64,000 nt of DNA, from the IMG/VR virus record IMGVR_UViG_3300044908_000045, positions 1 to 64,000 of that record; one strand, 5' to 3'. Positions 1-64,000 of this stretch are shown here, piece by piece (within the stretch, counting starts at the first letter, position 1; every line of letters starts with the position of its first letter). Made by a program: the position numbers and the translations under genes. The DNA is from a virus. The notes under the pieces are model-generated. The model had not been told where the DNA came from, ran no database searches, and saw only the letters and a program-made list of their open reading frames with translations.

Positions 1-284
1 ATCGGTCGCCGCTCGTAGATTGAGGCAACGAGGGTGCCGAGGCTGTCGCGCGCCATCACGTCGAGGACTTTGTCCATCGACCCGGTGACATCGAGCGCGA
101 CGATCAGCGCCGTCGAGTTCGGATTGGACGCCGAGTCTCGCGATTCGCGCAATTTGATATCGGCAGGCGCGAGGTCGGGGGCCAAGCGGCTCGATTTGTA
201 GATGTGATCAACAGTCGGGTTTGTCGCTGAATATGACACTCGGGTGCTCGACCAGGCTTTCGGGTCCCACCTGCCATCGCCCAT
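1..284 (-). CDS. VWA-domain protein, N-terminal part (cut by window edge)
   Basis: Open frame from an ATG at 284 that runs off the left edge; 94 codons are visible. An AGAGGAG-type ribosome site lies 6-12 bases upstream. Residues 60-70 read as a hydrophobic strand ending in DVTGSM (D65-M70), the metal-ion-dependent adhesion site of von Willebrand factor A domains, so the fold call is good. The first 55 residues are polar and unassigned. It points away from the RNA island. The Ro60 homologue at 9413 also ends in a VWA domain, so the two could act together, but that is inference. The substrate is unknown. Confidence 0.75.
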   Translation of the reverse strand, partial: MGDGRWDPKAWSSTRVSYSATNPTVDHIYKSSRLAPDLAPADIKLRESRDSASNPNSTALIVALDVTGSMDKVLDVMARDSLGTLVASIYERRP

Positions 285-545
285 GATTTTCTCCTCTGAT
301 TAAGTGAACGCCTTGAGAATAGGGTCTCTGTTGGAAAAATCAACGGGGTCGATAAAAAGGGATTGACAGACCCTGTTGGGGTCGCCATCATCTCCATCGT
401 CATGCAGCGAATTGCCCGCACACAAGCCATAGAACGATCGGATCATCTCCGTTGGTTCGGCATGTGTGCGTACCCATCCTTGGGGAATCCGCAAGCATGA
501 GGTAGGGGTTGTTCGGCAGTTGCCGATAGGATCGCGAGATCATCA
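285..545. other. intergenic stretch between divergent units
   Basis: No convincing gene. A TTG-initiated 64-codon frame on the minus strand (494 to 300) ends 16 bases before the VWA gene and could be a leader gene, but it has no clear ribosome site or recognisable motif. Any divergent promoters for the leftward VWA gene and the rightward RNA island should lie here; I could not pick a clean -35/-10 pair. Confidence 0.4.
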
Positions 546-577
546 GCCCCCGCCAGTTCCCCCTGAGCGGGGGTTTT
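546..577 (+). terminator. hairpin followed by T-run at the head of the RNA island
   Basis: CCCCCGC and GCGGGGG pair over seven G/C pairs around a 13-base loop and are followed by TTTTG. It has the shape of an intrinsic terminator reading rightward. With no + strand gene to its left, it could instead be the 5' capping hairpin of the SSU-like RNA that follows. Confidence 0.5.
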
Positions 578-802
578 GTTCGAAGGTGAACGGCCAGCCT
601 TGATAGCAGTGGCCGTCGGGGAGACCGGTAAACTTCGTCGAAGGACGACAGCCCGTGACCTTCGTGGGGGCTGGGAATGGCCGGCTGAACCCACGCAGCG
701 ATCTACGGTGTATTTTGTTCCTTTTTCGCCTAACGTCGGCCCCGTGAAGGTTTCTAGGGCTGGAGGGCAGCGCAAGCGACGTTAGGCGAAAGCGGAATAC
801 CT
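578..802 (+). ncRNA. SSU rRNA-like RNA, 5' piece (helix 18 / 530-region words)
   Basis: Non-coding and highly structured. From 727 the order of short words follows bacterial 16S rRNA around the 530 loop as I remember it: CGCCTAACG, then CCCGTG (741-746), GGAGGG (762-767), GCAAGCG (772-778), CGGAAT, and CTGGGGGCG (from 801). Arms 724-738 and 777-791 form a perfect 15-bp stem enclosing the 530-like segment. Upstream, GTGGGG and GCAGCGATC around 680-710 weakly recall the 16S 360-400 region. Boundaries are approximate. It is far shorter than 16S, so it cannot be a functional small subunit; a reduced mimic or a decayed copy is the inference. Confidence 0.45.
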
Positions 803-876
803 GGGGGCGTCGTTCAACGCGAGGATCTCTGGCCTGCAACCAGAAGATGAGAGTTGGACTCTCTCCGCCTCCACCA
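803..876 (+). tRNA. tRNA-Ala(TGC)
   Basis: Canonical arm lengths. Acceptor GGGGGCG/CGCCTCC has a G3-U70 wobble, the hallmark of tRNA-Ala, plus A73 and encoded CCA. Anticodon loop CCTGCAA gives TGC but has C33 instead of U33. T-loop TTGGACT has G56 instead of C56. It sits between the two SSU-like pieces. Confidence 0.75.
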
Positions 877-1030
877 ATACGGGACCACTGGTTTAATTCG
901 CGCCGTTAAGAGCGTGACCCGTAACGCTGTTAGCGACAAGACGGTGAGTGTCGCGGGTTCCATTCCCGAACAACCCCGTCAGCCGACGGATGGTCGTGGA
1001 AACCTGTGGAGCACCATCGTGGTCGGCACC
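877..1030 (+). ncRNA. SSU rRNA-like RNA, 3' piece (helix 31, 1350 region, helix 44, helix 45 words)
   Basis: No ribosome site and no plausible frame. TGGTTTAATTCG at 889-900 is identical to the near-universal 16S word at 956-967. Then, in 16S order: GTTAAG (905), ACGGTGA (941-947), GGTTCC..TCCCG (956-968), CCCCGTCA (974-981) and GTCGT (993-997) as the two strands of a shortened helix 44, and GGAAACCTGTGG..AGCACC as a helix-45-like end. The anti-Shine-Dalgarno CCTCC is absent. Collinearity of several unlinked conserved words argues against chance; the alignment is to remembered E. coli 16S, not a computed one. Confidence 0.55.
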
Positions 1031-1031
1031 C

Positions 1032-1113
1032 TCTGCGCGGGATTGACCGGCGTAGCCCCCTTAGCGAGTATGGGCCTCGCTAAGGTCGTCCCGGCCGGTC
1101 AATCCCGCGCAGA
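1032..1113 (+). ncRNA. 20-bp perfect inverted repeat with inner 10-bp hairpin
   Basis: Arms 1032-1051 and 1094-1113 are perfectly complementary over 20 bases. Inside them 1059-1068 and 1076-1085 form a second perfect 10-bp stem with a 7-base loop, separated by a symmetrical 7-base internal loop. It follows the SSU-like RNA and precedes a ribosome site. It may be a processing stem, a regulatory hairpin or a DNA-level element; nothing in it decides between these. Confidence 0.75.
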
Positions 1114-1134
1114 ACCCGTAACCCGGAGGATGAG

Positions 1135-1341
1135 ATGGCATCTGACGCCAAATCCGGTGATAAATGCCAAACCTGTGGTGGTTCTGGATGGAACCCCGCG
1201 ATTCGGGAGAAGCCGACTCACATAGAGGCATTAATCGACGGCGACCGCCGCGCCCTCGAAACTCTGCACGATTATCTGAAGCGGCGGTTGTGCTGCCCCG
1301 ATTGCGGCGGCAAAGGAGTCAGAGATGGCAGAACCTGTTGA
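1135..1341 (+). CDS. small DnaJ-type zinc-finger protein
   Basis: 68 aa, ATG preceded by CCGGAGG. Two CxxCxGxG repeats, CQTCGGSG near residue 11 and CPDCGGKG near residue 54, match the cysteine-rich zinc repeats of DnaJ; the J domain is absent. Such mini zinc fingers are common in phages and may bind RNA or protein, but no function is established. Its 3' end overlaps the start of the next gene by 17 bases. A similar mini zinc finger lies on the minus strand at 61843-62037. Confidence 0.8.
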   Translation: MASDAKSGDKCQTCGGSGWNPAIREKPTHIEALIDGDRRALETLHDYLKRRLCCPDCGGKGVRDGRTC

Positions 1342-1549
1342 GGTCAAGTGGACCGTCCTCATGACCCTGAGTATCTCGACCAGCGAAGGTGGGTTAATAG
1401 CAGTTACGGCTGACGAACCGAAAGGATTGCTTGTAACGGGGCATTCGCTCGCCGAAGTCTTGGAGCGGGTTCCTGGGGCGATTTATGAGTTGATGTCGGC
1501 GGGAGCCAAAGCACCAAGGCTTGAGCGTTTCACGCCAGCGGGCGTATAG
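1325..1549 (+). CDS. small DUF1902-like protein
   Basis: 74 aa. AAAGGAG lies 6 bases before the ATG. The pattern of a beta hairpin, then SLAEVLERVPGAIYELM, resembles DUF1902/HicB-like small domains that occur alone in phages. The stop codon TAG (1547-1549) is nucleotides 8-10 of the following tRNA-Ile, so the tRNA supplies the end of the gene. No enzyme motif is visible. HicB-like antitoxin is an alternative, but no HicA partner is nearby. Confidence 0.65.
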   Translation: MAEPVEVKWTVLMTLSISTSEGGLIAVTADEPKGLLVTGHSLAEVLERVPGAIYELMSAGAKAPRLERFTPAGV

Positions 1550-1615
1550 CTCAACGGCCAAGAGCAGGCGCTTTATAAGCGTCAGACTTCGGTTCGACCC
1601 CGAATACGCCTACCA
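1540..1615 (+). tRNA. tRNA-Ile(TAT)
   Basis: Acceptor GGGCGTA/TACGCCT, D-arm GCTC/GAGC, anticodon loop TTTATAA, T-loop TTCGACC, A73 and encoded CCA. Reads ATA, a rare codon in G+C-rich hosts. Its TAG at nucleotides 8-10 is the stop codon of the upstream gene. Confidence 0.88.
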
Positions 1616-1626
1616 AGAAATACTGA

Positions 1627-1702
1627 AGCGGGAGGCAAGGGCCAGTGCCCTGGTCCGGCTCATAACCGGACAACCCGGAGGCAGCATCCGGTCCCGCCAC
1701 CA
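1627..1702 (+). tRNA. atypical tRNA-Met(CAT)
   Basis: Anticodon loop CTCATAA sits on a six-pair stem GTCCGG/CCGGAC. Acceptor AGCGGGA/TCCCGCC has an A1-C72 mismatch, reminiscent of the unpaired 1-72 position of initiator tRNAs, then ACCA. The D-arm is only GGGC-CAGT-GCCC and the T-arm CCGGA/TCCGG carries the non-canonical loop GGCAGCA. It is the only CAT anticodon seen in the window. Confidence 0.55.
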
Positions 1703-1838
1703 ACCCACTGGGATCGCCGACCCCCAACGGCGAGGCTTTCGTGACGCGCCGGGGCAACGTCCACCTGTCCTCCCCCTGCCACCCCGGTTCCCAGTGGCCC
1801 TACCCACGTTGGCGTCAATCTTGTCGTCAACGTTTCCT
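1703..1838 (+). other. structured non-coding stretch between tRNAs
   Basis: Arms 1705-1713 and 1789-1797 (CCACTGGGA/TCCCAGTGG) pair perfectly and enclose further hairpins such as CGCCG/CGGCG. It lacks a T-loop and anticodon arm, so it is not a tRNA. No coding frame has a ribosome site. Function unknown. Confidence 0.4.
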
Positions 1839-1911
1839 GCCGAGTTGGTGTAGTCGGTCTGCACGTCTGCCTGAAGAGCAGAAGGTTCTCGTTCGATGCG
1901 GGGACTCGGCA
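1839..1911 (+). tRNA. tRNA-Phe(GAA)
   Basis: Acceptor GCCGAGT/ACTCGGC, anticodon stem TCTGC/GCAGA with loop CTGAAGA, T-arm TCTCG/CGGGG with TTCGATG, discriminator A. The 3' bases are ACCG, so CCA must be completed after transcription. Confidence 0.88.
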
Positions 1912-1913
1912 CC

Positions 1914-1988
1914 GCGGCGTTCGTAATCTGGGGATTGCCCTGCCCTTCCAAGGCAGAGAGAGGGATTCGATTTCCCTACGCCGCTCCA
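1914..1988 (+). tRNA. tRNA-Gly(TCC)
   Basis: Acceptor GCGGCGT/ACGCCGC, anticodon loop CTTCCAA on CTGCC/GGCAG, T-arm AGGGA/TCCCT with TTCGATT, T73 and encoded CCA. Starts three bases after tRNA-Phe. Confidence 0.9.
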
Positions 1989-1995
1989 GTTTTGT

Positions 1996-2083
1996 GCGGG
2001 TCCCCAAGGGGATAGCGAGCCCGAGAGTCGATCGCTCCCTCGGTAGTAGCGAATGCGCCGATCCCTCGGCTCAGCCCGCTCCA
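1996..2083 (+). ncRNA. degenerate tRNA-like element of class II length
   Basis: 88 bases with an imperfect acceptor GCGGGTC/AGCCCGC and terminal TCCA, but no standard T-loop, a four-base D-loop (CCC-CAAG-GGG) and a 13-base loop where the anticodon should be (AGCGA/TCGCT). I cannot assign an anticodon. It may be a decayed Ser/Leu-type tRNA or another structured RNA. Confidence 0.35.
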
Positions 2084-2088
2084 GACAT

Positions 2089-2166
2089 TGGCAGGTAGCA
2101 CTCAGGGTGAGCGCGCTCGGCTGTTAACCGAGAACGAGGCCGGTTCGATCCCGGCCCTGCCAGCCA
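2089..2166 (+). tRNA. tRNA-Asn(GTT)
   Basis: Acceptor TGGCAGG/CCTGCCA, anticodon loop CTGTTAA on CTCGG/CCGAG, T-arm GCCGG/CCGGC with TTCGATC, G73 as usual for Asn, encoded CCA. Confidence 0.9.
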
Positions 2167-2237
2167 GTCTTCGTGCGCACGGAGCCGGAACGCCACGGGG
2201 TCGGCGTGACAGCCAGGAGAGCACTGGCAACTGAATT
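2167..2237 (+). other. short structured spacer
   Basis: GCCAGT (2163-2168) pairs with ACTGGC just before tRNA-Trp, and ACGCC/GGCGT forms an inner hairpin. No T-loop or clear anticodon, so I do not call a tRNA. No gene. Confidence 0.3.
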
Positions 2238-2311
2238 GCGGGCGAAGTGTTGCGGCAGCACGACCGGCTCCAACCCGGCAAGATGGGGTTCAATTCCTCA
2301 CGCCCGTGCCA
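2238..2311 (+). tRNA. tRNA-Trp(CCA)
   Basis: Acceptor GCGGGCG/CGCCCGT, D-arm GTGT/GCAC, anticodon loop CTCCAAC, T-arm TGGGG/CCTCA with TTCAATT, G73 as expected for Trp, encoded CCA. Confidence 0.87.
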
Positions 2312-2690
2312 GAATAGGGTGGGAATGTTGGCTTAGGAGCAGCCATCATCTAAGGAGTGTCGAGTGGAGGAGAGTAGGCTCCTAGGGCTGAAATCAAGTG
2401 GTCCCAGGCTACGATCGGGTCACCTGGGCGTATATCCACAGGGATCGGCAAGGCGCAACGGCGCTATTGGCATTGGAAGCCTTCCTAAGTTCGGCGACGG
2501 ACAAGGTTCCTCTTCCACGCGAAGGCGTTCGAATCAGAGCCGATGCTGAAGATGCAGTTTTGCCCGCACAGTACGAGAGGAACAGCGGGTCTGATCGGAA
2601 ACGGACGAGACCGACAGGGCTTAGTACCGAGATGACTGCATCGGCCCTCAGAGACTTTGGCGTGGCAGCACACCCCCCTATACCTTAAAG
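2312..2690 (+). ncRNA. LSU rRNA-like RNA (L11/GTPase-centre hairpin, domain IV words, helix 73, sarcin-ricin loop)
   Basis: About 380 bases with no credible gene. 2325-2356 matches E. coli 23S helix 43 (the L11/EF-G site) at 29 of 32 positions as I recall that sequence. Further 23S words follow in 23S order: GCTGAAATCA (2387-2396), GCGTATA (2428-2434), GATCGGCAAGGCGCAACGGCG-like helix 68/69 flank (2443-2463), CCTAAG (2484-2489), GTTCC..CACG.GAA.GGCGT (2506-2529) and TGAAGATGCAG (2547-2557). AGTACGAGAGGA (2570-2581), the universal sarcin-ricin loop, sits on a perfect CCCGC/GCGGG stem. CCGAGATGA (2627-2635) recalls domain VI. Peptidyl-transferase A- and P-loop words are missing, so it cannot catalyse peptide-bond formation. 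A mimic of the translation-factor/interface side of the 50S subunit is the best reading. Confidence 0.72.
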
Positions 2691-2701
2691 AGGAAACCGC
2701 G

Positions 2702-2980
2702 ATGGCTAAGAAATCGTTCGGCGACGATCCGCTGATCTACAGCGAGACCGCGAAACGGCAAATCGCAGAAGACCCGGAGTTGGCGGACGCGATGAAGGAT
2801 GTCGCGGCGAAGATGCGGCAGGCGCTCCACGCATGGCAAAGCGGTCAGTACCCAAACTTCGAGGCCGCGATGGCGGCGCTCGGTTGCGATATTGCGGAGG
2901 TTTCCCCTGGGGACGAGGATTATGAGGCAGTCTTCGACGGGATTGCGATCGAAAATATCCGCAAGGGGAACGCGAAATAA
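2702..2980 (+). CDS. small acidic phage protein, function unknown
   Basis: 92 aa. The ATG at 2702 has AAAGAGGAA 8 bases upstream; an upstream in-frame GTG would extend into the LSU-like RNA and is rejected. Mostly helical and acidic with no cysteines; the stretch around residues 30-60 (MKDVAAKMRQALHAW) looks like an amphipathic helix. It ends 8 bases before tRNA-Cys. No family recognised. Confidence 0.8.
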   Translation: MAKKSFGDDPLIYSETAKRQIAEDPELADAMKDVAAKMRQALHAWQSGQYPNFEAAMAALGCDIAEVSPGDEDYEAVFDGIAIENIRKGNAK

Positions 2981-2988
2981 TTTCAATC

Positions 2989-3064
2989 GTGCCGCGAGCC
3001 AGCTAGGGAAGGCGTCGAGTTGCAACCTCGATTCAGCAGGGTGCGATCCCCTGGCGGCACTCCA
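2989..3064 (+). tRNA. tRNA-Cys(GCA)
   Basis: Acceptor GTGCCGC/GCGGCAC, anticodon loop TTGCAAC on TCGAG/CTCGA, T73 (usual is U73 for Cys) and encoded CCA. T-loop TGCGATC has G55 in place of U55. Confidence 0.87.
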
Positions 3065-3065
3065 G

Positions 3066-3177
3066 TTTCGTGCGGGTTATCGGGTGGGCGGGTCGGTTTG
3101 GATTTGTGTTGCTCCTGGCCGGGAAGCAGCGCAGACGCCGATCTCTGGGAAGTTGAACCGTTCCCAGACGCACGAAA
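3066..3177 (+). ncRNA. orphan structured RNA with 9-bp closing stem
   Basis: TTTCGTGCG (3066-3074) pairs perfectly with CGCACGAAA (3169-3177). Directly inside the 3' arm TCTGGGAA/TTCCCAGA (3144-3151/3161-3168) forms an 8-bp hairpin with a 9-base loop. No tRNA arms and no start codon with a ribosome site. Its 5' flank repeats the 5' flank of the degenerate element at 1996. Function unknown. Confidence 0.45.
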
Positions 3178-3187
3178 ACATCTTGAT

Positions 3188-3263
3188 GGCGAGGTTAGTG
3201 AACCAGTGGAAACGCCGCCCTGTGGAGGCGGAGCAGCGGGGCCAGAACCCGCACCTCGCCCCA
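3188..3263 (+). tRNA. tRNA-His(GTG)
   Basis: Acceptor GCGAGGT/ACCTCGC with a G at -1 (3188) facing C73, the identity pair of tRNA-His, followed by CCA. Anticodon loop CTGTGGA on CCGCC/GGCGG. T-stem GCGGG/CCCGC carries the unusual loop GCCAGAA and the D-arm is weak. Confidence 0.82.
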
Positions 3264-3268
3264 TCTAG

Positions 3269-3344
3269 GCTGGATTGGCCGAGAGAATAGGCACTCGCCC
3301 TGTAAGCGATGACGACGTAGGTTAAAGTCCTACATCCAGCACCA
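3269..3344 (+). tRNA. tRNA-Thr(TGT)
   Basis: Acceptor GCTGGAT/ATCCAGC with A73 and CCA, D-arm GCC/GGC, T-stem GTAGG/CCTAC with loop TTAAAGT. Anticodon loop CCTGTAA reads TGT with C33. Confidence 0.78.
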
Positions 3345-3363
3345 ATTTCAGGAGAGGCAAGAG

Positions 3364-3798
3364 ATGCGCACTGTAATATTCGACATTGACGGGACTCTCG
3401 CTAATGGCACACACCGTCAGCATCATTTGGCCGCCCTGAAAAAGGACTGGGATGCCTTCTACGCCGCGATGGGCGAGGACACGGCTATCCAGCCGATCAT
3501 CGACTTGGCCAATCAACTCGCTTGCGACTACCACATTGTCCTCTGCACTGGGCGTCCCTCCAATTATCGCGAGGTGACCGAGCGCTGGCTCTACGACCAC
3601 GATGTCCCGCGCTCGGCTCTCTACATGCGTGCTGAGGGCGACTTTCGCGACGACGCCATTGTGAAACGCGAGATGCTAGCGCAGATGCGGGCGGCTGGAT
3701 TTGAGCCGTGTCTGGTCGTTGACGATCGTACAAAAGTGGTTCGGATGTGGCGTGAGGAAGGATTGGTCTGTCTGCAATGTGCCGAGGGTGATTTCTGA
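3364..3798 (+). CDS. polynucleotide 3'-phosphatase, T4 PNK C-terminal (HAD) type
   Basis: 144 aa, ATG with GGAGAGG upstream. The start FDIDGTLA (D7 and D9) is HAD motif I. The middle (LCTGR, then TERWL) and the end (DDRTKVVRMWREEG, then GDF) match the HAD phosphatase half of T4 polynucleotide kinase in order and spacing. The P-loop kinase half is absent. The domain removes 3' or 2',3'-cyclic phosphates from cleaved RNA ends, a step in tRNA repair, which fits its position among tRNAs and near Ro60. No RNA ligase is seen in the window. It overlaps the next gene by one base (TGATG). Confidence 0.85.
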   Translation: MRTVIFDIDGTLANGTHRQHHLAALKKDWDAFYAAMGEDTAIQPIIDLANQLACDYHIVLCTGRPSNYREVTERWLYDHDVPRSALYMRAEGDFRDDAIVKREMLAQMRAAGFEPCLVVDDRTKVVRMWREEGLVCLQCAEGDF

Positions 3799-3998
3799 TG
3801 GAAACTTGCGCGTGTCGCATTGATTGGGTTTGCTGTTTTCGGCAAGATTGCCCGCGAGCGGCATACATTCGGCGGTTGCAGGAAGCGGCTTACGAGCAAG
3901 CGCGCGAGCTTTTAGGTGATCCGCGCGAGCGCGTTTCGGTGGGACAAGAAGCGGATTGTTATGGCGGATCGTTCAATGGCGAGGATCATGCGCTCTGA
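3798..3998 (+). CDS. small cysteine-rich protein ending inside tRNA-Gln
   Basis: 66 aa, start overlapping the previous stop as TGATG, so translational coupling is likely. Five cysteines lie in the first 20 residues (CAC, then WVCCFRQDC), which could bind metal. The last dozen codons lie in the 5' half of the tRNA-Gln gene and the TGA stop falls in its anticodon loop, so the tRNA probably replaced the native end. No family recognised. Confidence 0.5.
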   Translation: METCACRIDWVCCFRQDCPRAAYIRRLQEAAYEQARELLGDPRERVSVGQEADCYGGSFNGEDHAL

Positions 3999-4036
3999 CC
4001 GCATAGATTTGGGTTCGAATCCCAATCCGCCTGCCA
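3962..4036 (+). tRNA. tRNA-Gln(CTG)
   Basis: Acceptor TGGCGGA/TCCGCCT with a U1-U72 mismatch (weak 1-72 pairs are typical of Gln), anticodon loop CTCTGAC on ATGCG/CGCAT, T-arm TTGGG/CCCAA with TTCGAAT, G73, encoded CCA. Confidence 0.86.
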
Positions 4037-4122
4037 ATCGCGGGTCAGAGCTTTGGGCCGTCGGTGACGGACGGCCGTGGCCTTTTCACTTAGCTCTGGA
4101 TCGAGCCCACCCTCCCCGCGAT
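4037..4122 (+). ncRNA. nested-hairpin RNA upstream of a small gene
   Basis: ATCGCGGG (4037-4044) pairs with CCCGCGAT (4115-4122). Inside, AGAGCT (4047-4052) pairs with AGCTCT (4092-4097), and within that GGCCGT/ACGGCC forms the apex. Three nested stems 22 bases before the ATG at 4145 could be a leader structure or an independent RNA. Confidence 0.45.
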
Positions 4123-4144
4123 ACCCAACAGAAAGGGACGTAAC

Positions 4145-4501
4145 ATGGCTGAGAACGAATACTTGACAGGCACAGGTCAGTGGCTCACCGGGGTCCATCC
4201 GCGCGCGAGCTGCGTTAGTGAGCATTGTGTGATCCACAACCCATCCGACCATTGCATGCGGCAATTCCCGACCCACTGGCGTGCTGACCGCAAGTTGATG
4301 GAGCGCATCTGTCCGCACGGCATCGGTCATCCCGACCCCGACGACATCGCGTTCAAGCGCGCCGCCCGTGGCGACAAGTTTGCCGATACCGAGGAGGTTC
4401 ACGGTTGCGACGGTTGCTGTTCCGAGAGTCCGGCACAGGCGTCCATCAGACATACACGCGAGCGGTTCGGTGGTGCTCTGGCTGGTCTTGCCAAGAAGTG
4501 A
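4145..4501 (+). CDS. Cys/His-rich phage protein, unknown
   Basis: 118 aa with AAGGGA upstream of the ATG. Cysteines and histidines occur in two groups, residues about 23-40 (CVSEHCVIHNPSDHC) and 87-94 (HGCDGCCSE), suggesting one or two metal sites. The early segment resembles small phage proteins that open with a CxxxxCxxH pattern, but I cannot name a family. Located between a structured RNA and a DUF4326 gene. Confidence 0.75.
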   Translation: MAENEYLTGTGQWLTGVHPRASCVSEHCVIHNPSDHCMRQFPTHWRADRKLMERICPHGIGHPDPDDIAFKRAARGDKFADTEEVHGCDGCCSESPAQASIRHTRERFGGALAGLAKK

Positions 4502-4588
4502 GGCCGGTACACCAGGCGGTGCGGGTGCCCTTTGAAGGCATCTATGACGTTTCGATTACGTCGCCGGCTGCCAACGATAGGAGTCAAT

Positions 4589-4969
4589 ATGAGGGTCCTC
4601 AATGCCAGACAGGTAGGATGTAAATCTACGAAAACCGCGACTTATGTCGGGCGACCTTCGAAGTGGGGCAATCCCTTTCTCATTGGGCGGGATGGGCCTC
4701 GTGACGAAGTCATCGAACGCTATAGGCTCTACCTGAGTCAGAACGATGATCTGATGGCGCAGATCGTCGAGTTAAGGGGTCGGGACCTTGTCTGTTGGTG
4801 TGCGCCACACCGGTGCCACGCAGATATCCTGCTTGAATTAGCCAACGCCCCTTCTTCCAATGGCTCAAGGAAACCGGCCTCTCAAGTCGGGAATGCTCGG
4901 TTCGATTCCGGCAGGGGCGACCAACACCCCGCGCCTCGGGGGTTTCTCAGGGGCCGAGAAAGACGATGA
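4589..4969 (+). CDS. DUF4326 family protein with tRNA-derived tail
   Basis: 126 aa from the ATG at 4589, which has GATAGGAG upstream; an earlier in-frame ATG at 4532 lacks one. YVGRPSKWGNPF near residue 18 and DLVCWCAPHRCHADILLELAN near residues 66-86 are the signature of DUF4326, a small domain frequent in phages. Family members usually stop just after LLELAN. Here translation continues through the whole tRNA-Glu gene for about 40 more codons, so the native 3' end was lost on tRNA insertion. Confidence 0.8.
   Translation: MRVLNARQVGCKSTKTATYVGRPSKWGNPFLIGRDGPRDEVIERYRLYLSQNDDLMAQIVELRGRDLVCWCAPHRCHADILLELANAPSSNGSRKPASQVGNARFDSGRGDQHPAPRGFLRGRERR
4846..4923 (+). tRNA. tRNA-Glu(CTC)
   Basis: Acceptor CGCCCCT/AGGGGCG, D-stem TTCC/GGAA, anticodon loop CTCTCAA on CCGGC/GTCGG, T-loop TTCGATT, A73, CCA. 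Lies wholly inside the DUF4326 reading frame. Confidence 0.8.
4927..4946 (+). terminator. weak G/C hairpin after tRNA-Glu
   Basis: CCCCG and CGGGG pair around a five-base loop and are followed by GTTTCTC. Short stem and poor T-run; perhaps only a tRNA trailer structure. Confidence 0.3.
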
Positions 4970-5271
4970 CCAATCACCCGCACCGCAAAAAACGTCTGTC
5001 GCCCAGCGAGCAGATGGTGGTGAGATTGAAGTTGGCGCTTACGCCATCGGCGCGCGGCTCTCTAACGAAGAGCGAGGCATACCGTCTTATTTTCGAGAGC
5101 GCCCGAGCGCTAAGCCAGGGGGTTAGCGTTGATTATGCCATTGGCCGGATACTGGATGACTTATTCGGTCCTGGCGAAATCCATGGATTTGGAGATGGGT
5201 GGCGTAAGCTGATCGAGGCAGCTTACGCATCGGAACTAGAGAGACAGCAGGCGGGCGTGGGGGAACGGTAG
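4966..5271 (+). CDS. small basic phage protein ending in tRNA-Leu
   Basis: 101 aa; the ATG overlaps the previous stop (ATGA). The N-terminus is very basic (HPHRKKRLSPSEQMVVRLK), followed by a helix-rich region and a Gly-rich loop near residue 70. A DNA- or RNA-binding role is possible from charge only. The last seven codons and the TAG stop lie in the D-arm of tRNA-Leu. No family recognised. Confidence 0.65.
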   Translation: MTNHPHRKKRLSPSEQMVVRLKLALTPSARGSLTKSEAYRLIFESARALSQGVSVDYAIGRILDDLFGPGEIHGFGDGWRKLIEAAYASELERQQAGVGER

Positions 5272-5333
5272 ACCTAGCGAGCTTAAACCTCGCCGCCATT
5301 GGCATGCGCGTTCGTTTCGCGCCGCCCGCACCA
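5251..5333 (+). tRNA. tRNA-Leu(TAA)
   Basis: Class II. Acceptor GCGGGCG/CGCCCGC, anticodon loop CTTAAAC on GCGAG/CTCGC, variable arm GCC-ATT-GGC, T-stem GCGCG/CGCGC with TTCGTTT, A73, CCA. Confidence 0.88.
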
Positions 5334-5338
5334 GATAC

Positions 5339-5417
5339 GCCCCCGTAGACCAATTTGGCAGGAGTCATCTCGCTTAGAACGAGAGCAGTGTCAGTTCGAA
5401 TCTGACCGGGGGTACCA
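5339..5417 (+). tRNA. tRNA with TAG anticodon (Leu CTA) and short variable loop
   Basis: Acceptor GCCCCCG/CGGGGGT, anticodon loop CTTAGAA on TCTCG/CGAGA, T-stem GTCAG/CTGAC with TTCGAAT, A73, CCA. TAG reads CTA (Leu), but the variable region is short, unlike bacterial class II tRNA-Leu, so the amino acid is uncertain. Confidence 0.78.
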
Positions 5418-5421
5418 ACAC

Positions 5422-5513
5422 GGAGCGCTCCGGCTGAATGGTCGGCCACCAGTCCTGAAAACTGGGATGGATGCCTCAAAAGGCAGGGGGTTCGATTCCT
5501 CAGCGCTCCGCCA
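5422..5513 (+). tRNA. tRNA-Ser(TGA)
   Basis: Class II. Acceptor GGAGCGC/GCGCTCC, anticodon loop CCTGAAA (C33) on CCAGT/ACTGG, variable arm GCCT/AGGC, T-loop TTCGATT, G73, CCA. Confidence 0.85.
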
Positions 5514-5517
5514 TCAA

Positions 5518-5606
5518 GGACAGCGCAGGCGGGAGGGCTCACCGTCGCGGTTTGCTAAACCGATGGCACCCCAGGGTGTTGGGTTCGAATCCCAGACTGT
5601 CCGCCA
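5518..5606 (+). tRNA. tRNA-Ser(GCT)
   Basis: Class II. Acceptor GGACAGC/ACTGTCC (six pairs), anticodon loop TTGCTAA, variable arm ACCC/GGGT, T-stem TGGG/CCCA with TTCGAAT, G73, CCA. Confidence 0.86.
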
Positions 5607-5610
5607 TTCC

Positions 5611-5681
5611 GCCGCCGTAGCTCAGTGTCAGAGTGCCGAGTCGGTATCTCGGCGACCGAGGTTAGATTCCTCGCGGTGGCT
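5611..5681 (+). tRNA. tRNA-Thr(GGT)
   Basis: Acceptor GCCGCCG/CGGTGGC, D-arm GCTC/GAGT, anticodon loop TCGGTAT on CCGAG/CTCGG (C33), T-loop TTAGATT (A56). 3' bases are TCCG, so CCA is not encoded. Confidence 0.8.
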
Positions 5682-5702
5682 CCGCATTGTGGGAGATTGA
5701 GA

Positions 5703-5951
5703 ATGGATTTCTGTTGCGTCGAGATGGCTGGTAACGCAGAGAATCAGTGCGCGTCTGGCATCCACGATCGCCATGAATGTCCTGATTGCCTAATCCACGT
5801 CACAAGACGTGGAGAATTCGGCATCATGATCAAGGATGGCGGAACGTCATTCTCATTGATCAGCTTCTGCCCGTGGTGTGGGGCAGACTTAACTAGGGGA
5901 AGTGTCACCCGCGGGGCGCGGGACGCCGGCTGTAACCCGGTTGCTGAATAG
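5703..5951 (+). CDS. small zinc-ribbon-like protein ending in tRNA-Tyr
   Basis: 82 aa from the ATG at 5703 after GGGAGATTG. An N-terminal CC pair, HECPDC near residue 27 and FCPWCGADL near residue 57 form two CxxC knuckles of the zinc-ribbon type common in short phage proteins. The TAG stop at 5949 and the last 16 or so codons lie inside the tRNA-Tyr gene. Role unknown. Confidence 0.7.
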   Translation: MDFCCVEMAGNAENQCASGIHDRHECPDCLIHVTRRGEFGIMIKDGGTSFSLISFCPWCGADLTRGSVTRGARDAGCNPVAE

Positions 5952-5981
5952 CGCGCTGTTCGACTCAGCCTTTCCCCACCA
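5896..5981 (+). tRNA. tRNA-Tyr(GTA)
   Basis: Class II. Acceptor GGGGAAG/TTTCCCC, D-arm CCCG..CGGGA, anticodon loop CTGTAAC on GCCGG/CCGGT, T-arm GCTG/CAGC with TTCGACT, A73, CCA. Confidence 0.85.
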
Positions 5982-5983
5982 AT

Positions 5984-6058
5984 GCCAGCGTCTTCCAATG
6001 GCAGGAAACTCGCCTGATGAGCGAGGAACGATCGGTTCGATTCCGACCGCCGGCACCA
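5984..6058 (+). tRNA. tRNA-Ile(GAT)
   Basis: Acceptor GCCAGCG/CGCCGGC with one A-C mismatch, D-stem TTCC/GGAA, anticodon loop CTGATGA on CTCGC/GCGAG, T-loop TTCGATT, A73, CCA. Confidence 0.85.
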
Positions 6059-6065
6059 GTTTTGC

Positions 6066-6139
6066 GGGGATATAGCTCAGAGGGAGAGCAGCCGGCTCTT
6101 AACCGGTCGATTAGGGTTCGAGCCCCTATGTCCCTACCA
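6066..6139 (+). tRNA. tRNA-Lys(CTT)
   Basis: Acceptor GGGGATA/TGTCCCT, D-arm GCTC/GAGC, anticodon loop CTCTTAA on GCCGG/CCGGT, T-stem TAGGG/CCCTA with TTCGAGC, A73, CCA. Confidence 0.9.
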
Positions 6140-6140
6140 T

Positions 6141-6216
6141 GCGCACGTCGCATTCTGTAGAGTGCCGCCGCCTGTCTAGCGGATGCAGGAGGGTTAGATT
6201 CCCTTCGTGCGCGCCA
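6141..6216 (+). tRNA. tRNA-Asp(GTC)
   Basis: Acceptor GCGCACG/CGTGCGC, D-arm GCAT/GTGC, anticodon loop CTGTCTA, T-loop TTAGATT (A56), G73 as for Asp, CCA. Confidence 0.84.
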
Positions 6217-6222
6217 GTTTCT

Positions 6223-6298
6223 CCGGGTGTGGGCCAGCAGCTAAGCTACCGCCCTTGGAAGGCGGGGATCGTGAGTGCAATTCTCACCACCCGGACCA
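6223..6298 (+). tRNA. tRNA-Pro(TGG)
   Basis: Acceptor CCGGGTG/CACCCGG, anticodon loop CTTGGAA on CCGCC/GGCGG, T-stem GTGAG/CTCAC with loop TGCAATT (G55), A73, CCA. Confidence 0.84.
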
Positions 6299-6360
6299 GC
6301 TTTTCCTCTTTACAACCGCCGTTAGGTATCCTAACATGGCTTATCTGAGAGGGACGCAGC

Positions 6361-7032
6361 ATGACCATGGAAGTAAGTTTGCGACGGGCGTCGCAGATCA
6401 TCAACGCAATTCAACGACGCATTGAGCCGCCGCGCGAGGAGCCAGAGGAAGACGTGTATGGTCGTCGACGGCGACGCCACGCCAAGAGCGTAAACCCGCT
6501 GGCGGTGGTCGCGTCGGTTGACGTTGACACGGCGGATGTCGCGGGGGTGCTTGCGCGCCGCGCTGAGTTGCGGCTCAAAATGGAGATGACGTGGCGACTG
6601 ATGGGTGTGCTGACGGTGCTGCGCAAAGCGGTAGGTGGCGCCAATCATCAGTGTGGCATCGCGAGCCTTGTGACTTCGCGCGCTGGCTTGCTGCGCAAGC
6701 AGCAAATCCTCGATGGGATGATCAAAGAACTGACTGGCGCCAGCACACTCGACGAGTGCGATTTGAAGACGAAACTGGACGCATTGCGCGAACGGATTGC
6801 CGCCATGGCGGCACGCCCATCATCGCGCTATGGCGAACCGGAAACGCCCGCCGACAAACTCTCGGTGCCGTTGCTGACCGCCGCTGATCATCGGGATCTA
6901 CAGCGTGATTTGCTGGCGGTCAATCGTCGTTTGGTCGAGATTGACGATCAGTTGTCTGCCAAGAATGCGAGCAACAAGATCGTGATCGACGATGGCGATG
7001 CCGAGGTATTGGAGGCGGAAGGCATCATTTGA
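6361..7032 (+). CDS. conserved phage protein, helical (possibly DUF6847-like)
   Basis: 223 aa, ATG after GAGAGGGA. It opens with MTMEVSLRRASQIINAIQRR, a pattern I associate with a family found in large tRNA-rich phages (DUF6847-like; not certain). A basic patch GRRRRRH lies near residue 35 and three long helices with heptad character follow (about 75-110, 130-170, 185-205). No catalytic motif. It is one of two larger unknown genes in the RNA island, the other being at 11947. A scaffold or RNA-associated role is only a guess from location. Confidence 0.8.
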   Translation: MTMEVSLRRASQIINAIQRRIEPPREEPEEDVYGRRRRRHAKSVNPLAVVASVDVDTADVAGVLARRAELRLKMEMTWRLMGVLTVLRKAVGGANHQCGIASLVTSRAGLLRKQQILDGMIKELTGASTLDECDLKTKLDALRERIAAMAARPSSRYGEPETPADKLSVPLLTAADHRDLQRDLLAVNRRLVEIDDQLSAKNASNKIVIDDGDAEVLEAEGII

Positions 7033-7278
7033 GATCGGGGGTTCGCCCCTGATGGGCGGGCGGGTGAGTGAGTAGAGAAGCGGGCAAAATCTGCAAATCC
7101 GGGGTCGCCCACCGATCGTGTCTTTGGTAACCGCGCCGGTTTCCGTTACGACGGACGATGACGTGGTGATCCTGGCACACCGGGCGTGCTGGTTGAGGAT
7201 TGCTGATTGCTGTTTGATCCGTCCGATTCTCTGCTCTTCCCCGTCCGTTTCCCTTGCCGGATAAAGGATGTCGGTAAA
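7033..7278 (+). other. non-coding leader region, structured 5' part
   Basis: 246 bases without a supported gene. GGGG-TTCG-CCCC forms a tetraloop hairpin near 7038. GATCGG just after the stop codon pairs with CCGATC near 7116, with GGGCG/CGCCC inside it. Nothing tRNA-like. A long leader for the gene at 7279 or a further small RNA are both possible. Confidence 0.35.
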
Positions 7279-7536
7279 ATGGAAAGAACACTCACACTAT
7301 CAGTGATGCCAGTAGGCACGCCTGTGTGGCTGATGACCACGAACTGGCAGATCCATGCCACCTTCATCAAGAAAATCACGATCGCGGTGGAAAGTGAGTG
7401 GGGCGCTCCCATGGTCACCTATGACACCTGTCACGATGATTTTTGGGGTCAGCATGCTCAGATAGGTCAGACCATTTTCCTCAGTGAGGATGATGCCCGC
7501 GAGGAGGTTGATCGACGGAAGAAGTTGGGCCGCTAG
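7279..7536 (+). CDS. small phage protein, beta-rich, unknown
   Basis: 85 aa from the ATG at 7279; AAAGGATG is 10 bases upstream. Alternating hydrophobic strands (TLTLSVMPVGTPVWLMTTN, WQIHATFIKKITIAV) suggest a small beta-barrel fold; the C-terminus is a charged helix. Its TAG stop is nucleotides 8-10 of tRNA-Val, the same arrangement as at 1549. No family recognised. Confidence 0.75.
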   Translation: MERTLTLSVMPVGTPVWLMTTNWQIHATFIKKITIAVESEWGAPMVTYDTCHDDFWGQHAQIGQTIFLSEDDAREEVDRRKKLGR

Positions 7537-7602
7537 TAGACCGGCTTAGAACGGCGCGCCTACACCGCGCAGAACGGGGTTCGACTCCTCGGCGGCCTAC
7601 CA
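7527..7602 (+). tRNA. tRNA-Val(TAC)
   Basis: Acceptor GGGCCGC/GCGGCCT, anticodon loop CCTACAC (C33) on GCGCG/CGCGC, T-stem CGGGG/CCTCG with TTCGACT, A73, CCA. Supplies the stop codon of the preceding gene. Confidence 0.86.
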
Positions 7603-7636
7603 ATCGCACACGGCTTGCGTTGGCGGCGGCAACGCT

Positions 7637-7996
7637 ATGACAGAACTTGAGGCGTGTACCTATGCTGCCGATCTTCTCAAAAGAGTTGGGTTCGAGCATC
7701 GGTACACCTCGATGCAGAGCGAGGCGTGTTACTATGGGCTACCGGGGCGACGCGAAGTCGTCAGAATTGCAGGACATCGATACGGTGGTGCCGAATACGG
7801 GTTGGCCCCTGTTGTCACATGCCTGACAATCACCGCGAGCAAGGAGTGGTCGGAGGTACAAATCTGTAATCTGACCGCCAGCGCTATCGGCAGTTATTTG
7901 CTTCGGTGCGCGGGGATCATGCCCCTTAGCGCTAAAGAGCGCGCCCGTCGGCAACATCGCGCGCGGCTAACCCAGAAGGAGGTTCCGATGACGTGA
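7637..7996 (+). CDS. small phage protein, unknown
   Basis: 119 aa. ATG at 7637 without a strong ribosome site, so the start is less sure. The first 100 residues look like a mixed alpha/beta domain (EACTYAADLLKRVGFEH, then strands); the C-terminal 25 residues are very basic (AKERARRQHRARLTQK), suggesting nucleic-acid contact. No family recognised. Confidence 0.6.
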   Translation: MTELEACTYAADLLKRVGFEHRYTSMQSEACYYGLPGRREVVRIAGHRYGGAEYGLAPVVTCLTITASKEWSEVQICNLTASAIGSYLLRCAGIMPLSAKERARRQHRARLTQKEVPMT

Positions 7997-8018
7997 CGCT
8001 CAACATCGGAGGGTAATC

Positions 8019-8717
8019 ATGCGCTACGACATGCACGAGGTCGTCATCGAGCGGCCCCGCAGCGGCGGCGTGTACCGTTATCGCAACATCCGTTCGCGGA
8101 CTAAATCGGAGGAGTGGCCAGACAAGCAGGGGATGAGCCGTCCCTACCCTGAGCACAAGGAGTTCTCGGATTTGCTCGGGCCGCTACGGAGGTTCCTGAT
8201 CAGCCGGGTCGGTCGGTTGTGGAACGATGTCTACTCTGAGATACGGCAGCGGATCAGCCCGCGTTCGACGGTGCAAATCCACATTCTCGGGCACCTCGAT
8301 GGCATGGTTTCGACCAAGCTGATCGAGCGCGATGGCAAACTTTTTGTGTTCGGTCCGTACTGGGTCCACGAGGTATTTCCTGGCGATCTCTACGTCAATC
8401 CGCGCACCGGCATTTTGTGTCGGATGCCGGAACGGCGGCGCTATCCAAGACCGACCCCACCGACCGATGTCGTGGTTCTGGCTCCAGAGAGCGAGTTGCG
8501 CTTGGTCAATGGGATTTGGTACTGGGCGGTGTTCGCCGACGTGCCAGCGCCTTCTGTCGATGCCCAGGGTCGGACGATTCGCAGCATCGCGGTCGATTGC
8601 TTTACCGGCAAGGAAATCCCCTATCCGGGGCGCTATCGGATCGGCAAGCGGCAAGCCAACCACGCCGATCTCAAACGCCACGGTCTGAGCAACAAGGCCC
8701 CTTCGTCTACTGGATAG
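8019..8717 (+). CDS. conserved phage protein ending in tRNA-Glu
   Basis: 232 aa, ATG with ATCGGAGGG upstream. A central block around residues 70-115 (strings like DVYSEIRQR, TVQIHILGHLDGMV) is of a type I have seen in phage and planctomycete hypothetical proteins, without assigned function. The C-terminal part has many Tyr/Trp and a Pro-rich stretch. Its last seven codons and TAG stop lie in the tRNA-Glu D-loop, so the end is probably not original. No catalytic motif recognised. Confidence 0.75.
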   Translation: MRYDMHEVVIERPRSGGVYRYRNIRSRTKSEEWPDKQGMSRPYPEHKEFSDLLGPLRRFLISRVGRLWNDVYSEIRQRISPRSTVQIHILGHLDGMVSTKLIERDGKLFVFGPYWVHEVFPGDLYVNPRTGILCRMPERRRYPRPTPPTDVVVLAPESELRLVNGIWYWAVFADVPAPSVDAQGRTIRSIAVDCFTGKEIPYPGRYRIGKRQANHADLKRHGLSNKAPSSTG

Positions 8718-8771
8718 GATGCCTGGACCTTCACTCCGGGGAAGCGAGTTCGAATCTCGCAGGGGCTACCA
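8696..8771 (+). tRNA. tRNA-Glu(TTC)
   Basis: Acceptor GGCCCCT/AGGGGCT, anticodon loop CCTTCAC (C33) on CTGGA/TCCGG, T-stem GCGAG/CTCGC with TTCGAAT, A73, CCA. Confidence 0.86.
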
Positions 8772-8788
8772 ATCCAAGGAGGACGACG

Positions 8789-9100
8789 ATGCCCATCTCT
8801 CGACCACCACCAGTGTCGGACGTGCCCGAGGCTGAAATCACCCACTGGCAAATACGACAGTTGGAAAACGGCGATCGGCATCTCGTCGGCGTCGTTCAGA
8901 ACAGCGGTCACGATGGTCGGGTGTCGTCAAAGATCATCATGATCGGCGAGCGCATCGTGACCACGCGGAGCGGGCGCAGGTACTTTCTGCGTGGGCAATC
9001 GGGGACTGCTCCGGTTGCCGAATACGTCTGGCAAATGTGGTGCCGGTACAACGGGGTTGACCCTGAGACGACGGTTGACGTGACCAAAGATTTTTCTTGA
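8789..9100 (+). CDS. small phage protein preceding the Y-RNA locus
   Basis: 103 aa from the ATG at 8789 with a near-perfect AAGGAGG; longer in-frame starts overlap the tRNA and are rejected. The middle (SSKIIMIGERIVTTRSGRRYFL) is beta-rich with a basic turn; the C-terminus is acidic. The -35 element of the promoter that follows lies within its last codons. No family recognised. Confidence 0.78.
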   Translation: MPISRPPPVSDVPEAEITHWQIRQLENGDRHLVGVVQNSGHDGRVSSKIIMIGERIVTTRSGRRYFLRGQSGTAPVAEYVWQMWCRYNGVDPETTVDVTKDFS

Positions 9101-9125
9101 CACTCAGGACATAGCGTCCTATATT
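9097..9125 (+). promoter_or_regulatory. sigma70-type promoter for the Y-RNA/Ro60 unit
   Basis: TTGACA (9097-9102), a 17-base spacer and TATATT (9120-9125): one mismatch from consensus overall. Transcription should start near 9132, just before the structured RNA. It is the best consensus promoter I found in the window. Confidence 0.85.
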
Positions 9126-9131
9126 CCCCTC

Positions 9132-9390
9132 ACAAGATCGGCGGCGTAGGGTACGGTTACTTCGTTGCTGTGAACGACGATGGGCTTCGGCCCAGTTCCC
9201 GTTCCCGCCTGTTCCCCGGTCGCAGTTCTGATTGACGGCAGACGGCGTAGGGCAGAGGTACTTCGTAGCTCAACTGGTAGAGCATCAGTCTATCAAACTG
9301 ACGGTAGTTGGTTCGAATCCAACCGACCCCGCAAGGGGTTAGCTCCTCTTCCCGCTTATTCCTCTGCCGCCTATCCCTGCGATCGGTTCC
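9132..9390 (+). ncRNA. Y RNA (YrlA-like) with tRNA-like module, upstream of Ro60
   Basis: From 9265 to 9333 the RNA has a tRNA-like body: TAGCTC..GAGC D-arm, anticodon-like stem TCAGT/ACTGA with loop CTATCAA, and T-arm GTTGG/CCAAC with TTCGAAT. Its acceptor strands do not pair (TACTTCG against CGACCCC), so it is not a tRNA. Instead GGCAGAGG (9251-9258) pairs with CCTCTGCC (9361-9368), extended by GGC/GCC, giving a closed RNA of about 128 bases. This matches the known architecture of bacterial YrlA Y RNAs: an end stem for Ro60 plus a tRNA mimic. A UUCG hairpin lies at 9181-9194, and GATCG (9136-9140) can pair with CGATC (9380-9384). Confidence 0.75.
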
Positions 9391-9412
9391 TTTCAACAGA
9401 GGAGTAGGTCGT

Positions 9413-10816
9413 ATGGCACGATTGAACGTTGCGGCCAGGAAGCCGCAAACTCCACCACAGGCCACCAACCCAATCTATCCGTCGAATGTCCAGCGTACCC
9501 ATGAGGGCGCGCCTGCGGCAGAGATCCCAGTCGAACTCCAACTGCGCCGTGCTGTGTGTTCCTGCCTGTTGTGGGAGGACACCCACTACGAGAGCGGCAA
9601 GGACATCGGCGACCGCATTGTCGAACTCGTCGGCAAGGTACCGGTGGGAGTCGCGACCACCTTGGCGATGGATGCCCGCAACCATTTCCATTTGCGGCAT
9701 GCGCCGCTGCTGGTCATGGCGGCTGTCGCGGCACCGGGTCGCGGTGGTTCACGGATGATCGGCGAGGCGCTGGCGAACGTGATCCAGCGGCCTGACGAAT
9801 TGACCGAATTCCTGGCGATCTATGCCAAGGTCTACGGCGTGCCGCCAAATGCTGTCCGCAAGCGGCTGTCGGCGCAGGTCAAGAAGGGTATCGCAGCGGC
9901 GTTCGGCAAGTTCGATCGCTATCAGCTCGGCAAGTATTTCTCGCCCTCTGGTGAGAAGGGTCAGCCGATTCGCGCCCGCGATGCGATGTTCTTGACGCAC
10001 CCAAAGCCGCTCGACGAAGAGCAGGCGGCTCATTGGAAGCAGCTTATCGCCAAGAGGGTTGTCGAGGAAGGCGGGGCTGACACTTGGGAAACCAAGCTGT
10101 CGAGCGGCAAGGACAAGAAGGAGACCTTCGAAGAGCAGTTGCGTGCTGGAAAGCTCGGCTATCTCGCCCTATTGCGCAATCTGCGCAACATGACGCAGGC
10201 GGGGGTTGATGAAACCCTGATTGCCGACGCAATCGTCGGTCGTCGTGGGGCTCGACGGGTGTTGCCATTCCGCTATGTCACGGCGGCACGCGCTTGCCCG
10301 CAGATGGCAAAGCCGCTTGATCAAGCACTGCAGCAAGCGATTCTTGATCTTCCGGTATTGCCAGGGCGCACCGTGGTGCTGGTCGATGTCTCAGGTTCGA
10401 TGGACGCGCCAATCTCAGGCAAGTCCGAACTGAACCGCATTGACGTGGCGGCGACATTGGGAGCGATCGTACCGGGCGACTGTCAGACATTCTCGTTCTC
10501 GCACTCGGTAGTTGCAGTTGGCCAGCCACGCGGTCTCTCTGGCATTGAGGCGATCAAGCGCAGTCAGCAGCACGGCGGGACGTATCTCGGTCAGGCTGTC
10601 GATTTCGTGAACAGGATTGATCATGATCGGCTCATCGTGATCACCGATGAACAGAGTCATGACCATGTGCCGGCGCCAAAGGCGAGCAAGGCTTACATCA
10701 TCAACGTCGCCTCATATCGAAACGGCGTCGGCTATGGCAACGGCTGGTGTCACGTAGATGGATTCTCCGAGCAGACACTCCGCTTCATTGCTGAGTTCGA
10801 GAAAATCCTGAATTGA
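9413..10816 (+). CDS. rsr: Ro60/Rsr orthologue (TROVE domain + VWA)
   Basis: 467 aa, ATG at 9413 with AGAGGAG upstream. Residues about 25-300 are the TROVE region, a ring of HEAT-like helical repeats that binds misfolded RNA ends in its hole and Y RNA on its outside. DVSGSM at 325-330 is the MIDAS motif of the C-terminal VWA domain. Length and order agree with bacterial Rsr/Ro60. In bacteria Rsr works with Y RNA in rRNA maturation, rRNA decay with exonucleases, and stress recovery; some mycobacteriophages also carry Ro60 and Y RNA. Here the Y-RNA-like gene and a consensus promoter lie directly upstream. Likely clients are the phage tRNAs and rRNA-like RNAs (inference). Confidence 0.93.
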   Translation: MARLNVAARKPQTPPQATNPIYPSNVQRTHEGAPAAEIPVELQLRRAVCSCLLWEDTHYESGKDIGDRIVELVGKVPVGVATTLAMDARNHFHLRHAPLLVMAAVAAPGRGGSRMIGEALANVIQRPDELTEFLAIYAKVYGVPPNAVRKRLSAQVKKGIAAAFGKFDRYQLGKYFSPSGEKGQPIRARDAMFLTHPKPLDEEQAAHWKQLIAKRVVEEGGADTWETKLSSGKDKKETFEEQLRAGKLGYLALLRNLRNMTQAGVDETLIADAIVGRRGARRVLPFRYVTAARACPQMAKPLDQALQQAILDLPVLPGRTVVLVDVSGSMDAPISGKSELNRIDVAATLGAIVPGDCQTFSFSHSVVAVGQPRGLSGIEAIKRSQQHGGTYLGQAVDFVNRIDHDRLIVITDEQSHDHVPAPKASKAYIINVASYRNGVGYGNGWCHVDGFSEQTLRFIAEFEKILN

Positions 10817-11043
10817 CCCCTGACGATCTCCGGGAGGCTGGGCTCTATCTCTATGGTTGGGGATGGCAGACCCGGCTTTCCGAGACGCTTGGTGTCGCGG
10901 ATCGCACCGTGCGGCGGTGGGCGTCGGGTGCCGTCGAGGTTCCTGGTCCAGCGCGATGCGCGATCCACTGTCTCGTCGAGAGCAAAAAGTTACGCGCCAG
11001 CAGCACGATGGACCGTGCGTCTGACTCCGGATCAGAAGGTTGA
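10813..11043 (+). CDS. small helix-turn-helix DNA-binding protein
   Basis: 76 aa, TTG start overlapping the Ro60 stop (TTGA). The segment LSETLGVADRTVRRWASG around residues 21-38 is a clear helix-turn-helix of the kind found in small alphaproteobacterial and phage regulators. A role in regulating the Ro60/Y-RNA unit would suit its position but is inference. The stop lies in the T-arm of tRNA-Arg, so roughly the last 17 codons are tRNA sequence. Confidence 0.75.
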   Translation: MTPDDLREAGLYLYGWGWQTRLSETLGVADRTVRRWASGAVEVPGPARCAIHCLVESKKLRASSTMDRASDSGSEG

Positions 11044-11069
11044 AGGTTCGACTCCTTTCTGGCGCTCCA
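10994..11069 (+). tRNA. tRNA-Arg(CCG)
   Basis: Acceptor GCGCCAG/CTGGCGC, D-arm GCAC/GTGC, anticodon loop CTCCGGA on TCTGA/TCAGA, T-loop TTCGACT, T73, CCA. Confidence 0.85.
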
Positions 11070-11073
11070 TTTC

Positions 11074-11150
11074 GGCCGCGTGGTCCAACTGGATGGGCAC
11101 CCGCCTTCTAAGCGGGGACAATGCAGGTTCGAGCCCTGTCGCGGTCACCA
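11074..11150 (+). tRNA. tRNA-Arg(TCT)
   Basis: Acceptor GGCCGCG/CGCGGTC, anticodon loop CTTCTAA on CCCGC/GCGGG, T-stem GCAGG/CCTGT with TTCGAGC, A73, CCA. Reads AGA, rare in G+C-rich hosts. Confidence 0.88.
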
Positions 11151-11169
11151 CTTCGGGGGGGAAAGGACA

Positions 11170-11373
11170 ATGAGCGATCCGAATCTGTGGACCGGGATGT
11201 ACCGAGAATGGGATCGCGAAACTCGCGCGCGATACCCGATCGAGCCTAAGCCAGAGTGGCTGTGGCGGGAGGAGTGGGACCGAATGATCTGGGGCACCCG
11301 AGATGCCATGAAAGCTGCTATGCAGGCAGCGGTACGGAGAAAGGAGGCGATGAATGACAGAGATACGCCTTGA
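11170..11373 (+). CDS. small Trp-rich phage protein
   Basis: 67 aa from the ATG at 11170 after GGGGGGAAAGGA. Seven Trp and many Arg/Glu (e.g. PEWLWREEWDRMIWG), probably helical. It overlaps the next gene by 20 bases in another frame. No family recognised. Confidence 0.75.
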   Translation: MSDPNLWTGMYREWDRETRARYPIEPKPEWLWREEWDRMIWGTRDAMKAAMQAAVRRKEAMNDRDTP

Positions 11374-11617
11374 GCTAACTTGTTCCGCCTGCCCTGAGCA
11401 GTATGACGCCTACCTGGGTGATGTCCCCGCAGGGTATCTGCGGTTGCGCTGGGGACATTTCCGCGTCGATTATCCTGAGTGTGGCGGAGAAACGATCTAC
11501 GAGGCCACATTCCCCGATGACCCGTTCAAGGGTGAGTTTGAGGATGAGGAACGTGACCGCTACCTCGAAGCCGCCAAAACGGCGATCCGAGAGCGACTCA
11601 AAAAAGACATCGCATAA
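11354..11617 (+). CDS. small acidic phage protein
   Basis: 87 aa, ATG with AAAGGAGG at ideal spacing. Opens with EIRLELTCSACPEQYDAYL, a CxxC in a short beta hairpin, and ends in a charged helix. Short proteins of this kind recur in large phages without known function. The stop precedes a tRNA-Arg by one base. Confidence 0.78.
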   Translation: MTEIRLELTCSACPEQYDAYLGDVPAGYLRLRWGHFRVDYPECGGETIYEATFPDDPFKGEFEDEERDRYLEAAKTAIRERLKKDIA

Positions 11618-11618
11618 C

Positions 11619-11690
11619 GCGCTCGCCAGCGGATCTGGCGCTTCGGCTCCGAACCGGAGATGCGGGGTTCAACTCCCTGCGGGCGCGCCA
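11619..11690 (+). tRNA. tRNA-Arg(CCG), second copy
   Basis: Acceptor GCGCTCG/CGGGCGC, D-arm AGCG/CGCT, anticodon loop CTCCGAA on TTCGG/CCGGA, T-loop TTCAACT, G73, CCA. Same anticodon as the gene at 10994 but a different body. Confidence 0.78.
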
Positions 11691-11765
11691 GCGCGGTTGA
11701 TGCAAGAGCAGACATCTCCGATTCAAACTCGGAGTCGCCCGGTGCGATGCCGGGACCGCGCACCA
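11691..11765 (+). tRNA. tRNA with CAA anticodon (Leu TTG) and short variable loop
   Basis: Acceptor GCGCGGT/ACCGCGC, anticodon loop TTCAAAC on TCCGA/TCGGA, T-stem CCCGG/CCGGG with loop TGCGATG (G55), A73, CCA. Like the TAG tRNA at 5339 it lacks the long variable arm of normal bacterial tRNA-Leu. Confidence 0.78.
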
Positions 11766-11769
11766 GTTT

Positions 11770-11845
11770 GCTGGCGTAGCTCAGATGGCAGAGCGCCGAT
11801 CTCGTAAGTCGGGGGTCATCCGTTCAATTCGGATCGTCAGCACCA
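11770..11845 (+). tRNA. tRNA-Thr(CGT)
   Basis: Acceptor GCTGGCG/CGTCAGC, D-arm GCTC/GAGC, anticodon loop CTCGTAA on CCGAT/GTCGG, T-stem ATCCG/CGGAT with TTCAATT, A73, CCA. Confidence 0.9.
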
Positions 11846-11857
11846 CCAACTTTTCTC

Positions 11858-11886
11858 TTGACGCCTTCGGGATCGCCGCTTATCCT
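11858..11886 (+). promoter_or_regulatory. sigma70-type promoter upstream of the 244-aa gene
   Basis: TTGACG (11858-11863), 17-base spacer, TATCCT (11881-11886). Start expected near 11893, leaving a leader of about 50 bases before the ATG at 11947. Confidence 0.65.
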
Positions 11887-11946
11887 GCGCGTCAGGTGGC
11901 CCAACTCCCGGCGTGGCGCACCGCTCCAATGTGATGGGGACGTTAA

Positions 11947-12681
11947 ATGGCAAAGCTCAACCAGATTATCGCGGTGGAGAAGGGCATCAAGTCGCGGGTC
12001 TACGGCGAGATTACCGAACTCCACAAGGTCAACCAGAAGCCGGCGCTCTTCAGCGGATTCGCCAAGGACTACCATCCGATTGACGATGCTGGCGAGGCGC
12101 TTCCTCCCGAGCGGCAGCGGGTGCAGTACCGCGCCAATGAGATCCTCCAAAAGCTGGCGGTACTCAGTACCGAGTTGATGGATGTCACCGCGCGCAAGGA
12201 CTGGACGAACTGTCAGGCCACGGCCGATGTCTCGGTTGACGGCAACGTACTGATCCCGGCCGTGCCAGTGACGTATTTGCTCTTCTTGGAAAAACAACTG
12301 ACCGACCTGCGCACGTTCGTAGCGGAGTTGCCCCTGCTCGACGAGGCGGACGATTGGTCGCTGGACGACAACTCGGGTCTTCAACGCACCCCAGAGATCA
12401 AGACGCACCGGACGAAGAAGCTTCAGCGGCCGGTCGTGCTCTACGACGCGACGCCGGAGCACCCGGCGCAGACGCAGTTGATCACCGAGGACGTGCTCGC
12501 TGGCTATTGGCACCAGACGAAGCTCTCTGGGGCTATGCCGCGCCCGAAGCAGCGGGCGCTGGCCGAGCGCGTCGAGAGGCTGCTCCAGGCCGTCAAGCAG
12601 GCCCGCGAGGCCGCGAATTCGGTGGACGAGACCGCGACGCCCGAAATCGGCGCGAGGGTCTTCGACTACCTGTACGAATAA
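11947..12681 (+). CDS. conserved phage protein (DUF7873-like)
   Basis: 244 aa, ATG after GGGGACG and its own promoter. The opening MAKLNQIIAVEKGIKSR, followed by ITELHKVNQKPALFSGF, is a strongly conserved signature that I associate with a family in large tRNA-rich phages of actinobacteria and others (DUF7873-like). Middle region residues about 80-145 look alpha/beta; the C-terminal third is helical and basic. No enzymatic motif. Because it co-occurs with tRNA arrays and Ro60 in such phages, a role in RNA metabolism or takeover is plausible but unproven. Confidence 0.8.
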   Translation: MAKLNQIIAVEKGIKSRVYGEITELHKVNQKPALFSGFAKDYHPIDDAGEALPPERQRVQYRANEILQKLAVLSTELMDVTARKDWTNCQATADVSVDGNVLIPAVPVTYLLFLEKQLTDLRTFVAELPLLDEADDWSLDDNSGLQRTPEIKTHRTKKLQRPVVLYDATPEHPAQTQLITEDVLAGYWHQTKLSGAMPRPKQRALAERVERLLQAVKQAREAANSVDETATPEIGARVFDYLYE

Positions 12682-12696
12682 ACTCAGACTGAGGGT

Positions 12697-12782
12697 CAAA
12701 TTCAGGAGCGGACGTGAAGGTTCGAGCCCTTCCCCCCGGACCACCAGACCACCGACCGGGGGTGGCGAAATTGGCAGACGCG
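12697..12782 (+). tRNA. probable circularly permuted tRNA-Leu (3' half before 5' half)
   Basis: The upstream part has T-arm GAAGG/CCTTC with TTCGAGC (12716-12732), then CCCCCGG-A-CCA (12733-12743). No partner for CCCCCGG lies upstream. After a 12-base spacer comes CCGGGGG (12756-12762), TG, and a Leu-type D-arm GCG..CGC (12765-12781). The two acceptor strands pair over seven bases. The anticodon arm is not resolved (CTGAG/CTCAG candidates lie on both sides), so the assignment rests on acceptor, D-arm and T-arm. Confidence 0.45.
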
Positions 12783-12869
12783 GTCGTAAGGCTGTCCGCA
12801 GATAAACCTGAGATTATGTCCCCCAAACTGAGTATTGCCGCGCTGGCCCAATCGATCGGGGCGGCACCC

Positions 12870-12953
12870 AACACCGACAACGCTGGTTCGAATCCAGCCC
12901 TGGCCGCCAATTCACTCTGGCCGGGTAGTTTAGCGGAAGAACGGTCGGCTCTC
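12870..12953 (+). tRNA. circularly permuted tRNA, anticodon loop split (Glu or Leu)
   Basis: 3' half first: CCGAC (12874-12878), T-arm GCTGG/CCAGC with TTCGAAT, then CCTGGCC-G-CCA (12899-12909). After nine bases the 5' half follows: GGCCGGG (12919-12925), TA, D-arm GTTT/GAAC with AGCGGAA loop, G, and GTCGG (12944-12948). GGCCGGG pairs with CCTGGCC (one G-U) and GTCGG pairs perfectly with CCGAC, so acceptor and anticodon stems are both rebuilt only in permuted order. Loop CTCTCA.. joined to ..ACA gives CTC (Glu) or CAA (Leu) depending on the junction. Confidence 0.62.
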
Positions 12954-13003
12954 AGACTCGGGTTGCCCCTTAAACGCCATGGACCGGGCGAAATCGCGGC
13001 ACC

Positions 13004-13037
13004 GGCCCCGGTGATGTAGGCTACACTCACCGGGGCC
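13004..13037 (+). terminator. long perfect hairpin closing the RNA island
   Basis: GGCCCCGGTGA (13004-13014) pairs with TCACCGGGGCC (13027-13037), and the interior is itself near-palindromic. It is followed by ATTTCTC rather than a clean T-run. Probable bidirectional terminator or processing stem. Confidence 0.55.
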
Positions 13038-13059
13038 ATTTCTCTCAACGGAGCACCAG

Positions 13060-13668
13060 ATGTCTCGCGCAGCGATGAAGGAGCGAAGTAGATCGCTGCA
13101 ATATAACACGCTGATCCTAAACGCCGACTTCTGGCCGCTCAGCACGTATCCGGTGTCTATCAAGCCTGCGCGCAAGGCAATCGAGAACTATATCAAGCGC
13201 AAGGTTGATATAGTTGACGATTGGGGCGTAATGGTACGCTCATCGACGCTGACTGTGCCGGTTCCAAAAGTTGTCGTGCTTAGGCAATTTGCCCCCATCT
13301 ACGGCGAGCCGAAGTTCTGTCGCCGCTCAATACTTGTGCGCGATAAGTTCCGGTGTCAGTATTGTGGGCAGGAGTTCCCATCGCAAGAACTCACCTACGA
13401 TCACGTCATTCCGCGCTCGCTGGGCGGTAAGACGACTTGGACGAACATCGTCACTGCTTGCTTGCGGTGCAACGCTGCAAAGGCGAATAGTCTGCCGCAT
13501 TATAGCGGACGCAAGGGTGTCGTCCGGCCCGGTAAGATGCGCCCACTCAAGGAACCTCGGCGTCCGACTAATGCGGAGCTACTGCGTGCGGGGCTGCAAT
13601 TCCTGCCGAATGATGTCAGGGATGACTTCGGGTCGTATCTGTATTGGCACACTGAATTGCGGGCGTGA
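13060..13668 (+). CDS. HNH endonuclease
   Basis: 202 aa, ATG 7 bases after GGAG. N-terminal NADFWPLSTYPVSI and the pre-HNH strands match the widespread HNH family of proteobacteria and phages. The HNH core has CQYCG (C99, C102), DHV (D114, H115) and CLRC (C134, C137), so metal ligands and catalytic His are present. It cuts DNA; in phages the type works in packaging, homing or host-DNA degradation. It follows the terminator-like hairpin and is the first gene of the structural block. Confidence 0.88.
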   Translation: MSRAAMKERSRSLQYNTLILNADFWPLSTYPVSIKPARKAIENYIKRKVDIVDDWGVMVRSSTLTVPVPKVVVLRQFAPIYGEPKFCRRSILVRDKFRCQYCGQEFPSQELTYDHVIPRSLGGKTTWTNIVTACLRCNAAKANSLPHYSGRKGVVRPGKMRPLKEPRRPTNAELLRAGLQFLPNDVRDDFGSYLYWHTELRA

Positions 13669-13674
13669 CCGCGT

Positions 13675-13711
13675 GGCGCGGATCAGCTAGAGTGAGGCGC
13701 TGATCCGCGCC
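13675..13711 (+). terminator. 13-bp hairpin after the HNH gene
   Basis: GGCGCGGATCAGC (13675-13687) and GCTGATCCGCGCC (13699-13711) are perfectly complementary with an 11-base loop, starting seven bases after the stop codon. No T-run. Confidence 0.55.
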
Positions 13712-13763
13712 AGATCGGCAAGACGACCTCTGACGGCCCGTCGCCGCTGCGGTCGCGGTCGCG

Positions 13764-14411
13764 ATGATGACAGCAGCATCTGGAGCGGTTGTCGGCCCAA
13801 ATGGCGGGCTGATTCAGATCTCGGCCGCGAGTTACACGCTCTCGGCCGAGACGAATAATCTCATCCTTTCGTTTACCTCGGCGTCTGCGGTCACGGTCAC
13901 GATCAATCCTGGCCTGCCAGTCGGGTTCAGCGTCACGGTGATCCAGGATGGTGCTGGGGCGATCACGTTTGTTGCCAGCTCGGGGGTTACCCTAAACAAC
14001 CTCAGCAGTGAACTGACCTCGGCGGGCCAGTACGCGCAGATGTTTCTGAGCAGCGTCGGTCAGGACATCTACGTGCTCAGCGGCGGGGTCAGCGGATCTG
14101 GCGGCAGTGGTATTACGCAGTTGACTGGCGACGTGACCGCTGGTCCTGGCTCTGGGTCGGAAGCTGCGACGCTCGCGACCGTCAATTCCAATGTTGGTAG
14201 CTTTACGCTCGCCAACGTCACGGTAAACGCCAAGGGTTTGGTAACTGCCGCATCAAGCGGGTCGGCAGCACCTTTGGTGCTAACCGGGCAGACCTCGACA
14301 CCAGGATCGTCGGCCGGCACGCTGACCAATGCGCCAGCGGTGGGCAATCCGACGCTGTGGCTACAGATCAGCGTCAACGGCACGACCTATTACATCCCCG
14401 GCTGGACCTGA
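13764..14411 (+). CDS. virion/tail-fibre-like protein
   Basis: 215 aa; ATG codons at 13764 and 13767. Rich in Gly, Ser, Thr and Val. The second half holds the tail-fibre word ITQLTGDVTAGPGSGSEAAT followed by a NVTVNAKGLVTAA repeat, common in proteobacterial phage fibre and baseplate proteins. The first half has beta-strand periodicity. Structural role inferred from composition and context. Confidence 0.75.
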   Translation: MMTAASGAVVGPNGGLIQISAASYTLSAETNNLILSFTSASAVTVTINPGLPVGFSVTVIQDGAGAITFVASSGVTLNNLSSELTSAGQYAQMFLSSVGQDIYVLSGGVSGSGGSGITQLTGDVTAGPGSGSEAATLATVNSNVGSFTLANVTVNAKGLVTAASSGSAAPLVLTGQTSTPGSSAGTLTNAPAVGNPTLWLQISVNGTTYYIPGWT

Positions 14412-14414
14412 TAA

Positions 14415-15080
14415 ATGCTCCCGATCACGTTAACGGTTGGGCCGCTGGTCGCGGGCGCTGCGGCATTTTATGCGGCCTCTGCAACTCCGGTCAGCGGCGT
14501 GCCGCTCACGCTCACGGGGGCAGTGCCGGTGGTCCCGCGCCAAGTGCTGCTCACATACGGTAATGAAGCTGCGGCGCGTACACTGGTCGTAACCGGGACC
14601 AACGCCAGCGGCAATTCAATCCAAGAGACACTCGCCGTACCCTCTGGGGCTGGCGGTACAGTTGCGACCGTGCAGTCTTTTGCGTCAGTAACATCGGCAT
14701 TGCCATTGGGCTCCGGCTGGACTGCAGCCGCATCACTTGGAACGAATGGTGTCGCATCAAGCGATTGGAAAATCATCAACGCGCAGATGTTTGGCCCGAC
14801 CGAGGTCGCATTCGCGGTGTCGGTCACTGGCACTGTAAATTGGTCGATCGAACTGACCTACACTAACCCGAACGCCAACGCCAATCAGATGGGTGGTGCA
14901 TTCGGCAATGACCCAGCCCCAGTTACGGTTTGGGCTGGGCCGACTGGGCTGACTGCGCAAGCGGTGGCGGCGCAGGGCGTGATCAATGATCCGTTCTACG
15001 CTTGGCGGCTAACGGTTAACAGCGGCACCGGCAGTGCGACCGTGACCGCGATTGAGGCTGGCATGGCGGCGGTCGCCTGA
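14415..15080 (+). CDS. virion structural protein, beta-rich
   Basis: 221 aa starting 3 bases after the previous stop. Low in charge, rich in Ala/Thr/Val/Gly, with repeated strand-turn units and no cysteines. Comparable proteins sit between fibre and connector genes in other proteobacterial phages. No enzymatic motif; capsid decoration or tail protein are both possible. Confidence 0.72.
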   Translation: MLPITLTVGPLVAGAAAFYAASATPVSGVPLTLTGAVPVVPRQVLLTYGNEAAARTLVVTGTNASGNSIQETLAVPSGAGGTVATVQSFASVTSALPLGSGWTAAASLGTNGVASSDWKIINAQMFGPTEVAFAVSVTGTVNWSIELTYTNPNANANQMGGAFGNDPAPVTVWAGPTGLTAQAVAAQGVINDPFYAWRLTVNSGTGSATVTAIEAGMAAVA

Positions 15081-15089
15081 GAAAGCGCG

Positions 15090-16478
15090 ATGCCGCAAGC
15101 TTTACTAGAATCGTCAGGAACGACAAACTTTAATCCAAGTCTAGGTGAGTTTGTCATAGAGGCGTACAGTAGAATACAAGTACGCCCACCTTCGTTAACA
15201 AGAGATCATTTTGTCCAGGCGCGACTTTCGAGTAATTTATTGTTTAGCGAGTGGGCCAATATTGGAATGCCGTTGTTATTCGCTGTGCGTAGACTGCAAA
15301 TACCGCTAATTCCTGGCATTTCGTCTTACACATTGCCGTCCAACGTCATTGCCCCCCTCGACGCGTTCGTCAGACAATACTTTACGGGCAATGATGTAAA
15401 TTTCCTGCCGGCGTTTACGGCCCCGCCCGGCTCGTCGGTATGGAATGTGTACCAGCCACAGCACGGATACCGCCTTAACCAGATGGTGTGGTTCCCTGGG
15501 CAAATTGCGGCTGGTGGGATTATAATCGGTGGCGCGTACATCATCTCAGGAATTGTTGACGCGAATAATTATAATATTACAACGACTGAGCCGTCATCTG
15601 GCACGGGCAATATTCTATTCGGCGACAATGGGCAACCTCTGACCGACGACAACGGTCAGTTGCTGACGGACGGCACTGGGCTCTATCCGCCAGTCGTGCC
15701 GACTTTTTCGGCGACAGCGGGAACCGACCTTATCGGTGTCAACCTACCTGGGCATGGGATGTCATCTGGGTTGACGTATTACATCAATATTACGCTAAAT
15801 ATCGGCGGCATGATGCTGAACGGCGGTTTCACCGTGGTTGGCGTGCCAGACCAGAACAATTTTCAGATTCAGGTCAACCAGGATGCCGTCTACGGTACTG
15901 GCGAAGGATCGCCCCCAGTCTATCTGACCGGCGACAACGGCCAGATTTTACTGGACGACAACGGCAACCCAATCATTGTCACGCCCGGCGTCCCTGGCAC
16001 GCCGATCATGCTGAACGGCGGTCTCGCGCAGGCGCGGACGGAGTTGTATCACGATAACCATATTGACTTTATTTTGTACCCGCTAAGTCGCACAGAGTAT
16101 GCGATGCAACCAGACAAACAGATAGAATATAGGCCAACAACTTTTTGGTTTGACCGCCAGATAAACCCAAAAATAGTATTTTGGAATGTACCAGATAATT
16201 TTGGTCCTTACGTGATGAACCTTTGGGTTATGCAGCAGCAGGACGACGCGGTTATTGAGGGCGGCGTCGGAGTTGGCGTGCCATATCGCTGGTTTGACGC
16301 GTTTTGCTCTGGGCTTGCGCTGCGCCTGTGCCGCAAATTCCCGCCAGACCCACGGAGCGGCACCTCGATCGTCGATCTGCGCGCAGAATACCAGTCTGCA
16401 TTGCAGGCGGCTCTGCGTGAAGACGTGGAACGTGTACCGATGATGATAACCCCAGGGTTGACTTCATATTTCAGATAA
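15090..16478 (+). CDS. head-to-tail connector/adaptor-like protein
   Basis: 462 aa. The N-terminal part (FVIEAYSRIQVRPPSLTRDH, then MPLLFAVRRLQIPLIPG) and the C-terminal helix-rich end (WFDAFCSGLALRLCRKF, then DLRAEYQSALQAALREDVER) resemble phage packaged-DNA stabilisation and head-tail adaptor proteins. Between them is a beta-rich insert of about 200 residues carrying two copies of a D-N-G-Q-x-L-x-D-D-N-G motif (near 178-190 and 282-296), related to motifs at 25411 and 42502. Base composition is lower in G+C than its neighbours. Confidence 0.7.
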   Translation: MPQALLESSGTTNFNPSLGEFVIEAYSRIQVRPPSLTRDHFVQARLSSNLLFSEWANIGMPLLFAVRRLQIPLIPGISSYTLPSNVIAPLDAFVRQYFTGNDVNFLPAFTAPPGSSVWNVYQPQHGYRLNQMVWFPGQIAAGGIIIGGAYIISGIVDANNYNITTTEPSSGTGNILFGDNGQPLTDDNGQLLTDGTGLYPPVVPTFSATAGTDLIGVNLPGHGMSSGLTYYINITLNIGGMMLNGGFTVVGVPDQNNFQIQVNQDAVYGTGEGSPPVYLTGDNGQILLDDNGNPIIVTPGVPGTPIMLNGGLAQARTELYHDNHIDFILYPLSRTEYAMQPDKQIEYRPTTFWFDRQINPKIVFWNVPDNFGPYVMNLWVMQQQDDAVIEGGVGVGVPYRWFDAFCSGLALRLCRKFPPDPRSGTSIVDLRAEYQSALQAALREDVERVPMMITPGLTSYFR

Positions 16479-16574
16479 CCCGTGAAGCGGGTGGCTTGGA
16501 AAATCCAACTTGACCTTCCGCATCCTCTAAGCAGATTATGCGCACGTAACTCCCACGCATGGAGGATGTCTCTA

Positions 16575-16976
16575 ATGGACGACAATGGCTTTGAATTTGA
16601 GACGCTGGAAGGATATGCTCCGAGCATAGCTTATGAAGAGGAAATCTCCGATCCCGCTGTCATGCTCGACCCGGCAAACGAGATCGTCATCCGTTACGAC
16701 TATCCACTTCGATCTTCAGTTCAGTTTACTGAACGGTCAGTAGACGGTTTTACTGCCGCCGTGTTTTTATCAGCGGTTCGGGCACGGTATGCCGAAATGT
16801 ACTCTGAGGAAAGGCGTACATCAACGATCAAGGAAGGGCGCATAGCAGAGGGGTGGCTGAACCGAAATGAGACCAATGGGACTTACGGTATCATAGGTCA
16901 CGATATTGACGATTTGACACTTGATTCCGCCAATAAGAATGCCGACGGCACATGGTCAATCGTAGTCTGCTCTTGA
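16575..16976 (+). CDS. phage protein, unknown
   Basis: 133 aa from the ATG at 16575, which has GGAGG nine bases upstream; a GTG at 16482 would add 31 basic residues without a ribosome site. Acidic, alpha/beta; residues about 30-60 (IVIRYDYPLRSSVQFT) form strands. Lies between the connector-like gene and a small-gene block. No family recognised. Confidence 0.7.
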   Translation: MDDNGFEFETLEGYAPSIAYEEEISDPAVMLDPANEIVIRYDYPLRSSVQFTERSVDGFTAAVFLSAVRARYAEMYSEERRTSTIKEGRIAEGWLNRNETNGTYGIIGHDIDDLTLDSANKNADGTWSIVVCS

Positions 16977-17018
16977 TGCTGGCGACCACGGTTGTGGTCA
17001 TTAAATGGAGAACGAGCG

Positions 17019-17243
17019 ATGGCAGGCAAAATCTACAAGCTCGATCGGTCGGGTCACGGCGAGGTAGCGACTTGGGGTGATGATGCCGCATCGCGCGCGG
17101 CAGGCGCTGCGGCCTTCAATGATTTGGTCAAGAAACACTACACCCTATTCGATATCACCAATCCGCAGAGCGGGCGGAAACTGGACGCGTTTGATCCTGA
17201 CGCCGAGGAGGTGATCGCGGTGCCGAGGATGCAAGCGGGGTGA
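17019..17243 (+). CDS. small phage protein, unknown
   Basis: 74 aa, ATG with TGGAGAA upstream. Opens MAGKIYKLDRSGHGEVATW; short alpha/beta domain. Its stop overlaps the GTG start of the next gene (GTGA), implying coupling. A 6-bp hairpin GACCAC/GTGGTC lies just upstream (16984-16999). Confidence 0.72.
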   Translation: MAGKIYKLDRSGHGEVATWGDDAASRAAGAAAFNDLVKKHYTLFDITNPQSGRKLDAFDPDAEEVIAVPRMQAG

Positions 17244-17914
17244 CGGACGGTAAGACCTATTCGTTTGGCGGACTCGGTCGCCCGAAACCATTCCCTGAAT
17301 TACTAGTTGCGTCGGAGCGGTTTCAGTGGGGTTGGGTTAACCCGCGTGCTATCTGGAGTGATCCGATGGGTGTGTCGTTCAGCAATGTCTCTGGTTTCGG
17401 CATCACTATCCCTCGACAATATGCCAACGCATACCAGTACGCAGCTCAAGAGCAAATCCGAGCCCAACTTGGTCAGATGGCGGCCGCAAGGGTCGGTCGC
17501 CTCAGAGATCTGCTGCTCCCTGGGTTGCAAGCGGTGGCCGGGGCTTATCCCACCATCCCGCAGCACTGGGAAGCCATGTTTGCGGCGCCTCGCATTGACG
17601 GCGAGACGGCGGCGCGTTCCAGGGAACGGTCACGGGGGCTGCTGAAGAGCTTGCTGACCGATGCGCAGTGGGCGGAATTTGAAAGCGCTGGTCGTGTCAC
17701 TGAAAGGCTGGGGGGGTGTGAGTTCATACTGACGCCTGGGGGGATGATCGAAGCCAGCAAGCGGCGGATCAGAGAACGCTGGTGCGTTAACCCGGACCCG
17801 TATGCAGATGGCAATGACTTCATGCCGCGCGAGGATCTGCTGATCGGCCAACTGCTCCATCTGCGTGCCGGGCCAGACAAGCTCCGAGCGCAGGCGAATG
17901 TCTTCCAAGCGTAG
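17240..17914 (+). CDS. conserved phage protein, unknown
   Basis: 224 aa, GTG start coupled to the previous stop. Central helical region (QEQIRAQLGQMAAARVGRLR) and a C-terminal NDFMPREDLLIGQLLHLR block that looks conserved. No cofactor or catalytic motif. Could be a virion-associated protein given its position among structural genes. Confidence 0.7.
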   Translation: MTDGKTYSFGGLGRPKPFPELLVASERFQWGWVNPRAIWSDPMGVSFSNVSGFGITIPRQYANAYQYAAQEQIRAQLGQMAAARVGRLRDLLLPGLQAVAGAYPTIPQHWEAMFAAPRIDGETAARSRERSRGLLKSLLTDAQWAEFESAGRVTERLGGCEFILTPGGMIEASKRRIRERWCVNPDPYADGNDFMPREDLLIGQLLHLRAGPDKLRAQANVFQA

Positions 17915-17923
17915 GACAGCCCG

Positions 17924-18163
17924 ATGATTCCCGACACGATTGAAATCGACCTCGCGTCGCTCAAGACGCCAGAGAACGTGGATCGCCGCGCGCACATCGC
18001 GACACTGCTGCGGCAGATTCTATGCAGTGCCGAGGTGACGCCCACCGCCAACGAGGCTGGTGAGTGGGTTTTGGATTTTGATTGGGAGCCGATCTTTGGC
18101 GCAGTGACGCTGAAGAAACTACCGCCCGTGACGTTCCGCCAGCGGGTTAAGGCGCAGGGCTGA
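17924..18163 (+). CDS. small phage protein, unknown
   Basis: 79 aa. Acidic start (IPDTIEIDLASLKTPEN), then a helix and two strands ending in a basic tail. Short spacing after the previous gene, weak ribosome site. No family recognised. Confidence 0.65.
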   Translation: MIPDTIEIDLASLKTPENVDRRAHIATLLRQILCSAEVTPTANEAGEWVLDFDWEPIFGAVTLKKLPPVTFRQRVKAQG

Positions 18164-18189
18164 CAACCCTGCAATCTTTCTGCTATATA
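18160..18189 (+). promoter_or_regulatory. candidate sigma70 promoter for the large fibre gene
   Basis: CTGACA (18160-18165), 18-base spacer, TATATA (18184-18189), overlapping the end of the preceding gene and leaving a leader of about 65 bases before the ATG at 18264. Confidence 0.5.
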
Positions 18190-18263
18190 TAAGGTAGCGT
18201 TCCGCGTCTGAGCGCTGACGTTGCCGCCTGCCGCGCTGGACGGGCTGGTGCCAGGATTGGCGG

Positions 18264-21140
18264 ATGCGGTGGCATCTGGCGCTTGCGGCGGCACTGATAG
18301 GCGTCTGGTCGATCACGGCTCACGCCGCATCGACGATCGTCCCTAATCTATTGCCGATCGGCATTCCTGCCAATGCGGGGCTGATTAACCAAAACTTCGG
18401 CAATGCGATCAACGACGTTAACGCGTTGCAGACGCAGAATGCGGGCGTGACGGCACCGTCGAACCCAAGTGCAGGCAATCTCTGGCTGTCAATTCCGCAG
18501 AACTCGACGACGTTCACCCTGAACGAATGGGATGGGAAGGTCTGGGTGCCGATTGGCTCGTTTGATTCGGTCAATCACATCTGGATGCCGCCGATTGGCG
18601 GGGGCGTGCCGCCAACGATCCTTAGTGCGACCACGACTGATCTGGGCTCAGTACCGCAGGCGACCGTCTCCATCTCAGGTGTGAACGCGATCCAGAGCTT
18701 TGGCGCGAGTGCCCCAGCAGGCACGATCAAGGTCGTGCTGTTCACGGCGGCTACGCCACTGATCAACTCAGCGTCCCTGATCCTGCCACAGGGCGTCAAT
18801 ATCACTCAGACGGCGGGCAGCAATATCTCTGCGTTGGCGCTCGGCGCAGGCACTTGGCGGGTGCTGTTCGATTCGGACATCGTAGCGCCGACGTTTAACA
18901 TCACAGGCGGAGCGGTAGCCTCGAACAATGCGGCACTGGAGGCGCTGCCATCGACTGCGACCACGTTCGTAACCCGTCTTGGGTTCGCGGCTGCGGGTGA
19001 TGCGCCACCCCTTGGATTCATTCCCAGCGGATCGGCGTGCATTCTGAATGCTGGCGCAGGTGACGGCGGTTCCCAAGTGGCGTCTGCTGATGGCAAGTGC
19101 TGGTTGGCACGGTTTTCTGGCTCGATGGATATACGAGAGTGGGGTGCCGATCCAACGGATACCAATGATTCGACTGGTCCCGTTACGGCGGCACTTGCGT
19201 ATTGCGGAACTGTTGGGGGCACAGTCACGCCAGGGAATGGTGCTTACAAGGTTCTTTCTGCAAACATAACGGTGCCGACGGGCTGTACTTGGGATTCTGG
19301 AATCTGGATCGGCAATCAGGTAGGAACTGGCGGCTCCGCCATTTTTGCGACTAAGCCCGCGATTTGGCTGAACCCAGCCTTTACCGTTCAACTTGCCAAC
19401 AATGCGGGTTTCTATAATACAGCGGTGTTTCAAAACGGACTCTCGGTGCCGACGAGTCTGCGCACCGCCTACCAAGGAATCGCCTCCTTTGCTGGAACCG
19501 CATTGACCGCGGTCGGCAACAATCCGCATGTCAGCGATGTCTATGTAATTGGCTTTAATCAAGCGTTCACCCAGTCAGCGTCCCTCGCAACTTCAGCTTG
19601 GGCGCGCCCGTATATCGATCATTTCTTCTATGACAGCACCAACGGTATCAGTCTAACCAGCGTTCAAGATGTCGGCACTATCAGTACGATCGAGGGGTTC
19701 CCATTCTATACTGCAAATCAGGCATGGAGCGCGGTTACCAGTTCAATCAGCGCCATAGCGAATAACGGGTCTGGAGCAATCAGAATCACAGTCCCGTCGA
19801 CTGCGACTTTCCAGACTGGCGATGTTGATGAGGTCGGCAACATTGTCTCGGGCTCGACTGGGGCTCGGGGACGTTGGCCAGTGACGGTCGTTGATGCGAC
19901 GCACCTTGACCTCCAGGGATCGCAATTTGCACCTGCACCAGTATGCACCTGGGGTGGCGTCTTCGTGCTCGGCTCGCAGGCCATGACGTGCAATTCCGTC
20001 AGTGGACTATGGGTCGGAATGGTGATCCCCGCAACAGCCGGCATCCCCACAAATGATTCGATTCTGGCGATTGATCAGCACAGCGATACTGTGTACTTGA
20101 CGAGCCCGGCGACCGCTGGAGGCAGCGCTGTCACAGTGAATTTTGCTCAGGGGGGCAGTTATTCTGGTGACGGCATCATATACCAAAACACGATTTACCG
20201 CACAGGGAAAGGACTGGAGATTCTGAACTCGGCAGAAGTAAAATTTAACGACGTTTTTCTATATGGGTATGATACCAGCTATCACTTCGGTGGTAGCGCG
20301 GTCAATGCGTGGGCGCACTGTGTTAGCTGTAGCGATGACCATTACACGCCGCCAGGCGACCCGACATCAGTAAGTCTCTTGATCGATGGCGAGGCTGGTG
20401 TCTCCAGTTGGATTGGTGGCCAATTAAACGGTGCTGGAACCGCCGTCGTGATGAACACGACTAACGGCAATGCGCAGACCATATCGGACGCATGGATCAG
20501 TACCAATTCTGGGCTTCACATGGCGATGAGCCTACAACAAGGGCGGCTCACGCTAGTTGGCGACACGATGTATAATAGCCAGATTTCTATCCTCGACACC
20601 ATTAGCAATGTGACACTAGGCGCTGATGATTTCTTTGGGTCATCCATACTATTTAATACGGCAACCGGGTTTGCACAAGTAAGAACCAATATTGACAGCG
20701 CTACTATACTGGCTGCTGGCCAGGGGGCCGTCTACCAGAAGGCTTGCGTTGATCCAAGCGGGTTGCAACTACAACTCCAATTCGGTGGGTCATCTACCGG
20801 AATCACCTATGCGGCTAACAATAATGCTTGCTACTACCGCAATGTCGGCGGGTTTATGATTGTTACCTTCAATATGCTGCTGACTTCTAAGGGAAGCGCT
20901 ACGGGGGCTGCTACATTGGCCAATCTGCCGCTGGCATCGCAGATCATCTCCGTCGGGACTGGCGCTCTATACGGGAACAATATGAACTCCCTGACGGGAC
21001 AAGTTCTGGCTCAGGTTAATCCTGGCTCGACCACCGTGTACCTGTTCGAATCTGGCACTACTGGGGAAACGACCTTGACCAATTCGAGTTTTAATAACAA
21101 TAGCGAGATCGCTGGAACCATAACGTATCCGATTCAATGA
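18264..21140 (+). CDS. 958-aa tail fibre/tailspike-like protein with Sec signal peptide
   Basis: The first 22 residues (MRWHLALAAALIGV, then AHA|AS) form a signal peptide with an AxA cleavage site, unusual for a virion protein. The next 90 residues contain NQNFGNAINDVNALQTQNAG and NLWLSIP, typical of phage fibre N-termini. Residues 280-800 look like a right-handed beta-helix (repeated short strands, DPTDTNDSTGPVTAAL as in pectate-lyase-type spikes). No catalytic site can be assigned by eye. Probably host-surface binding or polysaccharide cleavage. Confidence 0.78.
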   Translation: MRWHLALAAALIGVWSITAHAASTIVPNLLPIGIPANAGLINQNFGNAINDVNALQTQNAGVTAPSNPSAGNLWLSIPQNSTTFTLNEWDGKVWVPIGSFDSVNHIWMPPIGGGVPPTILSATTTDLGSVPQATVSISGVNAIQSFGASAPAGTIKVVLFTAATPLINSASLILPQGVNITQTAGSNISALALGAGTWRVLFDSDIVAPTFNITGGAVASNNAALEALPSTATTFVTRLGFAAAGDAPPLGFIPSGSACILNAGAGDGGSQVASADGKCWLARFSGSMDIREWGADPTDTNDSTGPVTAALAYCGTVGGTVTPGNGAYKVLSANITVPTGCTWDSGIWIGNQVGTGGSAIFATKPAIWLNPAFTVQLANNAGFYNTAVFQNGLSVPTSLRTAYQGIASFAGTALTAVGNNPHVSDVYVIGFNQAFTQSASLATSAWARPYIDHFFYDSTNGISLTSVQDVGTISTIEGFPFYTANQAWSAVTSSISAIANNGSGAIRITVPSTATFQTGDVDEVGNIVSGSTGARGRWPVTVVDATHLDLQGSQFAPAPVCTWGGVFVLGSQAMTCNSVSGLWVGMVIPATAGIPTNDSILAIDQHSDTVYLTSPATAGGSAVTVNFAQGGSYSGDGIIYQNTIYRTGKGLEILNSAEVKFNDVFLYGYDTSYHFGGSAVNAWAHCVSCSDDHYTPPGDPTSVSLLIDGEAGVSSWIGGQLNGAGTAVVMNTTNGNAQTISDAWISTNSGLHMAMSLQQGRLTLVGDTMYNSQISILDTISNVTLGADDFFGSSILFNTATGFAQVRTNIDSATILAAGQGAVYQKACVDPSGLQLQLQFGGSSTGITYAANNNACYYRNVGGFMIVTFNMLLTSKGSATGAATLANLPLASQIISVGTGALYGNNMNSLTGQVLAQVNPGSTTVYLFESGTTGETTLTNSSFNNNSEIAGTITYPIQ

Positions 21141-21160
21141 TCAAGCCTGCGTAATTCGAC

Positions 21161-21895
21161 ATGACCTACGAAGAGAATCTTCGCATCCTAGCCGAGCTTG
21201 CTGGCGACAGCGCGCTGGAGCAGGACCCAGATTTCCTGAGCTACATGCCGTACTGCATCTCGTCGGCTGAGTTGCGCATCTGCCGCGACCTCGATCTGCT
21301 GTCGACATACGTCACCGACAACTCCGGCAAATTAACCATCAACAGCAAGATCTTCCAGTTGCCGACCGACGTTGGGATTTTCATCGTGGTCAGCCAGCTT
21401 AGGATCATCACCCCAAGCCCATCCGGTCCTGGAGTACCAGGCATCTTCGGGCCGCCATTGCTGCCCACGTCGAAGGACTGCATCGATTCGTTGTGGCCAT
21501 TGGAAACCGCGCCATCCTTCCCAAGCATTCCTAACCAATGGTGCCCAATAGACCAAGCGACCGTCGAGGTCGGGCCGCCACCAGACCAGGATTATTTTGT
21601 CAGCGTCTTCGGGACGCAACGACCGATCACGCTCGGTCCTAAAACGCCAGCACCAGGCACCTTCATCAGCGTACAGTTGCGCGATCTGTTCGTGGCTGCT
21701 GAGATGTTAGAAATAAGCGCCCAGCAGCGCAATTGGTCGGCCCATGGCGACGACCCGCAGATGGCAATAGGGTGGCGAAACGAGTACGATAAACTTATGG
21801 CGCCAGCTTTGATTGAGGAATACCGCAAAAAATTGCAGAGCACGGGGTGGCATCCAGGATTTCCGCCGCGTGCCGCCACCCCACCTCAAACCTAA
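21161..21895 (+). CDS. tail tubular protein A-like (T7 gp11-type) adaptor
   Basis: 244 aa. The start MTYEENLRILAELAG, the early helix SYMPYCISSAELRICRDLDL and a C-terminal AAEMLEISAQQRNW/WRNEYDKLM helix pair match the phage adaptor fold of T7-like tail tubular protein A, with a Pro-rich insertion around 85-105. It would form the upper ring of the tail tube. The stop overlaps the start of the next gene (TAATG), which encodes the expected partner. Confidence 0.75.
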   Translation: MTYEENLRILAELAGDSALEQDPDFLSYMPYCISSAELRICRDLDLLSTYVTDNSGKLTINSKIFQLPTDVGIFIVVSQLRIITPSPSGPGVPGIFGPPLLPTSKDCIDSLWPLETAPSFPSIPNQWCPIDQATVEVGPPPDQDYFVSVFGTQRPITLGPKTPAPGTFISVQLRDLFVAAEMLEISAQQRNWSAHGDDPQMAIGWRNEYDKLMAPALIEEYRKKLQSTGWHPGFPPRAATPPQT

Positions 21896-23874
21896 TGGCT
21901 CTTATTCCGATCCGGTTGCGGCCTGGCGTGACGACGCAGCCGACCCCATTACTAAATGAGGGGGGGTACACGTCAAGTGCCAACGTGCGCTGGAAAGACA
22001 CTTTACCAGAAAAATACGGCGGCTATGTCCAGTTCGCGCAAGCGCCGCCTAGCGCTGGAGTGCCGCTAGCATTACAGGCGTGGACCTCTCTGGCGAACCT
22101 AGACTTTCTCGGCATCGCCTGCTTTCACGGCCTTGAGGTTTTCCTGTCGGAGCAGGTCTACGACATCACGCCGAATACAATATTCTCGCTGGTGCCGCTG
22201 TCAATCTCGACCACCACCGGCAGTGCCGTCGTTGTGATCGCAGACTCGGTCAACGCGCCGATTGTCGGTGAGTGGTTTCAGATTCACGATCCCGTTTCTG
22301 TTGGCGGCATCATCCTGCAAGGAAGTTACGGGGTCACCGCGATCGGCGCAGGCACCTATTCGATTATGTCAGCGGTCGAGGCGACATCTTCGGTGGTGGC
22401 TGGTGGCCAATCCCGCATTCTGACCACGGTTGCGGGCTCTAAGACAGTGACTGTCAATTTACCCAACCACGGCTTGTTCAATGGGCAAATCGCGAGCTTC
22501 CCAGACCCCACGCCGATCGGCGGTCTGACGCTGCAAGGCAATTATTTGACCGTCTACGTTAACTCTAGCACTTACGAGGTGACAGCCGCGACTGCGGCAA
22601 CGTCGAGTGTAACCGAGCCTGAGCAGCAGGCTGCATTCGGCGCTGGCGAGGCAATGCAGATTACCTTCTTCAATCCCGCGACTGGTGGGACGCAAGTTGA
22701 TATGCACGCCTCGCAGGCGACGATGGCGAACTGGGGCGAGTTTCTGATGTGGTGCCCGCAGTTCGGTCCGGTGTTTGTCTGGATGCCGGCATCTGGGACA
22801 TCAGTCCCAGCCCAGGACATCACGACCGCACCGCAGAGCAACGGCACCATTTTTGTCGCGACACAAGAGGAGCAACTTTTCTGCCTCGGCAGCGTCAATG
22901 CGGCGACTGGTCTGTTTGACCCAATGCTGATCAATTGGTCTGATGTTGCTGATTATACTGATTTTATTCCAACTGTTACCAATCAAGCGGGCGACTTTCG
23001 CTTGGTGACTGGCTCGCGAATTGTAGGTGGCTTGGCGTTGGCAGGCGGCAATATCATCTGGACCGACCTGTGTGCGTATTGGGCGCAGTATCTTGGGCCG
23101 CCTCTGGTTTGGGGGTTTCAGCCTATTGGGCTCAATTTTGGTTTGGTCGGGCCGCATGCTTTTGGCACGTTGGGAGCCAATGTATTCTGGATGACCCAGC
23201 GTCAATTCGTGTTCGTGTCGCCGGGCGCGTCGCCGCAGGTCATGGCGTGTGCGGTCTGGGACTTGGTGTTCAAGAACATGGATCTGGCGAACCTCTCCAA
23301 TGTCGTGTGCGAGACCAATTCCTTCTACAATGAGGTATCGTGGGAGGTGCCGCAGGCGGATGGGACTGTGACCCGCGCGACCATACAGATTGATACGGGG
23401 TTGTGGAGCTACACGGTTCTGCCTAATAACAGTGACGACGTGCCACGCAGGGCGTGGATTGACCAGTCGGTGTTTGGTGCGCCACTGGCAGCTGATGCAA
23501 CCGGCATTATCTGGCAGCATGAAACGGGGAAGAATGCTGGGACGCGACCACTGGCGTGGTATCTGAAGACGGGTATTATCATGGTCGCCGAGGGCGACCA
23601 GATTACGTTTTTTAGAGAAGTCAAGCCAGACTTCAAGTTTAGCGAAAACGGCCCTGGCCCTGGTGTTGTCCAATGCAAGATTTATGTCTACCAAGATCCG
23701 CAAGATCCGCCCACAGTTAAGGGGCCATTCTACATAACAGATGCGACGCGGTCTATTCCGGGCGCGCGTGGTCGAGGACGAGGAATACAGTTCGAGTTCA
23801 GCGGTAACGATATGAATTCGTTTGTGCGCGGAGGTTTGGTGAGATATCGTGCATCTCAAGATGGTCGCCGCTAA
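21895..23874 (+). CDS. tail nozzle / tail tubular protein B-like (T7 gp12-type)
   Basis: 659 aa from the ATG at 21895, overlapping the previous stop; an upstream in-frame ATG at 21847 lies inside the previous gene. The beginning (IPIRLRPGVTTQPTPLLNEG, then WKDTLPEKYGGY) is characteristic of podovirus tail-nozzle/stabilisation proteins. A long beta-propeller-like body follows with WxP/GxRLVTGSRIVGG strands. Order and pairing with the adaptor gene support the call. Confidence 0.8.
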   Translation: MALIPIRLRPGVTTQPTPLLNEGGYTSSANVRWKDTLPEKYGGYVQFAQAPPSAGVPLALQAWTSLANLDFLGIACFHGLEVFLSEQVYDITPNTIFSLVPLSISTTTGSAVVVIADSVNAPIVGEWFQIHDPVSVGGIILQGSYGVTAIGAGTYSIMSAVEATSSVVAGGQSRILTTVAGSKTVTVNLPNHGLFNGQIASFPDPTPIGGLTLQGNYLTVYVNSSTYEVTAATAATSSVTEPEQQAAFGAGEAMQITFFNPATGGTQVDMHASQATMANWGEFLMWCPQFGPVFVWMPASGTSVPAQDITTAPQSNGTIFVATQEEQLFCLGSVNAATGLFDPMLINWSDVADYTDFIPTVTNQAGDFRLVTGSRIVGGLALAGGNIIWTDLCAYWAQYLGPPLVWGFQPIGLNFGLVGPHAFGTLGANVFWMTQRQFVFVSPGASPQVMACAVWDLVFKNMDLANLSNVVCETNSFYNEVSWEVPQADGTVTRATIQIDTGLWSYTVLPNNSDDVPRRAWIDQSVFGAPLAADATGIIWQHETGKNAGTRPLAWYLKTGIIMVAEGDQITFFREVKPDFKFSENGPGPGVVQCKIYVYQDPQDPPTVKGPFYITDATRSIPGARGRGRGIQFEFSGNDMNSFVRGGLVRYRASQDGRR

Positions 23875-24574
23875 GACTCTGTCGGGAATAATCCGCAAAC
23901 AAGCTCGCGAGAGCGGCCTCAAGCGGTATTTCACAGGCAATCCGTGCAAGCATGGGCACGTTGCAGAACGCTTCGTATCATCAGGTGGCTGCGTGGCCTG
24001 CGCGATCGAGCGCCTCGCGGTCTATGACATAGAGAAAAGGCATCTTTATGCGAAGCGCTCCAAAGCAAAAAATAAGGACAAAGTCCTCGCCTATAATAGG
24101 GAATACAACCGCCGCATGCGTGCTGCGCACGGAACTGAGCTAAATGAGCGGCGTAAGTTTTTGTATCAGCAAAGCGCCGAGAGACGAGCGAGAGTTTACG
24201 AATCAGTCAAGCGCAGACGACAAAAAAATCCATCCCAGCATCAGGCCGAAGTTCGGCGTTGGCAGGAGCGCTATCCTGAGAAATACAGAGAGCTTAGCGC
24301 AAAGTCGCGAACAAATCGTCGAGCCAGGAAGCTAGGTGCACCTGGGAAATACACCACAAAAGACGTTAGAGAGATCGTCGGCAAACAGAAAGGTCGGTGT
24401 GCTGGATGTGGCAAGCGGCTCGGCGATAAGTATGAGGTTGATCACATACAGCCACTCAGCCGGGGCGGATCGAATGACCCATCAAACCTACAGGCGCTGT
24501 GCACTCCATGCAATCGACATAAATCGTTCAAGGACCCGATTGTCTGGGCTCGCGAACAAGGCAGATTGCTCTAA
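23861..24574 (+). CDS. HNH homing endonuclease
   Basis: 237 aa from the ATG at 23861 (a GTG at 23849 is also in frame). N-terminal CKHGH..CVACAIERL is the CxxxH..CxxC knuckle seen in free-standing phage HNH genes, followed by a very basic helix (about 60-165). The C-terminal HNH has RCAGCGKRL, VDHIQPLSRGG, NLQALCTPCNRHKS, with metal cysteines and catalytic His intact. It sits directly after the tail-nozzle gene and overlaps its end, typical of an inserted selfish gene. Confidence 0.88.
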   Translation: MVAAKTLSGIIRKQARESGLKRYFTGNPCKHGHVAERFVSSGGCVACAIERLAVYDIEKRHLYAKRSKAKNKDKVLAYNREYNRRMRAAHGTELNERRKFLYQQSAERRARVYESVKRRRQKNPSQHQAEVRRWQERYPEKYRELSAKSRTNRRARKLGAPGKYTTKDVREIVGKQKGRCAGCGKRLGDKYEVDHIQPLSRGGSNDPSNLQALCTPCNRHKSFKDPIVWAREQGRLL

Positions 24575-25206
24575 TGTCTGGTATTCCTTCTGGCTCGATC
24601 CCGGCTGGCGCTCGTGGCGCGACCCCCGGTCTGACGCAGATCGACACCGACCTCCAGCAACTAATCAAGGCGATCAACCGGCTGACCGAGACGACCGGTC
24701 AAATCCCGACCCTAGTGCTGGTGACCCAGGGAGGCACTGGGGCAACGACGGCTGCGGGCGCGCGCACGAACCTCGGTATCGGCACGCTTGGCACTGAGAA
24801 TTCCAACAGCGTCGCGATCACTGGCGGCACGATTGACGGCACGAACATCGGCGAGACTACGCCAGCGTTCGTGGCGGCGACGACATTGATCAACAATGGC
24901 GCATCCGCAGACGAGTCGGGCGACTATCACCAGCCGGCGAGCGGCTTTACGATCACGGTGCCCAACGGGTCATCATGGCTGATCCTTGATCCGTCAGGAA
25001 CGCTCGGTTCGGGCACGGTGGTGATGCCGGTGGGGCCGATTGATGGGCAGAACGTGATCATCTCGACATCGCATGCGATCACTGGGTTCACCGTGTCGCC
25101 AAACGGGCCGCAGACCCTAAACGGTGCGCCGACAACGATTGTGGCGAACACCTCGATGTGGTGGCGCTATCGCCTCGCCAATACGACATGGTACCGCCTA
25201 TTATGA
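24574..25206 (+). CDS. tail fibre-like protein
   Basis: 210 aa, start overlapping the HNH stop. Contains the widespread fibre repeat GGTGATTAAGARTNLGIGTL followed by NSVAITGGTIDGTNIGETTP, then beta-rich repeats ending WYRLL. Probably a trimeric fibre or baseplate-spike segment. Confidence 0.8.
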   Translation: MSGIPSGSIPAGARGATPGLTQIDTDLQQLIKAINRLTETTGQIPTLVLVTQGGTGATTAAGARTNLGIGTLGTENSNSVAITGGTIDGTNIGETTPAFVAATTLINNGASADESGDYHQPASGFTITVPNGSSWLILDPSGTLGSGTVVMPVGPIDGQNVIISTSHAITGFTVSPNGPQTLNGAPTTIVANTSMWWRYRLANTTWYRLL

Positions 25207-25409
25207 TCCGTCAGGAGTACAAAGACGCACTGACCGGAAATGTCGTGGCCGTCGATTACTGCCAGCCACCAGAAGAATTTCGGTCGGCGAGGGTGCCGCA
25301 AATTTATCATCGTCACGTCTGCCTGCGCTGCGGGCGATCTGATGTCTATCAGGTCGGTCAGGCTGAATGCTGCCGTTGCGGCAGTATGTATCTTAGGCTA
25401 GACGGCTGA
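25203..25409 (+). CDS. small zinc-ribbon protein
   Basis: 68 aa; the ATG overlaps the previous stop (ATGA). HVCLRCGRSDVY and ECCRCGSMYL give paired CxxC knuckles near residues 40 and 57. Such ribbons occur beside fibre genes in phages; function unknown. A second, longer zinc-ribbon protein lies at 42502. Confidence 0.75.
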   Translation: MIRQEYKDALTGNVVAVDYCQPPEEFRSARVPQIYHRHVCLRCGRSDVYQVGQAECCRCGSMYLRLDG

Positions 25410-25410
25410 A

Positions 25411-26751
25411 ATGTTCATTGGTCGCGACTTCCCTGCGTTTGAAGACAACCAAAGTCGGGTATTGGGGTTCGACCTGACCGCAGTGTTGGCTGAAGGCGAG
25501 ATCGTCAATTCGGCCACGTCGTCCCTGCTGGTCTGGAAGGGTACCGATGCCGTGCTGGCCAACAATCCGACAGCGCGATTTATCGGCACGACGCTGGTCA
25601 ACAACAATGTTGTCACCCAGGGGATTATTCTCAACGATCCGCTGAGCACTCTGGTCGGCAATACCTATGCCTTGCAGTTGGCGGCTTTGACGAGTCTGGG
25701 GCAGACAATCTCCCCTTGGGCTCGGTTTACGGTTACGCAGAGCTTCGGCTCGCCTGCGCTACAGTTGATCTTTCTGACTAGCGACAGCGGCATGATTCTG
25801 ACGGGGGATGACGGCACGCCGCTGACTTCTGATGGCGGGTCTGGTGTGCCGCCAACGTCAGCGCAGATCATCGTGTTGCCGGCAGCGCCACTGAAACTGA
25901 CAATTCCGGGATTGGGTAGTTTCGCGGGCCAGAATTTCCCGACTGCCGATCCCGGCGAGGTGTGGTTTTACGGGTTCGATTTCTCGCCAGCGCTGAGCCC
26001 CAACGAGCAGATCACCAACGCTGCTGCCAGCCTGACCTGTGTCTACGGACCCGATCCGGTGCTGGCACTAAATCCGACAGCATATTTTGGCGGCAATGTC
26101 ACGCTGACCAGCGACAGTGGAGAACCGCTGACGGGGGATGATGGTGGTCCGCTGACAGGTGCTGGCCCTATCGGGCCAGCGACCTCCGGTTCGGTCGTGC
26201 AGCAGATTGTGATGTGGCCGTCAGGACTGAATACGGTAGCTGGGAACACTTATATTTTAGGCATCGCCATCGCGACGAATTACAGCCAAGCGATCTCGCT
26301 ATGGGCACGGATTACAGTTGGTGTTGGGTTTGAATCTGCTGGCCCCTTGCCATTGCCTGGGCTGCCGCTACCTATGCCTGGACCATCGCCATGGCCATCA
26401 AACCCGCCCGACCCATCTGGGTCATCTGGCCCACCAGGACCAGAAGGTCCTCCGGGACCAGCTGGCCCTGCGGGGCCACCAGGCCCCGCGGGATCTGGCT
26501 CAGGAATACAGCTTGCCGAGATCGGGAATCAAACATCGTACACCCTAGCCAATGGTACGTCGGTCAATCAAACGGTTCTGATCCTCGACAATTTGGGGCT
26601 AGCGAGCTTGGCCAATCCGTTAACAGTCAATGGCACCTTCAATATCGGTGGTGACTCTGTCGGCAGTATCACTATGATGCAGACTGGTCAGGGTATTCTG
26701 GCGGTGTGGAACGGATCGCAATGGGATGTGCCAAGCTTCTTGCTTGCGTGA
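25411..26751 (+). CDS. duplicated beta-domain protein with collagen-like stretch
   Basis: 446 aa. Two related domains (about 1-120 and 170-300) share TLVNNN/VGNTYALQL-type strands and ISPWARFTV/ISLWARITV. Each is joined to a D-S-G-x-x-L-T-G-D-D-G motif (near 125-145 and 228-245). Residues 345-370 are a collagen-like Gly-x-Y run of Pro/Ala/Glu, which in phage fibres forms a trimeric stalk. The C-terminal 70 residues are beta-rich. A host-binding fibre or adaptor is likely. Confidence 0.8.
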   Translation: MFIGRDFPAFEDNQSRVLGFDLTAVLAEGEIVNSATSSLLVWKGTDAVLANNPTARFIGTTLVNNNVVTQGIILNDPLSTLVGNTYALQLAALTSLGQTISPWARFTVTQSFGSPALQLIFLTSDSGMILTGDDGTPLTSDGGSGVPPTSAQIIVLPAAPLKLTIPGLGSFAGQNFPTADPGEVWFYGFDFSPALSPNEQITNAAASLTCVYGPDPVLALNPTAYFGGNVTLTSDSGEPLTGDDGGPLTGAGPIGPATSGSVVQQIVMWPSGLNTVAGNTYILGIAIATNYSQAISLWARITVGVGFESAGPLPLPGLPLPMPGPSPWPSNPPDPSGSSGPPGPEGPPGPAGPAGPPGPAGSGSGIQLAEIGNQTSYTLANGTSVNQTVLILDNLGLASLANPLTVNGTFNIGGDSVGSITMMQTGQGILAVWNGSQWDVPSFLLA

Positions 26752-27062
26752 TGTTGGCGGCAACAACCATTGTGGTGTCTGCGAACGCTTCGGAGATATG
26801 TAACGCAAAGGACAGTCCGAGCACATGCGCCATGCTCGACGCGTTTGCCACGACCTCGAAAGAACTTTTCAATACCGAAGGGGCACGGCGCGCATTGGTA
26901 GCTGAGATGGACGCAAAGAATGCCTATTGGCAGAAGTACACATCTGGCGTTTCCGAGGTGCCTGGATTGCTCGCGCACGTTGTGCGGGCTTGTGCTTGGA
27001 AAGGCGTTCAAAACAAGCCTACCGCTGAACTATGCTCTTGGTGGAAAGGACTGAGGCCATGA
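26721..27062 (+). CDS. small secreted cysteine-containing protein
   Basis: 113 aa from the ATG at 26721; another in-frame ATG lies five codons earlier. Hydrophobic N-terminus (CAKLLACVMLAATTIVV) with SANA|SE cleavage site: a Sec signal peptide. Mature part has four Cys, possibly two disulphides. It overlaps the end of the previous gene by 31 bases and the start of the next by four (ATGA). Periplasmic role unknown. Confidence 0.65.
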   Translation: MGCAKLLACVMLAATTIVVSANASEICNAKDSPSTCAMLDAFATTSKELFNTEGARRALVAEMDAKNAYWQKYTSGVSEVPGLLAHVVRACAWKGVQNKPTAELCSWWKGLRP

Positions 27063-27853
27063 TCGGCAGAGTTAAGATTGCGGTTGCCGTTGCTGCTGGG
27101 CTGCTGTTTTCGTTGCCTGCGGCGCGCGCGGCAAACTTGATGACGCCCGGTCAGTTCCTGATCGTGCCCAACGGCGGTTCTGGCGCTGGCACATTCACTG
27201 CCCACGATGTCCTGATTGGTGAGGGCACGAGCGCATTTGCTGCGGTGTCTCCCGGCACCACAAGTGGCGTGCCCCTTATCTCGCAAGGAACCTCGGCCGA
27301 TCCGATCTTCGGCACCGTGGTGGTCGCGGGCGGCGGCACCGGCCTCGCGACCCTGACCGCACACGCGCTGATAATCGGCGAGGGCACCAGCAACGTCGCC
27401 TTTGCGGCGGCGGCGGCCGATAGCATTCCGTTGTGGCAATCATCGGGGGTTGACCCTACCGTCACCGCCATCAACAACTGCGCCACGGCGCTGACCTACG
27501 CGACATCAACCCATACCTTTGGCTGCAATGCGTCTGCCGGCGTTGTTCCGACCGAAGCAACCGCGACAGGCGCTTCGCCAATCACCATCACGGCAACCAA
27601 CCTCTTGACCACGATCGTCTCGATGGCGACACCTGCGGCGTCGACGATCAATCTCCCCACAGCTGTGCAGACGGCCGGCTGGCGGGAGTGCGTCAAAGAC
27701 GGCACGACCAACTTCGCCACCAACAACGCGACCTTGAAGAGCCCCACCTCTGGAACGATTGACGGAATAGCAGGGTCAACCGGCGTCGTTCTGAACCAGA
27801 AGGGGCAGGAAGTATGCCCAATGTCCGACGGGACAAACTGGTTTTTGGAATAA
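27059..27853 (+). CDS. signal-peptide-bearing fibre-like protein, paralogue A
   Basis: 264 aa. Signal peptide ending ARA|AN, then MTPGQFLIVPNGGSGAGTFT repeat units (VLIGEGTSAFAAV, ALIIGEGTSNVAFAA). The C-terminal 60 residues (CVKDGTTNFATNNATLKSP, then GTIDGIAGSTG) are shared with the next gene. A beta-helical adhesin-like virion or secreted protein. Confidence 0.7.
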   Translation: MIGRVKIAVAVAAGLLFSLPAARAANLMTPGQFLIVPNGGSGAGTFTAHDVLIGEGTSAFAAVSPGTTSGVPLISQGTSADPIFGTVVVAGGGTGLATLTAHALIIGEGTSNVAFAAAAADSIPLWQSSGVDPTVTAINNCATALTYATSTHTFGCNASAGVVPTEATATGASPITITATNLLTTIVSMATPAASTINLPTAVQTAGWRECVKDGTTNFATNNATLKSPTSGTIDGIAGSTGVVLNQKGQEVCPMSDGTNWFLE

Positions 27854-27896
27854 TTTCAATATGGCAGCCACAAAAGACGCCTGAACGAGCAGCAAT

Positions 27897-28670
27897 GTGC
27901 GCCGGACTATCCTGGCATGGCTATGTCTAGCAGTCGGAGTCATCCTGTATCCTGGCGCCGCGTTCCCAGCGAACATCATGACGCCAAGCCAGGCTCTTGC
28001 TGTAGCCAACGGTGGCACCGGCTGGACCAGCATAACGCCAACGGCGCTGACCAACGCGACAACGGTGACTGTTCCTAGCATCACTAGCCCACAGTATCCA
28101 TTCTTTACGTTGGGCCTGACATCTGTGGTTGGCAGCGTCACGGTCGCCAATCCGACAAGTTTCGCTGCCGGCTCCGGGATACAATTCGTGATTTCCGAGG
28201 ATTCGACTGGCGGCGAGGTGGTGTCTTGGGGTAGCGACTATCAGGTGGTGGGCTCAGTCAGTACGCTGCCGAATGCCAAGACGACGGTGTTTTGTGCGGC
28301 CGACACGTCATCGACGTTGCAGTGTCTCAGTAATTATGGAACTCAAACACCGACGATATCCATCTATACGTCAAACACCACGCCGCTTACGTTGCCTGCC
28401 ACGAACAATCTAAGGGAGGAGATTAAGCAGGGATCGCCGGCCGCATTGGTCGTAAATCTAAACGCGATCGGGTTGTTCGCTGGCTTCACGCAATGCGTGA
28501 AGGATTACACGAATAATTTTGCAACCAACAACGCTACCATAAAAACATCCGACAGTTCCACTATTGATGGTATAGCTGGAGCGACCGGGTATGTTATGAA
28601 CCAGACTCATCAGTCTGAGTGTTTCGTCTATGATGGGTCCACCAATTGGATGGTTGGCGGTGGGGGCTAA
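27897..28670 (+). CDS. signal-peptide-bearing fibre-like protein, paralogue B
   Basis: 257 aa, GTG start. Signal peptide (RRTILAWLCLAVGVILYPGA..AFP|AN) then IMTPSQALAVANGGTGW, paralleling the previous gene. The C-terminal CVKDYTNNFATNNATIKTS and STIDGIAGATGYVMN are clear counterparts of paralogue A. Tandem duplication with divergence of the middle. Confidence 0.7.
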   Translation: MRRTILAWLCLAVGVILYPGAAFPANIMTPSQALAVANGGTGWTSITPTALTNATTVTVPSITSPQYPFFTLGLTSVVGSVTVANPTSFAAGSGIQFVISEDSTGGEVVSWGSDYQVVGSVSTLPNAKTTVFCAADTSSTLQCLSNYGTQTPTISIYTSNTTPLTLPATNNLREEIKQGSPAALVVNLNAIGLFAGFTQCVKDYTNNFATNNATIKTSDSSTIDGIAGATGYVMNQTHQSECFVYDGSTNWMVGGGG

Positions 28671-29216
28671 ATGAGAGGTTCCCGAGCTGCCCTTCTGGCT
28701 GGGGTGTCGCTGGTGGCGCTGGCTAGTCCAGCCGCCGCATATAACGACCCGCAGACCGGAGTTATCCTAAACGACGCGAGCAACCGCGAGTACGCCGTCA
28801 GCACGAGCGAGCTTGATTCGACGACGACGACACCGGCGGTGATCACTGGCCTGTCCATTCCGCTGACGGCAGGCAAGACTTATTCGTGCCTCGGACATGT
28901 CGTCCTCACGAACCCGAACACGACTGCCGGTGCCAAGGTCGCGCTGGTCGCGACCGCCGGCCTGTCGGCTACTAGTATGAGTTATTCGGTTTTGGGGTAT
29001 AATGGCACAACCTTAAATGTAAATCCGACCGCAGCGACTTCATTGGGTACTTACGAAGGGTCTGGGGCATTATATACAGATTTTTATATTACAGGGTCCA
29101 TTGTTGTTAATGCTGGCGGCACGATCAATGTCTATGGAGAACAGAATGCGCAGTACACAACAACCGCAACCAAATTTTTGATCAACTCAAATCTGTCGTG
29201 CGTCAGAGTGAATTGA
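28671..29216 (+). CDS. secreted beta-sandwich protein
   Basis: 181 aa, ATG directly abutting the previous stop. Signal peptide MRGSRAALLAGVSLVALASP then AAA|YN. The mature part alternates Thr/Ala/Val strands with one Cys near each end, consistent with a single beta-sandwich carbohydrate-binding or spike domain. Stop overlaps the next start. Confidence 0.7.
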   Translation: MRGSRAALLAGVSLVALASPAAAYNDPQTGVILNDASNREYAVSTSELDSTTTTPAVITGLSIPLTAGKTYSCLGHVVLTNPNTTAGAKVALVATAGLSATSMSYSVLGYNGTTLNVNPTAATSLGTYEGSGALYTDFYITGSIVVNAGGTINVYGEQNAQYTTTATKFLINSNLSCVRVN

Positions 29217-29944
29217 TGATCCTTACCTGTCCGTCAGCATCGCATCTGTTCATTGCGATCCCGTCCTACGATTTTCACCCAGCGGCATCGACATTGGTGT
29301 CTGTCTGCCGAGCGGTTGGTGCGTTTTGCGACGCAAAGATTTCCTGGACGATCAAAGTCGAGCCGCAGAATGCTTACGTCGATGACGTGCGAAATATCCT
29401 AGCCACGCAATTTCTTGATTCGCCGGCAACCGATCTCTTGTTCGTCGATCAGGATGTCGCTGCGCGTGAAGAAGACTTTCTGAAAGTCGCTCTGATTGAA
29501 CGACCGCTTGCGGGGGGCGCATACCCCAAGAAGACCGAAGACTTGCAATTCACCGTTGGGCTGGAGCCCGGTCTGCATCAGCTCAACGACGATGGCACGC
29601 TCGACGTAGAGTATCTACCTACAGGATTTCTCCGCATCAATCGGGCGGTTTTTCAGTCGATGCCAGTTGAGACATACGAAGACAGTGATGGCACCCGAAT
29701 CTTTGATTTCTTCCAATCGGGACGCAAAGTTGTGAACGGTCGGCGCCGTCACGTCACTGAGGATGTCGACTTCTGCCGGCGTTGGGCCGCTCTTGGTGGA
29801 AAGGTCAGCTTTATCCCGAACATGACATTCGACCACATCGGTCTGCGGTCCTTTTCGGGCAACTGGGCGACATGGCAGGCGGAGCAGCGCCGTAACGCTG
29901 AGGCTGGTCTTGTGCCGCCGCCGCTGTTAAAACATACGCCTTGA
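29216..29944 (+). CDS. GT-A-type glycosyltransferase-like protein
   Basis: 242 aa from the ATG at 29216 (TGATG overlap). HLFIAIPSYDFHPAASTLVS opens a Rossmann-like strand-helix; DLLFVDQDVAAR near residue 76 has the D-x-D of metal-dependent GT-A enzymes; RPLAGGAYPKK and EYLPTGFLRINRAVF follow the pattern of phage proteins of this type. EDVDFCRRW near residue 184 could be the acceptor-site acidic motif. It may glycosylate a virion protein or host polysaccharide. Confidence 0.72.
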   Translation: MILTCPSASHLFIAIPSYDFHPAASTLVSVCRAVGAFCDAKISWTIKVEPQNAYVDDVRNILATQFLDSPATDLLFVDQDVAAREEDFLKVALIERPLAGGAYPKKTEDLQFTVGLEPGLHQLNDDGTLDVEYLPTGFLRINRAVFQSMPVETYEDSDGTRIFDFFQSGRKVVNGRRRHVTEDVDFCRRWAALGGKVSFIPNMTFDHIGLRSFSGNWATWQAEQRRNAEAGLVPPPLLKHTP

Positions 29945-29959
29945 TATCTGAGGTCAGAA

Positions 29960-30235
29960 ATGCCAAGCGAATCGGGGTTGACCATCTGCTGTGGTAGCTG
30001 CCCTTTTTACGTGACGACCAACGAGGAAATGGGGCTTTGCCACGAAGGCCCAGGGCAGGTGGTCGCCATGACGACACCGCAGGACGCTTTGGGGCGTTCT
30101 ACATTCAGCACGCATACGGTGCTGCCGCCAAAAAAATTCACCGATTGGTGCGGGCGCCATCCGCTGTTCTCGTTACAGCACAATGTGCTGCCGTTGGATC
30201 GGCGATTGGTGGCCGATGCGGAAGGCACCAGCTGA
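29960..30235 (+). CDS. small cysteine-containing phage protein
   Basis: 91 aa, ATG after TGAGGT. CCGSCPFY near residue 10, C27 and C64 make a possible four-cysteine metal site. C-terminal half is polar. Stop overlaps the next start (TGATG). No family recognised. Confidence 0.68.
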   Translation: MPSESGLTICCGSCPFYVTTNEEMGLCHEGPGQVVAMTTPQDALGRSTFSTHTVLPPKKFTDWCGRHPLFSLQHNVLPLDRRLVADAEGTS

Positions 30236-30429
30236 TGGCTGGGCGCGCGCAGTTCCATTTGTTTCGCCGTTACGGTCTTGACCCAGCCAAATTGCGCGAG
30301 GCGGTGCAAAGCGACCCCGCAGTGCGGGAGGAGGCAGAGACCGAACTTGCTGCGGTCGCCGAAATCCCGCAGGATCGCAGCAACGTCGCGCACCAGTACG
30401 CTCAGATTCTGAGGGAGGCGTTGGCCTAA
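30235..30429 (+). CDS. small helical phage protein
   Basis: 64 aa coupled to the previous gene. Acidic helices with AVREEAETELAAVAEI; no motif. Possibly a chaperone or connector for the following virion gene. Confidence 0.62.
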   Translation: MAGRAQFHLFRRYGLDPAKLREAVQSDPAVREEAETELAAVAEIPQDRSNVAHQYAQILREALA

Positions 30430-30430
30430 A

Positions 30431-31405
30431 GTGCCGATAAAATCGCAATCTCAGCGAGGTCTTTTTTATGCGACAGCAGAGGGTGCACATACTGGCGTGC
30501 CGCTCTCTGTCGCTAAGGAATTCATCGCCAGTGACTACCCTGGAAAATTGCCGCAGCATGTGCGTCCCAAACGCGCTGATGGCGGGATGGCAAACGACAA
30601 CGATCCCGTCAGCAATGCGCTCGCCCTGCTGAGGCAGTTGCCGGCGTCATCAACTGGCGACCTCGCTAAACAGGCTGGAACCGCAGATCGTCCGCCACCG
30701 CAGCGACCGCCACTCGATCCCAGCGATCCTGTTCAGGCCGCGCTGCTGATGACGCGCCAGCACTTTGCGTTCGGCGGCGTGACACCAGAGATCCCTTCCT
30801 TTGAGAAGGCGGAGATGCGCAATATTGCGGATGATGGCGGTTTCAGCGCTGGATATGGCGGCGGCAGAACAGACAAAAATAATATAAACGTCGGTGCAGG
30901 GGCCTACATTTTACCGAGCGACCTCGTTGCTGGTCTCGGCGAAGGCAATAGTTTAGCTGGTGCCAAAGTATGGGATGCGATCTTGCATTCTGGTGGGCCG
31001 CACGGCATCGAAGCCCCGCAGACGCATCCTCGTACTGGCCCAGGGATACCGCGCCCCCCTAGTGATCCCGAGCTCGCCAAAGGAATGTTTGAAGGGGCGG
31101 ATTCCGCTCCAATTGCGCCAACGTTGGCCGATGGCGGAAAATCAGATGAGGGTCCAGAAGAAGGCAAGGTGCCGATCGCCATGGCGGACGGTGAGATTGT
31201 GGTGACGCCGGCTGACGTGGCGAGGATCGGCGCACATTATTTCCCCGCGAACAGGACGCGGACACGGAGAGCACTGATAAAACACGGACATCGATTGCTT
31301 GACTCCTTCGTCAAAGAAGTCCGTGGACGCACGATCAAACAACTGAAGGAACTGCCCGGTCCTGCCGGCTCAACAGATCCGAAAGTTGGCCACACGAAAC
31401 ATTAG
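30431..31405 (+). CDS. virion-associated protein
   Basis: 324 aa, GTG start one base after the previous stop. N-terminal IKSQSQRGLFYATAEGAH is common at the start of phage head-associated proteins. Gly/Pro-rich centre; near residue 250 MADGEIVVTPADVARIGAHY, then ALIKHGHRLLDSFVKEVRGRTIKQL, a conserved C-terminal cassette of podovirus internal proteins. Structural role by context and motif. Confidence 0.75.
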   Translation: MPIKSQSQRGLFYATAEGAHTGVPLSVAKEFIASDYPGKLPQHVRPKRADGGMANDNDPVSNALALLRQLPASSTGDLAKQAGTADRPPPQRPPLDPSDPVQAALLMTRQHFAFGGVTPEIPSFEKAEMRNIADDGGFSAGYGGGRTDKNNINVGAGAYILPSDLVAGLGEGNSLAGAKVWDAILHSGGPHGIEAPQTHPRTGPGIPRPPSDPELAKGMFEGADSAPIAPTLADGGKSDEGPEEGKVPIAMADGEIVVTPADVARIGAHYFPANRTRTRRALIKHGHRLLDSFVKEVRGRTIKQLKELPGPAGSTDPKVGHTKH

Positions 31406-31974
31406 TCGAGCCATGCCCAAGAAAGCCGCTTGATGATCTGCCTCACTGAGGATCGCCTGACGCCGAACAGCCGACCAATAGCGGCATTATCCAAGCCAGA
31501 TGCCGAAAGCTTTCTGATCTCGCGGACCTGTTCCTCGCAGAGTTTGCCTTGATGCGCTGCGGTTCCCCTATTCGTGCGCCCGTGCTCGATCATGTCGGCT
31601 GCGTTTTCTTGGTGTGTCGCCCACCGCAGATTTGTCCATACATTATTCGATCGGCTTCCATCTCTGTGCGCCACCTCATGATCTGGCGATGGCGGTGGTC
31701 CACGAAACGCTATGCATACGAGAGTGTGAACATTGATGTCTTTTTTACTGCCGCCGCGCGCGTGCAGAGTGACGTGGGGATAGCCAGTTCTCTTATTGAT
31801 GCCGGGCGTAAGCACCGTCCCAGCCCGTTGCCGAGGGTAGAGTTTACCATTTTTGGCATTGCGCCACAGCGCATCTCGACATCGTCGAACGCGACCCAGG
31901 CTGCTGATCTCGTAGTCAGGCCAGTCAACAATCTGCCGCCATTCCTCGAATGGGAGTACAAGCTGGTCAGCCAT
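31402..31974 (-). CDS. NUMOD4-HNH homing endonuclease on the opposite strand
   Basis: 190 aa from the ATG at 31974 (a longer frame to 32139 lacks a start site). FEEWRQIVDWPDYEISSLGR is a NUMOD4 DNA-binding motif. The HNH part has the HTLVCIAF..DHEVAHRDGSRSNN..NLRWATHQEN pattern of group-I-intron-type HNH enzymes, with catalytic His in place. The C-terminal LDNAAIGRLFGVRRSSVRQI is a helix-turn-helix. It converges on the virion gene, overlapping its stop by four bases, and separates it from the GNAT pair. Confidence 0.88.
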   Translation of the reverse strand: MADQLVLPFEEWRQIVDWPDYEISSLGRVRRCRDALWRNAKNGKLYPRQRAGTVLTPGINKRTGYPHVTLHARGGSKKDINVHTLVCIAFRGPPPSPDHEVAHRDGSRSNNVWTNLRWATHQENAADMIEHGRTNRGTAAHQGKLCEEQVREIRKLSASGLDNAAIGRLFGVRRSSVRQIIKRLSWAWLD

Positions 31975-32072
31975 ATCGCCCGCCTCTGGCGGTACCTGGC
32001 AAGGATCGCGAGGCGGCTCGTAACTGCCTCGCGATCCGATCATTATGTCATGGAAACAGTGCGTTGACCACA

Positions 32073-32600
32073 ATGCTTGGTCTGCCTCCGCCAGTTCGCA
32101 TTCCTCGTCAGCGTCCCGCGCAACGACCGCCGCGCCCATTCTCGGATGTCAAGATGGCGACGGCGGATGACGCTGACGATCTGATTTGGTTCCTGCGCTC
32201 GGTCGCTGATGAGATAGACGGGGGTGCCGCCGAGGACGATTTGATGACGGCGATGGCCACGCAGTTGGCGTGCCGTGACGGTGGGATGGCGTTGATCGTG
32301 CGCGGATCGCGCGGCATTGAGGCGAGCATGGGGATCGTGTTTCTCCGACCGCTGTTGTCGCGAAATTACTTTCTGCACACGGTCTGGCGAGTTGTGGCCC
32401 CAGAGGCGCGGATGACGGGGCATGCCAAATCGCTACTGGTCGAGGCCCGCAAATACGCCGACGGGATCGGACGGCGGCTGCAAAACATCGAGTACGCTGC
32501 CGAGATCGATGCCCCGACAATCAGGCTTTGCACCCGCCATTTGAAAATCAGCGGCGCGGTTTTTTCGCACATACCAGAAAATGCCAGTCCGCCTGGCTGA
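32073..32600 (+). CDS. GNAT-type acetyltransferase-like protein 1
   Basis: 175 aa from the ATG at 32073. After 28 residues of Pro/Arg-rich tail, MATADDADDLIWFLRSVADE and the later WRVVAPEARMTGHAKSLLVE and IEYAAEIDAP segments match the fold order of GNAT proteins; the Q/R-x-x-G-x-G/A acetyl-CoA loop is degenerate (RMTGHA). It may have lost activity. The next gene is a second GNAT-like protein overlapping it by 20 bases; phages often carry such pairs next to internal virion genes. Confidence 0.7.
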   Translation: MLGLPPPVRIPRQRPAQRPPRPFSDVKMATADDADDLIWFLRSVADEIDGGAAEDDLMTAMATQLACRDGGMALIVRGSRGIEASMGIVFLRPLLSRNYFLHTVWRVVAPEARMTGHAKSLLVEARKYADGIGRRLQNIEYAAEIDAPTIRLCTRHLKISGAVFSHIPENASPPG

Positions 32601-33045
32601 GCCAGCGGACGAGGAACCGCTCTTTGCGTTGCTGATGTCGCTCGCGGCGGATAACAACTCTTTTGGTGACGAACTCGACGAACGCCGCATCCGTGAGCAC
32701 ATCCAGCTTGGCACTAAGCGACGCGGCGGATTGCATGGGGTGATTGATGGCGATGACGAATTGGCGGCCAGTATCGGGATCATCTGGGACCGCTGGTGGT
32801 ATGCCAAGCAGTATATGCTATCGCAGATTTGGTTGTTTGTGAGACCGGCGTATCGGCATTTCCCCTACGAGCGAGAGTTGATCGAATGGGCTAAGCAGAA
32901 GCGGCGGCAGATCGAGGCGGGGGCGGGACAAAAGGTACCGTTAGCTCACACAGTGATCTCGCAGACGCGGCTCCCTACCAAGCTCAGACTGTGGCGCAGG
33001 CGGTCAGGCAGTGAGATGATCGGCGGGGTATTCCTGATTCGCTGA
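32581..33045 (+). CDS. GNAT-type acetyltransferase-like protein 2
   Basis: 154 aa, starting MPVRLAEPADEEPLFALL, a classic GNAT first strand and helix. The acetyl-CoA strand SQIWLFVRPAYRHFPYERELI follows with a weak loop motif. Overlaps the previous gene. The substrate is unknown; modification of a host protein or virion component is possible. Confidence 0.75.
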   Translation: MPVRLAEPADEEPLFALLMSLAADNNSFGDELDERRIREHIQLGTKRRGGLHGVIDGDDELAASIGIIWDRWWYAKQYMLSQIWLFVRPAYRHFPYERELIEWAKQKRRQIEAGAGQKVPLAHTVISQTRLPTKLRLWRRRSGSEMIGGVFLIR

Positions 33046-33137
33046 GAATTATGGTACTGTGCTGCGTTCCCCGTGTCTGGGAGCCTTGACCCAAGTCTGA
33101 GCGCCGCCCCGTTCAGCCGGGCTCCGGCAGCGCGGCG

Positions 33138-36100
33138 ATGGGAAAATCTTCGGGCGGCACAAATACCGTAGAAACACAAAGCGCACCTCCAGCTCAGTTC
33201 CTCAATGCCTATTCGGGGGCGGTCAGCAATGCGCAGAATCTGGCGGCGCAGCCCTATCAGCAATATTCTGGCTCTCTGCTGGCCCCGCTCAACAATGAGC
33301 AATTGAACGCCGCTTACAACGCGCCGAGCCTTTCCAGCAACGCAACGCCGTATCTCAATGAGGCGCAGCAGTATTTTCAAAATGCGGCGACGCCGATTAC
33401 CGCAACGCCGTTTTCAACATCACAAGTCAACCAATATCTGTCGCCGTACACCCAGGACGTTACGTCGTCGCTGCAAAATTTGTTCAATCAGCAGAATGCG
33501 ACGCAGTTGAGCCAAGTGCAGGGTAATGCTGCGGCACAAGGTGCCTTTGGCGGTGACCGTGAAGCGGTGGCGGCGGCACAGACGGCAGGGCAGCAGCAGG
33601 CTCAAGAAGCGCCAGTTCTCGCGCAAAACCTACAGACTGGCTACAACACGGCGCTTGGCGAATTCAATGCACAACAGCAGGCAAACCTGCAAGCGCAGCA
33701 AGCCACTGGCTGGCTACAGCAAGGTGCCGGGTATGGTGTCGGCAATCTTGGCCAAGAAAATTACAACATTGGCCAGGGAACGCTTGGCACCGAGGCGAGT
33801 CTCGGTGGTCTCCTCCAGCAACAAGCGCAGGAGGGACTCAATATCCCCTACGAGCAGTTCATCGCTCAGCAATCTTACCCGTACCAAGAGGCAGGATGGG
33901 AGGCCAACATCGCCGAGGGGCTGGGCGGGGCATCGGGGGGCACATCGTCAACGCAATATCCGGGGCCAAGCGCACTGTCACAGGTTGCTGGGTTGGGGTT
34001 GACGGGAACCGGCATCCTGGGCGCGACGGGAGCATTTGGGTCGGGCGGCTATCTTACTGGCGCTGGCGGGCTGGCCGACGAATTGCTCGGCAATGCTGGC
34101 AGCTTTGCGCCCGCCGCTGGCGCAGCGAGTGATGCTGCGCTCGCGCTCGGTCCAGAACTTGCCACTGCCACCGACTTCTCAGGGGGGCTCGCGGGCGCTG
34201 GGGCGGCGATTCTGGGTGCGCCTGTAGGCGTTAGGACGGGGGGGCGTATCCCGCGCCAAGACGGAGGCGGCAGCAATTCATCCGCCGCTCCGACGCCTAC
34301 CTCGAACGCATTGCAGAGTTTGCTGGTCAATCAGTTGCTCTACGGGGGCGGCTCGGGCGGCGATTACGCGGCGGGAGGCAGGATCAGACGGCAAGCGGGT
34401 GGCCCGCTGAGCACGCCGTATTCGGGTCTGACGATCCCTGGCATGCCCACATTGCAATCGGCGATGGGGCAGGCGAACGCGCCGCAAGGACCGCAGCCGT
34501 CGCAGCCGCCAAATCTGTCGAGCGGCTATATTCCAACGCCGCCGCCATCGGCGGGGGGGCGCGGGATACCGACTGGGGCTGGCGCTGGGATGCAGCAGCA
34601 ACAGCAACAGCCGGTCATGCAGGCATTGCAGACCCTCCAAGCACTGAAGGGTCTGAAAGGGCTGTTCCCTGGCGATTCCTCCGACACGCCTGCGGCTTCG
34701 GCAGGCGGTGCCGTGACGCTGGGCACGCCATACCAAGGCTTCGATGACGGCGGTGCCGCCATACAGCAGGCGGGGCAATCCGGGACTGGCGGGGGCACCC
34801 CGTTATCGCAGGGGTTGCTACAGCAATATCTACAGATGCCGCTGGAGCAGTTGCAGGAACTGGCGCAACGCGCGCCGCCGACAACCCCGCAGGGTCAGTC
34901 GATCCAGCGTGCTCTGCAATTGAAGCACATGAACCCCGGATCGGGGATTGGAGGGGCTGGTGCACCGCAGCCGCCCGCATCACCGCAGGGTCTCGCCGCG
35001 ACTCCAGCGCCGACTGGCCCTGCGACCTCAGGACTTTCCCCAGTGTTGGCGGCGAATTGGAAAGGCGGCCGCATCGGGCGTCAAGAGGGCGGCGATATTC
35101 CAGGACTCTCGGTTTCGGCGGATTCAGCCTTCGCGCAGCCGCAGTCGCCAGACGTGGACATTCCCGGCGTCTCGATCGCGACGGCGCCGAACGCGCAAGT
35201 CGTGACCCAGAAAGGTGATGAGCCACCGCAAAAGGCTGCGCCGCAGATGGTCCCTGGCGGGGCTGGGCTTGCTGCGCCGCCAAAAGCCAATGCCTCGCCG
35301 CAGTTATTTGCGCCGCCATCATTGGCAAACCCAGTGCCATCAGCGGGCAGCGGTTCGCCGCCCATGAGCTACAACGATTACGTCAATAATTACACTCCGA
35401 AAGAAGTAGCGACTGGCCAAGCCCCGAAAGGGCAGGCTGATGACAATAGCGGCGGTGAACGCAGTAACGGTCTGTCAGCAGGCTTGCCGGACGCCAAGAG
35501 CATCGGGGTTAATCCGCTAGTCTACAACTATCTGGTTGACCACGTTGCCCCCAGAGAATCGCGTGGTAATCCCAATGCGCTCTACGGTGGTGGCAGTTTT
35601 ACCGATATGTCGCAGCACCCAGCCGACGCTGGTTGGAAGGGCGGCACGGGACCTACTGGGCAACCCACCAGCGCTGCCGGGCTTCTGCAGGACGAGAAAG
35701 ACACTTGGCATCGCATCCAGCTGGCGACCGGGGTTTCTGACTTCTCCCCGGCATCGCAGATCAAGGGCAATGCGTGGTTGGCGCAGCAGACGTATCACGA
35801 CCGCACTGGTCGCGATCTCGCGACCGATCTCGCGGCGGGGAAAACCGCACAGGTTGACCAAGCGCTATCAGGCCAGTGGCCGTCACTGGCATCAAAACAG
35901 GGCGGCAAGCCCTCGTTGGCGAATGGTCCGCAGCTTGGCACTGGGGCGGGCTCTGGTCCGGCGCTGACCGCGCCATTCTCGCAGGAGAGCGGCGCGGGTG
36001 GGGGAGGCGGACTGGACTTGAGCCAGTTGTCCAGACTGACGGGAACTCAGCGCACGGCAACAGGCGACTTCTATTCAAGCCCGTGGATGCCGCTGATTGC

Positions 36101-37646
36101 AGCGGGGGCGGGTATGCTGGCATCGCGGTCGCCATACCCAGGCGTGGCCCTTGGGGAGGGCTTAGAGACGGGGCTCAAGACGCTCGGTAGTCAGCAGTCC
36201 GAGATTCCAGAGAACCAGCTGCGAGAGGCCCAAGCGCAGACTGCGCAGATTACCAATGCGCTGTTGCCAATCCAGATGCAGGCGTTGGCGGGTGGTCAAG
36301 CAGCGCCATCGGGCGGTCCGTTAGGACAGCCTGGCGGCACAGCAGGCACGGGCGGAGCGGGACCTGCTGCGGTGACAGGAAGCCCAGCATCGGCGGCTGG
36401 AGCCACGCCTTCGGGCGGCCCACCCCTAACCCCCGGCACCGTGCAGGGCGCAAGCGGCATGCCTGAACCGGCCAATATGGGTCAAAACCCACAGTTCGCG
36501 GGGCTGGACAGCCAGTATCAGGCGATCGGCGCACAGATAGCGCAGTTGAAGCGGATCATTCCGCTGTACCCGCAGCACGCGCCAGAACTGACCGCGTCGC
36601 TGGCGAGCCAGATGGACAACTACACCAAGTTGATGCTCGGCGACCCCCGGATGCAGGCGCAGGCCGAGGCAATGAAGGACTGGGCGGCAGTGGCGCCGAA
36701 GGCAGTGCAGGCCGAGAATGAGGCGGAGTCTCGATACAACAACACAGCAACGCGAGGCCCGCCAGGCAGCTATATGTATAGAGGCAGTCAGGTGGTTGGC
36801 GCGACTCCGACCGTGCGCACAGTCACCGATCCGGGTAGCGGGGCTAAGTCGGAGCAATTCTTTGCGCCGCCGCTGCCTGGGCAACAGGGCGCATCACCCG
36901 CAACGCAGCAGGGGCCAGCAGCAACCCAATCGCCAGCGGGGGCCGGCGCCCCGGCTGAGGATGGCGCGCTGGGCAAGTCTTGGCAGACCGAACTTGGCCC
37001 TGGGCAGAAAGTATCTCTGGAGGATCGCGCTAAAATTGAGCAGGCCGGACGAGAGGAGACGCTGAAAGAAGCGCAGTCGGCGCAAAACCAACAGTCCACC
37101 CTGAACGTGATGAAAGACAACGCAGCCAATATTTATACTGGCCCTGGAGCAAGCTACGTCGGCGACTTTAATAGAATTGCCCGGCTGGTAGACCCAGCCT
37201 ACGATGATACTGTGGCGGCCCGCGAAAGCTTCATGAAGAACGGCGGGCAGTTGATCCGGCAGGCGACCCGCGAATTGTCACCGCGTGCGGCATTCCAAGA
37301 AGTGCGATTTGTCCAGTCCACGCTGCCGAACCCAGATATGTCCCCGAAGGGACTGAATGCGGTCATTGGCGAACTGCAGGGTCTGAACGATTACAAAATC
37401 GCCAAGGCGAATGCTCAAGCGCAGTGGGAAACGGAACACGGCGGCGTTGGTCATGTTGAGGGATTTGAAAGCGACTGGCAGGCGAAAGCGCCAGTGACCC
37501 CATACACCTTCATCATTTCGCGGATGCCGCAGAACGAACGGCAAGAGTTATTTGGCAGAATGGCCACGACCGATGAGGGTCGGGCGCAATTACAGCGCTT
37601 TGCTCAAGAGCGCCAAACTGCAACAGCGAACGGGTGGACCCAGTGA
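33138..37646 (+). CDS. 1502-aa internal virion protein with GH104-like muramidase segment
   Basis: Low-complexity Gln/Ala/Gly-rich N-terminal half (about 1-700) with coiled and Pro-rich regions and repeated R-I-x-R-Q-x-G-G elements. Residues about 790-930 (VDHVAPRESRGNPNALYGGG, then HPADAGW, TSAAGLLQDEKDTW, then LATGVSDFSPASQ and GNAWLAQQTY) follow the order of lambda-type lysozymes/GH104 transglycosylases, with the Glu of PRESRGN as likely catalytic residue. The C-terminal third is helical. Best explained as an ejection protein that opens peptidoglycan during DNA entry. Stop coupled to the next gene (GTGA). Confidence 0.78.
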   Translation: MGKSSGGTNTVETQSAPPAQFLNAYSGAVSNAQNLAAQPYQQYSGSLLAPLNNEQLNAAYNAPSLSSNATPYLNEAQQYFQNAATPITATPFSTSQVNQYLSPYTQDVTSSLQNLFNQQNATQLSQVQGNAAAQGAFGGDREAVAAAQTAGQQQAQEAPVLAQNLQTGYNTALGEFNAQQQANLQAQQATGWLQQGAGYGVGNLGQENYNIGQGTLGTEASLGGLLQQQAQEGLNIPYEQFIAQQSYPYQEAGWEANIAEGLGGASGGTSSTQYPGPSALSQVAGLGLTGTGILGATGAFGSGGYLTGAGGLADELLGNAGSFAPAAGAASDAALALGPELATATDFSGGLAGAGAAILGAPVGVRTGGRIPRQDGGGSNSSAAPTPTSNALQSLLVNQLLYGGGSGGDYAAGGRIRRQAGGPLSTPYSGLTIPGMPTLQSAMGQANAPQGPQPSQPPNLSSGYIPTPPPSAGGRGIPTGAGAGMQQQQQQPVMQALQTLQALKGLKGLFPGDSSDTPAASAGGAVTLGTPYQGFDDGGAAIQQAGQSGTGGGTPLSQGLLQQYLQMPLEQLQELAQRAPPTTPQGQSIQRALQLKHMNPGSGIGGAGAPQPPASPQGLAATPAPTGPATSGLSPVLAANWKGGRIGRQEGGDIPGLSVSADSAFAQPQSPDVDIPGVSIATAPNAQVVTQKGDEPPQKAAPQMVPGGAGLAAPPKANASPQLFAPPSLANPVPSAGSGSPPMSYNDYVNNYTPKEVATGQAPKGQADDNSGGERSNGLSAGLPDAKSIGVNPLVYNYLVDHVAPRESRGNPNALYGGGSFTDMSQHPADAGWKGGTGPTGQPTSAAGLLQDEKDTWHRIQLATGVSDFSPASQIKGNAWLAQQTYHDRTGRDLATDLAAGKTAQVDQALSGQWPSLASKQGGKPSLANGPQLGTGAGSGPALTAPFSQESGAGGGGGLDLSQLSRLTGTQRTATGDFYSSPWMPLIAAGAGMLASRSPYPGVALGEGLETGLKTLGSQQSEIPENQLREAQAQTAQITNALLPIQMQALAGGQAAPSGGPLGQPGGTAGTGGAGPAAVTGSPASAAGATPSGGPPLTPGTVQGASGMPEPANMGQNPQFAGLDSQYQAIGAQIAQLKRIIPLYPQHAPELTASLASQMDNYTKLMLGDPRMQAQAEAMKDWAAVAPKAVQAENEAESRYNNTATRGPPGSYMYRGSQVVGATPTVRTVTDPGSGAKSEQFFAPPLPGQQGASPATQQGPAATQSPAGAGAPAEDGALGKSWQTELGPGQKVSLEDRAKIEQAGREETLKEAQSAQNQQSTLNVMKDNAANIYTGPGASYVGDFNRIARLVDPAYDDTVAARESFMKNGGQLIRQATRELSPRAAFQEVRFVQSTLPNPDMSPKGLNAVIGELQGLNDYKIAKANAQAQWETEHGGVGHVEGFESDWQAKAPVTPYTFIISRMPQNERQELFGRMATTDEGRAQLQRFAQERQTATANGWTQ

Positions 37647-40600
37647 GCGACCCGGTTTTAGACGATATCGGGGCGGCGCTACGACAGACTCCCGCGAGTA
37701 CCGGATCGGCGACGGCGTCGCCGGACATTCCGGCAACTCCAACGCCAGCCGCATCTTCAGATCCCATGCTGGGCGACATCCACGCGGCGCTATCGGGCAA
37801 AACCACTCCTAGCGAAACCTCGGCTACGAGCAAGCCTTCTGACCCAGGCATCGTTGCATCAGGATTGGCTGGGGTGAATACCGGGCTGATTGCCGACACC
37901 CTAGGCGCAGTGACCGGCATACCTACCGACTTGGCCAACGCGATCATTGCCAACCCCCTCAATCCGAAGTGGCATCTTTTTGAAAACCCACTCCCATCTG
38001 AGTGGTGGAACAAGCAGATGGGCAAGATCGGCATCGGCACTGAAGCGGCAGTGCCGCAGACTACCGCCGAGAAGATTGCGCAGAGTGCTGGACGTGGTGC
38101 TGGGCAAATGCTCGCCACGGCAATTCCAGGGAAAGCTGAGATTTCAGCCGCAGAGGCAGCAGGTGCCGAGGCGTCGCCGCTTGGCAAACTCGCGGGGGAG
38201 GGCTCGGTTGCCGGTCAGGCGGCACTTGGCGCTGCCGGTGGTGCGGGCGGTGAGGTCGGTAAGGAAAACGCACCGGCAGGGTATGAGGGTGCTGGCGAGA
38301 TCATCGGCAACCTTGCGGGCGGCATCCTGCCTGCGGGCGCCGCAGCTGGGGCTGTTGGACTAACACGCGGTGCCCGCGATGTTGCGGGCAATGTCGTCCC
38401 TCCCTTGACGGCAGCAGGGCGCGAGGCGGCGGCTGGCAACCTCGCATCACAGGCACTCGAACACAGCGCTGCCGACCCGAATGCGGCGTTTGACGCGTTG
38501 CAGGATCGGGTCGAGGCAGACAACGCCGAACTGATCCCCGGCTCAAAACCGACGACCGCTGAGTTGGCCAATGATCCCGGCTTGGCCACGCTAGAGCGGA
38601 CGCGCGCGCGCCAAAACCCAGAGATGGCGACAGCGGTCACCGAGCAACGCGCCGAGAACAATGAGGCTCGGGTCAAAGCGTTGAGCGGTATGTCTCCAGA
38701 GACCGCGACGCCAAAGGCCGCGCAAACCGCATTACGTCAGCATTTACAGAACATTGATGATTTGGGGGCGAAAAATCTGGAGGCGGCGCGACAGGGTGTC
38801 GAAAACACCTTCGAGCCGGCCACTACAACATTGGAACAGCAGGAAAATCAGGCGCAGTCCGAAGCAACGAATGCGGTCAATAGCTTAGGCGGGGCCGAGG
38901 CGCTGGGCTCGGCTGAAGAACGCGCCGCCGCTCCTGCCGCCTACGGGGCAGCGATGCGCGATCCAGCGCAGGAAGCCTACGTCGCCGAACGCAGCCGGCT
39001 CAATGACTTACGGCAGGCCGTTGATCCCTCGGGCACGATGGGGATGCGCCCCGATGCCGCAAAAGCGGCGGTGGGCAGCATCATTGATACCTTCAAGCCA
39101 GAAGGCGGGGTGATGTATAGCGGTGCCGAGCGGCACCTCTACGACACGGTGAACGGGTGGGGATCGCTGATTCCGATCGACCAAGCATTCCAGATGCGCG
39201 CCAACATCAACGGCCGGCTGGCACAGGCGATGGACCATTCGCCGCAGGAAGCCAAGCGGCTTCTGATGCTAAAACAAGGGGTTGACCAGTCCATCACCGA
39301 CACGGTCGGCGACACGCAAGTCGCTGAGCAAGCTGGCGCTATCAACAAGGATGCGCCGCCGATCGAGGACCGCATCGCGGGGCTTGCGTCAACCCCAGGG
39401 ATGGGACCATCTTTCATCCAAGATGTCGCTAGAGCTTACGCATCCAACCCCACCGCTCTCCGGGCCGCAAGAGGAGACGAGACGGGGCGTGGCATACTTG
39501 CAGCGGCAGACCGCCAAGCTGAGCCCGTTCCAGCGGGAACAATGGTTGGCGGTGGTGGAGAGGGGCGCGATCCGAACGGGGGATCTAGCGGTGGTGCGGG
39601 CGGTGAGGGAGTTCCGCAAGAGCCTGCGCTAACGCCGCTGACCGACGAGGCGCGCCAGCGTTTCGCCCAATGGAATCAAGAATATGCCGAGATGAAGCGG
39701 CAATTCCAGGGGGAGACCGCTGGGAAGCTGCACGCCGTCGGCAAGATGCTGCAAAAGGGCGGTGCCTACGACAGCTTCAAACTTGCTGATTCTCAAGTGC
39801 CTTGGCTGTTTGTTGACGGCAAGCAAACTGCCAGAGAAGGCATTCAGCGGTTTCTCGCCGCGACACCGCCAGAGGCGCACCAAGCGCTTGATAACGCCTA
39901 TAGTTTTTCCCTGCGCCGCGCGGCTCAGAACCCTGACACGGGGGCGCTCGATCTGCCAAAGTACAATCGCTGGCTGACGGCGCATGAGGCGGGACTTTCT
40001 GAGCGTCCTGAACTACTTAACCAGTTCAACACCGCCGCCAAGGCACAGCAGCGACTGAACGACATCCGAAGCAATCTGGCTGATTTGCAGAAGTCATATG
40101 CCGACGCTCTGAAGGGCGCGGAAAAGGGGGCGACCAGCGATCACCTCGATGCGCGGAATGCATTCACCAAATCGGTTGCTGGGCAATTCATCGGCGACGA
40201 TCCCGACAAGGCAATCATGCGGGTGTTCACTGGCCCCGATCGGGCGCAGAAAGCCCAGGCTTTGATGGGGCTCATGGCTGGGAACAAGCCAGCGATCGAG
40301 GGTCTGCAGCGCGCGGCGATCGACCACATCATCGAAAAATACTCAGGCTCGGCAATGGCTGGTGCCGAGAGCGGCGCACTGAAGCCGCAGATGTTGCAGG
40401 ATTTCATTGCCGCCAATCGTGGCGTGCTGGACGTTCTGTTCCCCAATGGACTTGCCAAGAATTTTGACGCATTATCCGAGGATCTAAAGCGCTCCCAGTT
40501 GGTACCGAACGCCAAATTACCGGGCGGTTCCGACACTATGCAATTGCAGAACGCCGCGAAAGAACACGAGGTCGAGCCCGACAAAGGGAATCTTCTCCAA

Positions 40601-41185
40601 CTCGCGACGGCTTTCGCTGCTGAGCGCGCGGGCGAAGCGCTGACTGGCATTCCCGGCGCGGCTATCGCTGTGCCGCTGACAATGCGCTGGCTGAAAGGCA
40701 AATCGAGCGCATTGCAGTTGCGCTCCAATCAGATGCTCGACCAGATGCTGCTCGATCCAAAATACGCCGTTGAGATGCGCAACGCTTACCCGGCAAAAGG
40801 CGAGGTGGTACGGCCTGCGGTGCTGAACCGTTTTGCCGCGCGTGTCGTGCAGAACGCGGTTCAGACGGCGCGTGGCACCGACCTGACAACGCCCCAGCAG
40901 AGAGCGGGCTACAAAGCGGGCGGCTCAGTCGCTGACGACCCAGTGCGGGGGATGTCAATCGAGATGCAAGGCAAGCACCTCGCCGATCTCGCAATGAAGA
41001 TTCGCCAGCAGCATTTCGCCGATGGCGGCGGGGTTGCCAGTGACGACGAGCCAGACGAAGACGACACAGAAGACGACCCGCGCGGTCTCCCAATCGCCGC
41101 TCAGGGCGCGCATCTTGCTGATATGGCCGAGAAATACCGCAAGGAAATGAGTGCGCGGGACGAGGCTGCGGTGCCAGCCGATTGA
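37643..41185 (+). CDS. 1180-aa internal virion/ejection protein
   Basis: GTG start coupled to the previous stop; another GTG lies three codons upstream. Long Ala/Glu/Gln-rich helical protein. Residues about 80-240 include short hydrophobic, Gly-rich helices (ASGLAGVNTGLIADTLGAV, then GGILPAGAAAGAVG) that could enter a membrane. Long helical stretches, likely coiled coil, follow at about 270-420 and 690-900. Near the end PVRGMSIEMQGKHLADLAMK and GLPIAAQGAHLADMAEKYR are two copies of one motif. Size and position fit the partner ejection protein of 33138. Confidence 0.7.
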   Translation: MSDPVLDDIGAALRQTPASTGSATASPDIPATPTPAASSDPMLGDIHAALSGKTTPSETSATSKPSDPGIVASGLAGVNTGLIADTLGAVTGIPTDLANAIIANPLNPKWHLFENPLPSEWWNKQMGKIGIGTEAAVPQTTAEKIAQSAGRGAGQMLATAIPGKAEISAAEAAGAEASPLGKLAGEGSVAGQAALGAAGGAGGEVGKENAPAGYEGAGEIIGNLAGGILPAGAAAGAVGLTRGARDVAGNVVPPLTAAGREAAAGNLASQALEHSAADPNAAFDALQDRVEADNAELIPGSKPTTAELANDPGLATLERTRARQNPEMATAVTEQRAENNEARVKALSGMSPETATPKAAQTALRQHLQNIDDLGAKNLEAARQGVENTFEPATTTLEQQENQAQSEATNAVNSLGGAEALGSAEERAAAPAAYGAAMRDPAQEAYVAERSRLNDLRQAVDPSGTMGMRPDAAKAAVGSIIDTFKPEGGVMYSGAERHLYDTVNGWGSLIPIDQAFQMRANINGRLAQAMDHSPQEAKRLLMLKQGVDQSITDTVGDTQVAEQAGAINKDAPPIEDRIAGLASTPGMGPSFIQDVARAYASNPTALRAARGDETGRGILAAADRQAEPVPAGTMVGGGGEGRDPNGGSSGGAGGEGVPQEPALTPLTDEARQRFAQWNQEYAEMKRQFQGETAGKLHAVGKMLQKGGAYDSFKLADSQVPWLFVDGKQTAREGIQRFLAATPPEAHQALDNAYSFSLRRAAQNPDTGALDLPKYNRWLTAHEAGLSERPELLNQFNTAAKAQQRLNDIRSNLADLQKSYADALKGAEKGATSDHLDARNAFTKSVAGQFIGDDPDKAIMRVFTGPDRAQKAQALMGLMAGNKPAIEGLQRAAIDHIIEKYSGSAMAGAESGALKPQMLQDFIAANRGVLDVLFPNGLAKNFDALSEDLKRSQLVPNAKLPGGSDTMQLQNAAKEHEVEPDKGNLLQLATAFAAERAGEALTGIPGAAIAVPLTMRWLKGKSSALQLRSNQMLDQMLLDPKYAVEMRNAYPAKGEVVRPAVLNRFAARVVQNAVQTARGTDLTTPQQRAGYKAGGSVADDPVRGMSIEMQGKHLADLAMKIRQQHFADGGGVASDDEPDEDDTEDDPRGLPIAAQGAHLADMAEKYRKEMSARDEAAVPAD

Positions 41186-41286
41186 TGCTATAGTCAACGC
41201 TCGCCCCACGCTTGGGCGGTGCGAGCAATGTCCCGATGTCGGCTTTGCTAACCTCAACCGCAATCGACCACCTTCGGAGGTGCCCG

Positions 41287-42501
41287 ATGGCTATCGTGTA
41301 CAAAGCGACTAACGTCCATAACAGTCATTTCTACATCGGCGCGAGCGCTAAGGTTCTGAAAACGCGCCGTTCGCAGCACATCCTCGCTGCACACGACCCG
41401 AAGCAGGCGACCTGCCGAATTTTCCACGCGGCGTTGCGCAAATACGGCGCGGACGCCTTCAAGTGGGTGGTCTTGGAGCGGACGGCCACGATTGAAGAAG
41501 CGCTTGAGCGCGAGGCGATTCTGATCGCTGAACTCAAGCCCGAATACAACATCTCGAAGGGTGGTCGCGGCGTTTCGGGCGTCCCATGGACGGAAGAACG
41601 TCGCGCCGCATGGTCGGCAAAAATGAAGGGAAACAAAAGAACGCCTGAGACTAAAGCGAGATGGCAGGCCAGTTATCAAGAGGGAGGCTGGGGCAAACCC
41701 GTCATGTGCCTGGAGGATGGATTTGCTTTCAAGAGCGCCGCCGATGTTGCGCGGCATTATTCGATAAATGCTGGAGGGGTATCGGGGGCGTGCTCGGGTA
41801 AGCATGTGTCCGTCAATGGGCTACATTTTGCTTTTATAACTGGTCCACTAAGCGCTGACGAGCGAGCAAAAATTATCCGCTCGCGAGAACAAGAAAGCCA
41901 CCAACGTCGCCAAACCGCCGCCTTTGCGCGACCTCCGCTATCCGAAGACGCAAAGGCCCGGATCGGGGCTGCCTCGAAAGGTCGCAAGGCTAGGTTGGGA
42001 ATGCCAACGCCGGAATCAGCGAAGCGAAGATTGTCGGAGATCGGCAAGACCGATGAGGCACTAGCGCGGTTCGCCAAATATCGCGCATTAGGACCAGCCG
42101 CATCGGCACGGTCAGTCATTTGCCTTGACGATGGCAAAACGTATCAAAGCGCTAGTGCTGCCGCACGCGCCTACAACATACACAACAGTCTTGTTGTCGA
42201 GGTTTGCAATCGCGATCCACGTCGGGTCACTGCGGCTGGGCGCATCTTCCGATATATTGACGATAATCCCTCAGCTGAGGCCGATCTGGCTGCCGCACAG
42301 GAACGACTAGCTAACCAGCATAGTACCGCCCGCGCTAAGTTCTCGAAGGCTGTTATATGCGTGTCAGACGGGAGACTGTTCGCCTCCACCCAGGTGGCTG
42401 GCGCGGCATACGGCATACATCCATCCTTTATTGCTGGGGTCTGCCGGGGCGAGAGAAACTCCGCGCATGGGCTGTTATTCAGATACGAGGAGGAGGAATA
42501 G
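41287..42501 (+). CDS. GIY-YIG homing endonuclease with NUMOD repeats
   Basis: 404 aa from the ATG at 41287 after GGAGGTG. IVYKATNVHNSHFYIGAS holds the GIY-YIG core in modified form (VYK..FYIG), with Arg of TRRSQH and Glu of EREAILIAE as expected catalytic residues and NISKGG closing the module (about 1-95). NUMOD3-like helices (WTEERRAAWSAKMKGNKRTP; SEDAKARIGAASKGRKARLG) follow. Three copies of a 45-residue element (V-x-C-x-D-G-x-x-F/Y-x-S..A..Y-x-I) bind DNA. A selfish gene inserted between virion genes. Confidence 0.9.
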   Translation: MAIVYKATNVHNSHFYIGASAKVLKTRRSQHILAAHDPKQATCRIFHAALRKYGADAFKWVVLERTATIEEALEREAILIAELKPEYNISKGGRGVSGVPWTEERRAAWSAKMKGNKRTPETKARWQASYQEGGWGKPVMCLEDGFAFKSAADVARHYSINAGGVSGACSGKHVSVNGLHFAFITGPLSADERAKIIRSREQESHQRRQTAAFARPPLSEDAKARIGAASKGRKARLGMPTPESAKRRLSEIGKTDEALARFAKYRALGPAASARSVICLDDGKTYQSASAAARAYNIHNSLVVEVCNRDPRRVTAAGRIFRYIDDNPSAEADLAAAQERLANQHSTARAKFSKAVICVSDGRLFASTQVAGAAYGIHPSFIAGVCRGERNSAHGLLFRYEEEE

Positions 42502-42993
42502 GTGAGTTGGCGCTACACGGGAAGGGCGAGAACTGATGCAAATTACCCGGAAGCATATGGCATATGCGACCGTTGCGGGTGTCTTTTTAATCTCGTAGAC
42601 TTACACTACCAGTATGATTATCGCGGCCCGCAACTTGTAAATCTACGTTTACGTGTGTGCCAACGGTGTTATGACAAACCATTCGTCTTTTTTCGACCTT
42701 TGGTTTATCCGGCCGATCCCGTCCCAGTTGCGGACCCTAGACTCGAAGATTTCACCGCCGCCAACCAGGGCACCTACCCGTTGCCGCCGTTGCCGTGGCC
42801 GACGGTGCCGATTGGGCCGCAGCCGACGCTGACTCTCAGCAGCGATACGGGAATGGGGTTGACGGGGGACACTGGGACGCCGTTGACGCCGGACAATCCG
42901 TATGCGCTGCCGCCGTCTGACCCAGCGAATAGCGGGATTGGGGGCAATCCGCCGCCGCCATTGGATGTGGGGGCGCTGTTTTCTGAGCCGTGA
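42502..42993 (+). CDS. zinc-ribbon protein with D-G motif tail
   Basis: 163 aa, GTG abutting the homing-endonuclease stop. ICDRCGCLF and RVCQRCYDKP form a zinc ribbon (about 23-60). A Pro-rich linker follows, then DTGMGLTGDTGTPLTPD, the same D-x-G-x-x-L-T-G-D-x-G-x-P-L-T motif found in the connector and collagen-like genes. Structural or assembly role is likely. Confidence 0.75.
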   Translation: MSWRYTGRARTDANYPEAYGICDRCGCLFNLVDLHYQYDYRGPQLVNLRLRVCQRCYDKPFVFFRPLVYPADPVPVADPRLEDFTAANQGTYPLPPLPWPTVPIGPQPTLTLSSDTGMGLTGDTGTPLTPDNPYALPPSDPANSGIGGNPPPPLDVGALFSEP

Positions 42994-43103
42994 CAGTCAG
43001 TAGTCACTGCGGCGCGGGCATGGTATAAGGGCTACGCCCCTCGCCTTGGGCATTAGGAAGCTGGCATCTCGCGCGCTGCGGCGGTGTCGCGGACTAGCTG
43101 CTA

Positions 43104-45353
43104 ATGACCCGAGTAAAGCGCTGGTTTCTGATCGCCGCAGCGACCGTTGCGTCTGGTTTGTACGCTGGTGCGGCGTATGCGCAGAGCGAGACCTGGTCTA
43201 ATTTTGTTACCAACGCGCCAACCCTACAGTTGCCGTGTCTGAGTTCCGATTTTGTCCCAGTTGTTCGTGGCAACACGACATTTCACATCGCGGCAACCAA
43301 CGCCTGTAGTGGTGGGGGTGGGGGCAGCGGCACGGTCACCAGCATCGGCACGACGGCGCCGCTATCGGGCGGGACAATTACGACGGCGGGCACGCTCTCG
43401 CTGACTGGACCTTCGGATCTGACGACGTTTACGGCTAACGCGATCCCGATCGGCGCTGGCGCTTCGCCATTCGGCGCGATTGGCCCCACGGCAAGCAGTC
43501 TGGCTGGGTGGAACGCGAGCGGCGTGGGCTCGGTTATCGCGCTCGGCACGAACTTGTCGATGTCGGGATCGACGCTGAATGCGACAGGCGGCGGTTCCGT
43601 CAGCGTTACGGCGGGCGACACCAGCATCGTCGTGTCGCCGTCTCCGCTTACGGGAACCGGCACGATCGAAGTCGGCGGCCCCTCGCATCTGACGACGTTC
43701 ACGGCTGGCGCGTTGCCTCTCGGCAACGGTACGTCGCCATTCTCCGCGCTGGCTGCCGTCAACGGCGATTGTGTGATCGCTAGCGCGGGGGCGTGGACTG
43801 CCGGCAGTTGCACAGGTGCGGGTACGGCTTTCAGCGCTCTTGGCGGCGGGACTAACACCACTGCCGCGATGCTTGTGGGCTCTGGCGCATCGCTAGGTGC
43901 CACGGGATCAGGAACGCTCACGGCGACGGCGGCTCCGTTGAGCGGGATTACTGGGTTCGGGGCTGGCGTTGCCACGGCGCTCGGAATAGCGCCAGGAACT
44001 ACAGGATCATTTGCGACACAGGATGGCTCAATCACGACTGGGCACTGCTTAGAGTGGGGGCCTGGTGTTGAGGACGCCGGGTCCGCGTGCGGGGGCGGGG
44101 GATCGAGCGCCTTCAGTGCCCTCACCGGGAGCACAAACACGACAGCGGCGATGGTCGTCGGCTCCGGGGCCTCACTTACCTTCGCCGGCTCCGGCACCAT
44201 CAATGCGTCCGCAGCGCCACTGAGCGGTTTGACGGGCCTTGGCACTGGCGTCGCGACGGCCCTCGCGATAGCGCCTGGGACCACGGGCTCATTCCCGACG
44301 CAAGACGGGGCGATCACGACGGGGAATTGTCTGAAGTGGGGGCCGGGCGTCCAGGATAATGGCTCCGCTTGCGGGGGCACGCCGGTTTCCTTCACCGGCA
44401 CGACGACCGGCTCGGCGAACACCTATCTGCTGACGACCGTGCCCAGCAGCGGCTTCGTGCTGTCGAACCAGCCGGTGATCGAAGTCGCCTTCAACGCGGC
44501 GAACACTGGGGCGAGCACGATTAATGTGGATTCTGGCGGCGCGGTCGCGATCGACGTTCAGACGCCATTGGGCCTTTCGGCCTTGGTGGGCGGCGAGATT
44601 GCGGCCGGCAACACGATGCGGACGCTGCAATACAACTCGGCTGCCTCGGTCTGGGTGCTCAAGAACCAGCTCGGCTCGCCCGTCAGCAACCCCTGCACGT
44701 CGCAGCCCATCACCGCAGCGCAGTGGGCGGCCGGCTTTACCTGCACGATCACGGCGGCAAGCCAGACGCTCACCTTCCCGGCCGTGACGACCCTCTCTCC
44801 GCAGGGCGGCGTCTTCATCAATTCGGTCGGGCAGTATTTCACTGTGACCCCCGCCGCCGCCGACGGCATCAACGCTGGGTCGGTCAACACATCGGTCGTC
44901 TTTGGCCCCGGCTCCTACACGGTCACAAGCTCCGGCACATCGGGTGGAACGGCCAGCACGGGGCTTCAAGTCGCGGGCGGTGCGCGGGCGATCCCCGTCG
45001 CGATCTCGTGGCTGCCGGGGCAGAACCTCGCCGCCGCAGCGCTGCCGATCGCGAACCTCAAGAATACGAACGGCTGGATGATCTCTCAGATCACGTGCAC
45101 CCCCGAGGTTGTTGCGGGTGGAACGGCAACGATCGACCTCTGGGAAGCGCCTTCGGGGACCGCGCTCGGCTCGGGGACGAAGCTCACAACGACCCCGTGC
45201 AACGCCAACACCGGGGCCGGGACTGATCAGGCGCTGCTGTCGTCTCCCGTCGCGGTTCCGGCCGGCGATCGGATCGGCATCATCGCAACCGGCGCGGGCT
45301 TCACGAGTAGTCCGCTCGGGGCCGGGGTTCTGACGGCGACGTTGCAGCAATGA
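43104..45353 (+). CDS. 749-aa signal-peptide-bearing fibre/adhesin-like protein
   Basis: Signal peptide (TRVKRWFLIAAATVASGL..AYA|QS). Gly/Thr/Ser/Ala-rich repeats; residues about 240-320 and 330-420 are a tandem repeat sharing FSALxGxTNTTAAM, then VGSGASL, APLSG, APGTTGSF, and CLxWGPGVxDxGSAC. The C-terminal 350 residues are two beta-sandwich-like domains. Resembles tail fibre repeats (TTAPLSGGTITTAGTLSLTG) but is exported in design. No enzyme motif. Coupled to the next gene (ATGA). Confidence 0.72.
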   Translation: MTRVKRWFLIAAATVASGLYAGAAYAQSETWSNFVTNAPTLQLPCLSSDFVPVVRGNTTFHIAATNACSGGGGGSGTVTSIGTTAPLSGGTITTAGTLSLTGPSDLTTFTANAIPIGAGASPFGAIGPTASSLAGWNASGVGSVIALGTNLSMSGSTLNATGGGSVSVTAGDTSIVVSPSPLTGTGTIEVGGPSHLTTFTAGALPLGNGTSPFSALAAVNGDCVIASAGAWTAGSCTGAGTAFSALGGGTNTTAAMLVGSGASLGATGSGTLTATAAPLSGITGFGAGVATALGIAPGTTGSFATQDGSITTGHCLEWGPGVEDAGSACGGGGSSAFSALTGSTNTTAAMVVGSGASLTFAGSGTINASAAPLSGLTGLGTGVATALAIAPGTTGSFPTQDGAITTGNCLKWGPGVQDNGSACGGTPVSFTGTTTGSANTYLLTTVPSSGFVLSNQPVIEVAFNAANTGASTINVDSGGAVAIDVQTPLGLSALVGGEIAAGNTMRTLQYNSAASVWVLKNQLGSPVSNPCTSQPITAAQWAAGFTCTITAASQTLTFPAVTTLSPQGGVFINSVGQYFTVTPAAADGINAGSVNTSVVFGPGSYTVTSSGTSGGTASTGLQVAGGARAIPVAISWLPGQNLAAAALPIANLKNTNGWMISQITCTPEVVAGGTATIDLWEAPSGTALGSGTKLTTTPCNANTGAGTDQALLSSPVAVPAGDRIGIIATGAGFTSSPLGAGVLTATLQQ

Positions 45354-46066
45354 TCCGCCGCCTCAGCCTGACCGCCGCAGCGCTGCTGTGGGCGCTCGTC
45401 GCGCATGCCAACCTCGCGATGGCGCCGACATCGAGTGGTGGCGGCAGCAACCCCGCCGTCGCCCAAGACACCAATGTTCCATTTCAATCGTTTGGCTGCA
45501 CGTCCGGTTGCAGTTTTACGATTCCAGCGACGGTGGCGGGATATGCTCTCGTAATCCCGCTCGGCAATCTACAGAACTCCTCTCTACAGACCTACACGAT
45601 CAATGACGGCGGTGATACTTGTGCCGTTGCCCAAAATAGTGGAAATGCCGGTGTAGCTCCCTCATACATTACGTGGATAGTTTGCCCAAATGTAGCATCG
45701 GGTCGCACATCGGTAACAATCACATCCAACAATACCCAGTCATTTGCCGGAGAGATTTATCAAGCAGAAAACGTGGCCACTTCCGGGACCATCTACGAAG
45801 GTGGAAATGGCGCTGGGAATGCCGGATCAAATGTAGTCGCCTTCTCTCTTTCCGCGACCACATCGTTTTCTAATGACCTCATCTTTCTGGCAGGCTGGGG
45901 CAACTCAGGATCGAGTTCGCTGACGGCGACCGGCGGCACTTGGACTACGGGTGTCAGTGGTCTCGCTCTGACGCAGCAGGGGACTGGCACAGGTACGTAT
46001 GGTGGAAATCTGACGGTTGTCGGCGGCACGCAATCCGCGTATGCGGAACTGGCGCTAAAGCCATGA
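45350..46066 (+). CDS. secreted beta-sandwich protein
   Basis: 238 aa. Signal peptide MIRRLSLTAAALLWALV then AHA|NL. FGCTSGCSFTIPATVAGYAL and a repeated strand pattern ending AELALKP resemble a family of about 200-residue domains found in bacterial surface proteins. Coupled to both neighbours by ATGA overlaps. Lower G+C and more Asn than neighbours suggest a separate origin. Confidence 0.7.
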   Translation: MIRRLSLTAAALLWALVAHANLAMAPTSSGGGSNPAVAQDTNVPFQSFGCTSGCSFTIPATVAGYALVIPLGNLQNSSLQTYTINDGGDTCAVAQNSGNAGVAPSYITWIVCPNVASGRTSVTITSNNTQSFAGEIYQAENVATSGTIYEGGNGAGNAGSNVVAFSLSATTSFSNDLIFLAGWGNSGSSSLTATGGTWTTGVSGLALTQQGTGTGTYGGNLTVVGGTQSAYAELALKP

Positions 46067-47166
46067 GGCGTCTTGCCTTCCTCGCGCTGCTCTTGGCGCT
46101 GTGCGCCTTCAGCCCACATAGGTTCGCGGGGTTTGTAGGGGGGGCGTCCCCCACCTATCAGGGGGTGTGCGATGTCATCGTCGGCGGGTGCGCCGTCGCC
46201 TACGATGTCGATCGGTCGCCGACCAGTGCTTACAGTGGCCCCCTGTTCCAGTTATGGAACGGCTCATCGACACTGAATGTCGGGCAGACCGCAAATCATA
46301 CCGTCGATCTTTCAACCTACGCGGCGTTCTGCGGCGGCAGCATGACCTCGACGACCCACTACGGCACTGCGGTCCTAGTGTCAACGACGTGCTATTACGC
46401 GGCATTTTACGACGCCATCCAAGGCTCGCCCAACACGCTGGTCCCGATCACGATCAATACTCAGTACGGCCCGAACTGCACTGGTGGCGGTCCCTACCTC
46501 TGCGCCGCGCCGTTCGAGATCGAGGTCGCCACCGGGTTGCCGATCGTCGATACCCGAGTGGCCAATACGAACGGTTTTTACGGCGATTACTACATCTCCG
46601 GGGATGCCAATTCGACCGGAGTGACCGGTGGTTCTTCCCCGTCGAGTGTGCTGATAAACGAACAGGATCAGCCGATCGCCGTCTGCTGCGGACACTTTGA
46701 ACTCGCACACCTGAACAGCCTCCCCGACAACCCCAACGACGGTTACGATCTGGGGCCGGGTGTCTGGTATGGAAACGGGCTCATCTCCGGCAACCAATGC
46801 GGATCGAGCACGACCTACTGCCTGCGGATGGAGGGCGGCGGCAATCCGACGCTGCCGCTAGGCGATTACGCTACCTCTCAGGGTAACAGGGTCACCATTG
46901 GTGCATGGGATACGGTTACTGGCGGCATGCCTATCCATAGCTATGTCAACGGAACCTTTCTTGCTGATTTCAGCGATCACGTTAACACCGATCTGGCGAT
47001 CCATCTCGGTGGCGGCGGCGATCTAAGCCAGCCAGCGCCATGCTTCTGCCGAGAGATGATTATCACCAACGGGACGATGAGCCAGGCTGATGCGACGGAT
47101 GCGCAGAACAACATCCAGGCTTTCTTTTCGACGCTGACCTTCCCTTCTCCGTGTGGATCATGTTGA
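46063..47166 (+). CDS. GH54-like alpha-L-arabinofuranosidase B catalytic domain protein
   Basis: 367 aa. Signal peptide MRRLAFLALLLALCAFS. From residue 34, CDVIVGGCAVAYDVDRSPTS, AYSGPLFQLW, then FCGG..CYYAAFYDAIQG match the N-terminal pattern of the arabinofuranosidase B catalytic family (GH54), including the cysteines that form its disulphides. Further on GGHFELAHLN-like and LRMEGGGNPTLPLGDY regions keep a jelly-roll pattern. Enzyme would remove arabinose from host or plant polysaccharide; catalytic Glu/Asp not verified. Overlaps both neighbours. Confidence 0.65.
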   Translation: MRRLAFLALLLALCAFSPHRFAGFVGGASPTYQGVCDVIVGGCAVAYDVDRSPTSAYSGPLFQLWNGSSTLNVGQTANHTVDLSTYAAFCGGSMTSTTHYGTAVLVSTTCYYAAFYDAIQGSPNTLVPITINTQYGPNCTGGGPYLCAAPFEIEVATGLPIVDTRVANTNGFYGDYYISGDANSTGVTGGSSPSSVLINEQDQPIAVCCGHFELAHLNSLPDNPNDGYDLGPGVWYGNGLISGNQCGSSTTYCLRMEGGGNPTLPLGDYATSQGNRVTIGAWDTVTGGMPIHSYVNGTFLADFSDHVNTDLAIHLGGGGDLSQPAPCFCREMIITNGTMSQADATDAQNNIQAFFSTLTFPSPCGSC

Positions 47167-47831
47167 AAATACTCGCATTCATAGCGATGATGCTGCCCGC
47201 AGCGGCGATGGCGCAGACCATTACTGCTCCGGCCGGAACCGTCACGACATCGGACGGGGCTTCGTGGAGCTGGGGCGGGACCGCACCGCAGGCCGGGCAG
47301 TACTACGTCCTGCGCAACGGCGTGTCCGCCGACGGTGGTGAGGCTGCGGTCATGGAAGTCTCCGGCGGCGCGCTGTACGCCGAGAACACCTCGGTCTCTC
47401 CGGGCGTGTGGTTCCTGTGGAACGGCTCCGGCTGGACCCAAGAGGCAAGCGCCCCTTCGCCATCGACCGGGGGCGGCACTACCACGACCGGCGGGTCCTC
47501 TGGCGGGAGCACCACGCCAACGTCGTCGAGCGGCAGTGGTCCTACGCTGTTGACGGGGAGCCAGACCCTCTCGACACTCGGCCCTTCGTATGAGGCTCAG
47601 ACTGGGACGGGCATCGTGCGAATCACGTTGCCCGCTTGCCCCCAAGCCAGCAGTTTTTGGGACGCTATCGGGGATGGTGATCTGCGGCTGACCCTCTCGT
47701 CGGGAAACTGGGCCAACCTGCCGGCGAGCAACCAGGAAGTATCCCTATCGGTCTACGGAAACGCGACGGCTACCACGTACTGCGGGTCTGATGGCAACTG
47801 GCGCATCTCCTTCGGCGGCGCGCCCCCTTGA
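47160..47831 (+). CDS. secreted Ser/Thr/Gly-linker protein
   Basis: 223 aa from the ATG at 47160 (a GTG at 47151 is in frame). Signal peptide MLKILAFIAMMLPAA then AMA|QT. An N-terminal beta domain (SWSWGGTAPQAGQYYVLRNG) is joined by a Ser/Thr/Gly linker (about 103-130) to a C-terminal beta domain. Modular surface-protein design. Function unknown. Confidence 0.7.
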   Translation: MLKILAFIAMMLPAAAMAQTITAPAGTVTTSDGASWSWGGTAPQAGQYYVLRNGVSADGGEAAVMEVSGGALYAENTSVSPGVWFLWNGSGWTQEASAPSPSTGGGTTTTGGSSGGSTTPTSSSGSGPTLLTGSQTLSTLGPSYEAQTGTGIVRITLPACPQASSFWDAIGDGDLRLTLSSGNWANLPASNQEVSLSVYGNATATTYCGSDGNWRISFGGAPP

Positions 47832-47965
47832 GCGTCCGGCTTACACCGCTGAATATATTGTGCCTAGCCGTATGGTTCTGGTGGCCGTGGTCGCTATTCG
47901 TCGATTGCGCGAATTACGCGCTGAAGATTCTGATCTCGATGTCATTGTGGCCGACGATATCGTAA
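47828..47965 (+). CDS. tiny membrane protein (tentative)
   Basis: 45 codons opening with TTG overlapping the previous stop (TTGA) and closing two bases before the next ATG. Very hydrophobic with many Trp (LAVWFWWPWSLFV), so one or two membrane segments. Coupled overlap on the left and tight spacing on the right suggest a real gene, but the start is non-ATG and the product is short. Confidence 0.4.
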   Translation: MSVRLTPLNILCLAVWFWWPWSLFVDCANYALKILISMSLWPTIS

Positions 47966-47966
47966 C

Positions 47967-50900
47967 ATGAGCGAAGTCCGCAAAGCCGTTCTCCGGTTTA
48001 CCCGGCGCTCGATCGCGCAGGCGCTTCTCGCGGCGCTCGGGCTCGGGGTGCTGCCGCAGGCGGTTGAGGCGTTCCGGCCGCATCTTTTCGGCGGCGGCGC
48101 GGCTGGCTCTGGGCCGCCACCACAGACGATCTTCTCTATCACCCTCTTGCCCACCACGTATACGGCCGGCGTAGCGAACGGCGTCGTCGGCACCGTGACG
48201 GTGCTGATGAGCAACGGCAACTCGCCGGGGCCGAGCGGCACCCTGTCGATCACCGGGACAAACAGCGGCGGATTCCATCTGTCGGGTACGTCGTCGGGTG
48301 CGTCCCTGCTGCAAAATTCGGGTGGTACCACCGGAGTCGGGCCGTACAGCGATTTCAACATCGTCTACACCCAAGCGGGCATCTCTAACTCGCCGCAGCA
48401 GATCACGCCGACGGTCGCTCAGGGCGCGACGTTCCCGATGAACATCACGCTCGTCAATTCTGGCGGATCGACGCAATCGGCGGGCGCGGTGATGCAGCCT
48501 TTTGGGTTGCCGTTCCGCGACGGCGACATGACGCCGAGCCAGGTCCCGGTCTTCACCGTTAGCGGGGTATCGCAGCCGTTCTCCTACGGTCTCCGATCGT
48601 ACTACCCATCCGGCAATCTGCGCTTCGTCTCGATTATGCTGCTCCAGACGGGGTTCAGCCTCGGTGCGGGCGCGTCGATCGCCTGTACGGTGTCGGCGGC
48701 GACCGGATCGTGGCCGGCCGCGTCAGGCCGTAGCCTGACCGATGTCTACAACCAGCAGCTTGTCGTCAACGCGCCGCCGTTGGCTCTGACCGATCCTGGC
48801 GGCATGGCGAACGGAGCCCTTCCTGGCGGCGGGGTCCAAGTTTCGGCATGGTTGCGGAGCGACGCTAACAACTACAAGCAAGTCCAGTGGATGGACGGGG
48901 CGGCCGGTGCGGCATGGCGCGTCAGCACTAACATGGCCCACACTATCGGCGGCACGGCCGATACCTTCCTCAAGTTCGATCACTACATCTTTGCGCTCAA
49001 CAACTCGTCTGGTAGTTTGGCTGGGTTCCGGTGGATGGGCCGGATGCGGATGCCGAACTATGCCGTCACTACGAGCGGCAACAATAATTTCTTCTGCGCC
49101 CCCCCGAACTCAGGGTCGCCGACTTCGGGCTTGAACTGGCAGATCAACCCCGGTGGTGCTGGCGTCCAGACGTTCCTGCCGCCGTGGCCGTTTGCCGCCG
49201 TCACCGACATGACCGCCGAGGTTACGTTCACCGGCACGGCCACACTCTCGAACGGCTCCGGTGGTTCAGGCAATATCCTCGATGTAACCTCGGTCATCAG
49301 CGGCTCGATCAGCAATGGCACGCAACAGGGTGTCACCGGCGCTAACGTGGCTTTGGAAGAGGGCTCATTTTTTGAGCCTTATGGCACTTCCGGGACAACA
49401 GGGACGGGAGGCGTCGGCACCTATGCCATCGGCAACACGCCTGGCGGTCTGATCACGAGCCCGATTGACATTTTTACTCCTGGGACGCTGAACACAACGA
49501 CCGGGGCAACAGTCTGGTCGACCAGCCCCGGCAATAATTTCGTCCCGGTGCAATTTTCCGGGTCGGTCCCAGCTCCCTGGTCCGCTGGATACGTGTATTG
49601 GGGCTTGATAAATGCAAACGCCCCGCCCGCCAACTTCCAGGCCCTCAACACGACGTTTACCGCCCCCAACTCCGTACAAGTCCCGCAGGCCCCTGCGACA
49701 TTCACCGCGACTCCGGTCGTGGGGTTCTGCCCGTTCACGTCGATAATGTTCGCCAACTCGGAAGCAAAGTATAACTATTTCCAGGGATCGGGATCTCAAT
49801 CCGCCGATACGACGCTGCGGATGCAGATCAATCAAACATATTGGCAGTCGGCTAAGCTGATACCGCCTTACGATACCACGCTGTCTAGTGCAGAGATAAC
49901 TGATACTACCTACAATTACAGTTGGAATTGCTATAATGCTGGGCCTATATCGGCCGGGATAAGCGGCGGCGGAGACAGCGAATGGATCGGCGTGTTGACG
50001 AATTACGCCGTCGTCGATTTCTACAATCAGTCAGCAGCTAGCGATACTCAGAACCGTTACGTCGGCCTCGCCGCCGCGATGATGTGCTTCGACATCAAGA
50101 ACCCGACACTCGATACCGTCGTCAACGTCTCGAATACTTCCTATACAGGATTGCCGTCGCCAACTACGGCGCTTTGTTCGGGAGGCAACGGCGGGACGCC
50201 TACAGGATACACGCAGCCTGGACCGGGAACCGCCGGCGCCTTATTCTTTCAGGCGGCCGATGCATCGCATGTGCCGTTCTTCTCTTTTTGGCCATACATC
50301 CGCACCGGAGAACTACAATACTACGATTTGCTCGTCGAGCAAGGAATGGGGGCCGAGCTATTATATCTTGGCGCGGGTGCTCGCAATCCGAGTTCCGCGA
50401 ACGGCGACAGCCCGTACAGCGGCACGACCTATGGCGTTGTGACTTACGCCATTCAAGAGGCGCGGGGCACCGGCTGGGGGTTCCGCAATCTCGCTACTGC
50501 GGCGCTTATCGGGCCGTGGAACCCGACGGACCCAACGTACCTCTGGGACGGGACGCAGCAAGTTAAGTACCTCAACGATCTCGCTGACGTGAGTGCGTCG
50601 TTTACGATCGACCAGTGGAATTACAATCCTTCCGGTGTCTTCACGCCCTATGCTGCTGGTGCCTCCATGTGGACGCAATATCAGTACAATGCTAACAGCG
50701 GGAGCCCCGGCTTCAACGCGAGCCCGCTATGGGAGAATTGCTACATTGGGCTCGCGCACTGCTATAGCGCGCTGCGCGGGACATCGACTGCCACGAAAAG
50801 CCTCGCCTTCATTAACCTGATGATCGCTCGCCTGAACTACATTAACACAACCTATGGTGGCTTCTGGCCCTGCTACGCCTATGTCGATCAGAAAACGATT

Positions 50901-51530
50901 GCGGTTCCCGGTGGCGGCAATGTCGGGACGGTGCTAATAACCGAAGACGCTCAGTATGTAACAACACCCATCGCGGCCTGGGACCCGGTAAATTTGACGT
51001 TCGCGCCGAACTCGGGTGGCACCACGAACGCCTTCGTCATGAATAACATAACAAATAACGGCTACACGCCGGCTAATGGCGATGTGATCATGCCGTCCGA
51101 TTACAATGGATCCGGCCCACCGCTCTATCCGTCGGAGCTAAGTATTACTACGCCGTATTATATTGTGGAGATTGATTTCGCGCCGGGCGGTGGGAATTAC
51201 GCGAGTTTCAACTTATCAGCTACGAAGGGCGGTTCGGCGATCGCCATCGCGAGCACGAGCAGCGGCGGCAATCTGCAATTCAATTACATGCCCGGCCCGA
51301 CGAACCAGCCCCCGGCTGATATATCCTTTGCCCCAAACTTCATGTTCCAGGTCCGTGCGCTTGTGGCATGGGGCAACGCACTGGGCGCTTCTGGCGCCGC
51401 GCCACAGCTTGCCGACGCGGCTTTCCGTTTGAATAACAACAATCAGGGTTTCGGCCCTGGCCTTTACTTCGCCGGGGCCGGTGACAACCCGATTGATGCG
51501 CGGTATTGCCTAGCGAGCACTTACGCATGA
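47967..51530 (+). CDS. 1187-aa putative polysaccharide lyase / tailspike-type protein
   Basis: N-terminus RFTRRSIAQALLAALGLGVLP has a twin-arginine-like or Sec-type signal. An immunoglobulin-like domain follows (about 50-150), then PFGLPFRDGDMTPSQVPVFT and YGLRSYYPSGNLRFVSIMLL, the opening of large (alpha/alpha) rhamnogalacturonan-lyase-like proteins (PcRGLX type). The rest alternates beta-rich segments and a helical toroid-like region (about 690-940). Catalytic residues could not be identified. It is the largest of the signal-peptide run and is likely a host- or biofilm-polysaccharide depolymerase. Confidence 0.6.
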   Translation: MSEVRKAVLRFTRRSIAQALLAALGLGVLPQAVEAFRPHLFGGGAAGSGPPPQTIFSITLLPTTYTAGVANGVVGTVTVLMSNGNSPGPSGTLSITGTNSGGFHLSGTSSGASLLQNSGGTTGVGPYSDFNIVYTQAGISNSPQQITPTVAQGATFPMNITLVNSGGSTQSAGAVMQPFGLPFRDGDMTPSQVPVFTVSGVSQPFSYGLRSYYPSGNLRFVSIMLLQTGFSLGAGASIACTVSAATGSWPAASGRSLTDVYNQQLVVNAPPLALTDPGGMANGALPGGGVQVSAWLRSDANNYKQVQWMDGAAGAAWRVSTNMAHTIGGTADTFLKFDHYIFALNNSSGSLAGFRWMGRMRMPNYAVTTSGNNNFFCAPPNSGSPTSGLNWQINPGGAGVQTFLPPWPFAAVTDMTAEVTFTGTATLSNGSGGSGNILDVTSVISGSISNGTQQGVTGANVALEEGSFFEPYGTSGTTGTGGVGTYAIGNTPGGLITSPIDIFTPGTLNTTTGATVWSTSPGNNFVPVQFSGSVPAPWSAGYVYWGLINANAPPANFQALNTTFTAPNSVQVPQAPATFTATPVVGFCPFTSIMFANSEAKYNYFQGSGSQSADTTLRMQINQTYWQSAKLIPPYDTTLSSAEITDTTYNYSWNCYNAGPISAGISGGGDSEWIGVLTNYAVVDFYNQSAASDTQNRYVGLAAAMMCFDIKNPTLDTVVNVSNTSYTGLPSPTTALCSGGNGGTPTGYTQPGPGTAGALFFQAADASHVPFFSFWPYIRTGELQYYDLLVEQGMGAELLYLGAGARNPSSANGDSPYSGTTYGVVTYAIQEARGTGWGFRNLATAALIGPWNPTDPTYLWDGTQQVKYLNDLADVSASFTIDQWNYNPSGVFTPYAAGASMWTQYQYNANSGSPGFNASPLWENCYIGLAHCYSALRGTSTATKSLAFINLMIARLNYINTTYGGFWPCYAYVDQKTIAVPGGGNVGTVLITEDAQYVTTPIAAWDPVNLTFAPNSGGTTNAFVMNNITNNGYTPANGDVIMPSDYNGSGPPLYPSELSITTPYYIVEIDFAPGGGNYASFNLSATKGGSAIAIASTSSGGNLQFNYMPGPTNQPPADISFAPNFMFQVRALVAWGNALGASGAAPQLADAAFRLNNNNQGFGPGLYFAGAGDNPIDARYCLASTYA

Positions 51531-51540
51531 GGATCGTGTA

Positions 51541-51765
51541 ATGGTCATCCGCGAGCACGTCTTCAACAACACGCCGGCGAGCGACCGATGCACGGTGCCC
51601 GGCTGCGGGGTGCCGTATGTCGAGCGGGAGCAGCGGGCTTGCATGCCGAGGGAGGTGCAGCGCGCCGTATCGCTGTCGTATCACTGCATCGACAGCACCG
51701 AGGTCGGAGACCGGCGCCGTGAGATATTCGGCGCCCCGGCGCATTACGATAAAGAAGGGAAGTGA
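51541..51765 (+). CDS. small Cys-containing phage protein
   Basis: 74 aa, ATG after GAGGATCG. CTVPGCGVPYVEREQRAC gives four cysteines suited to one zinc. Seen as a type in many phages; role unknown. Confidence 0.7.
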   Translation: MVIREHVFNNTPASDRCTVPGCGVPYVEREQRACMPREVQRAVSLSYHCIDSTEVGDRRREIFGAPAHYDKEGK

Positions 51766-51792
51766 TTGGGCTCTATATCGTTGTCAGATAAG

Positions 51793-52458
51793 ATGATCTA
51801 TAAAGCAGCAGTCGTCGGGCTTCTCTTCGCTCTGGTGTCATGTTCGTCCGTTCCGGCACCGCCGACGCAGCCCAGCATGGCCAACATCCTCGCCGTACAG
51901 CAGGAACTCGCGGCCGAGCAGGTCGCCGGGCTGACGCCGCTGCAGGCGCTAGAATATGGTATGCTGGGCGAGCAGCGGGCCTGCGACGCGTGGCTGGAGG
52001 CGTCGGCGTCGCGGGCGAACAAGATCGCGAACGCGCAGAACGCGCTCTCGAACGCGACCGGAGCGACCGCCGGGATCATGGGTATTCTCGGTGCTGGCGG
52101 CCCGGCGGTCGCGGGGGCTGCTATCGGTGGGACGTTCCTCGGAAACGTCCTGACGACGCAAGCCGGCGCCGGGCTGTCCGATGGCGATGCGTATCTGATC
52201 GCGAATGCCCTACAGCAGTACGAGGCGAACCTATCTATGCCGACCGACTTGGCTGCGGCGAGCCTTCAGATCGAGGGCGCGTGGATGACGTGCAATCAGT
52301 TCGCGGCGAATCAGTATGGTGAGCGCGCCAAGCTGACGGCGCAGGTGACAGCCAGCTCGCCAGTCTCGTCTAGTTCGTCGCTATCGCAAGCTCTGCAGCG
52401 CAATGCGGGGCTATACGTGCTGCCGCCGGTCCCGGTAGTGCAGATTAACGGACACTGA
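51793..52458 (+). CDS. lipoprotein
   Basis: 221 aa from the ATG at 51793; a TTG nine codons earlier has a slightly better ribosome site. Lipobox LVSC at about residue 19 after a hydrophobic helix (YKAAVVGLLFALVSCSS). Mature part is Ala-rich and helical with a Gly-rich hydrophobic stretch (about 95-125) that could insert in a membrane. Candidates are an outer-membrane spanin-like or superinfection lipoprotein. Confidence 0.7.
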   Translation: MIYKAAVVGLLFALVSCSSVPAPPTQPSMANILAVQQELAAEQVAGLTPLQALEYGMLGEQRACDAWLEASASRANKIANAQNALSNATGATAGIMGILGAGGPAVAGAAIGGTFLGNVLTTQAGAGLSDGDAYLIANALQQYEANLSMPTDLAAASLQIEGAWMTCNQFAANQYGERAKLTAQVTASSPVSSSSSLSQALQRNAGLYVLPPVPVVQINGH

Positions 52459-52470
52459 GGAAGAATCGCG

Positions 52471-52869
52471 ATGATCTCCGAGACTCTCGCCGCTCTGGTG
52501 GATAAGGTACATTGCAAACCAGGTTGGTTTTTCAGGATCGTCGAAGAGGACGGCGCGGGACGATTGGTAATAACGGTCGAGGGCTACGACAGCAGCCAAC
52601 CGTCCAAAAGAATGCCGTTCACAGTCCGACATTTCTTTCCGATACCCCAAGCCACGTACAACGAGAAGACGTGGCGGCGGTGGATATTCGAGCAGTGCCG
52701 ACGGTTGGAGAACCACGAATTGGGAGAATGGTTCAGGGTCGGCGCGGAACGGCCCTTTGCCCCATTGCATGGAAAAGGCGAGGACCCTTATACTGTGCAC
52801 GAATTCCGTGACGGAATAGATGCTCGTATTACCCAAGACGGATCGATTCGGGAACCTTATCTAGAATGA
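52471..52869 (+). CDS. phage/actinobacterial-type conserved small protein
   Basis: 132 aa, ATG after TGAGGAAG. Strand pattern with FRIVEEDGAGRLVITVEGYD, HFFPIPQATYNEKTWRRWIF, HELGEWFRVGAERPFAPLHG, a type I recognise as recurrent in phages but without assigned function. Its last 25 codons (TVHEFRDGIDARITQDGSIR) have a diverged second copy beyond the next gene. Overlaps the HNH start (ATGA). Confidence 0.75.
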   Translation: MISETLAALVDKVHCKPGWFFRIVEEDGAGRLVITVEGYDSSQPSKRMPFTVRHFFPIPQATYNEKTWRRWIFEQCRRLENHELGEWFRVGAERPFAPLHGKGEDPYTVHEFRDGIDARITQDGSIREPYLE

Positions 52870-53312
52870 CTCCGGCCGAACGTTCGCGGCGCTGGCGTCT
52901 AATACCTGGGAACCTGGAACGCGAAACGGCAGCGAAAGAAGCTAGGCGCCTCGCGGACCCTGAGAAATGGCGTGAGGAAAAACGCGCGTCTGGCACTAGA
53001 TGGCGCGAGGCGCATCGCGACGAAACAAACGCCAAGGCTGTCGCCCAGCGGATCGAACTAAGGGCACTCGCTATTGCCGCCTATGGGGGCCGGTGTAGCT
53101 GCCCTGGTTGTCACGTCCACCACGCTGAGCTTCTGACCATCGACCACATCAACGGCGGCGCGCAGCATCGACAGAACCGTCGATCAACACGAGATGTTTA
53201 CCGATGGCTTCAGAAGAACAACTACCCGCCCGATTTTCAATTGCTCTGCGGATCATGCAATCTGGCGAAATCCAACCGAACTTCATGCCCCCTCGCAGGA
53301 CAGGATCATTGA
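52866..53312 (+). CDS. HNH homing endonuclease
   Basis: 148 aa. Basic helical N-terminus (TPAERSRRWRLIPGNLERE), then CSCPGCHVHHAELLTIDHIN and FQLLCGSCNLAKSNR: a compact HNH with zinc cysteines and catalytic His (DHIN). It sits exactly where a second copy of the preceding gene's 3' end begins, as expected for a selfish gene that carried its own replacement for the interrupted end. Confidence 0.87.
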   Translation: MTPAERSRRWRLIPGNLERETAAKEARRLADPEKWREEKRASGTRWREAHRDETNAKAVAQRIELRALAIAAYGGRCSCPGCHVHHAELLTIDHINGGAQHRQNRRSTRDVYRWLQKNNYPPDFQLLCGSCNLAKSNRTSCPLAGQDH

Positions 53313-53398
53313 CCCACACGGTTCACGAGTTTCGCCCCGAGACCGATGCACTTACGACCCAGGACGGCTCAATGCGAGAACCGTATGGCGATACCTAG
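53310..53398 (+). pseudogene. displaced 3' end of the gene at 52471
   Basis: Reads HTVHEFRPETDALTTQDGSM then REPYGDT and stops, parallel to the end of the gene at 52471 but diverged at about a third of positions. No start of its own. Taken as the original or an incoming C-terminus stranded by the HNH insertion. Confidence 0.65.
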
Positions 53399-53449
53399 AC
53401 AATGATGAAGTTCTCCCGCGTCACCCGACATTAAAGGATAACCATTCAG

Positions 53450-53776
53450 ATGCCATTTCTCCCGGTCAACGGCAAAGATTTCTCCCAGGTTGCGGTGGGT
53501 GTCGAGCACTTCCTACACGTCGATGCGATCGAGAAGGTATTGGATGCGCTGCCGCCGTTTGAGGGCTGGACGGCATCGCAATATTTCAGCGCCGCAATGC
53601 AGATGGCCGGCCAAGGCGCCGACGACCTCTACGCGTCGGATGCCAAGCACGGTGAGCAGATCGCAGCGCTGCAGGCCCGGTTGGATCAGCTTGAGGCTGA
53701 TCTTGCTGGGCTACGTTTGGAGGACGGACGACAGCAAGAGCAGATCAACACGCTGATGGCCACGGTCTCGAAGTGA
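53450..53776 (+). CDS. small coiled-coil protein
   Basis: 108 aa, ATG 11 bases after AAAGGA. Residues about 70-105 (IAALQARLDQLEADLAGL) are a heptad coiled coil; the first half includes QVAVGVEHFLHVDAIEKVLD. Looks like a small structural or assembly protein. Flanked by 21-base direct repeats (53406-53426 and 53774-53794). Confidence 0.72.
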   Translation: MPFLPVNGKDFSQVAVGVEHFLHVDAIEKVLDALPPFEGWTASQYFSAAMQMAGQGADDLYASDAKHGEQIAALQARLDQLEADLAGLRLEDGRQQEQINTLMATVSK

Positions 53777-53976
53777 AGTTCTCCCGCGTCACCCTCGCCG
53801 AATTCAAGGTCTGCGTAAAAGCAGGGTTCGCTTTCTACGCTGGCTACAAGCTAGGCGAGAACTATCGTCTCGGGGCGATCGAAGAATCGCGCGCCAAGAA
53901 GGCCGATCCCGAGGCTTGGCAACTCGGCTACGATCTGGCAACCAAGCGGCACGTTTACTCGGGTAGTGATCCGTGA
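53773..53976 (+). CDS. small protein, membrane-associated possible
   Basis: 67 aa, GTG start coupled to the previous stop (GTGA). KFSRVTLAEFKVCVKAGFAFYAGYKLG contains a mildly hydrophobic helix. A relic of its first eight codons occurs at 53404-53433. Confidence 0.65.
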   Translation: MKFSRVTLAEFKVCVKAGFAFYAGYKLGENYRLGAIEESRAKKADPEAWQLGYDLATKRHVYSGSDP

Positions 53977-54001
53977 GTCAGTCAATAGGTGATTCGTAAC
54001 C

Positions 54002-54211
54002 ATGACCGATACGTCGAATATCCTCTTCAAACTGTTAGAACGTGAGCGCAAACGGCACGAACGTGCCTTAGATGGCCTGCTCAGGCGAGCTTCCGCAATA
54101 GACATGTACGTGCCTGGTGCAAATCCGTTTCTTTATCCGGGCACCTTCCGTGGGCCTTTCAGAGCAGAACCGCCAGTCGTTCCATCCGCTCAAAGAAAGA
54201 GTGACACATGA
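54002..54211 (+). CDS. small basic phage protein
   Basis: 69 aa. Helical basic start (ILFKLLERERKRHERALDG) and Pro-rich tail. Coupled by ATGA overlap to the next gene. No family recognised. Confidence 0.6.
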   Translation: MTDTSNILFKLLERERKRHERALDGLLRRASAIDMYVPGANPFLYPGTFRGPFRAEPPVVPSAQRKSDT

Positions 54212-54399
54212 CCTATTCCGTGGACGAATTGCGCTATCTACTGGCAAACATCGAGGGGGACCGCAGCTACAGTGGTCCCGTGCTTCAAACCGTGGACAGC
54301 ACGCGAGTCCTGATCAGCGCCGTCAGAATGTTGGGTGAGTATCCAGGAGATCAATGGGGCGACAAGGTGCGCGAGATGATCGCGGCGATAGAGCGGTGA
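54208..54399 (+). CDS. small helical phage protein
   Basis: 63 aa, ATG after AAAGAG. YSVDELRYLLANIEGDRSYS and a C-terminal REMIAAIER helix; no motif known to me. Confidence 0.62.
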   Translation: MTYSVDELRYLLANIEGDRSYSGPVLQTVDSTRVLISAVRMLGEYPGDQWGDKVREMIAAIER

Positions 54400-54412
54400 G
54401 AAAGGTAGCAAA

Positions 54413-54721
54413 GTGAACCTACGCGATTTCGAGTTCGGCAACCCGAAAGTGAACGCTGCGGGCTTCTCGTGTTGCGGTAAGCCGGTGGGCTGCACCATTA
54501 AAAGCGAAGGCTGCGCTTATCTACATCATCCGTGGAAGCGCGCGCATGTCTTCGGCGATCCAACGGTGCGTTGTCAAGCTACGTGCTTACGTCCACATCC
54601 TGACAGCGGCGTTGTCGTCGGAATGCAATGCTCTTTGAAACACGGCCATGAGGGCGAGTGTGTCCCTGAGCCGATCCGGGTGCGCGAGATGATCGCGACG
54701 GCGACGTGCCCTACGACATAA
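54413..54721 (+). CDS. Cys/His-rich phage protein
   Basis: 102 aa, GTG after GAAAGG. Cysteines at FSCCGKPVGCTIKSEGC and RCQATC, plus CSLKHGHEGEC, suggest two metal sites. HGHEGEC-like ends are frequent in phage proteins. Overlaps the next gene by 16 bases. Confidence 0.68.
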   Translation: MNLRDFEFGNPKVNAAGFSCCGKPVGCTIKSEGCAYLHHPWKRAHVFGDPTVRCQATCLRPHPDSGVVVGMQCSLKHGHEGECVPEPIRVREMIATATCPTT

Positions 54722-54921
54722 GCACCCCGGCGGCCGAGGAACGCTGCCGCTACTCTTGTAAAGACCCGCGCTGTCGTCCGGATGGCTGCGGTTATCGACA
54801 GTGGCGCGAGGCGAATGGTTGGGATCGAACGGTGTCGACTCAAACACCGGCAGAATCGTTGCGCGACCTGGCACGAGGCGAAGAGGATGATGGCGTTATC
54901 GTTACTGGACCACCATCGTGA
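54706..54921 (+). CDS. small Cys-rich protein
   Basis: 71 aa, GTG start inside the end of the previous gene. CRYSCKDPRCRPDGCGYRQW near residues 14-33 is a compact Cys cluster. Acidic C-terminus. No family recognised. Confidence 0.6.
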   Translation: MPYDISTPAAEERCRYSCKDPRCRPDGCGYRQWREANGWDRTVSTQTPAESLRDLARGEEDDGVIVTGPPS

Positions 54922-54941
54922 CTATTTGAGAGGGCGAAAAT

Positions 54942-55115
54942 ATGACAAAATCGCCTGAGTTCGAGAAAATCACGGCCGACACTATCAAGAGCATCAAGGA
55001 AGACTTCCAGAAATCCCTGGAACCGAACGTTGCGCATCGGCGGAATCTCGATAAATCCATCGTCGAGCAGGTCGAAGCCGATTTAGACAGCTTGGTCGAA
55101 AAGCATAGCGAATGA
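54942..55115 (+). CDS. 57-aa helical protein
   Basis: ATG at 54942 with GAGAGGG upstream; too short for usual length cut-offs. Reads as one long charged helix (FEKITADTIKSIKEDFQKSL and on to LDSLVEKHSE). Its stop overlaps the next ATG. Confidence 0.65.
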   Translation: MTKSPEFEKITADTIKSIKEDFQKSLEPNVAHRRNLDKSIVEQVEADLDSLVEKHSE

Positions 55116-55279
55116 TAGTCGATAAGCTTCCGCCGGGTCCGGCTTTCATACAGGCTCAGGACGACGAGATGGACGACTGCGACGAGTGCCGCGAAACGTG
55201 CCGCGTTCCGGACGGCTACGTTTGGCAGCCAGCGACGATCGGCACTGCGGCCGGTTGGATACGATGGAAAGCTGAATGA
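55112..55279 (+). CDS. 55-aa Cys-containing protein
   Basis: ATGA-coupled start at 55112 and ATGA-coupled stop to the DUF1906 gene. CDECRETC near residue 23 is a metal- or disulphide-type cluster; ends in GWIRWKAE. Coupling at both ends supports a real gene. Confidence 0.62.
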   Translation: MIVDKLPPGPAFIQAQDDEMDDCDECRETCRVPDGYVWQPATIGTAAGWIRWKAE

Positions 55280-55938
55280 TCGTCGCCACCGCCGTCCCAA
55301 GCCTTGGGTTCGACACCGATACGGTGGTGTCGCCTGCTGTCGCCAAGCAATTCTTTAGCTTGGGCTATCGGTGGTGTGCACGGTATGTCTCGCGCAGCGC
55401 GCCAGAGGCTGGGGATCTGACACCCGAGGAAATCTCCACTATCCTTGCTGCCGGTCTGGCATTGATCGTCGTGCAGCATGCGCCTGAGCCGAACTGGACG
55501 CCGAATGATGCAGAGGGTTTGGCTTGGGGTCGAGCCGCAGTTGCCAATGTCGAAGCGCTTGGTATTCCGCCTGGGTTGTCGATCGCCAAAGATCACGAAG
55601 GCGTCAATGTGAGCGGCAGAGCGAGTATGGTTGCGGCGGTTTCGGCAGCGCACATCAATTTATGGTCTGCGGTGGTGAGAACCGCCAAGTACGAGCCATT
55701 GCTCTATGTGGGGTTCGACTGCGGTCTCGACGCGACACAATTGTACGACAATCTGACGCCGACCCGCTATTGGAAATCGGCCTCTAATGTGCCCACGCCA
55801 GTAAAGCGCGGGTACTGCATGGAGCAGTTGAACATCAACCAAACGCGTGTGGTAGACGGACAGCCATTCTCCTATGATGAGGACGTAATCATGGCAGACG
55901 CGCTGGGCGGTTTGCCGAAATGGGCAGTGGGGGGATGA
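55276..55938 (+). CDS. DUF1906-type glycoside-hydrolase-like endolysin
   Basis: 220 aa. GFDTDTVVSPAVAKQFFSLGY, WCARYVS, then LTPEEISTILAAGLALIVVQ, VNVEALGIPPG-like and LYVGFDCGLDATQLYD segments fit the TIM-barrel family DUF1906 (Rv2525c-like), widely used as phage endolysin or peptidoglycan-binding enzyme. Acidic residues at the strand ends (DHEG, DCG) could be catalytic. It precedes membrane proteins of holin/spanin type, which supports a lysis role. Confidence 0.8.
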   Translation: MIVATAVPSLGFDTDTVVSPAVAKQFFSLGYRWCARYVSRSAPEAGDLTPEEISTILAAGLALIVVQHAPEPNWTPNDAEGLAWGRAAVANVEALGIPPGLSIAKDHEGVNVSGRASMVAAVSAAHINLWSAVVRTAKYEPLLYVGFDCGLDATQLYDNLTPTRYWKSASNVPTPVKRGYCMEQLNINQTRVVDGQPFSYDEDVIMADALGGLPKWAVGG

Positions 55939-56138
55939 CCGAGACCGAGCGCGAGTGCCGCCAGTCCTGGCACGAGGCCGCGATGGATCATCACGATTCC
56001 CTCGATGGCCTCGCCGAGTGGACTTCGCACCAGCAGCTGGCTTTCCGCTGTCATCACCCGGACGCGCATATGCCACCATCCGTGCGCTACCGGCTGCATC
56101 TCGGCGAGGCACGGCGGAAGCTGGGGATGCCGCCGTGA
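55935..56138 (+). CDS. small His-rich protein in the lysis block
   Basis: 67 aa coupled to the endolysin stop (ATGA) and to the next gene (GTGA). Ten His, e.g. HEAAMDHHDSLDGLAEW. Function unknown; may bind metal. Confidence 0.65.
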   Translation: MTETERECRQSWHEAAMDHHDSLDGLAEWTSHQQLAFRCHHPDAHMPPSVRYRLHLGEARRKLGMPP

Positions 56139-56485
56139 GCGATATCGTTTCGATTGCCTTGATCTCGGCGTCATCAGCCATAGTGGCTCCAGCGCTGCTG
56201 TCGTATCTGAACGGGCGACAACTGAAGGCAAAGGAGATGCGTGACTACGCTCGTCAGGACCAAGTAAGCGAGCGCGTCGAGGCGCTGAGGATAGAGGCGG
56301 CGCGACACGCGCACGACACGGTTCAGGCGGTAGTTGCGATGTCGGAAAATATCGAAAAGATTGAGAAGGCCACCAATTCGATGATGGCGGAAGCCCAGCG
56401 GATCGCTCTGGAGAAAGCCAAAGCCGATGCCGAACGCGCACACGCTGCTGGAGTAATAGAGGGGACTGCCAAGAAAGGTGATTGA
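56135..56485 (+). CDS. one-TM coiled-coil protein (inner spanin-like)
   Basis: 116 aa, GTG start coupled. Hydrophobic N-terminal segment VSIALISASSAIVAPALLSY followed by about 85 residues of charged coiled coil (VSERVEALRIEAARHAHDTV, then ALEKAKADAERA). This layout fits an i-spanin or a small membrane scaffold; the lipoproteins at 51793 or 56751 could be outer partners. Confidence 0.65.
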   Translation: MSDIVSIALISASSAIVAPALLSYLNGRQLKAKEMRDYARQDQVSERVEALRIEAARHAHDTVQAVVAMSENIEKIEKATNSMMAEAQRIALEKAKADAERAHAAGVIEGTAKKGD

Positions 56486-56493
56486 TAGCAGCC

Positions 56494-56754
56494 ATGGACC
56501 CGAAACTCGTTGCCCTATACGGACAGATTGTCACGTCAATCCTGACGCTCATAGCCCTGTTCGGTTGCCTGATCGTTTCGTTCTTGCTGCGAGACAACCA
56601 ACTCGAACTGCTTGTCGTGGGGGCGGTGATTGCCATGGCGACAACGGTCGTGAACTACTGGCTTGGGTCCAGTAGCGGAAGTCAGAAGAAGGATGATATA
56701 ATGGCGGCGCAGGCCGCAGCAGGGTCTCGCGAAACAGGAAGACCATCACCATGA
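56494..56754 (+). CDS. two-TM holin-like protein
   Basis: 86 aa from the ATG at 56494. Two hydrophobic helices (ILTLIALFGCLIVSFLL; LELLVVGAVIAMATTVVNYW) and a charged tail after WLGSSSGSQKKDD, an ending typical of small phage holins. Its stop overlaps the start of the PG-binding lipoprotein. Confidence 0.78.
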   Translation: MDPKLVALYGQIVTSILTLIALFGCLIVSFLLRDNQLELLVVGAVIAMATTVVNYWLGSSSGSQKKDDIMAAQAAAGSRETGRPSP

Positions 56755-57089
56755 AGATGTATCCGTTACTCGCCTCCATCGCAGTCCTCGCTCTTGCGAC
56801 GGCGTGTTCCACGGCAGAGCCAGCACCTCCTCCGGCTGCAACATTCACGCCTCTGCCAGCGCCGATGCCGGCGCCACCCACTGCGGGCGAGATTCACCAC
56901 AGTGCATTCATGTTCGAGGTGCAGCATCGTCTGAAGGCGCTCGGCTACTATGAGGGACAGGTTGATGGTGCCAACGGACCGCTGACGCGCGCGGCAGTGA
57001 AGCATTTCCAGCGGGACAACCACCTAAATCCGACAGGCGTTGTTGACCAGCACACCGACTCAGCGCTGGGGCTCAGCTCAGGGAAGTGA
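56751..57089 (+). CDS. lipoprotein with peptidoglycan-binding domain
   Basis: 112 aa. Lipobox LATAC at residue 15-19 after a hydrophobic signal, Pro-rich linker (about 24-48), then FMFEVQHRLKALGYYEGQVD and GPLTRAAVKHFQRDNHL, the PG_binding_1 fold. It would anchor to a membrane and hold peptidoglycan. Likely part of the lysis cassette or a spanin-like link. Confidence 0.82.
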   Translation: MKMYPLLASIAVLALATACSTAEPAPPPAATFTPLPAPMPAPPTAGEIHHSAFMFEVQHRLKALGYYEGQVDGANGPLTRAAVKHFQRDNHLNPTGVVDQHTDSALGLSSGK

Positions 57090-57335
57090 GTGCGTCCGCC
57101 TTTCTCAATGAAGGCGCTGCGAGACGCGCATCGCCGCGTGGTTGCGGGGCGTGAGGGCTGGCGGGGTCGCCGCCGAACATCGAACCCCGTCTTCCCGTTC
57201 CGTCGCAATACGCCTGAACCCGAGCCTGAACCCCCGCCAACCAGAGACCTCGGCGGCATGGTGGGCTGCGCGATTCTGATCGTCGTCGGCGTGGGGCTTA
57301 TTGCCCTGATTGTCTGGGTACTGAGCCAGTATTGA
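57090..57335 (+). CDS. small basic protein with C-terminal membrane anchor
   Basis: 81 aa, GTG just after the previous stop with AGGGAAG upstream; an internal ATG at 57108 is possible. Arg-rich first half, Pro/Glu linker, then a 22-residue hydrophobic helix (MVGCAILIVVGVGLIALIVW). Confidence 0.65.
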   Translation: MRPPFSMKALRDAHRRVVAGREGWRGRRRTSNPVFPFRRNTPEPEPEPPPTRDLGGMVGCAILIVVGVGLIALIVWVLSQY

Positions 57336-57377
57336 TTGGGTTTGCATGCGCAGCAGCAATGTGGTAAGAGCGCCGCC

Positions 57378-57530
57378 ATGGATCTGATCTTAATCGTCAT
57401 TGTCATACTGCTGCTTTGCGGCGGTGGCTGGGGGTACAGCCGCTATGGTTACGGCGGAGGGATTGGTATCGGCGGGATTCTGCTGGTGTGCCTAGTTCTT
57501 TACCTTTTGTTTGGGCACGGCAGATTTTGA
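57378..57530 (+). CDS. small membrane protein, DUF3309-like
   Basis: 50 aa from the ATG at 57378. Two hydrophobic helices around GGGWGYSRYGYGGG, the signature of a tiny proteobacterial membrane family (DUF3309-like). Frequently found in alphaproteobacteria, supporting the host guess. Role unknown. Confidence 0.72.
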   Translation: MDLILIVIVILLLCGGGWGYSRYGYGGGIGIGGILLVCLVLYLLFGHGRF

Positions 57531-57545
57531 ATCTTTGAATAATTC

Positions 57546-57657
57546 GCCCCGGCCGTCAAGCGGGGCGTAGGATGGCTCCACTGGAGCCTCGGTGTGCAGT
57601 GCACCCTTCACTGCACCCTTGTTGACCACCGCAATGGTGTCCGAGGCTTGACGGGCC
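57546..57657 (+). other. hairpin-rich intergenic stretch
   Basis: Three hairpins in a row: GCCCC/GGGGC (57546-57566), GGCTCC-ACT-GGAGCC (57575-57589) and GCAGTG/CACTGC near 57597. The first ends the lysis block and could terminate transcription, though without a T-run. Confidence 0.45.
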
Positions 57658-58380
57658 TTGGCTCCGGTGGAGACTGTTTTGTCCTACGCTTTTTTAATCT
57701 GGACGAACCCCCGCACAGCGGGAACGACATTGTCTGCGGCACTGAAAGCGATTTCCGAACATCCTCCTGCTGAGGACGAGTGTTTTTGGTACCAACCCAA
57801 CGCTCGACAATTCTCATATATCTATGAGGACTGGTGCATTGACGGCGATCCGGCGGCACTCTACGAAGTGCTTAGTCGCCATGTGCTGATCAAGCACATT
57901 CCGGAGCCATTCGACGACAACTTCAATGCCGATCTGGCGCGGGCTGCCGAATATAATGGCTATCGGCATATCCACTTAGTGCGCTGCGATACGTTTGCGC
58001 GGCTGGTGAGTCGTGGCGTGGCCGAGCAACTCGACGAGTGGCACATCGATGTCAGATCGGCAAAGGTGAGCAAACTAAAGCCGCTTGACGTACCGCATCT
58101 GATCTCAGACTTGAGGCTTGATGCAGCACGCTGGGATGCAGTGCGACATCATCTCTCCTCAGTCCTGACCATCCGAACTGAGGACCTCGTCAGTCAGAAT
58201 TGCGAGCGGCGTCACGCGTGTTTTCGGCGCTTGCTGCGATTTTTAGAATTGCCGCCTGATGGGCTCGCGGCGCTGGACCAAGCATTCGCGCGCGGAGGTC
58301 ACAATACCCAAAGCGTGTGGCAACTAGTGCCGAATCTCGGTGAATTGCGCAACGCTCTGATATGGGAAGGCTCCGTATAA
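57658..58380 (+). CDS. sulfotransferase-like protein
   Basis: 240 aa; TTG start at 57658, with a GTG three codons later as alternative. FLIWTNPRTAGTTLSAALKA near residue 12-31 resembles the 5'-phosphosulfate-binding loop of PAPS sulfotransferases, and SVLTIRTEDLVSQN near residue 165 resembles the 3'-phosphate region. The body is helical. Acceptor unknown; with the adjacent glycosyltransferase it may modify a surface glycan. Stop overlaps the next start. Confidence 0.62.
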   Translation: MAPVETVLSYAFLIWTNPRTAGTTLSAALKAISEHPPAEDECFWYQPNARQFSYIYEDWCIDGDPAALYEVLSRHVLIKHIPEPFDDNFNADLARAAEYNGYRHIHLVRCDTFARLVSRGVAEQLDEWHIDVRSAKVSKLKPLDVPHLISDLRLDAARWDAVRHHLSSVLTIRTEDLVSQNCERRHACFRRLLRFLELPPDGLAALDQAFARGGHNTQSVWQLVPNLGELRNALIWEGSV

Positions 58381-59489
58381 TGGCGCGCACATCTGATTTT
58401 ACTCATGAACGGCGAATTGTTCGCCGGTCGCACGCAGTTGCGCCGACACCGGCTAGTGTTGTCGTGAGGCTGATTGTGCAGGCAACGGCACCGCCAGTCT
58501 CAGGCAGCGGCATGGGGCTTTCTATCACGTCACTGATGACCGCTATCGTGCTTCGCTCGGCGGGTATCGACTGTGAGGTGTGGACTGTATCCGATGGCGA
58601 GCAACTACAGCAAAAGCTCCAGTCCTATGTCTATCAGACCGAGCGTCCGATAACTCATGTCGTCATCAACACGCCGGAGTTTATCGGCCCGCTTACTTAT
58701 GGCACACTGTCTGCCGCATGGCCGAACATAAATTTCGTCATGCTCAATCACACTGGGCTCGCGTACCTATCAATCGACCACGACGGGTGGCGCAACATCC
58801 GCTGGGATTTGCGGCTTCAGCGGTCAACCGACAACATCTTCGTAGCAGGAAACAACCCTCGCTTTGCTGCCAGCATACTAGCGCAGGACGGGGTTGCGGC
58901 ATTGTGGCTGCCGAACCTCTACGACACCTCGACGTTTCGGAAGCTCCGCGCTCCCCGTCCTTCCTACTCACCGTTGCGGATCGGCTCTTTTGCCGAGGGC
59001 CGCCCTTGGAAAAATCAGTTGGTTGCGGCACAGGCAGCATTGGCAATTGCCAGAACCCTCGATGCGGATCTGGAACTATATGTGAATCAAGATCTCTGGG
59101 CCGAGACCAAGGCGCTTTCGGAGGCGCGGAGACAGCTTTTCTATGGGCGCCCACGGGCTAAGTTGATAACGGTACCTTGGACGGACTGGGCCAACTTTGT
59201 CGATACCGTTGAGGCGATGGATCTGCTCCTCTACGCATCGTTCGATGAGGCGTTCGGCATGGTTCCAGCTGACGGGATCGCGGTCGGCGTGCCCAGCGTC
59301 ACCAGCGGTGCGCTGGAGTGGACGCCGCACACTTGGCAGGCCCCTAATGTGTGGGACCCGGCGAGCCTGACAACCGTTGGGCTGGCGCTGCTGAACGGCC
59401 GCCTCGGTGCGGTCCAAGCTGGTCAATCCGCGCTAGAGGACTACGTCGCGATGGGTACGAAGCGCTGGATCGACTATTTGACCGCCTAA
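58380..59489 (+). CDS. GT-B (family 4-like) glycosyltransferase
   Basis: 369 aa, TAATG overlap with the previous gene. N-terminal Rossmann half; VAGNNPRFAASI and LWLPNLYDTSTFRKL start the C-terminal half, and DEAFGMVPADGIAVGVPSVT near residue 305 is the E-x7-E motif of retaining GT4 enzymes. Adds a sugar from an NDP donor to an unknown acceptor. Phage glycosyltransferases commonly modify host O-antigen, DNA or virion proteins. Confidence 0.82.
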   Translation: MARTSDFTHERRIVRRSHAVAPTPASVVVRLIVQATAPPVSGSGMGLSITSLMTAIVLRSAGIDCEVWTVSDGEQLQQKLQSYVYQTERPITHVVINTPEFIGPLTYGTLSAAWPNINFVMLNHTGLAYLSIDHDGWRNIRWDLRLQRSTDNIFVAGNNPRFAASILAQDGVAALWLPNLYDTSTFRKLRAPRPSYSPLRIGSFAEGRPWKNQLVAAQAALAIARTLDADLELYVNQDLWAETKALSEARRQLFYGRPRAKLITVPWTDWANFVDTVEAMDLLLYASFDEAFGMVPADGIAVGVPSVTSGALEWTPHTWQAPNVWDPASLTTVGLALLNGRLGAVQAGQSALEDYVAMGTKRWIDYLTA

Positions 59490-59503
59490 AAAGGAAGACG
59501 ACG

Positions 59504-60595
59504 ATGCCGATCCAGATGCGCAATCACTTGGCGCTGCACTCAAATTTCAAGAGGATACTAGCGCCAGCAGGGTTAGCGGATTCCCAACCCTTTGCCTGGA
59601 AAGTTCCCGACCTCTGCAAAGCCTATGGCTGGCCGACGAACATCGCTGGGGCTGGGGAGATTGCGATTGTCGAGCTTGGCGGAGGATATCTGTCGTCCGA
59701 TACCGACAAGTTCTGCCAGACCTACGGGATGCCGGTTCCAACCATCACGGATATTTCGGTGGATGGCACGGTAAATAGCCCAGGCATCTCCGATGCTGAC
59801 GGCGAGGTCGCGCTCGACATCCAAGTATCGCTGACGGCGTATTCATCTGCTACTGGCAAGCCAGCCAACATTTTTATGTACTGGTCACAGGACATTGCCT
59901 CTGCGGTGACGAAGGCTGCTGACGATGGCCGTGATGTCTGCTCGATAAGTTGGGGGGCGGACGAAAGCGCATGGGGAGACGCAGCACTGGTACAGATGGA
60001 GGCGGCACTGCTCTACGCGACATCTAAGGGGATGGTCGTTCTGGTCGCGAGCGGCGACAACGACGCAGATGACGGCGGGGGCATGACAGGTGTGGACGCG
60101 CCAGCGTCGTGTCCGCACGCTATTGCCTGTGGGGGAACCAATAAATTTCCGAACCAAGTCGAGAGGGTGTGGAACGACAACCCCGGTAACGTAGCCGGCG
60201 AGGGAACTGGGGGCGGGTTTTCGGCTTATTTCCCGGTTCAGGCGTGGCAATTGGGTCGCGCGCAGACGCCCCCCAAGGGGCTGGGCCGCATGGTCTCGGA
60301 TGTGGCGGCGGTTGCCGATCCCGCGACGGGTTATCTCGTTGTCATTGCTGGGCAGGTTGAGATCATCGGCGGGACGAGCGCGGTGGCACCCCTGTATGCG
60401 GGGCTGATCGCTTCCTGTGGGCGCAAGCTCGGCTGGATCACGCCAACGCTGTGGCAGAACCCGAGTTGCTTCGTCAAGGTGCCAGAGGGGAACAACGGAG
60501 TTTATGGCGGACTGGTGTGCTGTGGTCTCGGTCGACCGCGCGCGAGGATGCTCGCAACAGTGCTGGCGGAGGGGCGTCCCGTCATAGCAGTTTAG
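59504..60595 (+). CDS. S53 family (sedolisin/kumamolisin-like) serine peptidase without propeptide
   Basis: 363 aa, ATG after AAGGAAGACGACG. E101 and D105 in ADGEVALDIQ and S292 in GGTSAVAPLYAG make the Ser-Glu-Asp triad of sedolisins; CSISWG (145-151) and SGDNDADDGG (183-192) are further family marks. The usual 150-200 residue propeptide and secretion signal are absent and the C-terminal calcium site is short (CCGLGRP only). An acidic-pH peptidase in a phage is unusual. It may process virion proteins or act on host proteins. Confidence 0.85.
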   Translation: MPIQMRNHLALHSNFKRILAPAGLADSQPFAWKVPDLCKAYGWPTNIAGAGEIAIVELGGGYLSSDTDKFCQTYGMPVPTITDISVDGTVNSPGISDADGEVALDIQVSLTAYSSATGKPANIFMYWSQDIASAVTKAADDGRDVCSISWGADESAWGDAALVQMEAALLYATSKGMVVLVASGDNDADDGGGMTGVDAPASCPHAIACGGTNKFPNQVERVWNDNPGNVAGEGTGGGFSAYFPVQAWQLGRAQTPPKGLGRMVSDVAAVADPATGYLVVIAGQVEIIGGTSAVAPLYAGLIASCGRKLGWITPTLWQNPSCFVKVPEGNNGVYGGLVCCGLGRPRARMLATVLAEGRPVIAV

Positions 60596-60905
60596 GTTCT
60601 GGCTGGCGCTCTGGTGCCGGCAAGCCTTGGCGGACACCATCTGCGATGTCCTTCGCGAGATCGGCCGCAAATTGCTGGGCTGTGATGTAGACCAGCGGTG
60701 GGCCAGATGTCGCTAGCCGAGCCGCAGCATCAGCGATCCCGGCGCACCGCTCCCGCTCCTCGGCGACTGCGGCCAAGATCGCCTCAGAGAATTCCTGCTG
60801 TTGGAACGGCCCCATCTCCTCGCGCGGATAGCCGTGTTTAATCGCGCCAGCCGCAGCCTCCCTCTGCGCCTGATTTACGCGGCGCAGTGCTTCTGACTTC
60901 GTCAT
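60582..60905 (-). CDS. small helical phage protein
   Basis: 107 aa; stop overlaps the peptidase gene (convergent). Contains AILAAVAEERERCAGIADAA, a stretch shared with the next upstream gene (AIQAAVAEERERCEMVARRY), so the two are related. Such ERERC proteins are common in phage accessory regions. Confidence 0.75.
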   Translation of the reverse strand: MTKSEALRRVNQAQREAAAGAIKHGYPREEMGPFQQQEFSEAILAAVAEERERCAGIADAAARLATSGPPLVYITAQQFAADLAKDIADGVRQGLPAPERQPEPKLL

Positions 60906-61222
60906 GGCACCTTCTCTGGCTTCGGCTGGAGATCGGGAACCTTGCCAGAAATTATGTCGGCGATGTTTTGTGCCGTATTATAGCTAACGGCCAAATTGGC
61001 GTGGCCCCAACTCTCGGGGTTATAACGACGAGCCACCATCTCGCACCGTTCGCGCTCTTCGGCGACTGCTGCCTGGATAGCCTCTGCGATCGTGTCGGCG
61101 AACATGCCGCGTTCGGCGACTGTGCTGTGGTCCCATGTCGTGTATTTCAGTTCAGCGGAACACTTCGCCTGGTAGCGCTCCACGGCCGCATTAAACGCCG
61201 CATCGGCTTCCTTACGCGTCAT
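60902..61222 (-). CDS. small helical phage protein, paralogue
   Basis: 106 aa from the ATG at 61222; an upstream frame lacks a start site. KEADAAFNAAVERYQAKCSA and the shared AIQAAVAEERERC helix. Coupled by ATGA to the gene at 60905 and to its upstream neighbour. Role unknown. Confidence 0.75.
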   Translation of the reverse strand: MTRKEADAAFNAAVERYQAKCSAELKYTTWDHSTVAERGMFADTIAEAIQAAVAEERERCEMVARRYNPESWGHANLAVSYNTAQNIADIISGKVPDLQPKPEKVP

Positions 61223-61638
61223 GGCGCATCCTCTTCTAACGGGTCCGGCACCTTGTCGGCGTGTTTCCATCGCAGTCGCGCCGCGATCTCACGAAAGTGC
61301 TGGACAGCGTTCGTGCCACCCTCGTACTCGGCATGATCGACGTGCATGCGGATTCGATCGATGACCGCGTGCGCAGCATCGTAGAGTTCGAGAAAGTCGG
61401 CGACCGGCACGGTGCCCTTCACGGCGCATTCCTCCGGCTCCGGCTGGCGGTCGGGCTCATCTTTGAACCAGCAGAACCGCTCTCGGGGCCAGTGAATATA
61501 TCGGTGGGTACCTGTTGCTTCATCTGTGTATTGCGACACGACCAACACTGAATTGCCGGCCGTCCAGAAGACCGTCTTAACGCGCTCATAGACGACCTGA
61601 ACGGTGCTATCGTCGCGATAAATTGTCAGCGTTCTCAT
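61219..61638 (-). CDS. phage protein, unknown
   Basis: 139 aa. N-terminal beta hairpins (MRTLTIYRDDSTVQVVYERV, VVSQYTDEATGTHRYIHW), a Pro/Glu linker and a C-terminal helical half with HFREIAARLRWKHADKV. ATGA coupling on both sides. No family recognised. Confidence 0.75.
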   Translation of the reverse strand: MRTLTIYRDDSTVQVVYERVKTVFWTAGNSVLVVSQYTDEATGTHRYIHWPRERFCWFKDEPDRQPEPEECAVKGTVPVADFLELYDAAHAVIDRIRMHVDHAEYEGGTNAVQHFREIAARLRWKHADKVPDPLEEDAP

Positions 61639-61846
61639 GGCGTATCCTCCGGCTCCGGTTGCGCGTCACGCTCAATGCTGTCGAGGCGCGCCCGGACTTC
61701 TTCAGTGACCGGCGAACCACATAGAGCGGCACTGGCGTCTCCAATCCTGGCCCAACTTCACGGTCAAGGCTGTCACCAGCCCACTCGGAACAATTTTTGG
61801 CGATGTAGGCGCAGCGGCGAGCAAAAAGTCGGTAGGTCAGGCTCAT
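61635..61846 (-). pseudogene. small gene with apparent frameshift
   Basis: From the ATG at 61846 the frame reads MSLTYRLFARRCAYIAKNCS and continues past the next gene's start to 61607. A second frame from about 61765 reads ARIGDASAALCGSPVTEEVR then ends PEPEDTP with a TGA at 61635-61637 that overlaps the next ATG, exactly like every neighbour. The two frames together look like one gene broken by a single-base change, or read by a frameshift. Confidence 0.5.
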
Positions 61847-62037
61847 GACTTGTCATCCGGGTCTGGCCGCCCGCCGCCTTCGGATATCCCAGAGCCGGCG
61901 GTATCGCAGCACGACGCAATCCCGCTGCCCTGGCATTCGGGGCACGGGAGTTCCTGCGTCACAATGAACGAGCCGTCTTCCGACTTGACCCGCACGACAG
62001 GGAACTTGCCTCGACCGAAGCAAAGAGGACAGATCAC
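61843..62037 (-). CDS. mini DnaJ-type zinc-finger protein
   Basis: 64 aa, GTG start. CPLCFGRGKF near residue 3 and CPECQGSG near residue 32 are two CxxCxGxG repeats, plus CC near 43. Same design as the gene at 1135. Coupled to both neighbours. Confidence 0.75.
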   Translation of the reverse strand: MICPLCFGRGKFPVVRVKSEDGSFIVTQELPCPECQGSGIASCCDTAGSGISEGGGRPDPDDKS

Positions 62038-62300
62038 GGCTGCTTCTTCCGCGCGATCTCGGCGTCGTTAAGGTAATCTACTTCGGCCGAGGTCATGTTG
62101 ACGCGTCTTAGAATCCATTCCGCCTCCCTCATGTTCCGATACCGCGCCGCGTCGCGCATCATGGCGGCGGCGCATTTCATATGAAACGGGCGCGCGGATT
62201 GCTCTGCCGGCAGCATCGTTGGCCATTGACCGGGGTCACCCGCGAGGCTGTTGCAAAACTCTCCGCAGGCGTAACAAGGCTCATTGTGCCCTTCAGCCAT
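62034..62300 (-). CDS. small Cys-containing phage protein
   Basis: 88 aa. PCYACGEFCNSL and a later HMKC could hold a metal; C-terminal helix RYRNMREAEWILRRVN. No family recognised; part of the leftward accessory operon. Confidence 0.72.
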   Translation of the reverse strand: MAEGHNEPCYACGEFCNSLAGDPGQWPTMLPAEQSARPFHMKCAAAMMRDAARYRNMREAEWILRRVNMTSAEVDYLNDAEIARKKQP

Positions 62301-62628
62301 TGGGCTTCTCCCGCGCGATCTCGGCGTCGATCGCTTGCCTTATTTCTTTTGGACTCTCGCCGCGCAGACCTATCCGCTGATGCTCAATGAGCCAATTCAA
62401 CCGCGCCGCGTCGCGCAGCAGGTCGTCGATGCGCGCGACTATGCGCCAGCTAGGCGGGAACCATCGATCCAGCCGCCCAGGCAGACACCAATATCCCTCC
62501 TCTTGGAGCCGGAGCGGGAATTCATTGTCGCTGTCGGCTGAGCGTATCCAATACCACCCCGACTCCGGGTTCGCGTCGTCATCCATCGGTTTTGGCGGGG
62601 TGCGCCAACGCTCGCCATCTTCAGTCAT
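62293..62628 (-). CDS. phage protein, unknown
   Basis: 111 aa. Trp/Tyr-rich beta start (ESGWYWIRSADSDNEFPLRL, GYWCLPGRLDRWFPPSW) followed by a helical DDLLRDAARLNWLIEH segment. Overlaps the next gene by eight bases. Confidence 0.72.
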   Translation of the reverse strand: MTEDGERWRTPPKPMDDDANPESGWYWIRSADSDNEFPLRLQEEGYWCLPGRLDRWFPPSWRIVARIDDLLRDAARLNWLIEHQRIGLRGESPKEIRQAIDAEIAREKPNG

Positions 62629-62851
62629 TTACGGACCTTCTCCCGATATCCACACTTCCTTTATCGGCGATAGGCGGAATCTGGTGGTGCATGACGACGC
62701 CGATGATGGCGCATGCCGATGCGCAAAGCAGCGAAAACGGCACAAGGACGTTTAGCCCTACCAAGTAGTCGAAGACGGCGAACGCCACGGAGCCGACAGC
62801 GCACACCGCCATGAGATCGCGGTCGCGCCGGGGATTCTTCGATTTGAACAT
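62621..62851 (-). CDS. two-TM small membrane protein
   Basis: 76 aa from the ATG at 62851. Basic start (FKSKNPRRDRDL) then two hydrophobic helices (MAVCAVGSVAFAVFDYLVG; VLVPFSLLCASACAIIGVVM). Membrane protein of unknown role. Confidence 0.72.
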   Translation of the reverse strand: MFKSKNPRRDRDLMAVCAVGSVAFAVFDYLVGLNVLVPFSLLCASACAIIGVVMHHQIPPIADKGSVDIGRRSVND

Positions 62852-62852
62852 C

Positions 62853-63221
62853 TCACTCGTCCTCCTGGGTTTTGAGAGCATCACGCATCGCTTGGTCTGG
62901 GCTGCGGGCGACAAAGGCGGCGGCGATGGCGAACAGATCAATGTGGTACAGGCGCTCGAATGCGGGCTGGCCCACCTCATGTTGTTGGGTGTGGTGAGCT
63001 ACGCAGAGGGCAATTGAATCCCAGTCGGCTGGCTTTATTCCAGTTCCAGAGTTTGCGGCACTCCGCACATGCGCGACCTGTATGGGCAGGCCCGGACAAT
63101 TTGGCACGCAGCACTGGTGCGCCCGCACAAATTTCCTATGCCGAGGCCATTCGCGCGCGACTGCGCGCTCGATGCCTGATCGCGGGCGCACCCGCCTGGG
63201 CGGGAGCCGAGTGTAACTCAC
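62853..63221 (-). CDS. DUF968-type nuclease
   Basis: 122 aa, GTG at 63221 coupled to the RecT-like stop (GTGA). CCVPNCPGLPIQVAHVRSA, GTGIKPADWDSIALC and AHHTQQHEVG match the HNH-like DUF968 family, regarded as a structure-specific nuclease replacing RusA-type resolvases in phages. Cys and His ligands are present. Its position beside a RecT-like gene supports recombination. Confidence 0.82.
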   Translation of the reverse strand: MSYTRLPPRRVRPRSGIERAVAREWPRHRKFVRAHQCCVPNCPGLPIQVAHVRSAANSGTGIKPADWDSIALCVAHHTQQHEVGQPAFERLYHIDLFAIAAAFVARSPDQAMRDALKTQEDE

Positions 63222-64000
63222 CCCTTTCCCTCCAGTTTTCGCATTCTTGCGGTGAAGGCGTCGTGCCAGCGCTGATACGCCACGTCGTCTGAAATTGCTT
63301 GGATTACGCGCCCGTTCTTGCGCGCGAACGCGTTGCATCCCGCCAAGGTTTGCAGCTTCTCGTTAGCCTCGATCAGATCGGTGACGGTTGCGCTCCAATT
63401 CACTGCGCCCGCCAGATCAAGGCGCAGCGGGATTTCGGGAATCTCGACTTCACCAATATCTGGCGGCGTACCCGAACTCTTCGAAGGGTCTCCGATCGAA
63501 GTAGAGACGCCGTCGGAGTTCGCTAAAGGGTCGGGCAGCCCCTCTCGTCTGGCAGCCGGCGAGGACGACGAGGGTATGTCACCCTCGTCGTCCTGCGGCG
63601 CCTCACGCTCGGATGGGGGGTCGAGCGGAGCTGGGGGATCAGGGAGAATTGGGACGGGCATCGGTAGTGCGGGCGTGTCGTCGAGGAACGACGTGTCGGT
63701 CTTCACCGGCTCAGGCGGCATGTCCTCGACCAACTCGCGGATCGCCAACCCCATCAGGTCGTCGGCAAACCCATCGCTCGCGGGACGATGAAATGCACGC
63801 CACTTTAGCATCCTTTTGGGGTGTTGGGTCCACGGTTGGCGATGCGGGTCCATCCACAGCCGGGCGCGTTTGGCGTCGCCGACCGTGAACTCGCCAACAT
63901 AAGGCTCGTCTTGGTCTTTGCGTTTCATCGTGACGCGGACACCAAATCCATCACTGAACTTGCCGGTTTCGGTCGCCGCATCAGGTCGGGGGCCGATCTC
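63218..64000 (-). CDS. RecT-like recombinase, C-terminal part (cut by window edge)
   Basis: The frame is open to the right edge, so the true start is outside; an internal ATG at 63928 should not be taken as the start. FTVGDAKRARLW, then PWTQHPKRMLKWRAF and DDLMGLAIRELVEDM are the conserved C-terminal end of phage RecT-type annealing proteins. A Pro/Asp-rich linker (about 25-130 codons on) and a distinct C-terminal domain with NEKLQTLAGCNAFARKNG follow. It anneals single strands in phage recombination. Confidence 0.75.
   Translation of the reverse strand, partial: EIGPRPDAATETGKFSDGFGVRVTMKRKDQDEPYVGEFTVGDAKRARLWMDPHRQPWTQHPKRMLKWRAFHRPASDGFADDLMGLAIRELVEDMPPEPVKTDTSFLDDTPALPMPVPILPDPPAPLDPPSEREAPQDDEGDIPSSSSPAARREGLPDPLANSDGVSTSIGDPSKSSGTPPDIGEVEIPEIPLRLDLAGAVNWSATVTDLIEANEKLQTLAGCNAFARKNGRVIQAISDDVAYQRWHDAFTARMRKLEGKG

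What the first reader, a model, noticed from the sequence alone, without database searches (positions are those of the whole stretch)
12870..12953. Circularly permuted tRNA gene in a phage
The 3' half (CCGAC, T-arm, CCTGGCC-G-CCA) comes before the 5' half (GGCCGGG, D-arm, GTCGG). Both the acceptor and the anticodon stem pair only in this order. Permuted tRNAs are known from red algae, green algae and archaea; in bacteria only tmRNA is known permuted. Maturation would need circularisation or a splice in the anticodon loop.
Basis: partly seen in the sequence, partly recalled or inferred. Interest (0 to 1): 0.88.

Follow-up and report, generated by a model that had tools for sequence, protein, structure and literature searches.

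The report
Twin tRNA-mimic RNA beside DUF7873
The scrambled "tRNA gene" in this phage is real in its order, but it is the second of two tRNA look-alike parts of a conserved, apparently undescribed non-coding RNA that sits next to one uncharacterised protein gene (DUF7873) in many phages and in Streptomyces and related actinobacteria, so it is probably an RNA that imitates tRNA rather than a tRNA that decodes.

Summary
The permuted order is real: T arm, 3' acceptor strand, CCA, linker, 5' acceptor strand, D arm (12870-12953). No dinucleotide shuffle of the window gives as good a unit. It is not a stand-alone permuted tRNA. It is the second of two such domains in a ~320-nt RNA (about 12682-13000) directly downstream of a DUF7873 gene (11947-12681).

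A permuted unit follows DUF7873 in 78/92 phage and plasmid loci and 77/78 Streptomyces loci; upstream controls give 3/88 and 0/78. Covariance models built without this phage recover both halves (99.9 bits, E 1e-21; 112.5 bits, E 1e-23). In 148 actinobacterial genomes the full RNA and DUF7873 occur in the same nine, always adjacent. An 8-bp basal stem under the domain covaries at every pair. Rfam 15 has no such family. DUF7873 matches no solved fold.

CCA, anticodon and U33 are not conserved, and linkers shrink to 4-7 nt. Splicing into a decoding tRNA is therefore unlikely. The closest known kind is YrlA, the Ro60-bound Y RNA. But the YrlA score is 23 (cut-off 69), and seven of eight named phages tested with DUF7873 lack Ro60.

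Best reading: a DUF7873-associated tRNA-mimic RNA. Partner binding and function are inferred.

The parts
11947..12681 (+). DUF7873 gene (PF25283, 244 aa), the constant neighbour of the RNA
   Evidence: Pfam E 4.5e-94; RNA found downstream in 78/92 and 77/78 loci; no other neighbour conserved
12682..13000 (+). Twin tRNA-like non-coding RNA, whole extent as judged from the outermost paired elements
   Evidence: Held-out covariance models: R2 12671-12855, 112.5 bits, E 1.3e-23; R1 12840-12981, 99.9 bits, E 1.1e-21; true ends unknown
12682..12713 (+). 5' strand of basal stem P1 under unit 1 (ACTCAG 12682-12687 ... GCGGAC 12708-12713)
   Evidence: RNAfold of 12680-12835 pairs it with 12794-12833; cognate duplexes stronger than non-cognate, -35.6 vs -26.8 kcal/mol over 57 sequences
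12716..12739 (+). Unit 1 (TLD1): T arm 12716-12732 and 3' acceptor strand CCCCCGG 12733-12739
   Evidence: Permuted-unit scan; model R2
12740..12755 (+). TLD1 linker, begins ACCACCA
   Evidence: linker is variable in relatives, 4-43 nt
12756..12781 (+). TLD1 5' acceptor strand CCGGGGG 12756-12762 and Leu-like D arm 12765-12781
12794..12833 (+). 3' strand of basal stem P1 with conserved motif (window CTGAGATTATGTCCCCC; relatives TCAGATTATCGCTC)
   Evidence: alignment A5
12837..12842 (+). Outer helix of unit 2, 5' strand GCCGCG, pairs with CGCGGC 12995-13000
   Evidence: Duplex P2; sequence
12858..12865 (+). Basal stem of unit 2, 5' strand GGGGCGGC, pairs with GTTGCCCC 12962-12969
   Evidence: Covarying 8-bp helix in 28 relatives, 89.7% of cells paired, all 8 pairs with both-side changes; window matches the model full length
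12874..12878 (+). Anticodon-like stem 3' strand CCGAC (with 12944-12948)
   Evidence: at least 4 of 5 bp in 51/57 relatives
12882..12909 (+). Unit 2 (TLD2): T arm 12882-12898, 3' acceptor strand 12899-12905, G73 12906, CCA 12907-12909
12919..12948 (+). TLD2 5' acceptor strand GGCCGGG 12919-12925, D arm 12928-12942, anticodon-like stem 5' strand GTCGG 12944-12948
12962..12978 (+). Basal stem 3' strand GTTGCCCC 12962-12969 overlapping conserved motif CTTAAACGCC 12969-12978
   Evidence: Alignment A4, model R1
12995..13000 (+). Outer helix of unit 2, 3' strand CGCGGC
13004..13040 (+). G+C-rich hairpin followed by ATTTC, possible 3' end
   Evidence: Sequence only; the terminator scan did not call it
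11858..11886 (+). Promoter-like site upstream of DUF7873 (possible shared transcript)
   Evidence: Consensus scan, 9 of 12; none between DUF7873 and the RNA; weak evidence

Best explanation
The locus encodes a structured non-coding RNA of about 320 nt, directly 3' of and co-directional with DUF7873. It carries two tRNA-like domains (TLD1, TLD2). In each, the tRNA is opened at the anticodon end instead of the acceptor end: the acceptor stem is closed by a linker, and the anticodon side continues into a basal stem with conserved loop motifs. Shown here: the order, the pairing, the conservation, the constant DUF7873 neighbour. Inferred: the RNA is made with or next to DUF7873 and forms an RNP with it; the two elbow-plus-acceptor domains act as tRNA mimics that dock or titrate tRNA-handling enzymes (RNase P, PNPase, tRNA-modifying enzymes), as YrlA does for Ro60-PNPase; and neither domain is spliced into a decoding tRNA.
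For: Permuted units downstream of DUF7873: 78/92 phage or plasmid loci (57 with two units, typically about 150-170 nt apart) vs 3/88 upstream; 77/78 Streptomyces loci vs 0 upstream. Models built without this phage find both halves of the window RNA at E 1.1e-21 and 1.3e-23. In 148 actinobacterial genomes, full-length RNA hits and DUF7873 fall in the same 9 genomes, adjacent on the same strand. Covariation 0.962 vs 0.245 +/- 0.018 in shuffles and at most 0.2 when slid; the 8-bp basal stem, which took no part in selection, has both-side changes at all 8 pairs. No other neighbour conserved. C at position 74 followed by C or T kept in 173/216 linkers even where CCA is lost. Ro60 phages independently carry similar permuted units by their Ro60 gene.
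Against: No RNA or protein data: neither transcription nor binding by DUF7873 is shown. DUF7873 is slightly acidic overall (30 K+R, 36 D+E) and its predicted fold has no known relative, so RNA binding is a guess from synteny. Many phage members encode a full NCCA end, which a pure mimic would not need. Single-sequence folding of unit 2 is not more stable than shuffles (z 0.46). The permuted-unit scan itself requires pairing, so only the controls, the basal stem and the held-out models are unbiased.
Confidence: 0.75

Rival explanations
1. True circularly permuted tRNA gene(s): RNase P and a 3' nuclease cut the linker, and a splice or ligation at the anticodon joins the halves into a decoding tRNA.
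For: Perfect cloverleaf stems and an encoded CCA in this phage; anticodon loop readable as CTC (Glu) with G73.
Against: U33 not kept (18/51 and 3/38); L003 reads no U33 with its equivalent stem, and its discriminator differs (U); linkers as short as 4-7 nt and CCA absent from many members; conserved basal stem and loop motifs instead of an anticodon; no RtcB or PF09414 RNA ligase in this contig, though the host may supply one. The window already has a linear tRNA-Glu(CTC).
Confidence: 0.06
2. A Ro60 Y RNA of the YrlA family: the basal stem binds a Ro60 (TROVE) protein, the tRNA-like domain binds PNPase.
For: Same T-acceptor-D order as RF02553; this phage encodes a TROVE protein at 9413-10816 (PF05731); Ro60 phages carry similar units by the Ro60 gene.
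Against: Score 23 vs gathering cut-off 69. Seven of eight named phage records tested with DUF7873 have no TROVE match, nor has L003's contig. Units beside phage Ro60 genes match mainly the tRNA-like part of R1 and R2, not the basal stem and tail. The constant partner is DUF7873.
Confidence: 0.15
3. Toxin-antitoxin or decoy module: the RNA neutralises DUF7873, or titrates a tRNA-cleaving defence nuclease.
For: Two-gene module with a repeated RNA unit, no conserved neighbours; sits amid tRNA genes in many phages (49/93 loci with a tRNA within about 3 kb).
Against: No PADLOC match; DUF7873 has no toxin-like fold match; the domains lack an anticodon, the usual target of such nucleases. Not tested directly.
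Confidence: 0.12
4. Decayed tandem tRNA genes whose neighbouring halves pair by chance.
For: The phage has a long tRNA array; tandem tRNAs give weak YrlA hits.
Against: Conserved with compensatory change across phages and Streptomyces; 7/7 acceptors in both units of two distant phages.
Confidence: 0.01

Closest known systems
YrlA / bacterial Y RNAs (Rfam RF02553; PDB 6CU1)
   Same: Circularly permuted tRNA-like domain (T arm, closed acceptor stem, D arm) on a basal stem formed by the two ends; found in bacteria and phages.
   Different: Two domains in one RNA of about 320 nt; constant neighbour DUF7873, not Ro60; other conserved motifs (TTATCGCTC, CTTAAACGCC); 8-bp basal stem close to the domain; far below the Rfam cut-off.
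Circularly permuted tRNA genes (Cyanidioschyzon, green algae, some Archaea)
   Same: 3' half before 5' half; full acceptor stem, D and T arms; sometimes CCA in the linker.
   Different: No conserved anticodon loop or U33, basal stem conserved instead, linkers too short to process, two units tied to a protein gene.
Two-piece (permuted) tmRNA
   Same: tRNA-like domain without anticodon arm, acceptor ends joined by a linker in the gene.
   Different: No tag reading frame noticed, no Rfam tmRNA match at these loci, two tRNA-like domains, CCA not kept.
Type III toxin-antitoxin RNAs
   Same: Small protein gene with an adjacent repeated structured RNA.
   Different: RNA lies downstream, units are tRNA-like, protein has no toxin-like fold match.

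Membership tests
YrlA / bacterial Y RNA (RF02553) | Score at or above the Rfam gathering threshold (69 bits) | tested here: not met
   23.0 bits, model positions 30-81 only; L003 20.9 bits, full length
YrlA / bacterial Y RNA (RF02553) | Permuted T-acceptor-D tRNA-like domain | tested here: met
YrlA / bacterial Y RNA (RF02553) | Encoded beside, and bound by, a Ro60 (TROVE) protein | tested here: not met
   In this phage a TROVE gene lies about 1.9 kb upstream, but TROVE is absent from 7/8 named phage records tested and from L003's contig. Binding not testable here
YrlA / bacterial Y RNA (RF02553) | Basal Ro60-binding stem with its conserved sequence | tested here: inconclusive
   A basal stem exists and covaries, but with other motifs; L003 unit 2 aligns weakly at the 3' motif
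Circularly permuted tRNA gene | 3' half precedes 5' half with pairing acceptor and anticodon stems | tested here: met
Circularly permuted tRNA gene | Joined 7-nt anticodon loop with U33 and a conserved anticodon | tested here: not met
   U at 33 in 18/51 (TLD2) and 3/38 (TLD1)
Circularly permuted tRNA gene | Linker long enough to be processed to a CCA 3' end | tested here: not met
   Met in this phage itself, not in the family: CCA in 28/56 and 0/52 TLD2 linkers; many linkers of 7 nt or less
Circularly permuted tRNA gene | Circular or spliced mature product | not testable with these tools
   Needs RNA from infected cells
tmRNA | Match to Rfam tmRNA models | tested here: not met
   No tmRNA hit in the window or at the DUF7873-downstream RNAs
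DUF7873-associated twin tRNA-like RNA (defined here) | Held-out full-length match to models R1 and R2, downstream of DUF7873 | tested here: met
   99.9 and 112.5 bits; DUF7873 E 4.5e-94

The most novel reading that the evidence does not exclude
The DUF7873 protein and its twin tRNA-like RNA are a categorically new ribonucleoprotein, unrelated to Ro60. Its two permuted tRNA mimics act together on the translation or tRNA machinery, and where NCCA is encoded RNase P and CCA enzymes may open the acceptor linker, giving chargeable two-piece tRNA mimics.
Probability: 0.25. Interest if true: 0.92.

Novelty: new variant of a known kind. Interest (0 to 1): 0.77.

Why it matters
A conserved RNA with two tRNA-shaped domains and a dedicated protein gene of unknown fold appears to have gone undescribed, although it occurs in many Streptomyces chromosomes and in phages of very different hosts. 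It shows that permuted tRNA mimicry is not confined to Ro60 Y RNAs, and Streptomyces offers a harmless laboratory setting to find out what such mimics do. Tools that count only linear tRNAs miss it, and its halves could be misread as split or permuted tRNA genes, as happened here.

Tried and rejected
Ordinary linear tRNA using either half: none found by ARAGORN or Rfam. Direct DNA relatives in named phages: none. The Rfam YrlA hit as sole explanation: set aside because of low score, missing Ro60 in most DUF7873 phages, and partial matches of Ro60-linked units to R1 and R2. Two further pattern matches to TTAAACGCCNTGGANCGG (L004, L006) had no tRNA-like surroundings and were taken as chance. Single-sequence folding was uninformative for unit 2. 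One global alignment of the whole RNA recovered little beyond the T arms, acceptors and part of the D arms, so each half was aligned separately. The exact-helix test for P1 was weak (6.25 vs 5.65), so P1 rests on duplex energies and the R2 match, whose structure does not include P1. DUF7873 against PDB and BFVD gave no match at E 0.001 or better. Paper searches for DUF7873, permuted tRNA in phage, and Streptomyces tRNA-like RNA found no description, but most subscription papers are not held; the primary YrlA papers could not be read.

Full report
Observation. The window is 64 kb of a 122-kb virus record with a long tRNA array. A scanner for T arm, 3' acceptor strand, linker, 5' acceptor strand and D arm plus an anticodon-like stem gives one unit at score 41; in 60 dinucleotide shuffles of the window the best was 39. 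ARAGORN and Rfam place no linear tRNA there.

A second unit and a relative. Directly upstream lies a second permuted unit with a Leu-like D arm (12716-12781). The contig L003 (IMGVR_UViG_3300037755_000850), found through the upstream protein (54% identical), has both units with compensatory changes in acceptor and anticodon-like stems.

YrlA. Rfam gives a sub-threshold match to YrlA over the junction (23 bits, cut-off 69) and to both units in L003. The YrlA consensus has the same T-acceptor-D order. YrlA is a Y RNA bound by the Ro60 orthologue Rsr; its tRNA-like domain is modified by DusA and TruB and binds PNPase (review PMC8394870). This phage has a TROVE (Ro60-type) gene at 9413-10816, and several Ro60 phages carry permuted units by that gene. 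That made a Y RNA the first hypothesis.

DUF7873. The upstream protein is DUF7873 (PF25283, E 4.5e-94). It has relatives in 73 phage records of Vibrio, Gordonia, Rhizobium, Klebsiella, Serratia, Arthrobacter, Rhodococcus, Pseudanabaena and Microcoleus hosts, in actinobacterial plasmid records, in 192 matching stretches of viral contigs and in at least 490 stretches of bacterial genomes, of which the 80 kept are all Streptomyces. Downstream of DUF7873 there is usually an unannotated stretch with permuted units: 78 of 92 phage or plasmid loci (57 with two) against 3 of 88 in the upstream control, and 77 of 78 Streptomyces loci against none upstream. No other neighbour is conserved. Rfam at gathering thresholds gives only tRNA, tRNA-Sec and tmRNA matches in 11 such loci, none of them at the RNA.

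Structure. Alignment A4 (28 loci, this phage and L003 left out) gives an 8-bp basal stem, T stem, 7-bp acceptor and D stem. Covariation score is 0.962 against 0.245 +/- 0.018 in shuffles and 0.11-0.20 in slid controls; all 8 basal pairs show both-side changes. The basal stem played no part in choosing the loci. Model R1 from A4 finds the held-out window at 12840-12981 with 99.9 bits, E 1.1e-21, and L003 with 98.3 bits. Model R2 of unit 1 finds the held-out window at 12671-12855 with 112.5 bits, E 1.3e-23. Units in Ro60 phages match mainly the tRNA-like part (roughly 20-47 bits), so the two kinds share the domain but not the rest. Cognate duplexes between the linker segments are stronger than non-cognate ones for both basal stems (-35.6 vs -26.8 and -40.2 vs -28.9 kcal/mol). 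A control pairing also shows a small composition effect of about 2.4 kcal/mol.

Genome-wide test. In 148 actinobacterial genomes sampled from the class of a Streptomyces (G006), full-length R1 hits occur in nine genomes and DUF7873 in the same nine, adjacent on the same strand. One of the nine is G006 itself, and actinobacterial sequences were among those used to build R1. Two other genomes hold only the tRNA-like part.

Why not a decoding tRNA. U33 is kept in 18/51 and 3/38 units; CCA in 28/56 and 0/52 TLD2 linkers; many linkers are 7 nt or shorter and simply cap the acceptor. What is kept instead is the T and D arms, the acceptor stem, a C at 74 followed by C or T, the basal stem, and the motifs TTATCGCTC and CTTAAACGCC. 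TLD1 mostly has A at 73 and a Leu-like D arm; TLD2 has T or G at 73. The C-Y motif would suit the GGU loop of RNase P RNA; this is inference from general knowledge.

Why not simply a Ro60 Y RNA. Seven of eight named phage records tested with DUF7873 have no TROVE match, while 13 of 20 Streptomyces genomes with DUF7873 do. L003's contig has none, though it may be incomplete. I therefore do not file it under YrlA, while holding that it probably works like YrlA as a tRNA mimic.

DUF7873 protein. AlphaFold gives a confident model (pLDDT 93) with no structural match at E 0.001 or better in PDB or BFVD. It has no PADLOC match. RNA binding is inferred from synteny alone.

Mechanism. Shown: order, structure, conservation, constant neighbour. 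Inferred: shared transcript or a promoter of its own (a promoter-like site precedes DUF7873, none is seen between it and the RNA; in L003 a TTGACA-17-TATTTT sequence precedes the RNA, by eye); an RNP with DUF7873; docking or titration of tRNA-handling enzymes by two tRNA-shaped arms. In phages the module often lies amid tRNA genes (49/93 loci; Streptomyces 20/80), which fits a role in tRNA handling during infection.

Novelty. Rfam 15 has no such family and the paper library gave no description. The tRNA-like domain is a known kind; the twin arrangement and the DUF7873 link appear new.

Noticed in passing
window 2321-2676: A second unexplained RNA-like element: the two ends match the 23S rRNA GTPase-associated centre (GTTGGCTTAGGAGCAGCCATCATCTAAGGAGTG and GGCGTGGCAGCACACC), closing a ~280-nt insert that also holds a sarcin-ricin-loop-like AGTACGAGAGGAACAGC. 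Erwinia and Xanthomonas jumbo phages (L213, L214) keep both ends, unannotated, with a different insert.
   Followed up: partly
window 9413-10816: Ro60-type TROVE protein (PF05731, phrog_850); related phage proteins in Xanthomonas, Brevundimonas, Caulobacter, Rhizobium and crAss-like phages.
   Followed up: partly
window 9130-9400: A tRNA-like element lacking a normal acceptor (Rfam tRNA 9263-9326) flanked by GGCAGAGG/CCTCTGCC and a GGTTACTTC motif seen by other phage Ro60 genes: a likely Ro60 Y RNA.
   Followed up: no
L026 5640; L030 4358; L032 4343; L033 4180; L034 4003, 4177, 4506, 4671; L036 4741: Permuted tRNA-like units just upstream of Ro60 genes in several phages, up to four in Caulobacter phage CcrColossus, some with encoded CCA.
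   Followed up: partly
window 803-873, 1625-1702, 3185-3265, 5422-5511: tRNA-like genes not called by ARAGORN; by eye Met(CAT), His(GTG) and Ser(TGA) among them; 803-873 is an Rfam tRNA hit.
   Followed up: no
window 13060-13668: HNH endonuclease directly after the RNA; the near-identical contig L007 has a diverged sequence there, as if the neighbour were replaced.
   Followed up: no
L135 about 4860-4900: Some Streptomyces have TLD1 collapsed to a small hairpin while TLD2 stays, suggesting the two domains are not equally needed.
   Followed up: no
L003 about 6760-6800: A TTGACA-17-TATTTT promoter-like sequence between DUF7873 and the RNA, seen by eye.
   Followed up: no
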